Assembly: GCF_000712165.1 (NCBI RefSeq)
Contig: NZ_KL544010.1
Span: 62,001-126,000, forward strand
Reading direction: 5' to 3'
Length of the DNA stretch: 64,000 nucleotides
DNA from: Ureaplasma canigenitalium ATCC 51252
GTDB taxonomy: Bacteria > Bacillota_I > Bacilli_A > Mycoplasmatales > Mycoplasmoidaceae
Part shown: positions 1-64,000 of the stretch, in pieces
How positions within the stretch are numbered: position 1 is the stretch's first letter
How the letters are laid out: the number at the start of each line of letters is the position of its first letter
The notes under the pieces: model-generated
The model's database searches: none
Seen by the model: the letters and a program-made list of their open reading frames with translations, nothing else
What the model was told of the DNA's origin: nothing
Program-made: the position numbers and the translations under genes

Positions 1-750
1 ATTCAAATTACAACGAGAAACCGAATTGCTTCGCCTTCAACTCTTGGTTATACCCCAGCAGCTACTCTAGCATTCTTTGCTAATCTGGCAATCAACAAAC
101 CAAACGTTCCGTGAACTTACTTAATTGGTTTTGGAATCGCCTTATGTATTATGGCGATTAACGGAGCAATAAATGCGAAGCGAAAAACAGAAGGTAGTGA
201 CTACCGTCCTGTCTTAGTTGGGTTTGCAATTGCTGTTGTTATCACAGCGATTGCAGCAGTTCTTGTTATTATTTTCCCGACTACTGTAGAACCAAGTGCT
301 ATTTTTTCTGGTTCTTTTTCAATCAAAGGTAATTGATACTTCCTTGCTGCATCAGGGACGATGATTATCGTAAGTGTCATTGGGCTTTTCGCAATGCTTC
401 CGCAATTAAAGATTATGCAGCGTGACTTCTTGCTAGCTAAGAGTCTTGGGATTAGAATCAATACAATTTATTGAGTTGTATCGGTTATTGCGATGATTAT
501 GACCGTTTGTTCGGTTGTTATTTCTCACCCGATTATGCTTCTTGGATTAATTATTCCTAACATTGTAAGAAGTGTCTTTAACAAACACACTCCCGGCTTT
601 GTGATTGCGATGTCAATGGTATTTGCTTTTGCCTTACTTGAAGTAAGTTTACTTTTACTTAAATTATATAAATTTGGTCCAAACTTCCTAATTTCCATCA
701 TAAGTGCGATAGTTCTAATTGCCATTTTAAAGGTAACCAAAATTAGGTAG
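1..750 (+). CDS. FecCD-family ABC permease, 5' truncated by window edge
   Basis: The reading frame is open from base 1 to the TAG at 748-750, with TGA codons read as Trp near 109, 334 and 472. The visible part begins in the conserved FecCD segment (RNRIASPSTLGYTPAAT), followed by about six hydrophobic segments and a short basic tail. FecCD proteins form the membrane channel of importers for iron-siderophore, haem or cobalamin. The next gene is a second FecCD permease 16 bp away, then a large lipoprotein, so the three look like one importer with a heterodimeric channel. The ATPase is not in view and may lie upstream. Substrate is inferred from family only. Confidence 0.85.
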
Positions 751-766
751 CGGAGGAATTTATTAT

Positions 767-1819
767 ATGAATAACATAAAAACTCCGCTATATCGCGGAA
801 TAAACTTGATTGAAAATGGAAGAATGAAAAGACTTTTTGTTCATTTCAATAAACGAATGAAACCATGGTGATGGGTCGCTTTAATCCTTTTGTGCATTTT
901 GTTTTCGTTGTTAATGACTTTCATCACGATTGGTGTTGAAAATCCGAACTATAAAGCAATATTTAAAGAAATTTCGAAAGTGATTGTCCAAGTCTTTATG
1001 ACTGGGTTCAGTATTGGGGTGAGTGGTTTTATCATTCAAAGACTTACCCGTAACCGGTTAGTTGACACCTCGACGATAGGGGTTGGTAACTTCTGCTTAA
1101 TCGGACTTGTTATCTTTGCTTTTGGTTTTAACTTTGATAGTATCGAAAACCAAGCGAGTTTCACACGAAATTTACCTTATATATTCGTCCCGTTCGCAGT
1201 CTTTATTACCATTATTCTTTATTTTTTTGGTCGTACAAGAACGAACTTTAGTCCAGCTAAGTTAATTATTTGTGGTTTGTTCGTTAACTTCATTGCGATT
1301 ACATTGTCGATTTCGCTGCAAGATCAATTAAATCGTAGTGCAGCCGAATACATCGATGAATTACTTGAAGCTCACTATGCTCATATGACCGATAATATAT
1401 GAATTTTTACTGGTGTTTTCTTTGGTGCATCGCTTATTTGGTTCTTTATTCGGTCACCTATTTATAAAATTTTTCTTTCTGATGCCGTTGTTGCTCGACA
1501 ACTGGGTATTAGAACCAAACTAGTTACTTTTGAATTAATTATCATAACAGGGATATTATCAGGAATTGCTTATACGCTCGCTGGTAATATTCTCTTCGTT
1601 GGTATCGCAGCGGCTAACATTGCTTATAACCTTTTTGGTCTACGTGTAAACCGTGCTGCTTTATTTAGTGGTTTACTGACAACGGTCTTTTTGTTGTTCA
1701 GTCAGTTCCTACTTGGAACAATTGTGGTTAAAGCGACATCGTATCCATTTAACCCACCACTTCTAACACCTTTACTTGTAGCTCCGATCTTCATCATAAT
1801 GGTCGTTGTTAAATCATAA
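767..1819 (+). CDS. FecCD-family ABC permease, second subunit
   Basis: A 350-aa polytopic membrane protein. The start ATG follows a good ribosome site (GGAGG) 9 bases upstream. A TGA at 1400-1402 is read as Trp. It has about eight to ten hydrophobic segments, and the segment RLTRNRLVDTSTIGVGNF corresponds to the (RN)R-(L/I)-x-(S/T)-P-x-x-(L/I)-G region of FecCD permeases. It probably pairs with the preceding permease in an iron or tetrapyrrole importer. The lipoprotein gene begins 14 bp after its stop behind its own AAGGAG site, so all three are probably co-transcribed. Confidence 0.85.
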
Positions 1820-1832
1820 GGAGATTTAAAAT

Positions 1833-3707
1833 ATGAAAAAAATAAAATTAAATAAGATATTAATGCTCTCTTTTGGAGCACTAGCAATTGGTGGAGCAAT
1901 TGCTTCTGTCGCTGTCGCTTGTCGTCCTAATAGTGGTAATACAGGTGGTAATTCTAAAGGTGGCCACAAGAATGATACCGGAGAGTCTAGTGGTCAAGGA
2001 AACAAAGGAGACTCTAAAAAACAAAACGATGAAGTAATTGTTGAAAAACACTTTGAGCCAGGTTCAGGAAGTACCTTCTTTCCAGGTTATAAAACAAGTG
2101 ATCTTCCAAAGGAAGTTGAAGAAAACGGATTGCCAACCCGTCGCGAGTTAAACGAACGGGAAAAAGCATTGCTTGATTTAACAACTAAACAATGACACGA
2201 AACAATTCCTGAATACACAGAAACTCTCTTAAGTAAAGGTCGTGCTAAGGATTTCTATAGACAAGTAACCGATCCAAATGGCCACAATAAGTTTGCGACA
2301 ACTAAAGACTCAGGATCAATTGACCAAATGGATATTGCATATGCCTTCGGTATCGCTCCGCACTATGCTGCAATTAAGCATACATATCAAAGTAACGGTC
2401 AAAAGAAGGTTGAATATGTTCCAGTTTACCTTCACGACTGAAAGGCTGTTGCTGATGAATCGAAGACTTGAGTTGGTAACATCAAAAATGATAAAACAAG
2501 TCAAACCGACATAACGACAAATAAAATCGGTACTATCCTTACAACGACAACTCGTCTTGGTGGATACTATGAATCCTTTACTAAACAAGACCCGAAGGTT
2601 TTTGGATGAGTAGCACAAAGTCGAAGTACTGATATTTTAAGTAAACGTCCTGCTCGTCTACTTCCTAACTGACTTTTCTGAGCGGATCAAAATGACCCAA
2701 CTCAGAAATATAAAGTTGGTAACCCACATCTAAAGAGTAAAAGTATTGAACTTGCTGGTAACCCTAATTGATATCTTGACCGCTATGAACCACTTATCAA
2801 TGCTGGTCAAATGCTTGACCAACTTTATGATGCTTCGAAGTTTGATAATATTAAGAATGCAGAAGTCGGTGGTCAAAAAGGATTTACGACATTTGAAGCT
2901 TTTGCTCGTGCTAATGTTGATATCGCTCGAAAGAATATTAGTAAATGAGCAAAGGAAAATGCTTCTAAAGTTCAAGGTAAAACATTACTTGTTGTTAATA
3001 ATGGTAATAAATCTGTCTTCCCTAATGAAATTAAGACCCAAGACCAAAAGGACTTCATTGCTAAGAACTTCTATGCTTATATTCCAACATTATTCCCAAT
3101 TATGTATGCTTCAAGTGATGATCCATACACACCAGGACTTGGTTACCAATTCCCTTTACCTAAGAAGAACCTAACATTAATTCAGCAATATGTTGATGAC
3201 TTCGGATGGTTTGGTGGAAGGGCTTTACTAAAAGGTTCTGGTGAAGCTCAATTAACTGTTGGTAAGAACATTGCTGATGCTTTTGAAAGCGGAGTTGATG
3301 TTGTTACTTTCGTATATGACCCGAGTAAGGTCGAAGGTTTTGATGGTTCAAAAGCTTCGCTTCTTAATTTTGAAAAGACCATTACTGACTTTATTAATAG
3401 TATTGGTGATAAGAAAAACGATTACAATCTAACGAAGATGTTAAAAGAAAATCCTAAGGTGGGTAAAAACTTCTTTATTAGTAGTAAAGACGAATTCTAT
3501 GATGCTGGTCTTGCCTTCGTTGGAACTACTTCAAGTGTTGTTAATATAGCAAATAAAATTGTTAACCAAAACCTAGATGCACCTAAGGTAGAAACAGGTG
3601 CTTACTTCTTTAACATGAAAGATCGTGGAAGTAAACATATCGAAGGAAAACATGCTCGTGATGATGCAAGTTATGAAGCTCTTAAAAATTCAAAATCAAA
3701 AAAATAG
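1833..3707 (+). CDS. Large substrate-binding lipoprotein of the FecCD importer
   Basis: A 624-aa lipoprotein with an N-terminal signal (lysines, then a hydrophobic core) ending in a mycoplasma-type lipobox SVAVAC, with Cys30 as the predicted lipidated residue. A Gly/Asn/Ser/Lys-rich linker follows. Many Trp codons are TGA (for example near 2193, 2439, 2467, 2608, 2671, 2680, 2769, 2946), so the frame is intact in the mollicute code. Position directly after two FecCD permeases makes it the likely extracytoplasmic binding protein. It is much longer than a typical bacterial iron-binding protein (about 300-350 aa) but such large binding lipoproteins occur in mycoplasmas. The ligand cannot be read from the sequence. 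Confidence 0.75.
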
Positions 3708-3730
3708 TTATAGAGTTAATGTGTGAGAAG

Positions 3731-3759
3731 GAAAAAGTGCTCCTAGGGCACTTTTTTTC
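3731..3759 (+). terminator. Intrinsic terminator of the FecCD operon
   Basis: Inverted repeat AAAGTGC ... GCACTTT with a short loop, followed by a run of T. It ends the importer operon. Confidence 0.8.
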
Positions 3760-3780
3760 TTTCGTTACTTATTATTCGGT

Positions 3781-3786
3781 TATACT
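3781..3786 (+). promoter_or_regulatory. -10 box (TATACT) very close to the next start codon
   Basis: TATACT lies 6 bases before the ATG at 3793. If used, transcription would start at or next to the ATG, giving a leaderless or nearly leaderless mRNA. No ribosome site precedes this gene. No convincing -35 box is seen. Confidence 0.45.
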
Positions 3787-3792
3787 TTATTA

Positions 3793-4311
3793 ATGACTAT
3801 GAAAAAACGAATTACATTAAAAAGAGTCCTATCAATAATTGGACTTTCTTCCCTGATCATTATTCCAGTTACCCTAGCAAGTTGTGTAAGAAAAAAAACA
3901 CAGATTGATGCAAGTAAATACACATTATTCAAGCATACTGAACAAAACGGTAAAATTATAACTACTTCTTATATTGTTCGTTTCTTTGTTAAAAAGAGCG
4001 ATGTATCTAGTTTAAATGACCTAAAAAAGCTAACATATCGTTTACAATATGATTCACACATTCCTATTCTGAATAATCAGGTTAGTCCTGTAAATACTGG
4101 TATGTTTGACGAATTTTACTTCTTTGATTTACACCTTCCACAACTGCATGTCAATGAGAAAATTCTCTTTGTTCCTTCAAACATCCTTACTTCATTTACC
4201 CTATTAATTACGAAACCAACAAAGGCTGAACCAAACCTTATCGACCAGACAGAAGTTGTTGAAAAAGCAACAGAATATATGCATCCCGAGTTGCTAAAAA
4301 AGAAGAGCTAG
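3793..4311 (+). CDS. Small lipoprotein, function unknown
   Basis: A 172-aa lipoprotein. Two in-frame ATGs exist, 3793 and 3799; the second gives MKKRITLK, typical of mycoplasma signal peptides. The signal ends in lipobox LASC, with the cysteine at residue 31 (or 29 from the second ATG). The mature part has no recognisable domain and no Trp codon. It is separated from the importer operon by a terminator and has its own -10 box, so it is probably expressed alone. It converges on the minus-strand operon that follows. Unrecognised beyond being a surface lipoprotein. Confidence 0.75.
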   Translation: MTMKKRITLKRVLSIIGLSSLIIIPVTLASCVRKKTQIDASKYTLFKHTEQNGKIITTSYIVRFFVKKSDVSSLNDLKKLTYRLQYDSHIPILNNQVSPVNTGMFDEFYFFDLHLPQLHVNEKILFVPSNILTSFTLLITKPTKAEPNLIDQTEVVEKATEYMHPELLKKKS

Positions 4312-4326
4312 AAGCCCTTCTTTTTG

Positions 4327-5124
4327 TTACTCAAGTTCGTTGTACATTTTACCTATGATGTTTATAATTTTCTTTTCTTCCTTAGTGTAGTTTTTCTGCT
4401 CAATATGCATACATTCATTAATGTATTTAATAATTGCATTTGTGACATTAGAAACATCATATGCTGTATCAAAAGGAAAAAAGTAAGTATAGTAGAGATA
4501 TAACAATTCTTTCGATAGATTAAGAAATGATGGATTTTGGTGAAAATGGTTATCAAGTTGTTCGTTAATTTGATAAATCTTGGGGTCGGTAATGATATTA
4601 ACATTATCAGTTCCACCACGATTATATTTAGCAATTTCAATCTTCATTGATTGTTCTAAATATTGGTTATAAAGTTGGAGATCAAAAACAAGGTTATTAG
4701 TCGCAATAAGTTCAACGACATGCATCTTATCCTGCATTCCTACTTTTTTTGATTTGAGAATCATATTAAGAAAAGCGAAGTCAACATCATTTAGTTCATT
4801 AATATATTTAACGATGAAAAGATCAAGCATTGAACCGTTAACTATGTGTTTATCCTGGTTAAATATCTTTATGTAATAATCTTCCTTTTTTAAATTAGAT
4901 TCATTTTCATCGATTGTATTAAGTTCAATTTCTTTAATTATTTCTTTGTCAAAATTTTTAAAATCTTCCAAAGTCGCTAAATCGATTAAAGGGTTTGTAA
5001 ATTCATTCTCAAGAAGGAGATGAGCAAGACCATAGTCCTTACGACTAAAGGCTTTTTCCGCTTCCTTTTTTACATCATTAAAATACTTCTTGATCTGTGT
5101 TTTGATTTTTTCTTCGTTTTTCAT
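4327..5124 (-). CDS. DUF3196-like conserved mycoplasma protein
   Basis: A 265-aa soluble, acidic, helix-rich protein without signal or membrane segment. The N-terminal pattern (MKNEEKIKTQIKKYF, then RKDYGLAHLLLENEFTNP) resembles the mollicute family DUF3196, whose role is unknown; this assignment is from memory of the family and is moderate. The gene overlaps the 3' end of the upstream DUF402 gene by 47 bp, which implies translational coupling. It ends only 15 bp from the convergent lipoprotein stop. Confidence 0.7.
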   Translation of the reverse strand: MKNEEKIKTQIKKYFNDVKKEAEKAFSRKDYGLAHLLLENEFTNPLIDLATLEDFKNFDKEIIKEIELNTIDENESNLKKEDYYIKIFNQDKHIVNGSMLDLFIVKYINELNDVDFAFLNMILKSKKVGMQDKMHVVELIATNNLVFDLQLYNQYLEQSMKIEIAKYNRGGTDNVNIITDPKIYQINEQLDNHFHQNPSFLNLSKELLYLYYTYFFPFDTAYDVSNVTNAIIKYINECMHIEQKNYTKEEKKIINIIGKMYNELE

Positions 5125-5839
5125 TTTTTCTTCGGTTTTCTTTTAGATGATGATTCGTTTTAAAATTAGCTTTGACATTTTGCTTTATCGTTGGCTTTGA
5201 AACTTGTTTCTGAACCGGTTCCGGACTACCATATTTCATGTGTAGTTCAAGGAGATTTTCTTTATTAATTAAAGGGGAGAATAAATTATTTTTAAAGCAA
5301 TGGATAATCTTTTTTTCAGTTAAAATTATTTTTTTAATTAAGGCATCTTCGTAGTTGTACTTACGAGCATTTTCAATAAATTCATTAATATCAATTTCGT
5401 TTCAATTACCATCAACCGACATTGTAAAGTCCAGGTCAAAGTCAATATATTTAATAGCACCTTCCTCATATATAAAAGGAGATGCTACATTAATGTAAAG
5501 TTTAATGCCATTATTTTCAATCGTTGCGATGATATTGAATCATTCATCCTTAAAAAAATATCAATAAGTCAATTTTTTGTTATATGAAGGGAATGATCTT
5601 ACTGATTTTTCTTCACTGGAGATGACATAAGCATTGGTTGAACAAAGAATGAACATATCATCCTTCTTAAAAACAACCTTCGGGTTTGATCAAGATCGAT
5701 AAAGTCATCCGTTATATTTATAAGCATGAACCATCACTTGGTCATCTTCTTTTAAATTGTCGAGATTCTGGATTTTCGTTAAATCAGGATTGGTGTGTTT
5801 ATAGTACCTTAACTGTTCGTATGGGATGTTTTTTTTCAT
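5078..5839 (-). CDS. DUF402 family protein (predicted nucleotide phosphatase-like)
   Basis: A 253-aa protein recovered only when several TGA codons are read as Trp. The core matches DUF402: a segment ending WSNPKVVFKKDDMF, then NAYVISSEEKS, WYFFKDEWFNIIATI, and the acidic signature YIDFDLDFTMS. Some DUF402 members hydrolyse nucleoside tri- and diphosphates, and related domains bind RNA, so a nucleotide or RNA function is plausible but not shown. The last 50 residues form a Lys/Asn/His-rich basic tail that is not part of the domain. The last 47 bp overlap the next gene. Confidence 0.8.
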
Positions 5840-5941
5840 ATATTATGTAATGTAATTGAATTATTTTACTATTTTTTCCTAGTAATTTAATTATAAAAAA
5901 TTAAAAAAACTATCCACTGAAATTGTCTTATTTTAACTAAA

Positions 5942-6988
5942 TTACTCATTTTTGTTAGTACCAAAAATGATTTCGATCTCTTTCTTCAGAAAGTCAAGTA
6001 ATGCTTTGATTTTACTGTAGTTCATTCTAGTTGGACCAACGATAGCGATTTGTTTGTTAATTGTCGGTAACTTAATTGTTGTACTTGCTATTGCAAGATT
6101 TTCGCTCCCAATCTCGCTGCCGTATGTTATTGTAGTCTTACCAGTTAACTTTTTTTCAAGAGCAATTTGTTCTCAAATTGAAGTATTTTCAAGTAAATTT
6201 AAGAGCTCAGTTAATTTATCTTGGTCGCGGAATTCATTATGCTTAACAAGATACTTTACACCAACTGTTTGTACATTGTTTTTGCGCTCTTCATAATAAG
6301 AGAAAATTTTATTAACAATTTCGCTCATGAAATATTCATATTGGTAAATTTTATTTTTGATTAAGTCTTTTATTAAATCAAGTTTCTTAATAACTTCCTT
6401 TAATGGAGTGTCAATAAGACGCTCATCAAGAACATTGATGCAAGTAACTAAATCGTTAAATTTAATTTTAGGATCAAGAGTGATCAGATGTTGTATCACT
6501 CGATTTGATGAGCTAACAATAATAATAAGAGCGGAAAGCGGTCCGGTCTGAATTAAATCAATTCTTTTTAAAAGTTCATTGCTACCGTCTTCGGTAATGA
6601 CAGCCGGAAGACTTGTTGTTTCATTAATTAATTGAAGAGATAGGTTAATAATTTCATCAATGCTTTTTCTTCGGTCATGAAGGATTCTTGTAAGTCGCTC
6701 CTTAACACTTATTTCAATTGGAACACTTAGTTTCTGTAGGTTATAAATTTGGTAACCAAGAATTGATGGAACTCGTCCAGCACTTGTATGTGGTTTTTCG
6801 ATGAGGTTCATTTTCTCAAGGAAAGCCATTTCGTTTCTAATTGTTGCTGTTGAAAGGTTAGTAAAGTACTTTTGGACAAGGAGAAGGGATGAAATTGGTG
6901 TTGCTGTTTCTGTGTATTCATTAACAATGGCATTAAGAATAGCGAGTTGTCTTGCAGAAAGTTCTTTCATTAAGTTGTTTAGTTCCAT
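5942..6988 (-). CDS. hrcA: Heat-inducible transcription repressor HrcA
   Basis: A 348-aa repressor that binds CIRCE operators. The N-terminal winged-helix region ([54 protein letters not shown]) is typical of HrcA, and the C-terminus has the conserved [11 protein letters not shown] segment, reached by reading the TGA at 6171-6173 as Trp. It follows a two-TM protein gene after a 9-bp gap, so it is not transcribed from a promoter of its own in the gap. A matching CIRCE element lies before clpB at 23767-23793. No CIRCE was seen near hrcA itself, so it is not obviously autoregulated. Confidence 0.95.
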
Positions 6989-6997
6989 AAAAGCTTC

Positions 6998-7690
6998 CTA
7001 TTTCATTAGTGAATAAAGATCATCGTAAATTTCTTTTGCTAAATTTTTAAGAAAAAGACCATAACGATCTAGGTAGTCCTCGATGAGAAATTTACTTATC
7101 CCATCGAAAAATTTCATCTTAATTCTTGGAATTAAAGTGATGTTTTGTTCTTTGTTCAGTCTCTTAATCTCCTTACCATCTTCGTTTAAGAGTAATACAC
7201 TATGCTGTGTATACTTCAAGGTTAAAGATTCTTTTTGGTAAAGAAGTTTAAAGAGTACCGATTCATCATTTTTAATGATTTCTTTATTGATTATTTGCAA
7301 ACTTTTTGAATAATTAGAAATCATTCTCAAATATTTAAAGGAAACTATGTCTTTTTCAACATTGATTCGACATCGCTTTAAGTAATTATTGTTTTTGACG
7401 GTATAAATAATTAACGGAAGGACAAAAAGGAGAAAGATAAAAACTCCAAGGACAATCATAATAGTTGAAGGATAAGTTTCTTTGTCAATTAATTTTACAT
7501 TTCAATAAATCCCCCCACCAAAAAGTGCAAAACCACATAGCACAAAAACAATAATCGCAATGTTCATATATAAAATGTTTTGTTCTATTTTAGTTTTGAC
7601 ATCATCTTCATAAAATTCTTCGTAAAGTTTACTGTTGATTTTTTCTGAATGAAGGTATCCTTTTAGTTCGTCATAGATATTGATTTGCAT
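6998..7690 (-). CDS. Two-TM membrane protein upstream of hrcA
   Basis: A 230-aa protein of unknown function, continuous when the TGA at 7499-7501 is read as Trp. Residues 1-40 are acidic and soluble, followed by two hydrophobic segments (about residues 42-62 and 78-100) separated by a short charged loop. The remaining 130 residues are predicted to be cytoplasmic. It is the first gene of a unit with hrcA. I do not recognise the family; gene context alone does not justify linking it to heat shock. Confidence 0.75.
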
Positions 7691-7747
7691 ACTACCTTTT
7701 TTGTTAAACTTTTACTAATATATATTAGAGTTAATTATAAATTGAAT

Positions 7748-8587
7748 ATGCCATTTATTAAAAAATATAATGTTGATTTTTACCTTGATGATAATCAGAT
7801 TGTATTAAAGGATAGTTACAAACAACACTTTAATCCACCAAAGATTACCGGGAGTCGTCTGGGGGGGATTTTAAATGTTGGAGATTTTTCATCAGATGTC
7901 CGAACTTGATGTGCGATGACCCGTATTTACAAAGAAGAGTTTGATCCAATTTATAGTCAAGCTGGTACCATTATTGAACCAAAAATTAAGGAGTTTGTTG
8001 AACAAGCGACCGGGGTTAAATATATCCAGTATGACCCACCATCAATTAATTATGACATCTTTAAATCGAACGATATTTTTGGTGGTATTCCTGATGGTGA
8101 ACCAATTAATGATCAAGGTGAAGTTGACTATAATGTAGGTCCGATGCTTGAAATTAAAACTTCAAGCATTGATAAGTTTATGCATAAACAAATCGATTAT
8201 GTTTTTTATCTACAGAAAGACGAAAAAGGTTATCCCTTGATCAAGGAAAAGGGTAAAAAAAGAGATTCTTGATTTAATACCGATGGAAGTCTTGTTGTCT
8301 CGAAGGACTATCAACTGCAACTTGCCTTGTATTGTTATCTAAGAAACATTACCAAGGGTATTTTTGCTGTTGCATTCCTTACTGTTGATGATTATATGCA
8401 TCCTGAACAATTTGATCCTTCAAAAAGAGAAATTGTGATTGCTAATTTTACACTTAATCGTTCTTTATTTGAAGAACAAGTTATCAAGTATGCTGAAAAA
8501 TGGTATAAGGATTACATCATAACCGGTCGAAGCCCGAAATTAAGTGAAGCTGATAAAGAATGGTTTAATACATGGATAAACAAATAG
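7748..8587 (+). CDS. YqaJ-like PD-(D/E)XK nuclease
   Basis: A 279-aa protein with the layout of YqaJ/lambda-exonuclease-type nucleases: ITGSRLGGIL near the N-terminus, then GTIIEPKI (Glu on helix), GGIPDGEP (catalytic Asp) and LEIKTSS (Glu-x-Lys). Trp codons at 7907 and 8270 are TGA. It resembles the family annotated in mycoplasmas as putative nuclease (MAGa7180-type), named from memory. The ATG at 7748 is preferred to the in-frame ATG at 7685 because the earlier one would overlap the divergent gene. No ribosome site is seen. It overlaps thiI by 16 bp. Phage relatives act in recombination; the role here is unknown. Confidence 0.8.
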
Positions 8588-9795
8588 TAGATTGTCAAAA
8601 GATTCTATATCTTAAGTTTGGTGAACTTTGTTTAAAAGGAAAAAACAGGAAGGAATTTTCGAATAAGTTAATTTCAAATATAAAGCGAGCACTAAGCGAT
8701 TTTAATAACATCGAATATCATTTTCGTCTTGATTCAACCATCTTAACAAATATTGACCAGGATGATTTTGAAGCAGTGTTAGACATTGTTAAACAAATTT
8801 TTGGAATTGTTAAAATCGTTATCGGTTATCAAATTAGTAAGGATGTACCGAGTATTTTTCAAGCATCATCTGACTTCGTTAACCGTTTTAAAAATGAAGC
8901 AGGCAAAGAAAAAATTACATTTAAGGTTGAGGTAAAAAGAACTGATAAGACCTTTGTGCATCCGTCAAATGAATTTAAAGTGATGATTGCTTCGCATCTT
9001 CTTTCGAATCATCCATATTTGTCCGTTGATGTCCTTAATCCAGATCTTCTTCTTAAAGTTGAAATTAAAAATGATTACGCGATTATCTTTAATGTAAAAA
9101 TCGATGGTGCATCAGGTTTACCGGTTGGTTCAAACGGTCATTGTCTCTCTTTACTCAGTGGTGGAATTGATTCACCGGTTGCGAGTAAACTTGCGATGAA
9201 GCGAGGATTGTCCATTGACTTCATTACTTTTATTACTCCGCCGCACACAAGTGAACTTGCTTTAAATAAGGTCATTGAACTTGCTAAAAAAGTTGTCATT
9301 CAAAATCGTTTATGTAATGCTTCGCTTTATGTTGTTAACTTTACGAAAATCCTTGATGAGCTAACTCATATAGAAAATGAGTCGTACAAAATTACTTTAA
9401 TGCGTCGATGCTTTTTCCGCATCGCTGAACGTCTTGCTAAAAGAGTAGGGGCACATTGTCTTGTAACAGGTGAAGCTATTGGTCAAGTTGCTTCACAAAC
9501 AATAGAGAGCTTATCGACCATCGAAGAGGTTTTAACTGATCTCATTGTCATTCGGCCATTAATCGCTTTTGATAAAAAAGAAATTATCGATTTAGCAATT
9601 AAATACGACACTTATGCGACAAGTATATTACCATATGATGACTCATGTAGTTTGTTTGCACCTAAAAACCCAGCAACAAAGCCAAAAAAAGAAAAAGCAA
9701 GAGCTTACGAGAGTAAACTTTTAATGTTAGAGACTTTAATTGATCACACATTAAAAAAAGAGATTACTAAGGTAAAGTTAAATGAAAAAAGATAA
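8572..9795 (+). CDS. thiI: tRNA 4-thiouridine synthase ThiI
   Basis: A 407-aa enzyme that thiolates U8 of tRNA using sulphur carried from a cysteine desulfurase. The order is NFLD/THUMP region (residues 1-170) and PP-loop ATPase (SLLSGGIDSPVASK near residue 195) followed by the DDSCSLFAP segment near residue 360. There is no C-terminal rhodanese domain, as in Gram-positive short forms. Its start overlaps the nuclease gene by 16 bp and its end overlaps the DHH gene by 14 bp, so the three are translationally coupled. Confidence 0.95.
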   Translation: MDKQIVDCQKILYLKFGELCLKGKNRKEFSNKLISNIKRALSDFNNIEYHFRLDSTILTNIDQDDFEAVLDIVKQIFGIVKIVIGYQISKDVPSIFQASSDFVNRFKNEAGKEKITFKVEVKRTDKTFVHPSNEFKVMIASHLLSNHPYLSVDVLNPDLLLKVEIKNDYAIIFNVKIDGASGLPVGSNGHCLSLLSGGIDSPVASKLAMKRGLSIDFITFITPPHTSELALNKVIELAKKVVIQNRLCNASLYVVNFTKILDELTHIENESYKITLMRRCFFRIAERLAKRVGAHCLVTGEAIGQVASQTIESLSTIEEVLTDLIVIRPLIAFDKKEIIDLAIKYDTYATSILPYDDSCSLFAPKNPATKPKKEKARAYESKLLMLETLIDHTLKKEITKVKLNEKR

Positions 9796-10741
9796 TTTGT
9801 TAGATATGATTCTACAAGCAACTGAGGGTTTTTATAAAATTTCAATTTTTGTCCATATCAATCCTGATCATGATGCATTAGGTGCTGCTTTTTTTCTAGC
9901 AAGATTCATTAAGTTAAACACTCATCTTTCACAAGTTAAAATCGTTGGAATGGATGAATTAAACGATAGCGATTATAAAAACTTTTTCCACTTTAATGAT
10001 GAGAAGGTAACGGAAGAATTTGTAACAGATAGTCTTGCTCTTATTGTTGATACCGCAAACGAGGAAAGAGTTCATACCGGTCTTCATACATATGCTAAAA
10101 AATCAATACTAGTCGACCACCATGTTCCGTGTGAGCAATACACTACGGAACGGTTTATTGATGAATCATCGATTGCTACTTGTGAGATGCTTGGAATAGC
10201 TCTAATGAATAGCTCATTCAATTTTGATGTTAAGTGTCTTGAATATCTTTTTGTTGGGACAACTACTGACAGTAACCGTTTTTTTTATGACAAAGTGACT
10301 GAAAAAACCCATGGGTTTGCCGGTTGATGCATCACACAAGGTCTTGATCACACTAAACTTTATTTAAAACTTTACCAAAGAAATATTAGCGAAGTGAAAA
10401 TTGATGCTTATCTTATCAACCAAATTCATGTAGAAGACGGTGTTGGTTATATAGTTGTTGATGAAGAAACAAAAAAGAAGTACCCTGATGTGTCAAATTG
10501 ATCCGATAAGGTTTACTTAATGAATAACATTAATGAAATTAAAGTATGATTTGTCACATATTTTGATGATACCAAGGGAATGTATAAAGCTAGTCTTAGA
10601 AGTAGTAAGTACAATGTCCGAAATGTTGCTAAATATTTTAATGGTGGGGGTCACGATTTAGCTTCTGGATGCACTCTAAAATCACTTGATGAAGTTGCTG
10701 TGTTAATTAATCTACTGAAACAACAGATAAGAGAAGAATAA
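9782..10741 (+). CDS. DHH/DHHA1 phosphoesterase (NrnA-like), first copy
   Basis: A 319-aa protein with the DHH-family motifs: HINPDHDALGAAFF near the N-terminus, DTANEERV, the DHH triad in VDHHVPCE, GTTTDSNRF, and the C-terminal DHHA1 substrate motif FNGGGHDLASG. TGA-Trp codons occur near 10324, 10498 and 10546. Members degrade short oligoribonucleotides (nanoRNA) or 3'-phosphoadenosine 5'-phosphate, and mollicutes often carry several copies. A paralogue lies at 33895-34839. The substrate of each copy cannot be told from sequence. Confidence 0.88.
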
Positions 10742-10784
10742 TATTTTAAAGAAGTCCTGGACTTCTTTAAATAAATTAAGATAA

Positions 10785-10830
10785 GAAAAAAGTAGGAGAG
10801 AGTAGTTAATTTTTCTCTCCTACTTTTTTA
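10785..10830. terminator. Strong bidirectional terminator
   Basis: An 11-bp perfect stem (AGTAGGAGAGA / TCTCTCCTACT) flanked by A6 on one side and T6 on the other, so it can end transcription from both the DHH gene (plus) and the IS3-like gene (minus). A second hairpin without a T run (TTTAAAGAAGT / ACTTCTTTAAA) lies at about 10746-10771. Confidence 0.85.
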
Positions 10831-10871
10831 TCCTTAAATTTGTTAATTAAATCGTTTATTTAAAGATTCTT

Positions 10872-11354
10872 TTATCCGCATTTATTTTTATGTGGATGGT
10901 GTAGTATTTCGTTTTTCTTTTGGTGCTTGATTTTGTCACATTCCCGACAAAGACCAAGTTCGTTCATGTATAGGTTTATAGTTTTATAGTTAAGTTTGAT
11001 GTTGTATTGTGTTTCGAGAATTTGTTGAATCTTACGACATCCAATATGATGGTTATTGTTGTGATAAATACTTTTAATTAAGTCTTTATTTCTTTGTTTG
11101 ATGGGACCGATATCGCTATTTTGAGCATTAAGTCATTTATAATAACCAGAGACTGAAACACCAAAAACTCTTATCAATCTTGTTAATTGCATATTGTGGT
11201 TACGAATTAATTCGTAAATAATCCGAAAAGATTCCTTTTTAGAAGAAATCTTAATGTAAGCATTAATAACACGAATGATATGTTGCTGCTCTCATTCGGG
11301 AAAATTAGTTATCCCGAGATTTTCAACATCAGCCTCACTTATCTTATTTAACAT
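10872..11354 (-). CDS. Stand-alone IS3 transposase OrfB N-terminal (HTH) domain
   Basis: A 160-aa intact frame, open only with TGA as Trp. It matches the N-terminal part of IS3-family OrfB: GVSVSGYYKWLN, then RNKDLIKSIYHNN, IGCRKIQQILETQ, YNIKLNYKTINLYMNELGL. In IS3 OrfB this precedes the DDE catalytic core, but here the protein stops right after it with a short His/Lys-rich tail, and no DDE core, OrfA or terminal inverted repeats are seen. It could be a decayed insertion sequence that still happens to be open or a domesticated DNA-binding protein. It is bounded by a strong terminator and by a membrane-protein gene that ends 39 bp before its start. Confidence 0.7.
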
Positions 11355-11393
11355 TGAATTTCCTTCTTCGTATTTCAAATAAAAATAATTCTA

Positions 11394-12257
11394 TTAATAA
11401 TAATGTATATCGAATTTTTTACTAATTAATTTTGCTATTTTGAACCGAATATATATACCTAATAATAGAATAATATACACAAATAGCGAAATAATATATC
11501 CGTTTATTAATGGATTTTGACCTAAAAAATCACCAATTGTTTTATACTGTTGGTAAATTCCAGTATAGTAGTCACCACTTGCAAAACCGCTCAGGTTATT
11601 TACTACTTTTAGAGCATGCCCAAGTGCATTTACATAAATAATATAACCGATTAAAATAAGATGAAAAAAGAGTAGGGAGAGACTTTTTACGGTTCTTAAA
11701 TTAGTAAAAGTATACATTCCGTAAATAACCATAAAAAAGTGCATTGCAAAGTATATGCGGTTCGGAGCAATCCCTGTAAAAAGGTACATACTGAAGGTTT
11801 CTCGTTCAATTATTTCCTGAAAGAGAAGACCACCTACAATAGTAATGATTCCAAAGACAAAAGCAGCGAATCCGAAAAGCGGGAGCACTTCCTGTTTAAA
11901 GTCAATGATTCCAACCAGACATATTAAGATTGACATCCAAGGACATCAATCAAGTAGAAAGGTTTTTGAAATCGTCGCTGACCGGAAATATAGGTCAACA
12001 TCGTTACTTGGAATGTTGTAAACACCACCTTTTAGGTGGATAAAATCATTGACATTATAGACATATCTAAGACTTATAAAATAAATTAAAAAACCGGTAC
12101 AGATAATAATGTTTATTACTCATTTAAGGTTGATAAAATGATTTTTTGTAATTCATCGGTATTTAAACCGTCTGGTTCTTTTAAAATAAGTGTTAAAAAA
12201 AGCGATTAAGGAAGCGAAAAGGATAGTCATTGCAATTAACACATAATTTAATTCCAT
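11394..12257 (-). CDS. Polytopic membrane protein, possibly YwaF/TP0381-like
   Basis: A 287-aa protein with about seven hydrophobic segments, continuous only with TGA as Trp. The pattern DWCPWMS, then HFFMVIYGMYTF and YVNALGH recalls the integral membrane family represented by B. subtilis YwaF, but the resemblance is weak and judged by eye. No transport or enzyme motif is seen. It lies between the IS3-like gene and the divergent ileS promoter region. Confidence 0.6.
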
Positions 12258-12363
12258 ATTCGTTTCCTGTCTTATATATTATTTAATATAATAATATTAA
12301 TATTTATACTATGATAATTGCGATGTGCAGTTATCATTTTTAATATAGATTTTAGGATGAAAT

Positions 12364-15104
12364 ATGAATGATTATAAAAAAACTTTAAATATGCCAAAGA
12401 CAAGCTTTAGTATGAAAGCTAATTTGGCAATTAATGAACCTAAGGTTCAAGAGTTTTGACTAACTAATGATATTTACCAAAAAGTGCTTGCAAAAAACCG
12501 GGATAAAAAACCTTTTGTGCTACACGACGGGCCACCTTATGCGAACGGTAGCATTCATATTGGTCATGCCCTAAACAAGATTCTGAAGGATTTTATTATT
12601 TCATATTTCAATATGAATCAACATTATGCACCATATATTCCAGGATGAGATACACATGGTCTTCCGATTGAAGTTGCATTAATGAAGAAGATTAAGCTAA
12701 AAGACCTATCAGTTCCTGAACAGTGAATGAAGTGTGAAGAATATGCAAGAACACAGAAGGACATCCAAATGAAGCAATTTATGCGTCTTGGTATGTTTAG
12801 TGATTTCCGTGATATTTATTTAACTCTTGACCATAACTTTATGATTGATCAACTTAAATTATTTGAAACGATGTATAAACAAAAATATGTCTATCAAGAT
12901 TTTAAACCAGTTTACTGATCATGAAGTTCACAAACCGCTCTAGCTGAGAGCGAAATTGAATATGGTGATGCAGTTTCTCCTGCTATTTTTGTTAAAATGT
13001 ATGTCAAATACACTGCACTTTTTAATAATAAAAAAACTTGTTTTGTAATTTGAACGACAACTCCTTGGACCCTGCTTGCGAACCAGGCAATTGCGATTAA
13101 TCCAGATGTAGACTATCAACTTGTTGAACTTGCTGATGAACAACTAGTGATTGCGAAAAATCTTGTTGATAAGGTAATGGAAAAAGTCGAAATTAAGGAT
13201 TATCGTAAGGGTAAAGTTTACTCACCGAAAGAGCTTGAAGGAGTAATTTATCACTCACCGATTAATCAATTTGAGAATCCGATCATCCTTGCTGAATATG
13301 TTTCTACAAACGACGGTACTGGACTTGTTCATAATGCTCCTGGCTTTGGTCTTGATGACTATTATGCCTGCAAGAAATATGGGATTAATGCAATTGTTAA
13401 TATCGATGATTATGGCCGGTTCAACGAAAATGTCGCTCTTCCTCATTTAGTTGGTGTTTTTTATACCGATGCTAATGAAGGAATTATTGATCAATTAAAA
13501 ACTAACCATAATTTGCTTCATTACGAAACTATCACCCACAGTGTAGCACATGACTGAAGAACCAAGAAACCTTTAATGTATCGAGCAACCTTGCAGTGAT
13601 TTGTGAGTGTTATTAATGCCCTACCGACCATTTTAAATTCCCTTGAAAATGATGTTACATCTCCAAATAAAGCATCGTTGAACCATATACGTGAGATGGT
13701 CTCAAATCGGAAGGAATGATGTATTTCACGACAAAGAAATTGGGGAGTTCCAATTCCAATTATTTTTGATGAAAATAAGCAGCCGATTAATAATGATGAA
13801 CAATTAAGACACACTATCGAATTACTAGATAAAAATGGGATTGAAAGCTGATATAAAGAAGATGTTTCTTTCTTTCTTCTTCCACAATATAAGAATGATG
13901 GTAAGAAATATTTTAAAGAAAAAGACATTATGGATGTGTGGTTTGATTCAGGTAGTTCATACTCAATTTTAAAACGTCATAATCTTCCTTATCCTACCGA
14001 TCTCTATCTTGAAGGTTATGACCAATATCGGGGATGATTTAATTCAAGTATTATTACCGGGTGTATTCTTCATCGTCAATCTCCATACAAGACACTTGTA
14101 GCTCATGGTATGGTTCTTGATAAAAACGGTAATAAGATGTCGAAATCAAAAGGAAATGTGACTGATCCACAAGAAGTCGTTTCGAAATACGGTGCTGACA
14201 TCCTTCGACTGTGAATTGCCATTAGTGACTACCAGGCTGATGTTAGGATTAGTGATGAACATCTAAAACAAGTATCTGATATGTATCGAAAACTGCGAAA
14301 TACTTTAATTAAGTATTCACTTTCCATCCTTGATGGTTTTGATGTTAACAATGATTTCCAAATTAACTTAAGAAATGAAGATTATTACATTGTAAATCAT
14401 GCCCGGAGTGTCCTTCTTGAGATAAACAAAAAATATGAATCTTACAAGTTCAATGATGTTATTAAATTAATTAATAAATTCACTCAAGACTTGAGTTCGT
14501 GATATTTTGAGTACATTAAAGATAGTATGTATTGCCTTAATAAGGATGACATTGTCCGTAAGCAAATCCAAACAGCCGTCTATTTTGTTTTAAAAAATTT
14601 TCTAGTTGCTTTAACTCCTATTATCCCACATTCTACAGAAGAGGCATATCAAGCATTTACTATGATTAAGGATAAGAAAGAGTCGATTCGTCAAGAAGAT
14701 TTCTTTAATACTGACACTGATTTTCCTTTTATAAATAAGGAATTATCAATGCTTGATAATTTTTTCTCAATTAAGGATGAGATTAATGCTGTTCTTGAAG
14801 AAGCGAGAAAAAACGGAGTTATTAATACAAATAATGAGGCTCATTTAACCATCGCGGAAAAAATGTTAACTAATGATCAATTAAAACTTTATCCTTCATT
14901 ATTAAAGCAATGATTTATGGTTGCTGAAGTTACTTATGGGGACCAAACTAAAGTCGTAAATGCGAACTACAAGAAATGTCTTCGTTGTTGAAATTATTTT
15001 GCTCCTGAAAAAATGAAGAATGACGAAATTGATTTAGGATGCTATGAGATTTTAAAAGAATCTAACTTACTTGATGAAAACGATAATCTAAAAGAGAGTG
15101 TTTA

Positions 15105-15105
<1 letters not shown>
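12364..15105 (+). CDS. ileS: Isoleucyl-tRNA synthetase
   Basis: A 913-aa class I synthetase that charges tRNA-Ile. The HIGH motif is in [11 protein letters not shown] (about residue 63), a CP1 editing domain occupies roughly residues 180-390, and KMSKS is in NKMSKSKGN (about residue 592). The C-terminus has a zinc-type motif (CLRCWNYF). Many Trp codons are TGA. The start follows AGGATGAAAT. The stop overlaps the tsaD start by one base (TAATG), so the two are coupled. Length is normal for mollicute IleRS. Confidence 0.97.
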
Positions 15106-17190
<2,085 letters not shown>

Positions 17191-17195
17191 TGATA

Positions 17196-17224
17196 TGTGA
17201 AACTTTGTTTCACATTTTCTTTTT
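17196..17224 (+). terminator. Intrinsic terminator after metK
   Basis: Stem TGTGAAA / TTTCACA with a 5-base loop followed by a T-rich run. It separates the ileS-tsaD-metK unit from polC. Confidence 0.75.
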
Positions 17225-17236
17225 AAAGGGGTTTTT

Positions 17237-20200
17237 ATGGAAGAGATACAAAAAAGACTTTGTTTGTTTTTTGGTCTAAATGAAGAAAATGAGATTATTA
17301 AACAAATAAAAAAAGTGCAGACAAAAGTGCTTGATGAGAAAAAAGAAATTAATTTTATTTTTCATCAAGTTCTAGATCCAAAAACCTTCATCCAATTCAA
17401 ACAATTGAAAAAACCAAGAGAAGTAAACCAGTTTACTTTTCGTTATTTTTATGGTGAAAATGTCATTAATAATGAAAACATTACCCCTTTTTTAAATGAA
17501 GTTTTTAGTGTTCAAGACGACTATGAATGATTAAAAAAAATCACAATTGATTCGTTCAAAGATATTAATATACTTAATGATGTGCTTGAGTTAAATGTTG
17601 TTGATAATTACACTTTTTACAACATTAAAAACAAAATTAATGAATTAAAAGAAGTCCTGTGTAATTTCGGTTTAAGGGTTGAGACTTTAAAAATTAACGA
17701 AACTCCTGAAATGCTATTGAAGACTAAAAAGATGATCAAGCAAATGGAACTTGATTCAAATAATGATGCGTATATTTTTCAAAAAGAACTAAAAGAAAAA
17801 AGTGAACTTGAAAAAAAGAACTTAATGCAAAAACAACAATTCAACCGTTTCCAAAACCAAATTCCACTTTCTCCACTAATTGATGTTTCGGTTGCGATGA
17901 ATCAAGCACGTGTTAAGGGTCGAGTTTTTCATGTTGAAAAAAATGAATCTCGCGGTGGAATTCTTTATCTTTTTTACATCAAGGATGATGAATCAACACT
18001 ACTTACAAGCTACTTTCTCTACAAAGATAGTCCGCGAGCTGAAACGATTAATAAAATCAACACAAATTATGAAATTGAAGTTATTATCGAAGTTGAAAGT
18101 GAGGGGAGTCAGTCAAACACAACACCAAAAGGAAAAATTAAAAATTTTATTTCAATCAATGAACTTCCAGACCTACCTTCAAATTTATATAAAGACCGGA
18201 TTGAACTTAATTTTCACACTAAAATGAATGCTGGAGATTCGATTATCGGTTTTGATGAACTCCTTACTTTTGCTCGCAAGGAAAAATTAAAAGCAATTGG
18301 AATTACAGATCGTGGTGTCGTACAAAGTTATCCTGAACTTGTTAAGTTAAACAAAAACAATGATGTCAAAATCATTTATGGAATTGAGATGGAAATGCTT
18401 GAAGATGTTATTCCTCTCGGTCTTAACCTAATTGATAAAAAGATTGATGATGAATACTATGTTGTTTTTGATATTGAAACAACAGGACTTTTCCCTAACT
18501 TCGATGAAGTCATTGAAATCGGGGCAATTATTATGCATCGCGGAATGGAAATTTCAAGTTTTCAACGGTTCGTTAAACCAACCATCCCGTTAAGCGAAGA
18601 AACCACTAATTTAACTAACATTACTAACGAAATGTTAGCTGATAAAGATGATGAAAAAACGGTACTAATTGAGTTTATAGAATATATTAAGGACTATACC
18701 TTAGTCGCTCATAATGCGATAAGTTTTGACATTAATTTCCTAAATACAAGATTGAAAAAGCACGGATTAAAACCGTTACCTAATATGTCAATTGATACCT
18801 TATTGATTTCAAGAGCAATTAACGAAGGATTTAAATCACACCGTCTAGGAGCGGTTTGTAAGAAATACAGTATCCCGTATCACGATGATATCGCACACCG
18901 TGCTGATTATGATGCAAGGGTTCTTTTTGAAGTTTTTAAGAAGATGATTGTTATCATCGAAGACAAGTTCGGACTGACATCGTGAATTAATTTAAATGAA
19001 AAATTACAGACCAAAAGCTTAAAGCAAAGAAGCTTTGGAAATAATATTAATCTTTATATAAAACATAACGATGCGACGAAAAAAATGTATGAGCTTGTTT
19101 CTCTCGCTCATACTGATTTGTATTACGGAAGAACAACAATCAACAAAAGCTTTGTGAATCAAGTAAAAACAAATGATCTTCTTGTAACAAATTCCATTCA
19201 TGAATGTGCTCTTTTTGACCTCCTTTTTAGTAACGATGACACCGATATTATTAAGGAAATGGAATTTTATGACTTCATTACTCTTCCGAGTATCCATGCT
19301 TTTGATCACCTTGTAGCTAGTCATAAAATCACTTACGATGCTCTCAAAAAATCTTTTAGTAAACTTGTAAGTCTTGCTTATCAAATGAATAAGAAAGTAG
19401 TTTTCTCATCATATGTTCATTACTTAAAAAAGAATGAACAGAAATATTATGATGTGTTTGTAAAGACTGATGGCCTTGAAGGTAAAAAGCACCGATTCTT
19501 AAAGGAAAAAGGTCTTCCTGAACTACATCTTCGAACGAATACTGAAATTAAAGAAGAATTAAGTTACCTAAAAAATGAACAATGGGTGAATGATATTCTT
19601 TATCGGTTCCCGGATGAAGTTCTTTCTTCGATTAATGAAGACATTAAACCGATTAAGACGGGTCTTTATCCACCGATGATTAAGAATGTTGACAACTTAG
19701 CACGTGATTATGTTTGAAACCGTGCTTATGAAATTTATGGGAAGGATATGAATCCACTTGTCAAGGAGCGGATATCCTATGAACTTGATAAGATTATTAC
19801 TCATAAATTCACTGTTGTGTATTGAATGTCACACCTACTTGTTAAGAAGTCAAACGAAGATGGTTTCTGTGTCGGTTCTCGTGGTTCTGTTGGTTCATCA
19901 ATTGTTGCTACCCTGCTTGACATCACCGATGTTAACCCGCTTCCACCATACTATTTATGTCCGAAGTGTAAATACTTTTGCTTTATGAATGAATACGATG
20001 ATGGTTATGACCTCCCTGACCAAGAATGTCGTCAATGTCATATTCCATTAATCAAAGATGGTCATAACATTCCTTTTGAAACCTTTCTTGGATTTGATGG
20101 GGATAAGGTACCTGATATTGACCTTAATTTTAGTGGAGAATACCAACCGAAAGCTCATAATTTTATTCGTGAAATGTTTGGCCCGCTTCACTCATTCCGT

Positions 20201-21559
20201 GCTGGTACAATTTCAACTATTCAAGGACGGAATGCTTATGGTCTTGTTAAAAAATATTTCGAACGAACAAGACCAGAAGAAGTGATTCGTGAAAGTACCA
20301 TACAAGAGTATGCGATAAGAATCATCGATGTAAAAAATACTACAGGACAACATCCGGGTGGAATTATCGTTGTCCCTGAAGAATATTCAATTTTTGATTT
20401 TAGCCCATTTAACTATCCTGCGAACCGGGATGTTGATAAATGATATACTACCCATTTCGCTTTTGAATTTCTGCACGATTCCTTGCTTAAATTTGACATT
20501 CTAGGACATGATAATCCCACCATTTTAAAAATGCTAAAAGACCTAACTGGAATTGATGAGAAAAATGTGCCGATGGGTGACCAAAAGGTAATTGAAGCCT
20601 TCAACGACATTAGTATTTTTGGAATCGACGGAAATGACATCCTAAACGAAGTAACAGGATGTCTTACCATTCCTGAATTTGGGACAGAATTTGTCCGGGG
20701 GATGGTAACCGATGCTAAACCTTCTTCGTTCGCTGACCTAATTCGGATTTCAGGCTTGTCCCATGGGACAAATGTTTGGTTAAACAATGCTCAAAGTTTA
20801 ATTAAAAATATGAACAAAAAACTTAGCGATGTAATTGCCTGTCGTGATGACATCCTGACTTATCTACTTAACTTTAATGTTGAGAAAAAAGTAGCTTTTA
20901 GTGTGATGGAGGATGTAAGAAAGGGGAAGAAAATTAAACCAGAGTACTCCAAAATCTTAAAAGAATATAGCATCCCTGATTGGTATATTGAATCATGTAA
21001 TAAGATCAAGTACATGTTCCCAAAAGCACACGCTTGTGCTTATGTGATGCATGCTTATAAATTTATGTGGTATAAAATTTATTATCCACTCGAATACTAT
21101 AGTGTTATTCTTTCTATCAAAGCAAATTATTTTGACCTTAATGTAATAAATAAAGGTAAGAACCATATTATTGAAACATGTAAAGTGATACGTGGGAAGA
21201 GAAACCGGAAGGATGTTAAGGTTAGTGTCAAGGAAAATGACCAGTATACTGTTTATGAAATCGTTCTTGAAATCCTGTCAAGAGGGATTAAAATCAGTAA
21301 CATTATCCTTTCGAAATCAGAGGCTTCTACTTTTATTTATGATCTTGAAACAAACACTATTATTCCGCCTTTTACTAGTATTGAAGGTCTTGGACTAAAC
21401 ACGGCCAATAGTGTCGTTGAAGCACGGAAAACAAAAATGTTTACCACCATCGAAGATTTAACCACAAGGACTAAGTTAACAAAAACCGACATTAAAAACC
21501 TACGGGAATTAAACATTCTGGAAGGTTTACCTGACAGTGAACAACTTACTCTTTTTTAG
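17237..21559 (+). CDS. polC: DNA polymerase III alpha subunit, PolC type
   Basis: A 1440-aa replicative polymerase. Order: N-terminal region, OB fold (about residues 210-315), split PHP domain, inserted DEDD 3'-5' exonuclease (VVFDIETTGLF near residue 410), a zinc-finger-like CPKCKYFCF...CRQC, the polymerase core with the catalytic aspartates in DIDLNFSGEY (about residue 960), and the C-terminal helix-hairpin-helix. Several TGA-Trp codons interrupt it in the standard code. In the PHP segment the usual metal ligands are changed: HxH reads NFH and TDHG reads TDRG. The start follows AAAGGGG. Confidence 0.97.
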
Positions 21560-21568
21560 GAAAATGAT

Positions 21569-21601
21569 AAAAAAATCAAGCCACAATGCTTGATTTTTTT
21601 A
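21569..21601. terminator. Bidirectional terminator between polC and clpB
   Basis: Stem AAAAATCAAGC / GCTTGATTTTT, flanked by A and T runs, between the convergent polC and clpB genes. It can serve both. Confidence 0.85.
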
Positions 21602-21605
21602 AGTC

Positions 21606-23732
21606 CTAGACTAGTGTTTCGTCATTGACGATGAGTTCTCTTGACTCTTCATCGATGTCAATTTGATACCAGTGATCCTTTTTTAAATCCCCCTTAATGA
21701 TAAGAAGAGCTAATTGGTTCTCAATATTTGAAGTAATAAACCGTTTTATTGCTCTTGCACCATAGGTATAGCTGTATGCATTACTGTTAATGTAATTAAT
21801 AATCTTATCACTAAAGTTAATAAGATACTCGTTTTCCTTTACTCGTTCAACAAGGGTATGCAACTGGTTAGCAATAATCCGGTTAATTCCTTCCTTGTCA
21901 AGAGGGTTAAAAATGATGACATCATTAATCCGGTTGATTAGTTCTGGTTTTAAAGTTTTATTTAAAGTTTTAATTACTTTATCCCGATTATTTTCAAGAA
22001 TCGCTTCATGACCGATATTGCTTGTCATGATAATGATTGTGTTTTTGAAGTTAATCTCTTTTTTATGGTTATCAGTCAACCGACCTTCATCAAGAATTTG
22101 AAGGAGAATGTTTAATACATCATTGTGTGCTTTTTCAATTTCATCAAAAAGAATAATGGAATAAGGTTGACGTTTAATTGCTTCTGTTAAAGCACCTTTT
22201 TCCTCATAACCGACATACCCAGGTGGAGTTCCGATTAATTTACTAACGGAGTGTTTTTCCATAAATTCAGACATATCAAAACGGATTAATGTTTTTTCTG
22301 AATCAAAAAGATTCTTCGCAAGTACCTTCGCTACCATTGTTTTTCCGACACCGGTTGAACCAAGGAATAGGAAAGTACCGATTGGAGCATCAGGATTTGA
22401 AATCCCTGCCCGACTTCGTTGAACCGCTGCAACAATTTTATCAATAGCCTCATCCTGACCAATAACTTCTTCCTTCATTCTTTTAGCGAGTGTTAGTAGT
22501 TTTTCTTTTTCCTTTGTAAGAAGGTTAGCAACAGGAACTCCTGTCCGTTCAGAAACAACGGTAGCGATTTCTTTTTCTGTTAGGGAATCAGATAGAATTT
22601 TGTCCTTCATAGTACTTTGATATTCAGTTTCAAGGAGACTGACTTCCCTTTCCATTTTTGGAATGTCGAGATAAAGAATTTTAGAGGCTTCTTCGTATCT
22701 ATTTTCGTTAATTAGGATGTTACTTTTTTCCCGCTTTAATTCAAGTTCTTGTCGTTTTTTCTTTAAGTTATCAATGATCGTTTTTTCTTTTTTTAATTCT
22801 TCATTATACTTATCGATAACCACATTTTTTTCATTAATGAGTTTCTTAATTTCAAGAATCCGTTGCTTACTTTTTTCATCATTTTCTTGTTCTAGAGCGA
22901 TTTTTTCCATTTGTAGATGAACAAGGTCTTTCTTAATATCCTCAATGAAAACAGGACTTGAATTCATATCTGTTTTTAGTTTAGCTGCAGCCTGGTCAAC
23001 TAGATCAATAGCCTTATCAGGCAGATTTCGATCATTAATATATCTAATGGAAAGTTTAGTTGCAGCGACTAATGCACTGTCGTGAATTTTAATCCCGTGG
23101 TAAGTTTCTCATCGACTTTTTAGACCACGCATTATGGTAAGTGTTTCAAGCTCGCTTGGTTCCTTAATCATAACCTTAGTTAATCGTCTTTCAAGTGCTC
23201 CATCAGATTCAATATATTTTGAATATTCGTCGTATGTAGTTGCACCAATTAGTTTTAATTCTCCGCGAGCTAGCAACGGTTTTAACATATTTGAAATATC
23301 CATGTTGTTCATACCATTTTTACCAGCACCAACAATCATATGGATTTCGTCAATGAAAAGGATAATTGAACCTGCTGCTTCCTTAACTTCTTTGATTAAT
23401 TTCTGCATTTTCTCTTCGAGACTTCCCATATACATCGTTCCAGAAAGTAACGATGTAATCGAAATCTCATAAATTACTTTGTCAAGTAAGTTACTCGGCA
23501 CTTCACGATGGACGATTCGTGTCGCAAGTCCTTCAACCACAGCAGTCTTACCAACACCCGGTTCTCCAATTAAAACGGGATTACTTTTTTGTTTTCGACT
23601 TAGGATTTCGATTGTTTTTCTTATCTCAGCATCCCGTCCAATGATAGGATCAATTTGTCCGTTTTTTACTTCTTCGTTGATATTTCGACCAATTTCCTGA
23701 AGAATACTACCATTTTTATTTTTAAATTCCAT
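21606..23732 (-). CDS. clpB: ATP-dependent disaggregase ClpB
   Basis: A 708-aa AAA+ chaperone that rescues aggregated proteins. The first nucleotide-binding domain has [10 protein letters not shown] and [12 protein letters not shown]; the long middle coiled-coil region follows; the second has [21 protein letters not shown] and the arginine-finger region. The N-terminal Clp_N domain found in most bacteria is absent, as known for mycoplasma ClpB. The start at 23732 is chosen over the in-frame ATG at 23762 because a G7 ribosome site lies 5 bases before it and 23762 would sit almost in the CIRCE element. Trp at 23107-23109 is TGA. Confidence 0.96.
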
Positions 23733-23737
23733 AATAA

Positions 23738-23744
23738 CCCCCCC
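23738..23744 (-). promoter_or_regulatory. G7 ribosome-binding site of clpB
   Basis: Seven consecutive G on the minus strand, 5 bases before the clpB ATG at 23732. It decides the start. A homopolymeric G run is unusual in this AT-rich genome. Confidence 0.7.
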
Positions 23745-23766
23745 AATTAAACCTATTATCAATATT

Positions 23767-23793
23767 TTAGCACTTTATTGATAAGAGTGCTAA
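23767..23793. promoter_or_regulatory. CIRCE operator (HrcA site)
   Basis: TTAGCACTT, 9-base spacer, GAGTGCTAA: matches the CIRCE consensus (TTAGCACTC-N9-GAGTGCTAA) at all but one base. It lies 34 bp before the clpB start on the minus strand. HrcA encoded at 5942-6988 is expected to repress clpB here. The plus-strand gene at 23880 starts on the other side and might also be affected. Confidence 0.93.
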
Positions 23794-23837
23794 ATAATTT
23801 TCGGGAGTATTTGAGTAAATGCATTGCAATTTATATG

Positions 23838-23843
23838 TATAAT
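23838..23843 (+). promoter_or_regulatory. Perfect -10 box for the VEK-repeat gene
   Basis: TATAAT about 36 bases before the ATG at 23880, preceded by TG. No clear -35 box. Confidence 0.6.
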
Positions 23844-23879
23844 ATTACTAATTATTTATTAGAGTTTTGAGGATGGAAA

Positions 23880-24416
23880 ATGCAACCACAAACTAAATAT
23901 AATCCTTATCTTAGTCAACTTGAAGAACTAAAAGAACTTGGTAATAAAGCACTTCGTTTAAAGCGACGAGTTAGTGAGTTGTATTACGACAATTCATCAT
24001 TTGATGATGATTGTGATCGTCTTAATCAGTCACATGTGGAAAATGTGGTTGAGCACTATCCGCTTGATTTGGTCGTTGAAATTGATTCATCAAATGTTAG
24101 TGGTAACCGGGTTGTTGAGAAGATTGTTGAAGTTGAAAAACCAGTTTATGTTGAAAAAGTAGTTGAAGTTGAAAAGATTGTTGAAAAACCAATTGAAGTT
24201 GAAAAGATTGTCGAAAAGAAGGTTGAAACAATCATTGAGACAGAAAAAGAAATGAAACCTAAGAAGGCAAAAAACCTTGAAACTGTAAAGTATCGGAAGC
24301 TGAAAAATACTACGATGTCAGATGCTGGATGGAAGATTTTCAACTTAGTTAAAGACACCCTTTTAAACAAGGAAAGTGCGATTGAGAACTTCGAACAAAA
24401 TAAGGAAAAGAAATAA
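23880..24416 (+). CDS. VEK-repeat coiled-coil-like protein, function unknown
   Basis: A 178-aa soluble protein. Residues 1-75 are charged and helix-prone. Residues about 78-122 consist of imperfect repeats on the pattern VEKxVEVEK / VEKPIEVEK, alternating hydrophobic, acidic and basic residues. The C-terminal 45 residues are basic. No signal peptide or membrane segment and no recognised domain. The start follows GAGGATGGAAA. It is transcribed alone from a promoter beside the CIRCE region and ends at a strong terminator. Similar low-complexity repeats occur in cytoskeletal or attachment-organelle proteins of mycoplasmas, which is only a suggestion. Confidence 0.75.
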   Translation: MQPQTKYNPYLSQLEELKELGNKALRLKRRVSELYYDNSSFDDDCDRLNQSHVENVVEHYPLDLVVEIDSSNVSGNRVVEKIVEVEKPVYVEKVVEVEKIVEKPIEVEKIVEKKVETIIETEKEMKPKKAKNLETVKYRKLKNTTMSDAGWKIFNLVKDTLLNKESAIENFEQNKEKK

Positions 24417-24436
24417 TTTAAGAAAAATTCACTACA

Positions 24437-24476
24437 AATAAAACAAGTAATTGGTCACCTTTACTTGTTTTATTTA
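24437..24476. terminator. Strong hairpin terminator before asnS
   Basis: A perfect 14-bp stem (AATAAAACAAGTAA / TTACTTGTTTTATT) with a 10-base loop. It ends the VEK-repeat gene; asnS begins 16 bases later. Confidence 0.8.
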
Positions 24477-24491
24477 CTATTAGGGGGAAAT

Positions 24492-25856
24492 ATGTACTTG
24501 ATTAAGGATATTCTAAAAAACAAAATGTTTAACGATGGAAAAGAAGTCTGTATTATCGCTTGGGTTAAAAATAATCGAGCGAATAACAAACTTGGTTTTC
24601 TCGATATCAACGATGGTAGCGTTTTTAAGAACTTGCAGGTTGTTTACAAGAAGGAAAACCTACCTAATTTTGATGAAATAAAGTCTTATCGTACTTATTC
24701 AGCGATTGAAATTAAAGGAAATATTAAGATAACTCCTGATAAACCGCAACCACTTGAAATCGTTGCCACTTCCATTAGTTTACTTAAAGATAGTGATGAA
24801 GATTTTTTAATTAACAATCCTAAATTAACCCTTGATACATTAAGAAACGAAGCTCATCTTCGTCCTAGAACATACCTTTTTCAAGCAATAATGCGATTAA
24901 GAAGTGCTCTCGCTTTTAGTATTCATGAATTTATGATGAAAAACGATTTTCTTTGAGTCGCAAGTCCATTACTAACCACGAACGATGCTGAAGGGGCTGG
25001 GGAAACATTTACTCTTGAAAAAATTGACGGGTCTGAATTTTTTAATCAAAAAGCACATCTAACAGTGACTGGTCAACTGCATGCTGAAGCATATGCTCAG
25101 GCTTTCGGGAAAGTTTATACTTTTGGACCAACATTCCGGGCTGAAAAATCACATACTAATCGTCATCTTGCTGAGTTCTGGATGATAGAACCAGAAATGA
25201 GTTTTGTTGATTTAACAGGTCTTCAAAACACCATCGAAGCCCTTGTGAAATATTCTATTTCATATGTTTTAGAACATAATCTTGATGAAATCACTTACCT
25301 TAATGATAAAATCGATAACACATTGCTAGCTCGTCTAAAAAATGTCGTTACTAATGATTTCAAACGAGTCTCATACCAAGAGGCTGTCGACATCCTTTCT
25401 ACCGCTATTGAACAAAATCTTTTTGATTTCGAAGACAAGGAAATGTTCTTTGGTAAAGATCTTGCTAGTGAACACGAGCGATACCTTGTTGAACATCACT
25501 ACCAATCACCAGTTTTTCTTTATAATTATCCAAAGCAAATTAAGGCTTTTTATATGAAACAAAATGATGATGAACTTGATACAGTAGCCGCGACCGACCT
25601 TCTTGTACCAGGAATTGGTGAGTTAGTTGGAGGAAGTCAACGGGAAGCTTGTTTCTCTAAATTAAAAGCACGATGCGAGGATTTAAATCTCCCGGTAGAA
25701 AGTTTGCAATGATATCTTGACTTGAGAAAATATGGATATTATATGTCAAGTGGGTTTGGAATTGGCTTTGAACGACTGGTGATGTATGTATGTGGTCTTT
25801 CAAACATCAAGGATACCATTCCATTCCCTCGAAGTCACTCACAAATCGGTTTTTAA
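24492..25856 (+). CDS. asnS: Asparaginyl-tRNA synthetase
   Basis: A 454-aa class II synthetase that charges tRNA-Asn directly. An N-terminal OB-fold anticodon domain is followed by the catalytic core: [10 protein letters not shown], motif 2 in GPTFRAEKS and [14 protein letters not shown], and motif 3 in [18 protein letters not shown] at 24956 region and 25710 are Trp. The ATG at 24492 is preferred because it follows TAGGGGGAAAT; the in-frame ATG at 24465 lies inside the upstream terminator hairpin. It sits in a run with pgsA, asnA and gapN. Confidence 0.95.
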
Positions 25857-25932
25857 TAAAAAAATTTTTTATTTCTAATTTTTTAATATTCTAACTAATA
25901 TATATAGTAATCGTAGTATAAAGGAGTATGGT

Positions 25933-26715
25933 ATGGAAGTAAATAAAACGACTGGTGCATATGCTGAACGACGTTCAACTGGAAGTGGTTTTAAAATGAC
26001 AAAAGACCGGTTAGTTAAAGTACCTAACGGTCTTAGCATCACTCGAATCGTTCTTGCTCTTGTCATTATCATTTTTTTATTAATTGACCATTATCTTTCG
26101 GTTGGTTATGGTTATTTTTACCAGATATCATTTTTTACGACAAAATCATTATTTCCTGTTGTTGTACATCTTGTTTATACCGTATCTGCTCTTCGAATTA
26201 CATCGTTTATTTTATTTCTGATAGCAGCTATTACTGATTTCCTTGACGGTTATATTGCCCGGAAATATAAAGTAATTACCACTTTTGGTAAAATCATCGA
26301 TCCGATTGCTGACAAGTTCCTGAATAACGGGGTATTAATTGTCCTTGCCATTGACCATTCAGCTATTTCTTACCTTGTTATTATTAACATCTTGCGGGAT
26401 GTTTATATGAGTTCACTGCGGATTTACCAAGCAAGTCGTCAGGTCGATGTTAGTGCGAACATCATTGGTAAAATTAGAACGGTGTTAATGTTTATTAGCA
26501 TTTTTATTATTCTCATTGCTAACCCATTTGGTTTTACACACCCTAATTTACTGAACAATCCGTCTGCGGTTCCTGTTTATATTAACCAAATTGACCTTTA
26601 TTTTATTCATGTTATCAGTCTTCCACTTTACATCACAACTATTTTCGCAATTACTAGCGCAGTGATTTACACAGTTCAGTTCCAGAGAAAAATAACAACA
26701 AAGAAAAGTTCATAA
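25933..26715 (+). CDS. pgsA: CDP-diacylglycerol-glycerol-3-phosphate phosphatidyltransferase
   Basis: A 260-aa integral membrane enzyme of phosphatidylglycerol synthesis. The CDP-alcohol phosphatidyltransferase signature D-x2-D-G-x2-A-R-x8-G-x3-D-x3-D is complete, from [11 protein letters not shown] through [11 protein letters not shown] (about residues 101-126). There are about six hydrophobic segments. An N-terminal soluble extension of about 30 residues precedes them. The start follows AAAGGAG. The stop overlaps the asnA start by one base. Confidence 0.93.
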
Positions 26716-27704
26716 TGTCATCGATTAAAAAAGCAATTAATAATACCCAGAAAGCAATTGTCACCATTAAGAATTTATTTCAACATTACCTTTCAAATTC
26801 GCTTAACTTAATGAGAGTAACCGCTCCGCTTTTTGTTAAAAGTGAAGAAGGATTAAATGACTTTCTTGATCATAAACAAAAACCAGTGTCTTTTTATGCT
26901 CAAAATCTAGATATGGACCTTGAAATTGTGCAATCGCTCGCAAAATGAAAAAGAGTTGCTCTTCTTAACTATGGATTTAACAAGTATGAAGGCTTGTACA
27001 CTGATATGAATGCGATTCGGAAGGATGATGAAATCGATAATACTCATAGTTTGTATGTTGACCAGTGAGATTGAGAATTAATGATTGATGAAAAAGACAG
27101 AAGTCTTCACTATCTTTTTAATATTGTAAGAAAAATTTATAATGCCATCTGGCAAACTCAAATCGAAGTTAATAAAATTTATAAGTCAAATCAGATAATT
27201 CTTCCACAAGAACTCGTCTTTATTTCAACAACTGAGTTGTATTTAAAGTATCCAGATGTTTCCCCTAGTGAACGAGAACGACTTTTTGCGAAAGAGCATC
27301 TTGCTTTCTTTGTGTATCAAATTGGTCGTCCTTTACAAGACGGCATTGTTCACTCTCCCCGGTCACCAGAATATGATGATTGAGACTTGAACGGTGATTT
27401 AATTGTCTACCATCCACTGATTGATGATGCTCTTGAACTCTCTTCAATGGGAATTCGAGTAACAAAAGAAGTCTTTATTCGTCAAACAAGGTACGACGAT
27501 TATGTGAAATATAATGACGAGCATAGTTACTATAAATTAATTCTTGCTGACTGTCTTCCGCAAAGTATCGGTGGTGGTATTGGACAAAGCCGTCTATGTA
27601 TGTTTTTACTAAATAAGCGTCATATCGGCGAAGTCCAAGCCAGTGTTTGACCGAAAAAAGAGCGAGAAAAATACCTAAAAGAATACAATGTGCATTTACT
27701 TTAA
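26715..27704 (+). CDS. asnA: Aspartate-ammonia ligase (asparagine synthetase A)
   Basis: A 329-aa enzyme making asparagine from aspartate, ammonia and ATP; structurally a class II synthetase relative. Length is as for AsnA. Visible conserved segments: [30 protein letters not shown], and near the end [16 protein letters not shown]. Several TGA-Trp codons are present. It overlaps pgsA by one base. With asnS upstream, the cell can make and use asparagine, an ability many mycoplasmas lack. Confidence 0.94.
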
Positions 27705-27730
27705 TAAAATATTTATAGTTAGGAGAATAT

Positions 27731-29161
27731 ATGCAATCTTTAAAAACTTTAATTAATGGTGAATGAATCAAAACGGATGAAACAATTGAGGTTATTAATC
27801 CGTCTAATAATCAAGTCTTAGCTCTTATTCCAAATATTTCAGGTAAGCAAGCTTTTGATTATATTTACGAAAGTGCTCATAAAGCTTATTTAATATATAA
27901 GGATACGACAGTTGACTACCGTATTGATTTGCTAAATAAATTCAAGGATAAACTAAAAGAACATCGGGAAAAATTAGCTGAAATCTTAGTTCGTGAAATC
28001 GCAAAAAGTCACAAGGATTCACTAAGCGAAATTGATCGTTCTGTTGAATACATTGAACAAACAATTAATGAATATCAAGAAATGGTTTCTAACCCATTAA
28101 CTTATGATGAGAAAAAACTTGGTATTAAAGGAAAGAAGGCGGTCTACTACCGAATTCCTGTAGGAGTTGTATGCTGTATTTCACCATTTAACTACCCGCT
28201 TAACCTTTTAATTTCAAAATTAGCACCTGCTCTTGTTGCTGGAAACTCTGTTGTTTTCAAACCAGCAACACAAGGTAGTATTGTAGCACTTGAAGTTGCT
28301 CGTTTCCTTCATGATGTTGGGTACCCAGCTGGTGTTGTAAACTGTGTCACAACTGATGTAAGAAAAAATTCAGATTATTTAATTACTAACAAACATATAA
28401 AAGCATTAAGTTTTACTGGTGGTCCAAAAGTTGGAAATATGATTGCTTCAAAAACAAGTAAGATTAACCTTGTTCTTGAACTCGGGGGCAAGGATGCTGC
28501 TCTTGTTATGGAAGATGCTGATCTTGAAAAAGCAACTGATGAAATTGTTAAAGGAGCATTTAGTTATAGTGGTCAACGTTGTACGGCAATTAAACGAGTT
28601 TTCGTTGATAAGAAAATTCACCATGAGTTTGCTTTAATGATGGCTGAAAAAGTTAAAAAACTAACGGTAGGACTTCCACTTGATAACCCGGATATTGGTC
28701 CGGTTATTTCGAGAAAGTCAATGGACTACAATATTGAATTATTACAGGATGCTTTCAACCAAAATGCCTCTTTCCTTACTACATTAAGAACTGATTTTGA
28801 TCATAACATTCTTTCACCCGTGTTACTTGATAATGTCACTCAATACATGCGTGTTGCTTGAGAAGAACCATTCGGTCCAATTCTTCCTATTCTCGAGTAT
28901 CCGCACCTAGATTATGCAATTAATTTAATTAACCAAAGCGAATATGGTCTTCAAGCGAGTATTTTTACAAAGAATGTAAAAAAAGCAAAAGAAATAGCAA
29001 TGAAGCTTGAGGTTGGGACTGTAAATATTAATAAATCTTCTTCTCGAGGACCTGATATTCTACCATTCTTCGGTGTCAAAGATTCTGGTTTCGGTGTCCA
29101 AGGAATTCGTGATGCTTTATTAAGCATGACAAACCTACATGGAATTATAACTAATAAATAA
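27731..29161 (+). CDS. gapN: NADP-dependent non-phosphorylating glyceraldehyde-3-phosphate dehydrogenase
   Basis: A 476-aa aldehyde dehydrogenase that oxidises glyceraldehyde 3-phosphate to 3-phosphoglycerate with NADPH formation, bypassing the ATP-yielding step. It carries SPFNYPLNLLISKLAPAL, SFTGGPKVG, the catalytic Glu in LELGGKDAALV and the catalytic Cys in YSGQRCTAIKR, with the GapN-type ending WEEPFGPILP and SEYGLQASIFT. Trp codons at 27764 and 28859 are TGA. The start follows TTAGGAG. In mycoplasmas lacking the pentose oxidative branch this is a likely NADPH source (known for the family). Confidence 0.93.
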
Positions 29162-29169
29162 AGATAAGG

Positions 29170-29196
29170 AAAAGCTGCTCACCCAGCTTTTTTCTT
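29170..29196 (+). terminator. Intrinsic terminator after gapN
   Basis: Stem AAAAGCTG / CAGCTTTT with a 6-base loop, followed by T. The next 215 bases up to 29411 are very AT-rich and hold the promoter of the P37-like operon; no gene is seen there. Confidence 0.8.
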
Positions 29197-29411
29197 TAAA
29201 TTTCATGGACTTTTGTTGAAAATTAACTAAAAAGATAAAAAAATTGCTTTTTTTCATTTTATTCATCTTCTTTTTTTAAATTTAAAGGGATAACTAATAA
29301 CAATTAAAAAAATATTTAATTTCTTTTAAATTTAAACTTTGATTGTTTAAAATAATAGAGAGCAAAAATAGGCTCATTTTTTAGGTAAGCGAATATAAGG
29401 ATAATTAATCA

Positions 29412-30839
29412 ATGAAAAAACTTAAACTAAACAAAAAGTTATTGTTTTCGACGCTAGCGGTATTAGCAATTGGTGCATCTATTTCCGCGGTAGCTGTTGC
29501 TTGTCGACCTGAAAGCGACAAGAATAACGGAGGTTCTGGTGGTTCAGGTAACTCTGGTGGCTCAAACAATGGTAGTAGCACAGAACAACGTCAAATCGCT
29601 GTAGATGCTAAGAACTATGGAGCTGCTATTAAGAAATTACTTGCAGAAGAAATTACAGTAACAGGAGCATGAGGTGATGCTGGTTCTGTTTATGGTAAAA
29701 ATCAAAGAGATGATTTAATCGTTATTGGTGCGACAGCAGTGATTGCGAACGATGGTGTTCAAGTTCGTGAAACATTAAAACAAGGTGACATCGATGCAGT
29801 TCAAAAATTATTCATCGATGCAATTAATGTAGCTAATGAAAACCAAAAGAAGGAAGGTGCGACTAAGGAAGACGACCTTCTTGTTGAGATTGAAGACAAG
29901 GGAAAGAAGAAAATAAAGTCTGCTTTCAGTGTTTACAATCATGAAGAAGGTTATTCAGCACTAAATGATAAAAACGCCGAAATTACTACAAACCCACACG
30001 GGGACAAGAAAAAAGTTTATTCAAAGACACCAGATGCTGGTTCAGATTACCTTGAAATCAAAGAAAATAAAGTAACTCCGAAGGCTGGTAGTAAGAAGTT
30101 AAAAATTGAATTTATTCCTTCTGGAGACCCTAAAAATGTGCAACTAGCTGTTAATAAGATGAAAGCATATTTCGATAAGATTGGTGTAACTAACCTTGAA
30201 ATTACTGTTTCAACAAGTTATGATCAAGCCGCGAGCAATCTAAGTCAAGGTACAATTGATGTAGCTTTCCTACCAGCTGATACATGAGCGACAAAAGCAG
30301 GTAAGTCACACTTCATTCTTCAAGCAGGTCGTTCTGTACAAATTATCGACCCTTATAAATCAACTTCTTCTGCTTTTACACCAGCTATTAATGATGAAAA
30401 AGTGTTAGTTGAAGCTATGAACAATTACCGTACTTTCAATGTGCAAACAAATAGCAAAGGTGAAAAGTCAGCGAATCTATATGTTGATCCTTCTAAGGAT
30501 AAGAACCCGAGTGCTGAAGCAAAAGGTTATCCTAAGGTATTGAAGGATGTTGTTGACCAACTTGCTACTGAAGCGAATGGTGATGCGAAAAAACTTGGTC
30601 CAGTTGGTTTCTACCGTTCTTATATTTATGTAAAGAAAGGAAGTCCACTTGCGACTAAAGTGCTTGCAGCCCTTGAAAGTCAAGGTAACGATTGAAAATT
30701 ACCTTGAAGTGAAGTTAAGAACTTAATTACATACGGATATACTTCAAAAACTTCATCTGCTTCATATACTTTCCCAGAAGCATGATTCCAAAAACACTTT
30801 ACAGGTTTCACTACATTCGAAGCTGAAAAAAATAAATAG
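29412..30839 (+). CDS. P37/PhnD-type substrate-binding lipoprotein
   Basis: A 475-aa lipoprotein with lipobox AVAVAC (Cys31) and a Gly/Ser/Asn-rich linker. The mature part has the PhnD/P37 pattern: KLKIEFIPSGDPKNVQLA, MKAYFDKIG, QGTIDVAFLPADTW and GPVGFYRSYIYVKKGSP. The family binds phosphonate or thiamine-like ligands; mycoplasma P37 (Cypl) is reported to bind a thiamine-related compound. Here the ligand is unknown. It is first in an operon with an ATPase 5 bp away and a permease. About 120 residues between the linker and the fold are not typical of P37. Confidence 0.88.
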
Positions 30840-30844
30840 AATAT

Positions 30845-31726
30845 ATGTCTTTAGATAAAAATCTTCTCCCAAAATTAAACGATGATTGAACGATTGAATG
30901 ACAAAATGTCAGTAAAACTTATCCAAATGGTACTAAAGGATTAATCGATATTAATCTTAAAATCAAGCAAGGTGAGTTTGTCGCTGTCATCGGACTTTCT
31001 GGAGCTGGAAAAACAACATTACTTAAGACCGTAAATAAGATTAACACCATCTCTGATGGTGTTTTATCCGTAGGTCCCTATGAAGTTAATAAACTAAAAG
31101 GTTCTGCTCTTCGCAAGTTTAGAACTAAAGTTGGTATTGTTTTTCAAGGGTATAATTTGATTGAAAATATTTCAGTCTTAGCTAACATTCTTACGGCCCG
31201 TGCTCCGCTTATTAATCCCTTCCGCGCTTTTTTTGGACTTTACTCTAAAAAAGATCATGATATTGCATATCGTGCTCTTGCTAAGGTTAACATCCTTGAA
31301 AATGCATATGACCTTGCAAAAGACCTTTCAGGGGGTCAAATGCAACGGGTAGCATTAGCACGAACCCTTGCACAAAACCCTAAAATCATTCTAGCTGATG
31401 AACCAGTTGGTGCTCTTGACCCGATTATGGCTAAAGCGGTTATGGATGGTTTTCTTCTTGTTAACAAATCAGAAAACATTACTATCCTTGCGAATCTACA
31501 CCATGTCGATCTCGCTCTTCAGTATGCAGATCGTATTATCGGTGTAAGAAAAGGACGAATTGTATTTGATGGTCGGTCAGAAGAAGTTAACCTAGCTATT
31601 TTGAAAAAGATCTACGGTGAACAATTAGAACAGTTTGATGAAGAACAATTCATTGAAACAAAACGTAAACGTAAGATTATCCAACGTGATATCGAGGAAA
31701 AAATTAAAAATGAAAACATTTTGTAA
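30845..31726 (+). CDS. ABC transporter ATPase, PhnC-like (P29)
   Basis: A 293-aa ATPase. Walker A is IGLSGAGKTTLLK (about residue 50), Q-loop in VFQGYNLI, signature LSGGQMQRVALARTL (about residue 162) and Walker B IILADEPVGALDP. The C-terminal 45 residues form a basic, charged tail absent from most PhnC proteins. The start is 5 bp after the lipoprotein stop and its end overlaps the permease start by 17 bp. It energises the P37-type importer. Confidence 0.92.
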
Positions 31727-33902
31727 AAAGCCCCCACGTTTACCGAATGTTCGACTTGAAAAATGTAAATTATTTTTTGAAAAAATTAATAACTTTTTCC
31801 GTCCTAAATTCATTGATATTAATGGTCAAAAAGTAACAAAAAAATTTCCGTGGTTTTCCATTAGTGCTCTTTTCTTTGGAATTATTATTTTCGGTGTTGT
31901 AATATGAGCGGTTAAACCGGATTTGAGTAATCCAAACAGCCACCATCTTTTCTGAAAGAACATTGGTAACTTCTTTGATTTTAAGACTATCAATGTCGCT
32001 GGTGTCGATTATACTCCGCTCGGTACCTTTAAGCATGCTCTTAGTTATCTTTGACGTACAATTAGCTTCTCGATTCTTGGTACACTCCTTGGAATTGTTC
32101 TCTCTATTCCAATGGCACTTCTTTGTTCGAAGAATTTTATTAAGACACCAATTGTTTATATTCCTATGCGAATTTTTATGTCAATGGTGCGTGCTGTTCC
32201 ACCTATTGTCTTTGCTTTTATCTTTAACTTCCTAGTTTCAAAAGAATTAGCGGCGACTTTTAGTCTTGCGATTTTTGTTTCATCAATTATGGCTAAGTGG
32301 TTATATGAAGATCTTGATACATATGATGCTTCAAATTACCAAGCTCTTCAATCTTTTGGAAATACGAAATTAGTAGCTTTTAAAAATTCCATTATGCCTT
32401 ATTTGAATAAAAGAATATTCGCATATGGTTTTTATTCTTTTGAAATGGTTGTCCGTTTTGCCGCTGTCCTTTCTATTGTTGGTATTCCAACCATTGGTGA
32501 GTCGGTTGATAACTACCAAGAGGTCGATAAGTTTGGAGGTCTTACCATTGTCCTTTGAACTTTAATTACCTTTGTAGTATTGCTTGAAATTTTAAATTTC
32601 ATCATTAAGAAGTTCTTTCTTGAAGCAACTCCTAAACACCCTAAGGTCGATGAAAAATTAGGTTATAACGATTATCTAAAAGCACTAAAAAAACAAAAAC
32701 CTAAAACCTATTTGTGAAAAGTCTTTCTCTTTATTGGGATAACTGCTCTGGCTATTGCTGCTTTTTTCCAAATTAAGTTCCAACTTGCTAATAAGGCAAG
32801 TATCACCTTCTTTAAAAGTGGAATTAAATTATTCTTTAGTCCTGACTGGTCGGTCTTTGATCCTAAAAATTCAGTAAATGTGTTCCACCTTGGATTTGAA
32901 GCTCTTGCTGTTGCTATCGTCTCTTCGTTAATCGGACTTGTTTTAGCAGTTCCGGTCGCGATTCTCGCTTCATTTAATATTACAAGTTGGGGTTCACTAA
33001 TCTTTAAATTAATGATTATTGTTTTAAGAGCAATACCGGCCTTCACCTTTGCTATTCTCTTTAGAACACTTTCGAGTGATTCCGTTGTTTTTGCTGGTAC
33101 CTTAGCACTTGGGATTCACTCCATTGGGATGATGGGAAAACTTACAACACAGGCGATTGAAAAAATTCCTAAGAAATTCTTTGAATCACTTGATTCAATG
33201 GGAAGCAATGTCTTTATTAAGTTTAAGGAAACCTTCAAGGAAGTGTTCCCAATCGTAATGTCTCACTTCCTTTACCGGATTGAGATTAACTATAAGAGTA
33301 CAACGGTAATCGGTGCAGTTGGGGCATCACGTTTTGGTTTTCAATTAAACATTTATTCAAGTGATACTGATAGTTGAAACATTCTTTCTTCTTACTTACT
33401 GTTTACCATCGTTCTCCTTATCACTCTTGAATACATTTCATCACTTTTAAGAAAACGTATCCTTGATGGCTACTTCTTTAAAGAAGATGTGTGATTTAAG
33501 AAATTGATTCGGTTCCATAACGGAGTCCGTGCACTTGCTTATGCTCGTACTTTAAACATTGATTTTAATAATCACAAAAAAACATTCGATTTCATTAATA
33601 CTTATGGTGCTGCTAAATTTGATGTACTTTACGATAAGTTTGTCCGTGAAGGTAATTTAATGACCGTTAACCATCTCTCGAAAGTGATTTATTTAAGGGA
33701 ACTTTATCATAAGTTATATACCTTCCACCTAACAAAGATTAAATCGGAAATCGCTCAAATTAAAGCTAATGTGAAGTGGAAAATTCTTAATAATAAAGAT
33801 CAACATCTTTCTCCGTTAAAATTAAAGAAAGTAATTAAGAAGTCGCAAATGTATGCGATTAATCATTACTTTAATGAACAGGTAACATTCAATCATGTTT
33901 AA
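31710..33902 (+). CDS. Fused double PhnE-type ABC permease
   Basis: A 730-aa membrane protein with two homologous permease halves in one chain. The first half (about residues 100-300) has SMVRAVPPIVFAFIF and MAKWLYEDLD; the second (about 400-580) has IVLRAIPAFTFAILFR and GMMGKLTTQAIE. These are the EAA-type loops of PhnE-like permeases. A basic soluble C-terminal tail of about 130 residues follows. A single fused chain replaces the usual PhnE homodimer, as for the P69 protein of mycoplasmas. It overlaps the ATPase by 17 bp and the DHH gene by 8 bp. Confidence 0.9.
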
Positions 33903-34839
33903 GATTAATGACCAATTAAAAAAAGATTTTAATACCTTCTGGAACTTTATCCAAAAAGCAGACAAGATTACTATTTGTACCCATATTGAACCAGATGGTG
34001 ATACGCTTGGAACGGCGATTGCTTTACAGGAATTAATTAATCTTAATTTAAAAGATAAAAATGTAAAAATTTCTGGTGGTGACTATCCAAGAAACATTAG
34101 TTTTCTTATTGATGAACCAATCAGTCTTGTATCCGATGATTTTTTTCAACAATCCTTAAAAGTTGTTGTTGATACTTCAACAAAGCGTCGGATATACGAT
34201 CAACGTGTAAAAACAGAAGAGTCAATTAAATTTGACCATCACCACAACGAAGGGGAGTGACTTTTTGGGATTGGTGGGGATTTTTGACCAGCAACCGGTG
34301 AGGCGCTTGTACTTCTTATTAACGAAATCGGTTTAAGAGTTAATCCTAAAATCATTACTGCACTAGCCGTTGCTATTTTAACTGACACCGAAAACTTAGT
34401 TGAACGAAACATCAGTGACCAAACCTTCCTTTGTATGGCTTATTTAATGCAAAATGGTCTTAATTACCAGGATACAATCCGTAAACTAAGTTTAAATGAC
34501 GACGAAAAAACTCAAATTTTTCGTTACTTAAACATGAAAAAAACGATTGATGGAATTGATGTTTTACTTGTCAATGAACTAGTCACTAACGATATTGCTC
34601 GTCCGCTTGCTGCACTCTTTACATCCTTTTCTTCATCTGGAGTTTGTTTCTTATTATTAAAGAAAAAAGACGGAAATTACCGTGGTGAAATAAGATCAAA
34701 AGAGATGTTTGATGTTTCACAAGTAGCTTCTTTCTTCGGTGGAGGTGGACACTTTCATTCCGCTGGTTTTATTCTTGATGATATTAATCGACATCAGGAA
34801 GTCGTTAACAAAATTAACGAACTAAAAATGAAAAACTAA
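33895..34839 (+). CDS. DHH/DHHA1 phosphoesterase (NrnA-like), second copy
   Basis: A 314-aa paralogue of the protein at 9782-10741. Motifs: HIEPDGDTLGTAIAL, VVDTSTKRR, the DHH triad in FDHHHNEGEW, ILTDTENL and FFGGGGHFHSAGF. The N-terminal motif is HxEPDGD rather than HxNPDHD, which is the more usual NrnA form. It overlaps the permease gene by 8 bp, so it is expressed with the importer. Substrate (nanoRNA, phosphoadenosine phosphate or cyclic dinucleotide product) cannot be fixed. Confidence 0.9.
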
Positions 34840-34841
34840 TT

Positions 34842-34868
34842 GGTACTGGGCATCAGTACCTTTTTTAT
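34842..34868 (+). terminator. Intrinsic terminator after the second DHH gene
   Basis: Stem GGTACTG / CAGTACC with a T6 tail. Confidence 0.85.
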
Positions 34869-34875
34869 TTCGAGC

Positions 34876-34905
34876 AAAAATCCAACCAATTCTGGTTGGA
34901 TTTTT
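34876..34905 (-). terminator. Terminator of the channel-nuclease operon
   Basis: Stem AAAAATCCAACCA / TGGTTGGATTTTT. On the minus strand it directly follows (and touches) the nuclease stop codon and ends in a T run; it could also serve the plus strand. Confidence 0.8.
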
Positions 34906-36985
34906 AATTAATTAAACCTCGTTTTTTTAATTCTTTCTCGATGAAAAGATAGACAGCAACCATCGCTCTTACATCGTTTTCACAATATACTTTTGCATTG
35001 TTCATAAACTCGATTCATTGCTCACCAGTCATTTGATTAAAAAAACGCATTGTCGTCATATTTTGACACTCAAGACCATTTTTAACATCAAGTTTTTTGT
35101 AGTCGAGACATTTAGCTTCGAAATAAACAGAATTATCTTTATTGTATATTAAAGGTAAAACCTTTTTAATTGAATAAAAACCGTATAATTCCGGGTAGAA
35201 AAGATAATAACCTTTTGATGAAACCGTAAAGAATTTAGCAAGGTCAACCACATTTTTGTTAATGATTTCAACCTTCTTAATGTATTCAACCTCATTAATA
35301 TACTTCGCCATTTCTTTTAGTCGCGATTTCTCAAAAGTTTCATTATAAACAATATAGGATGCATCATTACCTTGGTAAAGAGCATCAATGATATCCTTGA
35401 AAAAAGAAACATCTACTTTTGTTGGGTCGCACATCATATTATGACAAACAAAATCTTCAGTTTTTGTTTCACCATCATCAATAATGTAACTATTTTGGGT
35501 AACAATTTGGGTAAAGGGAAGAGTGTAGTCAAAGACCCTAATTGCAGAGTTAATACTTTCAAAGTCAAAGTAAACTTTTTTCTTTTTAATTGACTGAAAA
35601 AGTCGAGTGGTATTAGTACTATCGATTAGACTTTTGTTATCTTTAAATAGTTGTCGGATGTCAATTCCTTTTGTAGCATCCCCTTTGAAGATGCCAGGTT
35701 CCTTGAAGATGTCGAGATACTTATTAAGGTAATAATTTTTTTTATAGTAATTTTTCAGGTTAATAACCTTACCACTATACTGGTAAATTTGGTAACCAAG
35801 ATGGATGTAAATTTCCTTTAGTTCCTTAAGAAAATCACAGTTTTTTCAGGCGGAGACATCATTTAAATTAGGATGAAAGTCAAGTGGCATTTCTCCTTGA
35901 TAGATGTTACGGCTCGTTTCGTTAAGTACCGCTGTTAACTCTTTTATTACATTATCAAACTGGTTAATAGTTAATATAATTAAATCACCAGTTTCTTTGT
36001 AACTTTTAAGGGATCTATTTTGATTTATTGATGATAATTCTTCAGTGATTTCTTTGACTAAAGAAGCAATGTTAGTAAATGATTCAAGAAAGGAAAAACC
36101 AGGCAGAAATTGTTCGTCAACATTGTAATCAATAAGCTCATCTTCATTGACTTGTAGGTATGAAATATACCCCAGTTTTAATTTTCCTTTTTCCTCTTCG
36201 AGCGGTGAAAGACTTGATAAGGATGAATTTTGACTTAGCTTGGATTTAACTTTTTCATTAACTGTTGCACCAGTTTTTTTAACATTAAAATATTCAGTTA
36301 ATGAAAAAGAAACTTCATTCTTTTTTAGTTTTTCGTACTTTACAATACAAAGATTAAAATCAATATTTTTATTTTTAAGTATTGGATAATCCCTTAGGAC
36401 TCGGTATTGAAAATAAAGGTCTAAAAAATATTGACGCTTACTAGTTGTTGTACCTTTAGTTTCAATAAGAAGGTAGTTATTGTCATCGATTTTTACAAAT
36501 GCATCTGGTTTAGTAATTAAGTTATTGGTGATGAAGACCGGTTGGAAAAGGATGATTGATGGGTGACTCGTAAGCAAATCATTTGTTTTTTTCATTAAAT
36601 AAGAATGATCAAAAGTATTTTCTGTTTCAAGGTCATAGAATTCAGTGATTCCGTATGTCTTTTTCATTTCATCGATAATGAAAGAACGACTTTTTTCATC
36701 CAGGATGATACCTTCAAGGATCTTTGGATCATTCTGGTCGGTATTTTTATTTTCCTTGACTTGTTCACGGTAGAATTTCAATTCTTTGTAGTAAGAAAGG
36801 GAATCGAATTCATTAGATTCGTCATCGTCATTAAATGTATCTTCGTCGTCAATCTCGCTCTTATATCTTTTTAACTGAATAGCGAGTTTGCTCTTGATTT
36901 CAGCATTACTAAAAAACCAAGATTGCTTTGGTTTTGTATAGTATCCAATGTAATCATATTTGTTAATATAAATACTTTTTTTCAT
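34904..36985 (-). CDS. RecB-like PD-(D/E)XK nuclease with C-terminal DUF2779
   Basis: A 693-aa protein, continuous only with TGA as Trp. The N-terminal half holds a PD-(D/E)XK core: KPDAFVK (Asp161) and LIETKGTT (Glu175, Lys177), as in Cas4/RecB-type nucleases. The C-terminal half matches DUF2779: VYFDFESINSAIRVF (about residue 474), VYNETFEKSRL and near the end YCENDVRAMVAVYLF, a DEDD/RNase-H-like layout. It therefore carries two nuclease-like domains. It is last of a three-gene operon, 6 bp after the channel gene. Physiological role is unknown; a nucleic-acid-degrading effector is an inference. Confidence 0.85.
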
Positions 36986-36991
36986 TTTAAA

Positions 36992-38281
36992 CTATTTCTT
37001 TTTTCTCGGTTTAATAATTTTTACGGTTGGTTTGGTAAGAGTTTTTACCGATGTGGAAAGTTCATTAAAGTAATCAGCAAGTTTACGTTTACGTTTAACT
37101 CGTTGATGATGTTCTTTATTAATGTTTAAGTCAGTCTTAATATCGCTTTCGTCATCAGCCTTAACAATGTTATGTTTAAGAAGTTCAGCGACGATTTCCG
37201 TTTTAATTTTTTCACTGAATTCGTACATCAATCGTTCGTTTTCGTTTTTAAAAGCAATTAAACGACGATTATCACTTTGCTCACGACGCTCACCAATAAT
37301 AGCTAGGATACCAGAGGCGAAAAGAGAAGTAATGAAACCAAAATAAGTTACCCCGATGAGACCAAGGACGATGCTAAATGCTTTACCTACAACAGCGAGT
37401 GGAACAATATCACCATAAGCAATAGTTGTTATTGTTCCAAAAACATACCAGAAGGTATCAAAAATAGTTTTTTGTTTTGCTTCCGGACTCGTAATGAGAA
37501 TTTCGGGATGTGCTCTATAGTAGTCTTGTTCAATGCGGAATAAAATGAAACCAAAAAAGAAGGAAATGGTCAATAAAATCATAAAAGACGAAAGAAGGAT
37601 TTTCCATCTTCTTTTGAAAACTTCGGTGAACAATTTCGTTTCACCTGAAATAATTGTGTATTGGATAATCTTATTATGTAACCCTAGTAACTTAGCAAGT
37701 ATAACACCAGGGAAAACACCCATAACTGTCTTATCGAAAACAAGACTATCGAAGTGAATAAGACGAGTATTTAAAGATAAAGTATCGTCATTAATCAAGT
37801 TAATGTGTTGACTAATTGATACATTATAAACAACAATAACAATAATGAAACTAGCTAAATCAAGCAAGTTATTTCATCTTAATGGAGCAAGTAGAAAAGC
37901 TTTCGTTCGTGAGATGGTGTTATAAGAATAATCAGCATAACTAAGACGAATGAAATAATCAAGCATAAAGATGAAATTAAATCCATAATAGAATTTAAAG
38001 TACCTTGTAAAATAAACTGTAGTTTCATTAAATAAGGTAGGATCTTTTTGAATATCATCAAGTTTAAAAGAAAGATCAAACTTATTAAAAATGAAAAGCA
38101 TGGATGTTGAAGCAACTACTACCATTAATGAAAGTTGATAGAAAAAAGATACTACTGATTCCCGAACAAGCATTTTTTCATATGCTTTCATACTTGTCCA
38201 TTCAAAAAAGAAGTATCTAATCCGATTAAAAATAATGAGTTTATTATTTTTGAGAAATGATTTCCGTTCGTCGCTTGTCAT
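36992..38281 (-). CDS. Potassium-channel-like protein
   Basis: A 429-aa membrane protein, joined across a TGA-Trp at 37874-37876. About six hydrophobic segments; the last two flank a pore loop with the filter-like sequence TTIAYGDIVP (about residues 285-294), close to the K+ channel signature TVGYGD. After the pore helix comes a cytoplasmic tail of about 100 residues, Arg/Lys-rich and helix-prone, without a clear RCK/TrkA or cyclic-nucleotide domain. It has no Arg-repeat voltage sensor that I can see. It sits between a two-TM protein (11-bp gap) and the nuclease (6-bp gap). Confidence 0.88.
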
Positions 38282-38292
38282 AGTTCATCTCT

Positions 38293-40038
38293 TTACAATA
38301 GAATTTCATTAACAATTTCAAAAGCATTGTTAATGTTTCTGAAAATGATTTTAATATTATAAGCAATAATGATTAAATTTTTTACATGATTAACAAGAGC
38401 TTGCTCAAGAATCTTATTTAGTTCATCAACGTAAGTTTTTTCTTCGTTTAATTCAAGTACTTTTACATAAATAATTTCTTCAGAAGTGGAAACATATTTT
38501 TTGTTGTACCAGTGATTACCTAACTGTTCTCCTTCATCATTAGCAACGTTAAAACCTTTACCACGAAGGGAGTTAGTAATACTATCAAGTTGTTTGTCAA
38601 CACTAAAAGTAATTGACTTATTTAATTTAGTTAAATCACTATAAATGTTTTTACTAGTCGAAGATCTATCAATAAAGAAATCCTGAAGGTTAAAAACAAA
38701 AGAGGCCTGTTTATAAGTGTTGACATTATTATTTAGGATTTGGTCAATCTTTAGAGCGATGTAATTTTCGTTATTTTTGACACCGCACGGTCTTCCATAA
38801 ATACTTAAATCGTTCAATAAGTGTTCGAAACCAGTTTCATCAAGTGCTTTAAAAACAAGGAGACTAAAAAAGTCGACGAAGTATTGTTGTGATTCATTAT
38901 CGGTTGTCATTTCCCTTTTTTCACAGTGGTTTTTGATGTCAAGGAGAAGCGAAATAAGTTCCTGATTTGTCTTTGAATAGTCAAGGAATTTATATAGAAC
39001 ATTAACAAAAGTTGGACTATTCGCAAGTAGACGTTTACTATTTATATTTGCAATCAAAGAAAGTTGATAGAAGATGAAATTCATTAGTCTTCGACCATTT
39101 GATTTTGTTTTATAGCGACTAAAAACTGATAACTCAGTTTTGTCGTTATCAAAGACATTTTGGAAGATTTTTCGTTCATCAATATAGATAAAACTTGAAG
39201 CATCAAAAACAACTGTGTTATCCATATCGTTCATTACTTTAAAGTACTTTAAGATGTTTGTATATTTGCTATTAACAGTGTCAATCGAGTCATAGAAGAA
39301 AACGTAATTATTATTTATAACGAGTTTACTCCGTTCGAAAAACCGACCAAAGATGGTTGTTTTTTCTTCGTAAGCATTACTCATTGAATTCGTAAAATAA
39401 TTGTTGTAAATATCCATTAATGTTTTCGCGGTATTAACAAGAATGTAATCACGTTTGTTATTTTTGACATTGTTGATTAAGGTTACAAAGATTGAAAAAA
39501 TTACCATTAAGATTAAGGTAAAACAAAAACCCATAATTGCTTGGAAAGCAGAAATTCCTCATACTTCAATAATTGGTTCAATACGAAGCAAAGTAACCGA
39601 AATAAGCGGAATGGCAATCGTTGTTCCAAGAGCACTGAAAGCGGTTAAAATCGGGAGAAAAATACTCTTAGTTCGAACATTATTCTCCTTATTTTGGTGG
39701 ATCGTTTCAAGTTCATCAAGTTTTCCCATAATCGTTTTAAGACGACGTTTTTTTCATCAATTAAGAAGAAAACCATCCCCTGGGAGATTCTTGAAATTTT
39801 TAATGCTTACATTCGCAAGCAAAAAGTTTTTAATGTCTGAGATACATTGCTCTTCACTTGCTGTTGAGACACTTGATCAGTCGGGAATTTCAACATCCAT
39901 TAGGTTGATCAAGTCATTAAAAACCTTGTATGTGTTTTGTTCACTAACACCATGCAGAGCCACAACTTTTTTGTGCTTTGAGACAAGGGTTTTTGTTAAT
40001 TTCTCAATCTCAAGTTCACCACTATTGTTTGTCGACAT
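38293..40038 (-). CDS. Two-TM protein with large cytoplasmic domain, first gene of the channel operon
   Basis: A 581-aa protein of unknown family, continuous only with TGA as Trp (including a TGA-TGA pair near 39757). Residues 1-115 are soluble, then two hydrophobic segments (about residues 128-150 and 162-185) and about 395 soluble, charged, helix-rich residues. No ATPase, protease or signalling motif is recognised. It begins the three-gene unit with the channel and the nuclease and is divergent from the helicase, with 179 bp between the starts. It could be a sensor or regulator, which is only inferred from position. Confidence 0.72.
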
Positions 40039-40217
40039 TGATTCTTACCTTATTATATATTTAACCTTATTAGTAAATTATAAAGTTTATTTTTCAATAA
40101 TGCTATTTAATGTGCAATTAATATTTTTTATTTTTGAATATGAAAGTTAATCCAAGGTATGGTGGTTTTTTGTTGTATGATTTAAGGTAATAATTACTAG
40201 TAATTTTTAGGATGAAT
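40039..40217. promoter_or_regulatory. Shared divergent promoter region of channel operon and helicase
   Basis: A 179-bp AT-rich stretch between two divergent genes with no frame of its own. It holds several TATA-like boxes on both strands (for example TAATAAT near 40190 on plus), but no single promoter can be chosen with confidence. Confidence 0.4.
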
Positions 40218-43200
40218 ATGAAAAAAGCAATCAAGCAAAAACTAATGAACCTAGTTAGTTTAAATCCGAATGATTCCGTGATTTTAACTAGATTGAGTCA
40301 AACTAAACACATCGATTTATTTAAGTATGTTGACAAGCAAGACTTACTTGATTTTGTTTATAACGAAACCGGGATTCTTGAACTTAGTACAAATCAGGAT
40401 GTCAACCTTTTTGAAGAAGAATTAAAGAAAGCTGACGACTCTTATCAATTTATTAATGTATGTACATCCTATGGGATTAATTTAAATGAATTTCGTATTA
40501 ATCTGCTTAATAAAAACTTTAAGGATAACAAAAAGAAGGTCATCCAGTATGCGATTGAGCAACTTCTTTTGTTTCGGAAGAAATTCATTGCCATTAATCG
40601 TCTTGCAAAGACATATTATGATGATACAACTGTCTGACCTCTTTATCTTGCCTTTAATTTTATTAAAGGAAAAGTACTTGCAAATGAAGCTTTTAAATCA
40701 CCCTTAACACTTTTTAAAGTTGAAATTCGGGAAGAGGCTAACCGTCTTTATCTTGCGAAGATTCAAGATGAATCAGTTGTTAATGAAAAACTGCAAATTT
40801 TTCTTAAGAAAATGTATCAGGAAATCAAAATTGATGCAACCGAACTTCTTTCAACTAGTGATATTAATAAAGTGATTAATAATATTGAAAACACTGTCGG
40901 ATATGAAATCGCACTACCAACTGATGAACTTGTTCCTTTTAACAACGAGAGTGAACAAGACATCCTAAATCGCTATACTAATTTTGAAATCGAACCTTCT
41001 TCTATCCTTGGTGTTTTTGAACCGGATGGTGGAGCCTTAAAAGAGGATCTTCATAAGATTATTGAACAAGATATTGATCCGTTTGAAACAGAATCAAAAA
41101 ACGGAATTAATAAACCCGTTTCCTTTTATGAAGACAAGGTTATTAAAGAACAAATGGTGATTGAAATCGGTCACCCTTTGAACATCTATCAAAAATATGC
41201 AGTAGCAAGTTCTCTTAATCAGAATACTTTAATTTACGGTCCTCCAGGTACTGGGAAAAGTGAAGTGATTGCTAACATTATTTTTAATACCTTATTAAAG
41301 TCAAAAACTTGTTTGCTTGTTTCGGAGAAAAGAGCAGCGCTTGATGTTCTTACTGAACGAATTGGTTCATTAAGTCAATTTGCTCTTTATGTTTATGACA
41401 CATCAAATAAGGAAAATTTCTACAATAAAATCGCGAACCTGAATGACCTTCTTGGGACACAATGATATAGAGAAACAATTAAGGGAGGAAGCAAGAAAAA
41501 TGAACTTGAGACAATCAAGTTTACCCCTGAAGAATCAATGTATCTAAAAAACTATAGTGACTGGAATAACGAACTTGTCGAACTGGTTGAAAAACATTGA
41601 AAAATTGAAGGTTACCAAGACGGGATTTATAAGATGGATTATGCCTTATATAATCGTGTAAAAACTAGTCTAGGAGAGCAAATTATTAACGAATGGTTAA
41701 CCCCTAAGCAATTTTTTGAAGGTCAGGATAAGCACTCAACTCTATTTGAAGAAATTACTACTATTTTTAATGAATATACCTTATTAAAAATCGAAGATTT
41801 ATTTCAAGCTTATATCAACTATACAACCTTTATTCGCAAGTTCAAACTAAATGATACATATAGTAATGCTGAAATTCTAAAACACCTTAGAGTAATTACA
41901 AATAAAATCAATGTTCATAACGATATTGTTACTAGATTTTTAATGAACGAAAAAGAAGTGACAAGAGCAATTAATAACTACAATGAATTTCTGCTTGTTA
42001 ACAACCTAGGTGAAAGTGAAACTTTTAATAAGAAAACACTTAAGGAAAAGAAGATTTTTATTGAGAAAATTGGTAATTACTTGAAATTTCGTAAGGAAGT
42101 GATTGAAAAAGACTTTACTCTTTCGAGTAAAACACCTGAGGAATTGATTGAAATTTCTTTGATGTGTGAAATCTTTTTCAACAAGCACCGAAAACTACTA
42201 GTTAAAAATGAATGATACGAATTTATTCGTCGTAATAAGGAAAAGATTATCGCTTTCCTTCCAATATATGATGTGCAGAACACCGAAAACAAGCAAATTC
42301 TATTTGCAGAATTTATCTTGAAACGAAACATCATTACGGCTCACGATCCATCAGATGAATGCACACTTTCATTAAAAGAAATTCGTCAAGCAAATAAAGA
42401 GGCAACTGAAATTGTTGAGCTTTTCCGTGACTATATCGAAAACATTAACTACCTTTCAAAACCGAGAATGGATGAACTATTCCTTTACAAGGAATTTTTA
42501 GACCAAGATATTAATTTCCTTTCTAAGTTGTATACTCTAGAAAATATTTTTACACCCAATATGCAGGAAATCATTCGTGAATGGTCGTGACTTTCTCTTC
42601 CTTACTTACGAAAACTCTATCTTGAACCATTAATCCTATTTGATCTTGAAAAAGTATTACCAATTATGAGTCAAGTTTCAACTTTCATTAATAATGAACA
42701 ATTTAAACAATTAAAGATGATTGTCCTTTGGGAAAGCATCATTCAAGCGGTACCTACTTTTAATGAAACAAAAGGAAGATTGCTACAAGACATTGTTAGT
42801 CAACTTCGCAAGGAATCGATGAGAAGTGCATCGGTTGTAGGAGAAATTACCTTCCGTCGTTACATTAACAATTTAAGATCATATTTGACTAAATTGCCAC
42901 AAGCGGATAAAGAAGAAATTACGAACGCCCTTCGTATTGCTTCGTCAAAAACATGACCTAGTGTTAGTCGGTATGTCAGCAAATACTATAATGCATTAAA
43001 GAAATTATTTCCAATTTGGGTAGCAAGACCAGATAATGTTGCTTCTCTTATTCCACTTAAGGAAAATGAGTTTGATTACGGAATTTTTGATGAGGCTTCA
43101 CAGATGACAATCGAACGAAGCTACCCTGTTGTCTATCGATGCAACATCAAAGTTGTTTCTGGTGATGATAAACAGTTAAAACCAACATCATTCTTTGTTA

Positions 43201-44339
43201 ATAAACTTGATGAAGCTGATTATGAACTTGATGACTTTAATAAGGTTGATAGTTTACTTGAAAGAGCGAAAACTAGTTGGTGAAATGAGTTTCATCTAAG
43301 AAATCACTATCGTTCAAACACGAAGGAACTAATTGAATTTTCGAATAAATATATTTATGACAATAAACTTGAATTAGCAACTCGTCAAGGATGCTTTGAT
43401 AAAGGAATTGAAGTGATTAATGTAAATGGGATTTGAGATAAGGGAAATCCAATTGAAGCTGAAACAACAGTCGCTACTATTATTGACCATTGAAAGTATT
43501 ACGACAAAATTCTTGTTGTAACTTTTAATGCAGTTCAAGCTACCCTGGTTGAAAACTTATTGCTTGAGCAATTGCATATGTATGAAAAAGGACTTGTCGA
43601 AAAGATTGACCGTAATGAAATTATCATTACCAATCTTGAAAATGTACAAGGGAATGAAGGAGATCTTGTAATTCTTTCTGTCGCTTATGGACCAAATCCA
43701 ACCGGAGTTATACGAAATAATTTTGGTCCATTAAATGCGAAAGGTGGTGCGAACCGTCTTAATGTTGCCATCACACGTGCTCGTGCGAAATTAATTGTTA
43801 TTAAATCGCTTTATGGCCATCAAATTCAAGTTAGCAACCATAATAATACGAATGCTATTACTTTTAAGAAATTTATTGAATACATTGATGAAATTAATGA
43901 ATCATCAAGTCTTTCTGAGACTTTAAAAGGGTTTGATGAACAAACTCAACTTGAATTTGATAATGACCTAGTTAAAGAAATTTATAGCGAATTAACTAAG
44001 AAACTTTCAAATAAATACCAAGTATTCCCAAATTGAAATATTGGTACAAAGAAGATTGACCTTGCCATCCTTAAAAAGGATACAAAAGAAGTTGTGAAAA
44101 CAATTCTACTTGAAACATGAAAAGCAAATGATAGTATTAAGGTAATGTATGAGGACATTGATCGTCAATACTTCCTTGAAGATCGGGGATATTCAACCTA
44201 CCGGATTAAAGAATATGAATGATACATCGATAAACATAAGATTATCGCGAGAATTAACGATTCTTTAACGAATGCTAATAAGAAGGACAAAATCGACTAT
44301 GTCCTTTGACAAAAAACTCAAGACTCATTAAATAACTAA
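40218..44339 (+). CDS. Giant SF1 (Upf1-type) helicase with degenerate nuclease-like C-terminus
   Basis: A 1373-aa protein, intact with TGA as Trp (about fifteen such codons). Helicase motifs: Walker A YGPPGTGKSEV (about residue 345), DEASQ, GDDKQLKPTSF, NHYRSN, VQGNEGDLVIL and LNVAITRARAKL. This is the Upf1/DUF4011 type of superfamily 1, long known next to or within defence loci. The C-terminal 110 residues follow the vsr-like nuclease pattern (KIDLAIL, LLETW, then YFLEDRGYSTYRI) but with unusual catalytic spacing. The ATG at 40218 fits the AGGATGAAT ribosome site; 40212 is the alternative. It is divergent from the channel operon. Confidence 0.88.
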
Positions 44340-44380
44340 GAGTCGCTCTAGGACTTACTTAAAACTAAAATGTGAATAAT

Positions 44381-44412
44381 AAAAACACCTGACAAAAGAA
44401 GGTGTTTTTTCT
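44381..44412. terminator. Terminator after the helicase
   Basis: Stem AAAAACACCT / AGGTGTTTTT with a T run; also able to act for the convergent membrane-protein gene. Confidence 0.85.
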
Positions 44413-44418
44413 TTACTT

Positions 44419-45207
44419 TTATTTTGTTTTTTCTTCCACCATTAGTTTAGAACGATAGTTGAAAAAACGATGATTATAGATTTTTTTTTCCTTTTCTTTG
44501 TCTTTTAATTTTCACTCTTTTCTTTTCTTAATAGCATAATTTATGATTTGATAAATAATGAAGAATAGACATAGCGAAATAAATAATACTCCAATAAAAA
44601 TAGAAACATTTAGGAAAAATTCAGTTGGTAGAATCTTAATAATTTCATCAACATTACCATTAAAATCATAATTATCTTTTCCAGGAAAAAAGATGGTATG
44701 AAATACTTCAAAAGCTCGGTCAAAGTTAATGGAAACAAGAATCCCGATAATGATTATGATAAGAAAAAGAATAATACTCGCAATAAAACCAATTTTTATG
44801 ATGTCAACCTGATACTTCTTTAATTTAATGGTAAGAATCAAACTAAAAGAAAGAACACTTGAAATTCCTAACGATGTAAATGAAGCGGTAAATAAGTTTT
44901 TAACATCAACAAAATGCTCCATTCCCGGAATTGAATATTTTAACTGTCCCATCTTAAATGAACCACCGAGTGTTAAATAATCAAGTAGTTCGTCATATGC
45001 TCTTTTTAACTCACCATAATCCAGTTTACCTGCCTTAAAAGTTAGACTATTAATATCAAGATTATTAAGATGATAATAATAAAAAGGACGGATTAAAATT
45101 GGTAATGAGATGCTAAAACTGATAATGAATAACATTATGCTAAGAGTTAGAAAAAAAGCGATTGCTTTATCTCTCGGATTAGTTTTATTTTGTTTCTTCT
45201 CTTTCAT
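44419..45207 (-). CDS. TIGR01906/DUF1461-family integral membrane protein
   Basis: A 262-aa protein with four hydrophobic segments. It matches the TIGR01906 (DUF1461) pattern: RPFYYYHLN after the first segment, YDELLDYLT, HFVDVKNLF, then FEVFHTIFFPGKD and IIKILPTEFF before the last segment. A TGA near 44510 is Trp, adding a basic C-terminal tail. The family's function is not known. Its start overlaps the restriction-enzyme gene upstream by 23 bp, so it may be transcribed with the R-M genes even though it looks like a chromosomal gene. Confidence 0.82.
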
Positions 45208-45994
45208 TTGCTTTATTTTCTTCTTTTATTTTAAAGGAGAAACCTTCATATGTCTCAAAAGCGAGCTTATATAAAGCGACAAGTGTCACATTATCTATAT
45301 TTTTTAGTTCATTGATGACAGTATCTTGCTTTGCTAATAAGTTTTGGTTTTGAAGAATAATTTTTTCGATAGTGTTAGGTAATTGCATACAAATAATTTT
45401 GAATGCATCTTTTATTCCAGTTACCAGTTCAAAAAATTTATCAATAGAAATCCGTCTTAGATTAGGATTAGGAGTTTGTTTAACTCCGTCAATTGAGACG
45501 ATTCAAGGTATATTTTGAGATCTTTTTGCAATTACTTCAACAAGAGAACAAATACTTGTGTTTTTATCTACTGCATTAAGAAGATGGCTTTGCATTTTTA
45601 TATATGTTTTAGCTGATGAAGAACTATTCATTGTATTGTGCTTATTTTTCATCTCTATATAGTATGTAAGATTGTCATTCTTAAAAATGATGTCTCATCC
45701 TTTTTTTGGTACAGTGCAATTTTTAATGTACTTAAAGAGATTTTGGTGAAAATAACCTATTACATTATTATTACTTTTATCTCTTTGTCTATGGATTTCA
45801 AGTTTGATGATTTCATCATAACTTTTATTAAAAATAGTTTTATCAAAGAGCAGTTTAATAGGATCAATTAGTTGAGAATTAAATCTTTTTAAGTTAATAC
45901 ATTTTAGCGACTGACTATATTGAGATATCGTGGATTTAACATGTGCTTCGAAGTCTTCTTGTTTTATGAATGGAATATTATATTCTATTATCAT
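45185..45994 (-). CDS. Type II restriction endonuclease, Eco47II/Sau96I-like
   Basis: A 269-aa enzyme, joined across TGA-Trp codons. The core is characteristic of the Eco47II family: EIHRQRDKSNNNVIGYFHQN, NCTVPKKGWDIIF, YYIEMKNKHNTMNSSS and VEVIAKRSQNIPW. Catalytic Asp and Glu-x-Lys lie in GWDIIF...IEMK, a PD-(D/E)XK site. Known members cut GGNCC; the same site is expected here but is inferred. The C-terminal 60 residues are helical and extra to the core. The start overlaps the methyltransferase end by 17 bp. Trp encoded by TGA shows the gene is adapted to the mollicute code. Confidence 0.9.
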
Positions 45995-47006
45995 TTTTTA
46001 AATTCTCCAGATACTGAATAATTTTTAAACCTATTTCCTTAGCAAGATTAACTGGTACGGCATTACCGATTTGTTTATAAATCGATCCTATTGTCCCAGT
46101 AAAGATTCATTCATCGGGAAATGACTGAATACGGGCATTTTCCCTTGTTGTAAAAGGTCTTGTTTCAAGCGGATGACATCGGTCTGTTTGCTTCATTCCA
46201 GGACTTGTAAGTACTGTTAATGATGGTTCGTTCATACTAAGACGTCTAAGAATACCAGTGCGACCACCTTGCATATCTCAACAGCTTTTCATGTATTCTT
46301 TAGCAATATCCATAGGGATATCCCTTCAGTACCCACCTTGCGGTACTAATTTAAATATCTCTTCTTTATATTTTGAATATTTAGCCCCTAGACTTTCTGG
46401 AACATTAGAGAGGATATCTTTTAATACCGGTTTATACTTTAATTTTTCAGGAAAAATGAATTCATTGATGTAAAGATCATTTCTAATACCAACAATAATT
46501 AAACGTTCACGTTTTTGAGCAACACCGTAGTCTCATGCATTTAATATCTGGTATTTAATTTTGTATCCGCATTCTTTGAATATACTAAGAATAATTTTTA
46601 AAGTTTTACCACCATTATGAGATAAAAGACCTTTAACATTCTCAAATAACATCATTTTAGGTTGTAGTTTTTTTAAAAAAATAGCATAGTGGTAAAAAAG
46701 AGTACCACGAGCATCTTCGAGACCAAGACGTTTACCTGCATAGCTAAAACTTTGGCAAGGAGCACCACCTGAAAGCAAATCTAATTCACCTTTTGCAATT
46801 TTGAATTTTTGTTCCAAGTCTTCCTTTGAAATATTTTCTATGTTTTCACATAAAATATTCCAATTTTTTCGATTAACTCGGATTGTGTTAGCTGCATTTT
46901 TATCAATCTCAACAAGACCGATATGGTCAAATCCAGCCTGTTCAAGTCCAAGAGCAAGACCACCAGCTCCTGCAAAAAGTTCAATGCTTTTAAACTTATG
47001 ACTCAT
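45978..47006 (-). CDS. DNA (cytosine-5) methyltransferase of the Eco47II-like system
   Basis: A 342-aa m5C methyltransferase. Motifs: I ELFAGAGGLALGLEQAG (residues 9-25), IV GGAPCQSFSYAGK, VI FENVKGLL, VIII AQKRERLIIVG, then a target-recognition region and motif IX-X KQIGNAVPVNLAKEI. Trp codons include TGA. It protects the chromosome against the overlapping restriction enzyme. The start follows AAAGGAA. The M gene is transcribed first, usual for safe establishment of a system. Confidence 0.95.
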
Positions 47007-47074
47007 TTACATTCCTTTTTAATTAATAATTATATTTTAAGGAATAATTAAACTTATTGTTTTTTTCTTAAAAT

Positions 47075-47102
47075 GAAAAAAAGACCCGTAGGTCTTTTTT
47101 TG
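47075..47102. terminator. Terminator upstream of the Eco47II-like system
   Basis: Stem AAAAAGACC / GGTCTTTTT with tetraloop CGTA and T run. On the minus strand it ends the small membrane-protein gene; 69 bp further is the methyltransferase start. Confidence 0.85.
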
Positions 47103-47126
47103 AAAATATATTTGGTTTTAGGCAAA

Positions 47127-47513
47127 TTACATCATTCTGTAAGCATCAAGGTTCTTCATTATTTTGCTAGATTCTTTAAGAATAATAATGAAAGAAATAA
47201 GACCAACGAAAGGAATTGAGAAGAAACGAAGAATTCCTCATGTTCTAATTTTACTTGAAGAATTAATAGATTCAAATAAACCTAGACTCTTTGAAGAATC
47301 CCCCATATTGCTACCTTCCATTTGTAAGAAGCTTATTGTATTTTTAAGTGTTCCAGCTTTTACAATGATTATGATACTTAGAATCATCGCGATAAGCGGT
47401 ACTCATGCTAATACGAAAGCAACGATAATCATGGTCTTTATGCTTTTAGCCATTGCTTTGCTTTCTTCTAACTTTTGGTTAAAAGTAGAAGAATAAGACA
47501 TTGTTTCATTCAT
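47127..47513 (-). CDS. Small two-TM membrane protein
   Basis: A 128-aa protein not open in the standard code (two TGA-Trp codons, near 47400 and 47236). Two hydrophobic segments (about residues 25-50 and 95-112) flank a Ser/Gly/Asn-rich loop of about 45 residues. No recognised family. It ends at the 47075-47102 terminator and starts after a stretch with TTATAAA directly before the ATG. A T14 homopolymer lies about 80 bp upstream of its start. Confidence 0.65.
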
Positions 47514-47776
47514 ATTTTTATAACCTTACATCATTCTATGTAAAATGCTCTTTTTGAGCAAAATACAATTTAAAAGATAAGTTACTTACTCTTTTTTTTT
47601 TTTTTGACTTAAAAGCAGAAAACAAACAAAATAAAAATAATAAACGGAACATTTGAAATTAATGTTTTATTGAGTCGATGTAATAATGACCTAGATTCTA
47701 AAAAAGGTGTTTTTTACAATTTATAAAAATAAAGATTAATGTAAATTGTGTTAAACATTTAGCAGTAAAAAACTAA
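47514..47776. other. Gene-free AT-rich stretch with a T14 homopolymer
   Basis: No credible frame. It contains a small hairpin (TGCTC / GAGCA near 47547-47561), a run of 14 T at 47592-47605 and an imperfect inverted repeat (ACAATTTA / TAAATTGT, about 47717-47750). It separates the chromosome from the imported R-M island that begins near 47777. Confidence 0.6.
47592..47605. repeat. T14 mononucleotide tract
   Basis: Fourteen consecutive T on plus (A on minus), upstream of the small membrane-protein gene on the minus strand. Tracts of this kind in mycoplasma promoters can vary in length and switch expression; here the effect is untested. Confidence 0.8.
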
Positions 47777-48118
47777 ATTATTAAAAAAGTCGCTCCAGGA
47801 GTAGCAACATCGCCACAACAAGTAGATATTTACTTTAACTTTATAGGCAATTATAGACCACCACAAGAAGAACTAAGAGAGGAAGAAAAACTAAGACTAG
47901 CAGAAGAAGAGAGAAAAAGAGAGGAACGAAGAATAAAAATACACAATAATTATTTAAAAAGAAAAGCCAATGGTAAACAAAAATAATATGAAGAAAGATA
48001 CAAGGTAAAAAGAGAACAATTAAAACAAGAGAAATTAAAAACACTAAAGAAAAGTGGAATAAAGTTATCAGAACTAAAAGAAAAGGAGAAAAAACAATAT
48101 GAAATGGCAACAGTATAA
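47777..48118 (+). pseudogene. C-terminal remnant of a recombinase-like protein
   Basis: A single frame without its start, broken by a TAA at 47984-47986 and continuing to the TAA at 48116-48118. The first part reads QVDIYFNFIGNYRPP, which resembles the extreme C-terminus of large serine recombinases carrying DUF4368 in Firmicutes. The rest is Lys/Glu-rich. Homology-like sequence starts almost exactly at 47789, after an upstream stop at 47774. It looks like the truncated edge of a mobile element that brought the next genes. The identification is tentative because little sequence remains. Confidence 0.5.
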
Positions 48119-48281
48119 AGAAACATTACAAGAATTAGAAAAGCAAGATTATGAAAACTATGTAAAGGCAATAGTAAGTATAGAAAAAGGAATTGATGAT
48201 GAAAAAGTACTAGATATGATATACACAAAATTTTTGAATAGTCCTTGTAGCTTATTAAATGATATATTTGATGAATTATAA
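48099..48281 (+). CDS. Small hypothetical protein of the imported island
   Basis: A 60-aa acidic protein (starts MKWQQYKETLQELEK), starting inside the recombinase remnant in another frame, behind an AAGGAG site about 14 bases upstream. Its Trp is TGG and codon choice (AGA, ATA, GTA) differs from the flanking genes. No known domain. Probably an accessory gene of the parent mobile element. Confidence 0.6.
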   Translation: MKWQQYKETLQELEKQDYENYVKAIVSIEKGIDDEKVLDMIYTKFLNSPCSLLNDIFDEL

Positions 48282-48295
48282 GAAGATAACGAAAC

Positions 48296-48318
48296 TTGAG
48301 GAAACTCAATTTTTTTGT
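48296..48318 (+). terminator. Terminator before the R-M regulator
   Basis: TTGAG-GAAA-CTCAA stem-loop followed by T7. Confidence 0.7.
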
Positions 48319-48354
48319 TTTAATAGGTTAAGTTAAAAGTAGAAAGAGGAAGGT

Positions 48355-48561
48355 ATGAACATATCATATGAACCATTATGGAATCTTTTAAAAACAAGAA
48401 AAATGAAGAAAAAAGATTTACTAGAAAAAGCAAATTTAACAACTAATTGTATTGCGAATATGGGTAAGAATGAATATATATCTTTAAAGAATATTACGAA
48501 AATTTGTGAATCATTGAATTGTAATATTGAAGAAATTATAGAGATAATAAATGAGAATTAA
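48355..48561 (+). CDS. XRE-family HTH regulator of the R-M system
   Basis: A 68-aa helix-turn-helix protein of the Cro/C1 type (KMKKKDLLEKANL, then TNCIANMGKNEYISLKNI). Proteins of this kind commonly precede methyltransferase genes in Firmicutes and act as controller proteins. It follows AGAGGAAGG and lies 11 bp before the restriction gene. Trp is TGG. Confidence 0.85.
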   Translation: MNISYEPLWNLLKTRKMKKKDLLEKANLTTNCIANMGKNEYISLKNITKICESLNCNIEEIIEIINEN

Positions 48562-48572
48562 AGTATGAATAT

Positions 48573-49364
48573 TTGGACAAAAAAAGTATAGATTTGGCAA
48601 ATCAAAGAAATTATTTGGATTTACTTTTTAGGATATATCCTATGTCTGTCAACTTAAGGAGAGAACTAAAAGAAAAAGATATAAGAGATATTAAACATTA
48701 TTTTGAAAATAGAGATTCAAAAAATTTATTAAATGTTTTATTGACACAAGAAATTTTTCCAATTAAAGATTCTTATGTAGCATATTTAAAGAGAGATAAA
48801 AATGCTATAGATAGAAATCCAAATACTGTAAATAGAATAACAGGAATATTATATGAATTAGGGCTTGATGAAATTTTTGATAAAACAACTGAGCCAAAAG
48901 AAACAAATAGACAAATAGGTCCAATGTTTAAAAATTGGATAGATACGGGTGCATTAGGTTGTAAAGTAACAACTTCTACAGAAGAGTTTGTCAGCAGTAC
49001 AGAGAATATAGTTTTCAATGGTTCTGATGCAAGTATGAAAAATTTTGCTAATGAATTTTTAGGATATGATAGAAATAAAGGTTTAGATTTTATGGCTAAA
49101 TTCAACAATACTTATATCTTAGGGGAAGCTAAATTTTTGACAGATTTTGGTGGACACCAAAATGCACAATTTGCTGATGCAGTTGCTACAATGAAAGAAC
49201 CATTAAGAGATACTGAACATAATGTTAAAGTGATTTCAATTTTAGATGGAGTATTGTATATAAAAACAAAAAATAAAATGTATAGTAGTATCTGCAATGA
49301 TTTTTCAAATGATGAAGTAATAGTATCTGCTGTATTGCTAAGAGATTACTTATATTCAATTTAG
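48573..49364 (+). CDS. Predicted type II restriction endonuclease (imported system)
   Basis: A 263-aa protein with a PD-(D/E)XK-like site: GLDFMAKF (Asp) and LGEAKFLTDFGGHQ (Glu-x-Lys), with a following Gln/Asp-containing helix, typical of restriction enzymes. It lies between an HTH regulator and a DNA methyltransferase, which supports the role. The recognition site is unknown. The start shown is TTG at 48573; no ATG in frame lies nearby (the next is 48639) and no ribosome site is seen, so the N-terminus is uncertain. Its only Trp codon is TGG. Possibly related to Tsp45I-type enzymes, a guess. Confidence 0.75.
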   Translation: MDKKSIDLANQRNYLDLLFRIYPMSVNLRRELKEKDIRDIKHYFENRDSKNLLNVLLTQEIFPIKDSYVAYLKRDKNAIDRNPNTVNRITGILYELGLDEIFDKTTEPKETNRQIGPMFKNWIDTGALGCKVTTSTEEFVSSTENIVFNGSDASMKNFANEFLGYDRNKGLDFMAKFNNTYILGEAKFLTDFGGHQNAQFADAVATMKEPLRDTEHNVKVISILDGVLYIKTKNKMYSSICNDFSNDEVIVSAVLLRDYLYSI

Positions 49365-49376
49365 CGAGGAAATAAT

Positions 49377-50480
49377 ATGTTTTTAGATTATAAGGATAAA
49401 AAGTCCTTAGAGGAAATTGATAAAATTATTGAGTTTAAAAAATTAGAGTTAAAAAGTATTTCTAAAGGAGAAGAAAAAGGATTATATATTAGTGGAGATA
49501 ACTTTGACTCTATGATTATGTTATTAAACGACTTTGAAAATAAAATAGACTTGGTATATATCGATCCACCTTTTAACACTAATTCTAATTTTTACTATAA
49601 TGAAGATAAGGTATCAACTATTAGTTCATCTAAAAATGATAGTTTAGCATACAGTGATAAAATGTCATTAAGTGATTATTTAGAATTTATAAGAGAAAGA
49701 TTAATTTTAATAAAAAGATTACTTAGTGATAGAGGTACATTATATTTTCATATTGATTGTAAATTAGGGCATTATATAAAACTAATACTTGATGAAATAT
49801 TTGGAATGGAAAATTTTGTAAATGATATTACTAGAGTAAAATCAAACCCTAAAAACTTTAAGCGAAGAGCTTTTGGAAATGAGAAAGATGTTATTTATAT
49901 CTATTCAAAGAAATCACAAAACAACATATTCAACAATATAACTATTCCTTTAAGTGATGAAGAAATATTAAAAAAATTTCCAAAGATTGATGAAAATGGA
50001 AGAAGATATAACACTGTACCTTGTCATGCTCCGGGAGAAACAAAAAACGGAGAAACCGGTGGCGTTTGGAAAGGGATGTTAGCTCCAAAAGGGAGACATT
50101 GGAGGTGTAGTCCTAAAGAACTTGATAAGTTAGACGATGAAGGTTTAATAGAGTGGTCTAAAAATGGTGTTCCAAGAATAAAAAAGTTCTCTGATGAGCA
50201 TAAAGGAAAAAAAATGCAAGATATATGGATGAATTTTAAAGACCCACAGAATCCGATATATCCTACCGAGAAAAATTTAGATATGTTATCAATGATAGTA
50301 GAGCAATCATCTAATGAAAATTCAATTATTATGGATTGTTTTTGTGGTTCATCTAGTTTTTTATTGGCTGGAATAAATAAAAAGAGGTATGTTATAGGCA
50401 TTGATAAATCGGATATATCAAAAGAAGTTTTGATGAAAAAAAGAACAGATATTACAAATTTAAATATAGTTGACTTATAA
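49377..50480 (+). CDS. DNA adenine/cytosine-N methyltransferase (imported system)
   Basis: A 367-aa amino-methyltransferase of beta order: motif IV IDPPFNTNSNFYYNED (about residues 61-76) before motif I MDCFCGSSSFLLAG near the C-terminus. The segment WKGMLAPKGRHWRC with GEKNG-type residues is the target-recognition area. It probably makes N6-methyladenine, though N4-methylcytosine cannot be excluded. The start follows GCGAGGAAATA, 12 bp after the restriction gene. Trp codons are all TGG, unlike the neighbouring native genes. Confidence 0.88.
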   Translation: MFLDYKDKKSLEEIDKIIEFKKLELKSISKGEEKGLYISGDNFDSMIMLLNDFENKIDLVYIDPPFNTNSNFYYNEDKVSTISSSKNDSLAYSDKMSLSDYLEFIRERLILIKRLLSDRGTLYFHIDCKLGHYIKLILDEIFGMENFVNDITRVKSNPKNFKRRAFGNEKDVIYIYSKKSQNNIFNNITIPLSDEEILKKFPKIDENGRRYNTVPCHAPGETKNGETGGVWKGMLAPKGRHWRCSPKELDKLDDEGLIEWSKNGVPRIKKFSDEHKGKKMQDIWMNFKDPQNPIYPTEKNLDMLSMIVEQSSNENSIIMDCFCGSSSFLLAGINKKRYVIGIDKSDISKEVLMKKRTDITNLNIVDL

Positions 50481-50486
50481 CTTTTG

Positions 50487-50517
50487 AGATAACCTTTGTT
50501 ATCTTAATTATTTTTTA
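50487..50517 (+). terminator. Terminator of the imported R-M system
   Basis: Stem AGATAAC / GTTATCT followed by a T-rich run. Confidence 0.75.
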
Positions 50518-50588
50518 TCGTTTCTTATTTTTCTTTGTTCACATAGGTGCGAAGAAGTTTCGTTTAAGAATTGTTAAAGATAACTATA

Positions 50589-50613
50589 AAAAAACCGCTC
50601 CTGGAGCGGTTAA
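50589..50613. terminator. Hairpin after mtnN, beside the island edge
   Basis: Near-palindromic stem ACCGCTCC / GGAGCGGT preceded by A8; on the minus strand it has a T run and ends mtnN. It contains CTCCTGGAGCG, the inverse of CGCTCCAGGAG at 47791-47801. Confidence 0.75.
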
Positions 50614-50627
50614 TATAAAATAAGGTT

Positions 50628-51353
50628 TTAATTTAATTTATTTTTGTATACGGAGATGGCCTCAATAATGCTAAATAAATGGTTCTCAAATCATTTATTA
50701 ATAGCATCCATATTTTGGTTAAACTGATCAGAACTTTTCTCATCGTTATAAATTGTGTCAGACACCATTTTTAGACTAACAAAACCGGTGTTCATTTTGT
50801 GACAAACCTGAGCAATGCTAGCTAGTTCCATATCGATTAAATCAATATTTTTAGTACAGGGAAGATTACTAATATTATCCTTGTGGATAAATTTGTCAAT
50901 AGTTCCAACATTCCCATATTTTAAAATAACACCAGAGTTTTTTAAGATTGGGTCAACGAAAGAAAAGACATCTTTTTGACATCAAAAAATAGTTGGTTGA
51001 CGTGGTACCTGGTTGAGTTCATAACCGAATGCAGAGACATCAACATCGAGATATTTGGTTTGTTCAATTAAGTACAGGGTAAGTGGTTGATCATCCTTTT
51101 TGATTGAACATGACGAACCAACATTTAGAATGATGAAAGGTTTAAAAGTATTAATCATAATGGAAGTTGCATGGGCTGCATTGACCTTACCAACATCACT
51201 AAAACAAAGTACAACTTTTTGCTCCCTATCGTAATACTTTACCTTAAAAAGATAAAAGTCAATCCCACCCTCTTTATAAAATTTTTTGGACTTTATTTTA
51301 TTTTCGAAAAAATTTTTAATTTCACTTTTTAGTGCGACAACCATTCCAATCAT
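50628..51353 (-). CDS. mtnN: 5'-methylthioadenosine/S-adenosylhomocysteine nucleosidase
   Basis: A 241-aa enzyme that cleaves adenine from methylthioadenosine and S-adenosylhomocysteine, the by-products of SAM use. Motifs: MIGMVVALKSEI at the N-terminus, LNVGSSCSI, the IDMELASIAQVC segment and VSDTIYND with the catalytic Asp. TGA-Trp at 50979. It starts 1 bp after the stop of the nadD-yqeK fusion, in one operon. Confidence 0.93.
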
Positions 51354-51354
51354 A

Positions 51355-52548
51355 TTAACTAAAATCCTTTTTCTTTAAACAAGCTACTATTTCATTATAA
51401 GTGGAGTTTAAATCAATTTTACTAAGGATGCGTAAATCTTTGATGTTTTCGAAATCATCCACATTTCGTTTACACTCTAGTTTGTCAGCAACGAATAAGA
51501 TTTGGTCAAGCATACTAGGATTTTCCATATTCGGAATAGTGTGATTCTTAATTGCGTTGATTATTTCTTGATCCTTCAAATTGAAATAGTTAACAAGATA
51601 GTGGCTAGCTAGATACCCGTGCAAGACCCTGTAGGATGGAACATCAGTAATGTATTTTTCAATATTTCATTTTTGATAGAAGTAGTTAGTTTGTTCTTCG
51701 TCATACGACTTAAAAAGGTCGTGATAAAGACCAGCGACATATGCTTTCTTCTTTAATCTAGGACAATGGATGGAAGCGAGCATTTGAGCATAAGAACCAA
51801 CACGAAAACCGTGATATACACGATCAAGACGACTAAAATGGGTTCGTCCTTTTCCTAGATTTACATTATGTTTGTAAAGGAGATAGACAGCATAAAGTCC
51901 ATTTTCAATAATGTATTTAAACACCTTTTTATTAAGGTATTTACCGTTAAAGTTATTTTTAATATTAGTTGATGATATCTGGTAATTCTTTAAGTTACGA
52001 TAAATAATCTTATGGTTTTCATAGAGAAAAGATGAACAATGACACATTGTTTGATGACAAACAAAACATTCTTGTTTTCGTTGATAACAAATGATTTTAA
52101 CTTTTTCTAAAATTGTTTGATAATCTTTCCATTTATGAAAAGATTCCATTTGGTCTTGACCGATAATCATATAAAATTCAATATTTTGATAACGACGAGT
52201 AAAGTAGTTAATAGTATCAATCGTATAATTGAAATTCATTTTCTTTTCGATTGTTGAAACTTTGAAGACCTTTTTATTTGAAAGAGCAAGGTGGAGCATT
52301 TTTTTTCGATCGTTAAGTGGTGCTACTTCATTTTTTTTCATCTCAATGAAGTTTTCAACTTCAGTTTCGTATTTTTTTGGTTGACGAAAAAATTTGTGGT
52401 TTGAAAGGATAAAAATACAGTTTTTTGCATGTATGTAGCGAAGTGCATCATTTGCCATTTCAAGATGAGCACTATGTACCATATCAAACATCCCAGGAAA
52501 AAGGATGACTTTCTTTTTTAAAAATCGTTTAGATGATGGCATAAGCAT
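51355..52548 (-). CDS. nadD: NadD-YqeK fusion: nicotinate-nucleotide adenylyltransferase plus HD hydrolase
   Basis: A 397-aa two-domain protein. Residues 1-200: nucleotidyltransferase with VILFPGMFDMVHSAHLEMA (HxGH-type motif varied to HSAH), FYMIIGQDQMESFHKW and SSTNIKNN. Residues 215-397: YqeK-type HD domain with RVYHGFRVGSYAQML, AGLYHDLFK (HD pair) and FVADKLE. NadD makes NaAD in NAD synthesis; YqeK hydrolyses dinucleoside tetraphosphates. The fusion is known in mycoplasmas. It overlaps yqeH by 20 bp (or 14 if the ATG at 52542 is used). Confidence 0.9.
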
Positions 52549-53611
52549 TTAGTTTTATGTTAATGTTTTTTGGATGGTGAATAATAATAAGACTCGCTCC
52601 TGGACTGATTGAAATCATACCAAGACCGTTTAATGAGATATTATGTTTTTTAGACTCGTCAAGGGTTATTTCGGTTGTTGTAAACTCAATGTCTTTTTGA
52701 TAATTGTATTTAAAAATAGAGTTTCTCTTTTCAAAGTTTTTCATTAAGTTAACACTCTTAACTCTTTTTATGTCAACATTTCGATTTAGATAGAAACTGA
52801 AAGTTGTCGGGGTTCCTTCTTTAAATGACACAGCAAGAAGTCCAGAAACCATAATGGATTGGTCTTTTTCAATTTGATAATTACTAACTTTAATGTCGTT
52901 CGCAATTAAATGTTCAACATCCTTAGGATTAACATAATTAAGGATATTGTCCTTATAAACAATTCCAGGACAGTCTAAAATTTGACAACGATCGACGGTA
53001 ATTTTGTTGATATTAAGGGTAGTGTTTGTTTTTGCATTAGTGGTAAGATGCATTTCAACTTTGTTATTTTTCAGAATATGATTAATGATGCTAGATTTAC
53101 CAACATTACTTTTACCGAAAAAAATAGTTTTCTTTTTTTCTTTGTTATAGTCTTTGATTAAACTAAAAATTCGTTTAATACTAGAATTGTTTTTGATTGA
53201 AGAATAAATAATTTTTGGATGTTTAAAACCATGATGCATTAAAGTTTGTTCTACAAAATGGTTTGTATTTTCAGCGTGATATTTCTTTGGTAATAAATCT
53301 AGTTTATTAACGATAAAAACAACACTATCCTGATGAGTTGATAGTTCGTCGATAATAGTATTATCAAGATCAAGGATGTCAAGTACATTCAAAATTAATA
53401 AGTTCTTTAAATCAATTTCACTGATTACATCATTAACATAAACTTCATTGTTAACAACATCTTTTGGTAAACTTTCACGGTTGTAGTTTTTTAATTGAAA
53501 ACAACGCATACAATATTTTTTATTTTCATCTAATTTCGGTGTATATCCAAAGCTAGTTGGATCGTTTGTAAGATAAACCCCACAACCGATACATTTTTTG
53601 TTTAAATTCAT
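52529..53611 (-). CDS. yqeH: Circularly permuted GTPase YqeH
   Basis: A 360-aa GTPase of 30S ribosome assembly. An N-terminal zinc finger (CIGCGVYL ... YCMRCFQL) is followed by the permuted order of G motifs: VNKLDLLP (G4) before FFGKSNVGKSSIINH (G1) and DCPGIVY (G3). Length and order are as in YqeH/RsgA-type permuted GTPases. Between parC (13 bp) and nadD (overlap), it is part of the parE-parC-yqeH-nadD-mtnN operon. Confidence 0.95.
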   Translation of the reverse strand: MNLNKKCIGCGVYLTNDPTSFGYTPKLDENKKYCMRCFQLKNYNRESLPKDVVNNEVYVNDVISEIDLKNLLILNVLDILDLDNTIIDELSTHQDSVVFIVNKLDLLPKKYHAENTNHFVEQTLMHHGFKHPKIIYSSIKNNSSIKRIFSLIKDYNKEKKKTIFFGKSNVGKSSIINHILKNNKVEMHLTTNAKTNTTLNINKITVDRCQILDCPGIVYKDNILNYVNPKDVEHLIANDIKVSNYQIEKDQSIMVSGLLAVSFKEGTPTTFSFYLNRNVDIKRVKSVNLMKNFEKRNSIFKYNYQKDIEFTTTEITLDESKKHNISLNGLGMISISPGASLIIIHHPKNINIKLNAYAII

Positions 53612-53624
53612 CTAATCCTCGTTC

Positions 53625-56132
53625 TTAAAATAATGGTTTTTCATCGTTTGATATAACTTCATTATCAACTTTGATTTCGTCCGCATTTAAAGTTGGGTGA
53701 AGGTTAAAATTATCATGAACTTCGTTTAAATAACTATCTTCCTGTATATCAATAATTTTTGGAATTTCGTATTTGGTTAATTTACCTGATAGACCTTTTT
53801 GACGAAGAGCTTTAATAATAAAAGCAAAAACCTCGTTTTCCTCGTTCTTTAAGTAGAAAGCATTTTCCTTATAGTTTTGACAAATTGAAACTAATTCAAC
53901 TTTGTTCTTTCCCTTCTCGTAAATACTGACACCAGCTTGTGCTCGTTTTTTTAATGGTATTTCAGTTAGTGGAATGCTGGTATATCCAATGTTGAAGAAA
54001 CAATTTAAGACTACATCATTAGTTTTTGAAACAAATAATTTAACCATCCTGTCGTTTGGTTTTTGTTTCATGAAACGAATCCCTTTCGCATTTTTATTTA
54101 ATAGATTGACCTCATCGGACGGAATAAGAAGACATTCCCCAGCGGTATTAAAACCATAAAGAAGATAATTGTTGTTTTTTCTTATTAATTCAGCTCCTAT
54201 CAGTGATGCATCATCGTTTAATTTAATAATGCTTGATTCCTTCTTTTCGTTCATTAAATTAAGCTCAGCTAAATCAATACGTTTAACCATTCCATCGGAG
54301 CTAAGTAGAATTAATTGATAATCATTTGGTTTAGTTTTTTCATTAAAAGTAATCACTTTAATAATATGTTCGTTAAGAGATGTTTTAAACATACTACTTA
54401 AATGAACACCAAGTTCTTTTCATTTAAGAGTTTTAATCTTGTAAATAATGGTGTAGTAAATCTTTCCACTAGTGGTAATGAAACATACATAATCGTGCGA
54501 ATTAACTAGTTTTGTTAGAACCTGGATATCACCTTTTTTAAGTCCTGGATTATTATAATCAGAAGCTTCGAAAGCTTTTTTGGTTAGGGTTTTTATGTAT
54601 CCTTCTTTACTAACTGAAAGGATGAGATCACTCTGCATTACCATTTCACTTTGATTAATAGTTAATTCTTTGATTTCTTCAACTATTTTAGTTTTTCTCT
54701 CTTGATCAAAATCTTTTCGGTAGTTTTTGATTACGGATATGAAGTATTGCTTTGCGACATCTTCGCTGTTGATTCTTTCGTTTAAAGTTCTTTGTTCTTT
54801 GATTAAATTTTCTTTCTCAATGTTAAGTTCATCGATATTTGTTTTTGTAAGACGGTATAAACGCATCATCACAATAGCTTCAGCTTGATTTTCAGTAAAT
54901 TTGAACCGTTCTTTTAGGTTATCCTTAGCATTATTTTTTGAATCACTATGACGGATTATTTTGATTATTTCGTCCATATAGTCGATTGCTTTTATTAAAC
55001 CTTCAACAATTTCAAGACGGAGAATCACCTTGTTTAAATCATACTGATCCGTCTTTTTGATTACTTCCAGAGCAAACTTTATGTACCAGGTAAAATAAGA
55101 AATAAGGTCAACTTGTTTTGGTGCTCGGTCTACAATACTAATGAATTTGGTATGGTACGTAACTTGAAGATTAGTTTTCTTGTAAAGGAAGTTTTGTAGA
55201 TTAAGAAGCGATGCTTCCTTCCTTACATCAAGGACAATGGAAATCCCGTTAATATCACTTTCATCTCTTATTTCAAGAACATACTCGAGCTCTTTATTGT
55301 TCATTAATTGTTCAATACTTCTTATGATTTCAGCTTTATTTGTTTCGTATGGAATGCTTTTAATGATTAATTGATTAATTTTTTTATCATCTGTTTTTTC
55401 AATCATCGAAGCTCGAATAAGAAACTTACCTGCTCCTGTTTTATAAGAATCAACAACTCCACTTATCCCGTGAATTTCTCCCCCGGTTGGAAAATCAGGA
55501 GCTTTAATAATTTTAATTAATTCATCAAAACTTGGTTTTTTTGTTTTAAGAAGATAAATCAGTGCATCGAAAACTTCGGATGGATTGTGCGGAGGGATAT
55601 TCGTCGCATATCCCGAGGCGATTCCCGAGGCACCATTAATTAGTAAATTAGGGATGAGTGAAGGAAGGACTGATGGTTCTTTCTCCTGATCGTCGAAGTT
55701 AGGGATAAAGACAATATTTTCCTTTTTCAGGTTTCAGAGCATTATATTAGCAACTTTTGCTAATCGACTTTCGGTATAACGCATTGCCGCTGCATTATCT
55801 CCGTCGATTGACCCCTTATTTCCGTGCATATCAATTAAGCAAAGGTTGTTTTTTCAGTCTTGACTCATTCGAACCATAGCATCATAGATACTGCTATCCC
55901 CATGCGGATGGTATTTACCAATTACTTCACCAACAGTTCTAGCTGATTTTTTATATGGTTTATCAAAGAAGATATTAAGTTCATGCATTGCATATAAAAT
56001 TCTTCTCTGCACAGGTTTTAGACCATCACGGATGTCGGGTAATGCCCGATCTTGGATAATGTATTTTGCATATTTTCCGTATGCATTTGAGACAAGATCA
56101 TCAATCGGGGTAATTTTGACTTTATTGTTCAT
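53625..56132 (-). CDS. parC: DNA topoisomerase IV subunit A
   Basis: An 835-aa subunit that cuts and reseals DNA to decatenate chromosomes. The N-terminal [16 protein letters not shown] is ParC-like rather than GyrA-like, as is [11 protein letters not shown]. The catalytic Tyr is in [11 protein letters not shown]. The C-terminal beta-pinwheel repeats follow, lacking the GyrA box. The quinolone region reads [12 protein letters not shown] near 55877-55910, with Ser and Asp at the usual positions. The ATG at 56132 is chosen by homology; it overlaps the parE stop by 11 bp. Several TGA-Trp codons. Confidence 0.93.
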
Positions 56133-58053
56133 CTTCCTTAACTCCTGTATTAATGATTTCATCAACAACACTGAAATCGATATTTTGGTCAATTCATTTT
56201 TTTCTTAGAGCTACATCATCGCCCATTAAAGTATTGATTTGCTTCTCCGCTTGTAGAGCATCTTCGATTTTGACTTGAAGCAGAATGCGGTTTTCTTTTC
56301 TCATAGTTGTCTCATATAGTTGATCCGCATTCATTTCCCCAAGACCTTTATACCGTTGGATTTCAAAATTTTTGCAGTTTTTCTTCATTTCACTTAATTC
56401 GTATTCATCAAAACAATAATAATGTTTTTTGGTATTTAAATTAGTAAATTTATAAAGGGGAGGGAGAGCGATAAAAAGGTGGTTGTTCTCAATCAAAGGT
56501 TTTAGAAATTTATAAAAAAGAGTAATTAATAAAACTTGAATATGACTACCATCAGTATCAGCATCGGTCATGATAATGATTTTATGGTATTTAAGTTTTT
56601 TGATGTCAAAATCATTTCCAATTCCAGTTCCAAGGACATAAAAAAGGGAAGAAATTTCTTCGTTTTTAAGAACATCGACAAGTCGTTGTTTTAAAACATT
56701 CATTACTTTTCCGCGAAGGGGCAAAATAGCTTGGTGCTTTTTATCTCGTCCAAGTTTAGCTGAACCACCGGCCGAGTCCCCTTCAACGATGAAAAGTTCA
56801 TTCATTGTTGGATCTTTACTTTGGGCTGGAGTTAGTTTTCCGCCCATAAAACGCTCTTCTTTAATCTTTTTTGTTTTCTTTGTCTCTTCTTTTGCTTTAC
56901 GCATCAAATTCCGAACATTTCGTGCTTCAATCGCTCGGTTTATCATGGTAATAGCAATTGATTTGTTTTCTGAGAGAAAATAATTCAATTGTTGTTCTAC
57001 AACATTTTTAACAGCAGTAAAAGCTTCAGGTGTATATAGTTTATTTTTAGTTTGTCCTTCATATGAAATTAGTCGTTCAGGTACTTTAACACTAATAACA
57101 CACGACAGACCTTCACGGATATCATCACCCTCGAGGTTTTTTTCACGTTCTTTTAAAAGTTGATAGGTTCTTCCGAAATTATTAACAATATTTGAAAGTG
57201 CAGTTTTAAAGGCATTGACATGCACACCACCTTCGTTTGTTTTAACACTGTTTGCGAAAGAAACAATCATATCGTCTTCCCGATTGGTATAACTAAGGGA
57301 AACTTCAACGTTAATTCCGGAGTCAGTTCCTTCAAAATAAATCGGTTCTACAGTAGTCGTATAATCACTGTTAATATCCTTGATGAAATCCTTTAAACCT
57401 TCGTTACTAAAAAATTCATAGCGTTGATCGTTCACCTTATCGGTGAAGATAATTTTAAGACCACTATTTAAGTAACATGACTCTTTTAGTCTTGTTACAA
57501 TGCTTGTTGGAGAGAAGGAAATGTCGTGAAAAATTTCCTTATCTGGTCTGAAGGTAACAACAGTACCAGTCTTTCTCGTGTTACCAACTTCAGTTAAGGG
57601 TTTGACCGTTTTACCACCGTTTTCAAAACGACATTGATAAATTTTTCCGTTTCGGTAAACAGTCACATCGACAAAGGAACTTAATGCATTGACAACAGAA
57701 GCACCGACCCCATGAAGACCACCAGAAGTCTTATAAGCTCCTTCATCAAACTTTCCACCCGCATGGAGCACAGTAAAAACCGTTTCGACGGTTGATTTTT
57801 TTGATTGGGGGTTTTCCTCGACCGGGATACCTCGACCGTTATCCGATACGGACACTGACATATCCTTATTTAGGACAACTTCGATGTAATCAGCATTTCC
57901 GTTTAAAACCTCATCGATGGAATTATCAAGGAGTTCTCAGATGAGATGGTGCATACCGGTTGATGACGTTGAACCGATATACATTCCAGGACGTTTTCGA
58001 ACAGCTTCAAGACCTTCGAGGATTTTTATATCACTAGCTTCATATTTATTCAT
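56122..58053 (-). CDS. parE: DNA topoisomerase IV subunit B
   Basis: A 643-aa ATPase subunit. GHKL motifs: [33 protein letters not shown]; Toprim: [17 protein letters not shown] and [12 protein letters not shown]. The C-terminus (RRKKW, IDQNIDF) is of ParE style. The start is the ATG at 58053, giving [20 protein letters not shown], required for the complete ATP lid. Trp at 56194-56196 is TGA. First gene of the operon reading to mtnN. Confidence 0.94.
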
Positions 58054-58146
58054 TAATCTACCTTTTTAGCTTACATTACCTTAAAATATTATAAACCCGT
58101 TTCAATGTATTTAATTTTAACCTTATATAGGATAAAATAGGATTAT

Positions 58147-58266
58147 ATGAGTAGGAAAAAAAGAAAAGCCGCACTGATTTGCGGTATTGTCATCGGTGGA
58201 ATTATGATTGTTGGTCTTTCGGTTGGTCTTGCTGTAGGTTTAGCTAACAAAAAAAATAAAGCATAA
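58147..58266 (+). CDS. Single-TM mini-protein (39 aa)
   Basis: A 39-aa peptide: basic start MSRKKRKAA, one Gly/Val/Ile-rich hydrophobic helix of about 22 residues and a Lys/Asn tail. The ATG follows AGGATTAT, a variant site like those of other genes here. It is divergent from parE (93 bp between starts). Function unknown. The regular Gly spacing (GGIM, GLSVGLAVGLA) suggests helix packing or oligomerisation. Confidence 0.6.
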   Translation: MSRKKRKAALICGIVIGGIMIVGLSVGLAVGLANKKNKA

Positions 58267-58341
58267 CCTTTTTTTAAAAAAAGAAGGAAACTAGGAAAAA
58301 TATTATATTTGAATATTTTTTAATAAATTATTTCTAGTTTT

Positions 58342-58347
58342 AGGAGG
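58342..58347 (+). promoter_or_regulatory. Perfect Shine-Dalgarno with no ATG
   Basis: AGGAGG followed 5 bases later by ATT at 58353, which opens a 27-codon frame ending at the TAG of 58434-58436. ATT starts are rare; the peptide is not asserted as a gene. Confidence 0.4.
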
Positions 58348-58440
58348 ATTACATTAATTTTAATCCATCGAGATTCTTTTTTTTGCTAGTGTCTATGAAC
58401 ATGACAAAAAAGGATGATAGAGTAAGCATGGTTTAGCTTA

Positions 58441-58501
58441 AAAAAAGTGAAATACTATGTAGAAAATCTACCGATATTTGTTGAGAAAAGCTCACTTTTT
58501 T
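58441..58501 (+). terminator. Nested hairpin terminator or small-RNA 3' end
   Basis: Outer stem AAAAAAGTGA / TCACTTTTTT, inner stem GTAGA-AAA-TCTAC, ending in T. It would end any transcript crossing 58267-58440. Confidence 0.55.
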
Positions 58502-58616
58502 AAAAAAAACAGAAAAAAGGTTATTTTTTTGTCAGTTTGTCTTTTCGTTTTTTCTTTTCTATGTAATTATAAATAATTAACTTATTGATACAAATTGTTG
58601 ATTAAGGAATAGACAT

Positions 58617-60221
58617 ATGAAAAAGAAACAGCAAAAAATCTTATTTACATCATTCGGTCTTCTACTTGCTGGAAGTGCAATTGCTGGACTTGCTGTTGGT
58701 TGTAAGAAAAATGGCAATAGACAACAAGAGATAAATAAAAGGGACAATAAACAAGAGATAAATGAAAAAGACAAAAAACACAAAGAAATAGAGAAAACTA
58801 TAAATAAATTTAATTCAACTAGTTTAAAAACTAGTTATCTTTCTAAACTTAAAGGTAATAATGATTTAAGTAAATTTGAAAACGAAGTTAATAAACTTAA
58901 AGACTTAGATGTTAGTGTTTTTAATCTGATAAACGGCTTAAAAGATGAAAACAAAAAGAAAGAATATCTTGAAAAACTTAACAAAGTTAAATCTAAAGAT
59001 GACCTAAATACTTTAAAGAAGATTATTGAAGATGATAAATCTCCTGGTAATGGTGAGCATGTAGATAATACGGGTAATGATCAAGGGGATAAACATGGTC
59101 AAACTAACACACCTAATGAACCTAAAAACCCTGAAGCACCTAGTCAACCTGACAATCAAGGTAAAGAGAACCAATCAAAAAAAGAAGAAGACGCTAGTAA
59201 AGGTGGCGAAATAAGTAATCCTAAAAAACCTGGTAAGGATGAAGATTCTAAAAAACCTGGTAACGATGAACAATCTAAAAATAACACTAATCAAGAAAAA
59301 CCGAACGATAATTCATCTAATAATATGCCTGATAACAATGGTAATCATGCTGGAAACAACCAAGTTCCAAATCCAAATGACAACCAAGTTCCAAAGACAC
59401 CAGATGAATTACCACCAAGCAATCCAAATGAAAATAGTAATGAAATTAAAAAAATAAAAGATGAAATTAAAAAGGAAATAGAAAGCTTACCTCCTGGCGG
59501 ACCTACACCTGGTTTCCTTGAAGAATTAAAAAAAGCTAATGATAAAAAGAGCTTAGAAGCTTTAAAGAAAAAAGTCTTAGATGAAGTGGATAACAATAAT
59601 AAGTCGAAAAAACTTGTTAGTAAAAAAACTAAATTGCATGAAAAAATTAGAAAGTCAAAACTTTCAGATGAACTTCAAAATGAGTTAAATGGTAAAGTCA
59701 AAAATAGTGACATTTCAAATATAGATAAAGTAGAAGAAGAAATTGACAAAGCAATTAGTGATTTAGAAAAAGTTCTTCCAAAGAAAGAAGAAGCCAAGGA
59801 ATTACTTAAGAAGCTATCAGAGGATAATAATAGAAAAGACATGCTTGAAGCCCGTATTGATATGTCAAATAAACTTGAAGAAGTTGAAAAGATAATGAAT
59901 GAAATAAAGAGCCTTCTAAAAGACACTCGTGATATAACTAAAAGAGAACATATCGATAAGATTAACGGTCACGAGAGATATCAAGAATTTATTAATAAAG
60001 TTGATGACGAATCAAAGACTGAAGACCAGATCAAAAAGCTCGGTGACGAAGCAGAACTAATTTTTAACAGTGAGAAAATGAAGGTACAAGAAGTTCTAAA
60101 TCAAATTAAAGATGAAGGTATTAGAAATAATCTTAATGAAGAATTAAACAGACAAGTCAATATCACTGGACTCAGAGACATAAAAAAGAAGGCTCAAGAC
60201 CAACTAAAAAGAAAAAAATAA
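58617..60221 (+). CDS. Modular helical-repeat lipoprotein
   Basis: A 534-aa predicted surface lipoprotein with lipobox LAVGC (Cys29). After the signal come two helical modules (about residues 60-95 and 100-138), a Pro/Asn/Lys/Gly-rich low-complexity linker (about 140-275) and about five further modules up to the C-terminus. Each module has the pattern hydrophobic helix, K/N-rich turn, L-x-x-L helix, about 40 residues long, reminiscent of the albumin-binding GA module of surface proteins in mycoplasmas. It has no Trp at all. The start follows AAGGAAT. Host-protein binding is inferred. Confidence 0.75.
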   Translation: MKKKQQKILFTSFGLLLAGSAIAGLAVGCKKNGNRQQEINKRDNKQEINEKDKKHKEIEKTINKFNSTSLKTSYLSKLKGNNDLSKFENEVNKLKDLDVSVFNLINGLKDENKKKEYLEKLNKVKSKDDLNTLKKIIEDDKSPGNGEHVDNTGNDQGDKHGQTNTPNEPKNPEAPSQPDNQGKENQSKKEEDASKGGEISNPKKPGKDEDSKKPGNDEQSKNNTNQEKPNDNSSNNMPDNNGNHAGNNQVPNPNDNQVPKTPDELPPSNPNENSNEIKKIKDEIKKEIESLPPGGPTPGFLEELKKANDKKSLEALKKKVLDEVDNNNKSKKLVSKKTKLHEKIRKSKLSDELQNELNGKVKNSDISNIDKVEEEIDKAISDLEKVLPKKEEAKELLKKLSEDNNRKDMLEARIDMSNKLEEVEKIMNEIKSLLKDTRDITKREHIDKINGHERYQEFINKVDDESKTEDQIKKLGDEAELIFNSEKMKVQEVLNQIKDEGIRNNLNEELNRQVNITGLRDIKKKAQDQLKRKK

Positions 60222-60268
60222 AAAATAATAAGGCAACCCCTCTCTTATCATTCATGAGAAAAAAATGT

Positions 60269-60310
60269 AAAAACACTCTTTACAAATCTCGTGTAAAGGG
60301 TGTTTTTTCT
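60269..60310. terminator. Terminator after the modular lipoprotein
   Basis: A 16-bp stem (AAAAACAC-T-CTTTACA / TGTAAAG-G-GTGTTTTT) with a 7-base loop and T run. Confidence 0.85.
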
Positions 60311-60602
60311 TATTAAAATCTACTCAATCGTATTGTAAAACTTAGTACCAGGATTACCCCCAAAATCGAACAGTTATTTAATGAAAAAGTAGATTTTTAA
60401 TTTATTATAAGGCACACAAGAAAGGGTTAAAAATTGATAGTATTATCGAACAATTTAAGGTTAATAAATAATTTCTTTTGTATAAAAATCAAGTAATGTA
60501 AAGTGAATTATTTGATCAGTTTTATATTTCATCATTAACATACAAAAAGGTATTGAATTGATAAGGAAATTTATTATATATTTATTAACAAATTTTAAAT
60601 AA
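60311..60602. other. Gene-free stretch before the third R-M system
   Basis: No intact frame. Two short open pieces (about 60345-60390 and 60391-60470) are broken by stops and could be decayed coding sequence; nothing can be identified. AT-rich and without obvious repeats. Confidence 0.5.
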
Positions 60603-60611
60603 TGTTAAAAT
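60603..60611 (+). promoter_or_regulatory. Extended -10 promoter (TGTTAAAAT)
   Basis: TGN-TAAAAT extended -10 element. The expected start of transcription is about 60617-60619, inside the 5' arm of the hairpin that follows. Confidence 0.55.
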
Positions 60612-60613
60612 AT

Positions 60614-60644
60614 GAGGTAAAGGAATTTTTTACCTCTTTTTTTT
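60614..60644 (+). terminator. Terminator-like hairpin abutting the GTG start
   Basis: Stem GAGGTAAA / TTTACCTC, 7-base loop, then T8, with the GTG start codon of the methyltransferase immediately after. It is a canonical intrinsic terminator in the wrong place for the downstream gene; see findings. Confidence 0.75.
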
Positions 60645-62417
60645 GTGAAGTTTAAGATATTAGATTTATTTTGTGGTGCTGGTGGTTTTTCAGCAGGCTT
60701 GGATAAAAATAAAAATTTTGAAACCTTAATTGGTTTGGATTTTGATGAACAAGCGATCAAAACCTTTGGACTTAATTTTCCAACGGCTGAAGCTATTTGT
60801 GGTGATATTACAAATAAAGAAATCAAGGAAAAAATTATTAGTTTATCAGTTTCTAAAGGTATTAATATGATTGTTGGCGGCCCACCATGCCAAGGTTTTA
60901 GTTTAAAAGGAAAACTTCTTGGACTAGATGATCCTAGAAATTTTCTTTTTTTAGAATATATTGAAATGTTAAAAGCAATACAGCCCGAAGTATTTGTTAT
61001 TGAAAATGTGAGAAATATATTAAGTTCTAATAACGGTTTTTTTCTTCAACAAATTCTTGAAAGAACAAGACAATTAGGCTACATTGTAAATTACGGTTTC
61101 TTAAACGCCAGGGATTTTGGTGTTCCCCAAAATCGAGAAAGAGCAATTATCATTGGTTCTAAAACTAAAAGTATAGGTTTACCTACTAAGTGTGTGAAAC
61201 AATTTACAACAGTTTGAGATGCAATATCTGATCTTTCTTTTTTAAGTTCAGGAGAAGGTGAGTTTGAAGTTGACTATCCATCAGCACCTTTAAGTGACTA
61301 TCAAAAGAAAATGAGGTCGAATAAACTTTATAACCATATTGCGACCAAGCATAGTGAATTAGCATTAAAAAAATTAATGTTAATCCCTCCTGAAGGTGAT
61401 AAATCTTTTTTACCAAAAGAATTACACGGAAAACAAAAGTTTTCTTCAACTTGGTCACGTCTTGAATGAAATAATATTAGTCCTACTATTGATACTAGAT
61501 TTGACACACCATCAAACGGAAAAAATTCACATCCTTATTTAAATCGCTCCATTACACCGCGTGAAGCTGCTCGTTTACAGAGTTTTCCTGACAGTTTTAT
61601 TTTTTATGGAACTAAAACTGCTATTTGTAAACAGATTGGGAACGCAGTACCACCTTTAATTGGGAAAGCAATAGCAAATAAAATCGATGAAAATTACAAT
61701 GATAATTTTGTCTGAAATAGTGATTATCAACTTTTTAACAAAGATGCTTTTAATTTTGTAAATGAATTAATCAATCAAAAAATTCAAGTAGATCACATTA
61801 TTACGGACCCACCATATGTAATTTCTAAAAAAAATAATTTTAACACACTAAAAAAACCAAGAAAAGGTGTTTATTTTGGTCAATGAGATGAGAATTTTAA
61901 CTTATTAGATTGGATAAAAGATTATTCAACAATTCTAAAACCAGGCGGTTCTTTTATTGTTTTTTGTTCTTATCGTTTCATTAGCTATATTTGTGATGAA
62001 TTGAGCAAAAATAATATAGAAATAAAAGATGTTCTAATTTGAAAAAAGAAAAATCCGATGCCACGTAATACAACTCGTAGATATGTTCAAGATATGGAAT
62101 TTGCGATATGAGCGGTTAAACCTGGAAAGAAATGAATCTTTAATAAAGATAAAAGTAAACCTTATATGCGTTCAGTTTTTGAAACACCAACTGTTCAAGG
62201 TAATGAACGTACTATACACCCCACTCAAAAGAGTCTTAGTCTTATGAAATCGATAATTGAAACACATACTAACAAAAACGATTTAATCCTTGATCCGTTC
62301 ATGGGGAGCGGATCAACAGGGGTTGCCGCTCTTTTGCTAGATAGAAAATTTATCGGTATAGAAAAAGATAATAAATTTTTTAAAATAGCCGTTGACAGAT
62401 GTGAAGGGAGAAAATAA
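60645..62417 (+). CDS. Fused m5C / amino DNA methyltransferase
   Basis: A 590-aa two-enzyme chain. Residues 1-345: cytosine-5 methyltransferase with LDLFCGAGGFSAGL (I), GGPPCQGFSLKG (IV), VIENVRNIL (VI), QNRERAIIIG (VIII) and KQIGNAVPPLIG (X). Residues 380-590: beta-class amino-methyltransferase with IITDPPYVISKK (about 387) and DPFMGSGSTGVAALLL (about 552), preceded by HPTQKSLSLM. Both domains keep all catalytic motifs. Trp codons are a mix of TGA and TGG. Start is GTG at 60645, consistent with the usual MKFKILDLF opening. The HNH gene follows with no gap. Two methylations, probably one per strand of an asymmetric site. Confidence 0.93.
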
Positions 62418-62885
62418 ATGAGTGTTTTATTAAGTGAACTACTTAAGAATAAAATTAACCCTTTAATTCACGGGGTACTTTTTAGTTTAATTGTAGACTC
62501 AACCAAAATTAAACGAATATCTATTTTGGTTGAAATTGTGCATCAATTAAAACCTAATTTATGTTCAGGTTGTAATGATCAATATAACTTGGAAGAAAGG
62601 ACTTTTATCAGTCGTAAAACTAATGATTATTATCTTGAAGTTCATCACAATATTTCATTAGCTAATGGGAATGAATTAGATGATGTAAATAATATGGTTA
62701 AACTTTGTCCAGTTTGTCATGCTTGTTTAAAAAGAAACAGAGGCCTTAAAGAAGTTCAGAAGAATATTATTAAAAGTATTTTAAGAAATAATATCGATAC
62801 CCTTCAGTATAGTGCTCGTTTTTTCGATCTTCCATTAAGCAATACTGAACAAATAGTTGACGAAATTTATAATCATTTAGCATAA
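62418..62885 (+). CDS. HNH restriction endonuclease paired with the fused methyltransferase
   Basis: A 155-aa nuclease with a zinc-stabilised HNH fold: CSGC (Cys49, Cys52), EVHHN (His76-His77), Asn91/92 and CPVCH (Cys97, Cys100, His101). Gene start is the base after the methyltransferase stop. Position and size fit the endonuclease of a type II/IIS system. Architecture resembles HphI, which from memory has separate m5C and m6A methyltransferases and a small nuclease; the site here is unknown. Confidence 0.85.
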   Translation: MSVLLSELLKNKINPLIHGVLFSLIVDSTKIKRISILVEIVHQLKPNLCSGCNDQYNLEERTFISRKTNDYYLEVHHNISLANGNELDDVNNMVKLCPVCHACLKRNRGLKEVQKNIIKSILRNNIDTLQYSARFFDLPLSNTEQIVDEIYNHLA

Positions 62886-62887
62886 CT

Positions 62888-62924
62888 CTAAAATAGTAAA
62901 TAGCTTTCCTATTTACTATTTTAG
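62888..62924. terminator. Long hairpin between the HNH gene and def
   Basis: Perfect 16-bp stem CTAAAATAGTAAATAG / CTATTTACTATTTTAG with a 5-base loop between convergent genes. Only a short T stretch follows, so termination is likely but less certain. Confidence 0.7.
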
Positions 62925-62942
62925 TTGCTGAAGAAAGTTCAC

Positions 62943-63542
62943 CTATCTTTTGATTTCTTCTCACAAAGCTTCTTTCTTGAATTTATCATCCTTATTAATT
63001 CGATGATAATAAAGACGACCATCAAGGTGGTCAAGTTCATGTTGGACACACATCGCAATAAAACCGGTAAAGGTTTTCTCTATATATGATTCACTAACTA
63101 AATTATACCCTTGAACAGTGATCTCTTGATCTCTTATCACATAACCAGGTTGGTCAGGATGAACAGACAAACACCCTTCTCCGGTCGAAAGAAAGGCTTT
63201 ATTCATAGATCGATGAGTAATCTTCGGATTGATTAATAAATATTGATGTTCGATTTGATTACTATCCTTAAAGTGGATATATGTTGCTCTCTTGTTTCAT
63301 CCCACCTGGTTAGCCGCTATCGCGACCCCTGGTCGGATGTTATATTTTTTTGCTTTATCAAGGAAACTAATTTCAATATAGTTAACCATTCGCTTTAAGT
63401 AATAAATATCCTCCTTGGAAAATTCATTACCAATTATTTCTTCGCACGGATTTAACATTACCGGATGATGATCCATAAAAATCCAACTTTTATTTGGATT
63501 TGAGTTCTTCTTTATTAAATCGGTAAATTTGATGTTATACAT
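62943..63542 (-). CDS. def: Peptide deformylase
   Basis: A 199-aa metallohydrolase that removes the formyl group from nascent proteins. Motifs I GVAIAANQVGW, II EGCLSV and III QHELDHLDGRL (metal site) are complete. Trp codons at 63294 and 62958 are TGA. The start is uncertain: 63542 follows AAGGAAG; the alternative ATG at 63557 adds five residues. The frame extends to 63623 but would include the likely promoter (TATAAT on minus near 63595). Confidence 0.93.
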
Positions 63543-63650
63543 AACTTCCTTCTTCATTGCTGCTATGTCGTTAGAATTAGTTTTAATATTGTTATAATTA
63601 TAAGTTAAGAAGTAGCAAAGCAAAATTTAAATTCAAGAATAGGATACATT

Positions 63651-64000
63651 ATGGGTGGACAAGGAAGTAATTCAAGTTTACTAACAATCTTAATTGTTAT
63701 TATCCCGATAGCAATTATTATTTGATTCATATATAAAAAACGAAAAAAGTCACAGGAAGCTAACTCACCGAGTAACCAAGGAAATAAGTCTGAGACAAAC
63801 GAAGTCTGATCTACAATTAAGAAACATCTTAAAGAAATCGAAGATTATGGTAAAGAGGTCATTGATTCTTATGTCGTAAGACGTGCTGATCCCCACAACA
63901 CTTCACAAATGACGAAAGAACAACGGATTGCTTATCGTGATGAGATGAAAAAATTGAAGGAACTGAAAGTCAGTGATCCAATTGAGTACAAGAAAGCAAT
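63651..64000 (+). CDS. N-terminally anchored membrane protein, 3' truncated
   Basis: The first 116 residues of a longer protein: short polar start, one hydrophobic helix (about residues 10-32), then a Lys/Glu/Gln-rich soluble segment likely to be coiled coil. Trp codons are TGA. The start follows AGGATACATT. Divergent from def. Unrecognised; the window ends inside it. Confidence 0.65.

Follow-up and report, generated by a model that had tools for sequence, protein, structure and literature searches.

The window, the whole stretch of 64,000 nucleotides that was analysed, covers positions 62001–126000 of a contig in an 835-kb, nine-contig draft genome with estimated completeness of 96% and estimated contamination of 0.25%. 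It contains a compact island in which remnants of mobile-element genes are followed by an HTH regulator gene and a type II restriction–modification (R-M) pair, comprising an endonuclease (REase) and a methyltransferase (MTase). The features are as follows:

47798–48118, forward strand: remnant of the C-terminus of a large serine recombinase of the Resolvase/Recombinase/DUF4368 type, its frame interrupted by TAA at 47984–47986
48099–48281, forward strand: N-terminal fragment (60 codons) of an SSB-like protein of ~220 aa from conjugative elements, 42% identical to residues 1–58 of an Anaerococcus prevotii pAPRE01 protein
48355–48561, forward strand: 68-aa Cro/C1-type HTH regulator (HTH_26; PF13443, E = 5e-15), candidate controller of the R-M genes
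48565–49364, forward strand: Tsp45I-family type II REase (PF06300, E = 1e-96, profile positions 5–260 of 260)
48579–48585, forward strand: A7 run in the REase start, one base short for the frame as judged from DNA alignment and relatives' starts; it also forms a perfect slip site, A AAA AAA, on which a −1 shift would restore that frame
49377–50480, forward strand: N6/N4 DNA methyltransferase with beta-type motif order (PF01555, E = 4e-38)
50484–50507, forward strand: terminator-like hairpin after the MTase gene (10-bp stem, −8.7 kcal/mol, z −4.1)

The original prediction had the island open with a remnant resembling a recombinase C-terminus. This remnant is real (65–67% identity over ~88–97 aa), but recognisable homology begins near 47798 rather than at 47777, and the tail extends beyond the TAA at 47984, to 48118. 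It corresponds to the last ~100 residues of homologues with a full length of ~620 aa, and the alignment runs through the TAA to query residue 93–102; the DUF4368 end was detected with an E-value of 5e-4, which lies under the Pfam gathering score. Within the order around Parvimonas, 37 of the 199 genomes have a match to it, the proteins matched being ~620 aa long (66–68% over 62 aa), and recombinases of two same-class non-mollicute genomes (families f17 and f22) are 66% identical to the tail. No relatives of the tail were found in the sampled mollicutes, nor was any other recombinase of its family found elsewhere in the host genome.

The "small protein" of the original prediction is an ORF with a single Trp codon, TGG, as claimed, but it covers only the N-terminal quarter of the full protein (~220 aa); a relative encoded on a Streptococcus suis plasmid carries the annotation single-stranded DNA-binding protein. 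Of the same 199 genomes in the order around Parvimonas, 62 have the SSB-like protein, the best matches being mostly open frames of ~223 aa. In about ten genomes of this order (for example, G588, G553, G618, G612, G599, G616, G582, G585, G610 and G506), recombinase and SSB-like protein are encoded on one contig and one strand, the latter 32–53 kb downstream, which is consistent with their belonging to one integrative element. The direct junction of the two remnants in the window is consistent with a loss of the middle part of such an element. Around the island, no convincing target-site duplications or att-like direct repeats were found.

The left flank (47697–47810) shares an inverted 30-bp match of 83% and the sequence CGCTCCAGGAG with positions 50590–50775 (minus strand, MTAN 3′ end and terminator). 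The idea that the left junction arose from an inverted copy of this MTAN end and terminator was rejected, since the shuffle test was not significant (21 of 500 shuffles equalled the match, and 154 of 500 did so with a looser gap setting). A phage route was likewise rejected: no viral contig carried relatives of the REase or of the small protein, and phage MTases are only ~30% identical.

The HTH gene lies directly upstream of the REase gene, in the position expected of a controller (C) protein, and an HTH gene occupies the same position immediately upstream of the related R-M cassette of Parvimonas parva, described below. No such HTH was found beside the eight other relatives searched. In the search for a C-box operator, the DNA upstream of the HTH gene proved not to be alignable between the window and Parvimonas. 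A hairpin, TTGAG-GAAA-CTCAA, is located upstream of the HTH gene at about 48296–48309 and may serve as a terminator or an operator.

The REase contains an invariant K-G-x-D segment followed by GEAKF in seven of the eight aligned rows and by AEAKF in the remaining one; the conserved acid and the E-A-K segment (D...EAKF) have a putative catalytic role. REases of the relatives start with MN[IY]WT or MTHWT. The corresponding start in the window reads ATG AAT ATT TGG ACA AAA AAA GTA TAG. The A7 run at 48579–48585 is one base too short, and the frame opened by the ATG at 48565 therefore meets a TAG after eight codons. The ORF as listed begins at TTG 48573, in frame but without the conserved start, and the gene thus has no intact ATG start. 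Owing to this one-base loss, the REase is probably silent, weakly expressed, or expressed only via slippage on the A run or from the TTG codon. It is also possible that the missing base is a homopolymer assembly error.

Programmed −1 frameshifting assisted by a downstream structure was rejected: no stable RNA structure was found downstream of the slip site, where folding is weaker than that of the average shuffle (z = +0.93), which leaves unassisted slippage or phase variation alone. A functional role of the A7 run as an on/off or slippage gate, with polymerase or ribosome slippage or A7/A8 replication slippage restoring the MNIWTKKS start in a small number of cells, appears unlikely to us. 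Repeat-based phase variation has been documented for M. hominis methyltransferases (PMC10305163); despite this precedent, we rate the possibility low, as seven A make only a short run. If the gate were real, an imported R-M system would persist in a mollicute in a phase-variable state, mostly methylating and rarely restricting.

The MTase frame is intact. In its translation, motif IV (DPPF) precedes motif I (FCGSSS), which is the order of the beta class, and the enzyme is most likely functional. By analogy with its family, it probably methylates GTSAC, and the REase would cut unmodified GTSAC. The hairpin that follows the gene resembles the Parvimonas counterpart AGAGATAGCAGAAATGTTATCTCTTTTTT in both place and sequence, and it moves the end of the island to about 50507.

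The best MTase relative (74% identity) was found in Parvimonas parva by a scan of 85,000 species genomes that relied on exact peptide patterns and on the MTase alone and may therefore have missed a closer donor. The P. parva cassette is a syntenic HTH–REase–MTase array with 75% DNA identity over 2,071 aligned bases (2.07 kb), its REase being 77% and its HTH 53% identical to those of the window. In both the REase and the MTase trees, the window groups with Parvimonas with 99–100% bootstrap support. The next relatives are all from standard-code bacteria: one genome in the order-level set around Parvimonas, a conjugative plasmid of Campylobacter, Bacteroidota, Peptococcaceae, and a genome of the same class as the host (G318). 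Such a patchy spread is typical of R-M systems. The closest relatives are therefore standard-code genes, with Parvimonas first, and not mollicute genes carrying TGA at the same positions. Neither the nine congeneric genomes nor any other sampled mollicute genome contained a full-length REase relative; mollicute matches were confined to a weak nuclease core (26–35% over 67–106 aa). Within the congeneric set, the REase is absent except for one weak partial match, these being distant species (32–47% identity in the adjacent MTAN gene) in which the exact empty site is not alignable. One of them, G009, has a second, broken MTAN copy (4200–4671 of its locus) upstream of a def-parE-parC-yqeH-nadD-MTAN cluster.

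Codon usage sets the island apart from its host. The background consists of stretches of the 835-kb genome totalling 264 kb, in which 181 ORFs reach 120 aa or more; these ORFs contain 444 TGA and 148 TGG codons for Trp, a TGA share of 75% (444/592). The four island ORFs have seven Trp codons (one each in the small ORF, HTH and REase, four in the MTase), all of them TGG and with no in-frame TGA (Fisher p = 7e-5 against the genome background). Among 62 ORFs with at least four Trp, the MTase is the only one with TGG throughout, and the island is likewise the only all-TGG run among 165 runs of consecutive genes totalling at least five Trp. At the four Trp positions of the MTase, standard-code relatives mostly have Trp as well; the simplest reading is that TGG is ancestral there and that none has turned into TGA. 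AGA accounts for 23 of 28 Arg codons (82%) versus 801 of 2467 (32%) in the background (p = 1e-7), and ATA for 38 of 72 Ile codons (53%) versus 891 of 6866 (13%; p = 1e-15). On a host-minus-Parvimonas codon usage score, island genes fall below every other ORF scored. The original prediction of exclusive TGG in the island, mostly TGA in native neighbours and a preference for AGA and ATA thus agrees with the counts, and the codon usage of the island is still undrifted toward that of the host.

The host encodes tRNA-Trp(CCA) as well as a UCA-anticodon tRNA, which a bacterial-code scan labelled SeC, and because of the former the TGG codons of the island are decoded normally. All island ORFs stop at TAA or TAG and end identically under translation tables 4 and 11. 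The claim that these genes work in both codes accordingly holds for the reading frames and the host tRNAs, but not for the REase, whose frame is broken at its start.

A second type II R-M pair, of the Eco47II family, lies in the same locus at 45185–47006 and contains six TGA and one TGG codon. Tsp45I-type enzymes, which we take to act at GTSAC, and Eco47II, which we take to act at GGNCC, differ in the state of their sites in the same 264 kb: GTSAC is undepleted (100 observed versus 102 expected), while GGNCC is reduced to 0.55× (87 versus 158), making it the most depleted of 16 xyNy′x′ site types. The GGNCC ratio is 1.09 in the congeneric genome G009 and 0.85, a slight depletion, in G002. By two independent measures, Trp codons and site depletion, the Eco47II system looks long resident and the Tsp45I-type island new. 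The contrast between the two sites lends further support to a recent arrival, although undepleted GTSAC is equally expected if the REase has been inactive.

These data bear on whether the system could instead be native to mollicutes, or long resident in them, with TGG, AGA and ATA retained by chance or through local mutational bias. High ATA or AGA is found in some other host genes too, and core residues of the REase resemble the short nuclease stretches of mollicutes described above. Against this stand the three codon biases at genome scale, TGA at six of seven Trp codons in the adjacent Eco47II genes, closest full-length relatives outside the mollicutes, and undepleted GTSAC; we consider a native origin very improbable.

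Several other genes around the island deserve mention. At 60645–62885, a single 590-aa ORF fuses a C5-cytosine and an N6/N4 methyltransferase and is followed by an HNH nuclease; it uses TGA and brings the number of R-M systems within 17 kb to three. A 534-aa ORF at 58617–60221 contains no Trp, has no Pfam match and a weak DndD-like match, and is the third most AGA-biased gene (75%; ATA 41%), possibly another import. At 40212–44339, a 1375-aa DUF4011/AAA helicase with an MTES_1575 nuclease domain resembles the candidate defence protein PDC-S37. Overall, the 40–63 kb stretch looks like a defence island.

Since the host is known here from its assembly alone, a nine-contig draft, a piece of Bacillota DNA joined into a mollicute contig by chimeric assembly or contamination should also be considered. 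The island, however, lies inside a 384-kb contig and is flanked on either side by genes that use TGA, the contamination estimate is low, and instead of being intact donor DNA the island shows decay of its own (an in-frame TAA, a truncated gene and the loss of one base), which renders an artefact hardly more probable than a native origin.

Atypical codons, the absence of TGA for Trp, distant standard-code relatives and mobile-element remnants are all present, as expected of genes of standard-code origin. We therefore regard it as highly probable, as the best explanation of the whole, that a mobile element from a standard-code Bacillota member left the HTH–R-M island in a mollicute reading UGA as Trp. 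Two points weaken this interpretation: the code argument taken by itself comprises seven Trp codons, and the HTH is less similar to its Parvimonas counterpart than are the REase and the MTase. Likewise, the recency of the import stands only in a relative sense, as the nearest cassette differs by 25% in DNA. Parvimonas is thus too distant to be the immediate donor, and neither donor nor date is fixed; the donor was an unsampled bacterium, probably of the Bacillota, that carried a relative of the Parvimonas cassette. Since matches to the recombinase tail occur in both Bacilli and Tissierellales (66%), it is the R-M cassette and the SSB-like fragment that point to the donor order.

In a variant compatible with this explanation, the import came through an intermediate, e.g., a standard-code relative of the same class. 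The same-class genome G318 has the R-M pair at 54–57% identity with a TGA-free REase frame, and the recombinase tail has its 66% matches in the same-class families f17 and f22, but Parvimonas is far closer for REase and MTase (74–77%) and shares the HTH with the window. We consider such a detour conceivable but rather doubtful.

For the import from standard-code Bacillota as such, we propose that an element from a low-GC member of this group (Parvimonas-like, most likely of the Tissierellales) entered the chromosome beside the MTAN-nadD-yqeH-parC cluster. The bulk of the element would then have been lost, leaving the serine recombinase tail, the start of the SSB-like gene and the HTH–R-M cassette. 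The island genes would have been readable at once in the new host because of their TGG-only Trp codons and TAA/TAG ends. Code compatibility is one-way in this respect: standard-code genes can be read immediately in a UGA=Trp host, whereas TGA-bearing genes such as the Eco47II pair cannot be read in a standard-code host.

Among known systems, the cassette of Parvimonas parva S3374 (L009:4877–7002) is alike in gene order, strand, spacing and the hairpin after the MTase gene, but the mobile-element genes flanking it differ from those of the window. The Parvimonas copy is itself damaged (L009:5089–6037), with the REase C-terminus and the MTase N-terminus frameshifted, whereas the window has a broken REase start and an intact MTase. 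Tsp45I-type R-M systems in general (PF06300; GTSAC) share the whole-length REase family match and the N6/N4 MTase partner; the window differs from them in the UGA=Trp mollicute host, the start-codon frameshift and the C-like HTH upstream, which was found at one of nine other loci searched.

Type II R-M genes of Mycoplasma hominis and M. mycoides with close Clostridium orthologues, as described in an earlier report (PMC2751442), likewise combine a mollicute type II R-M gene with highly related orthologues in standard-code Bacillota. They represent a different R-M gene, and no codon-level or site-depletion test of recency was seen in the passages of that report that were consulted. A composite tet(M) element derived from a Streptococcus transposon has also been described in M. 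hominis (PMC7466169). Mollicutes are thus already known to have taken up DNA from standard-code Bacillota, and the present island is a new instance, adding a Parvimonas cassette, mobile-element remnants, a site-depletion contrast and a start frameshift. A single locus here brings together TGG-only genes with undepleted sites and TGA-rich genes with depleted ones, and considering site depletion together with the identity of Trp codons could be of use in dating when mollicutes acquired their R-M systems.
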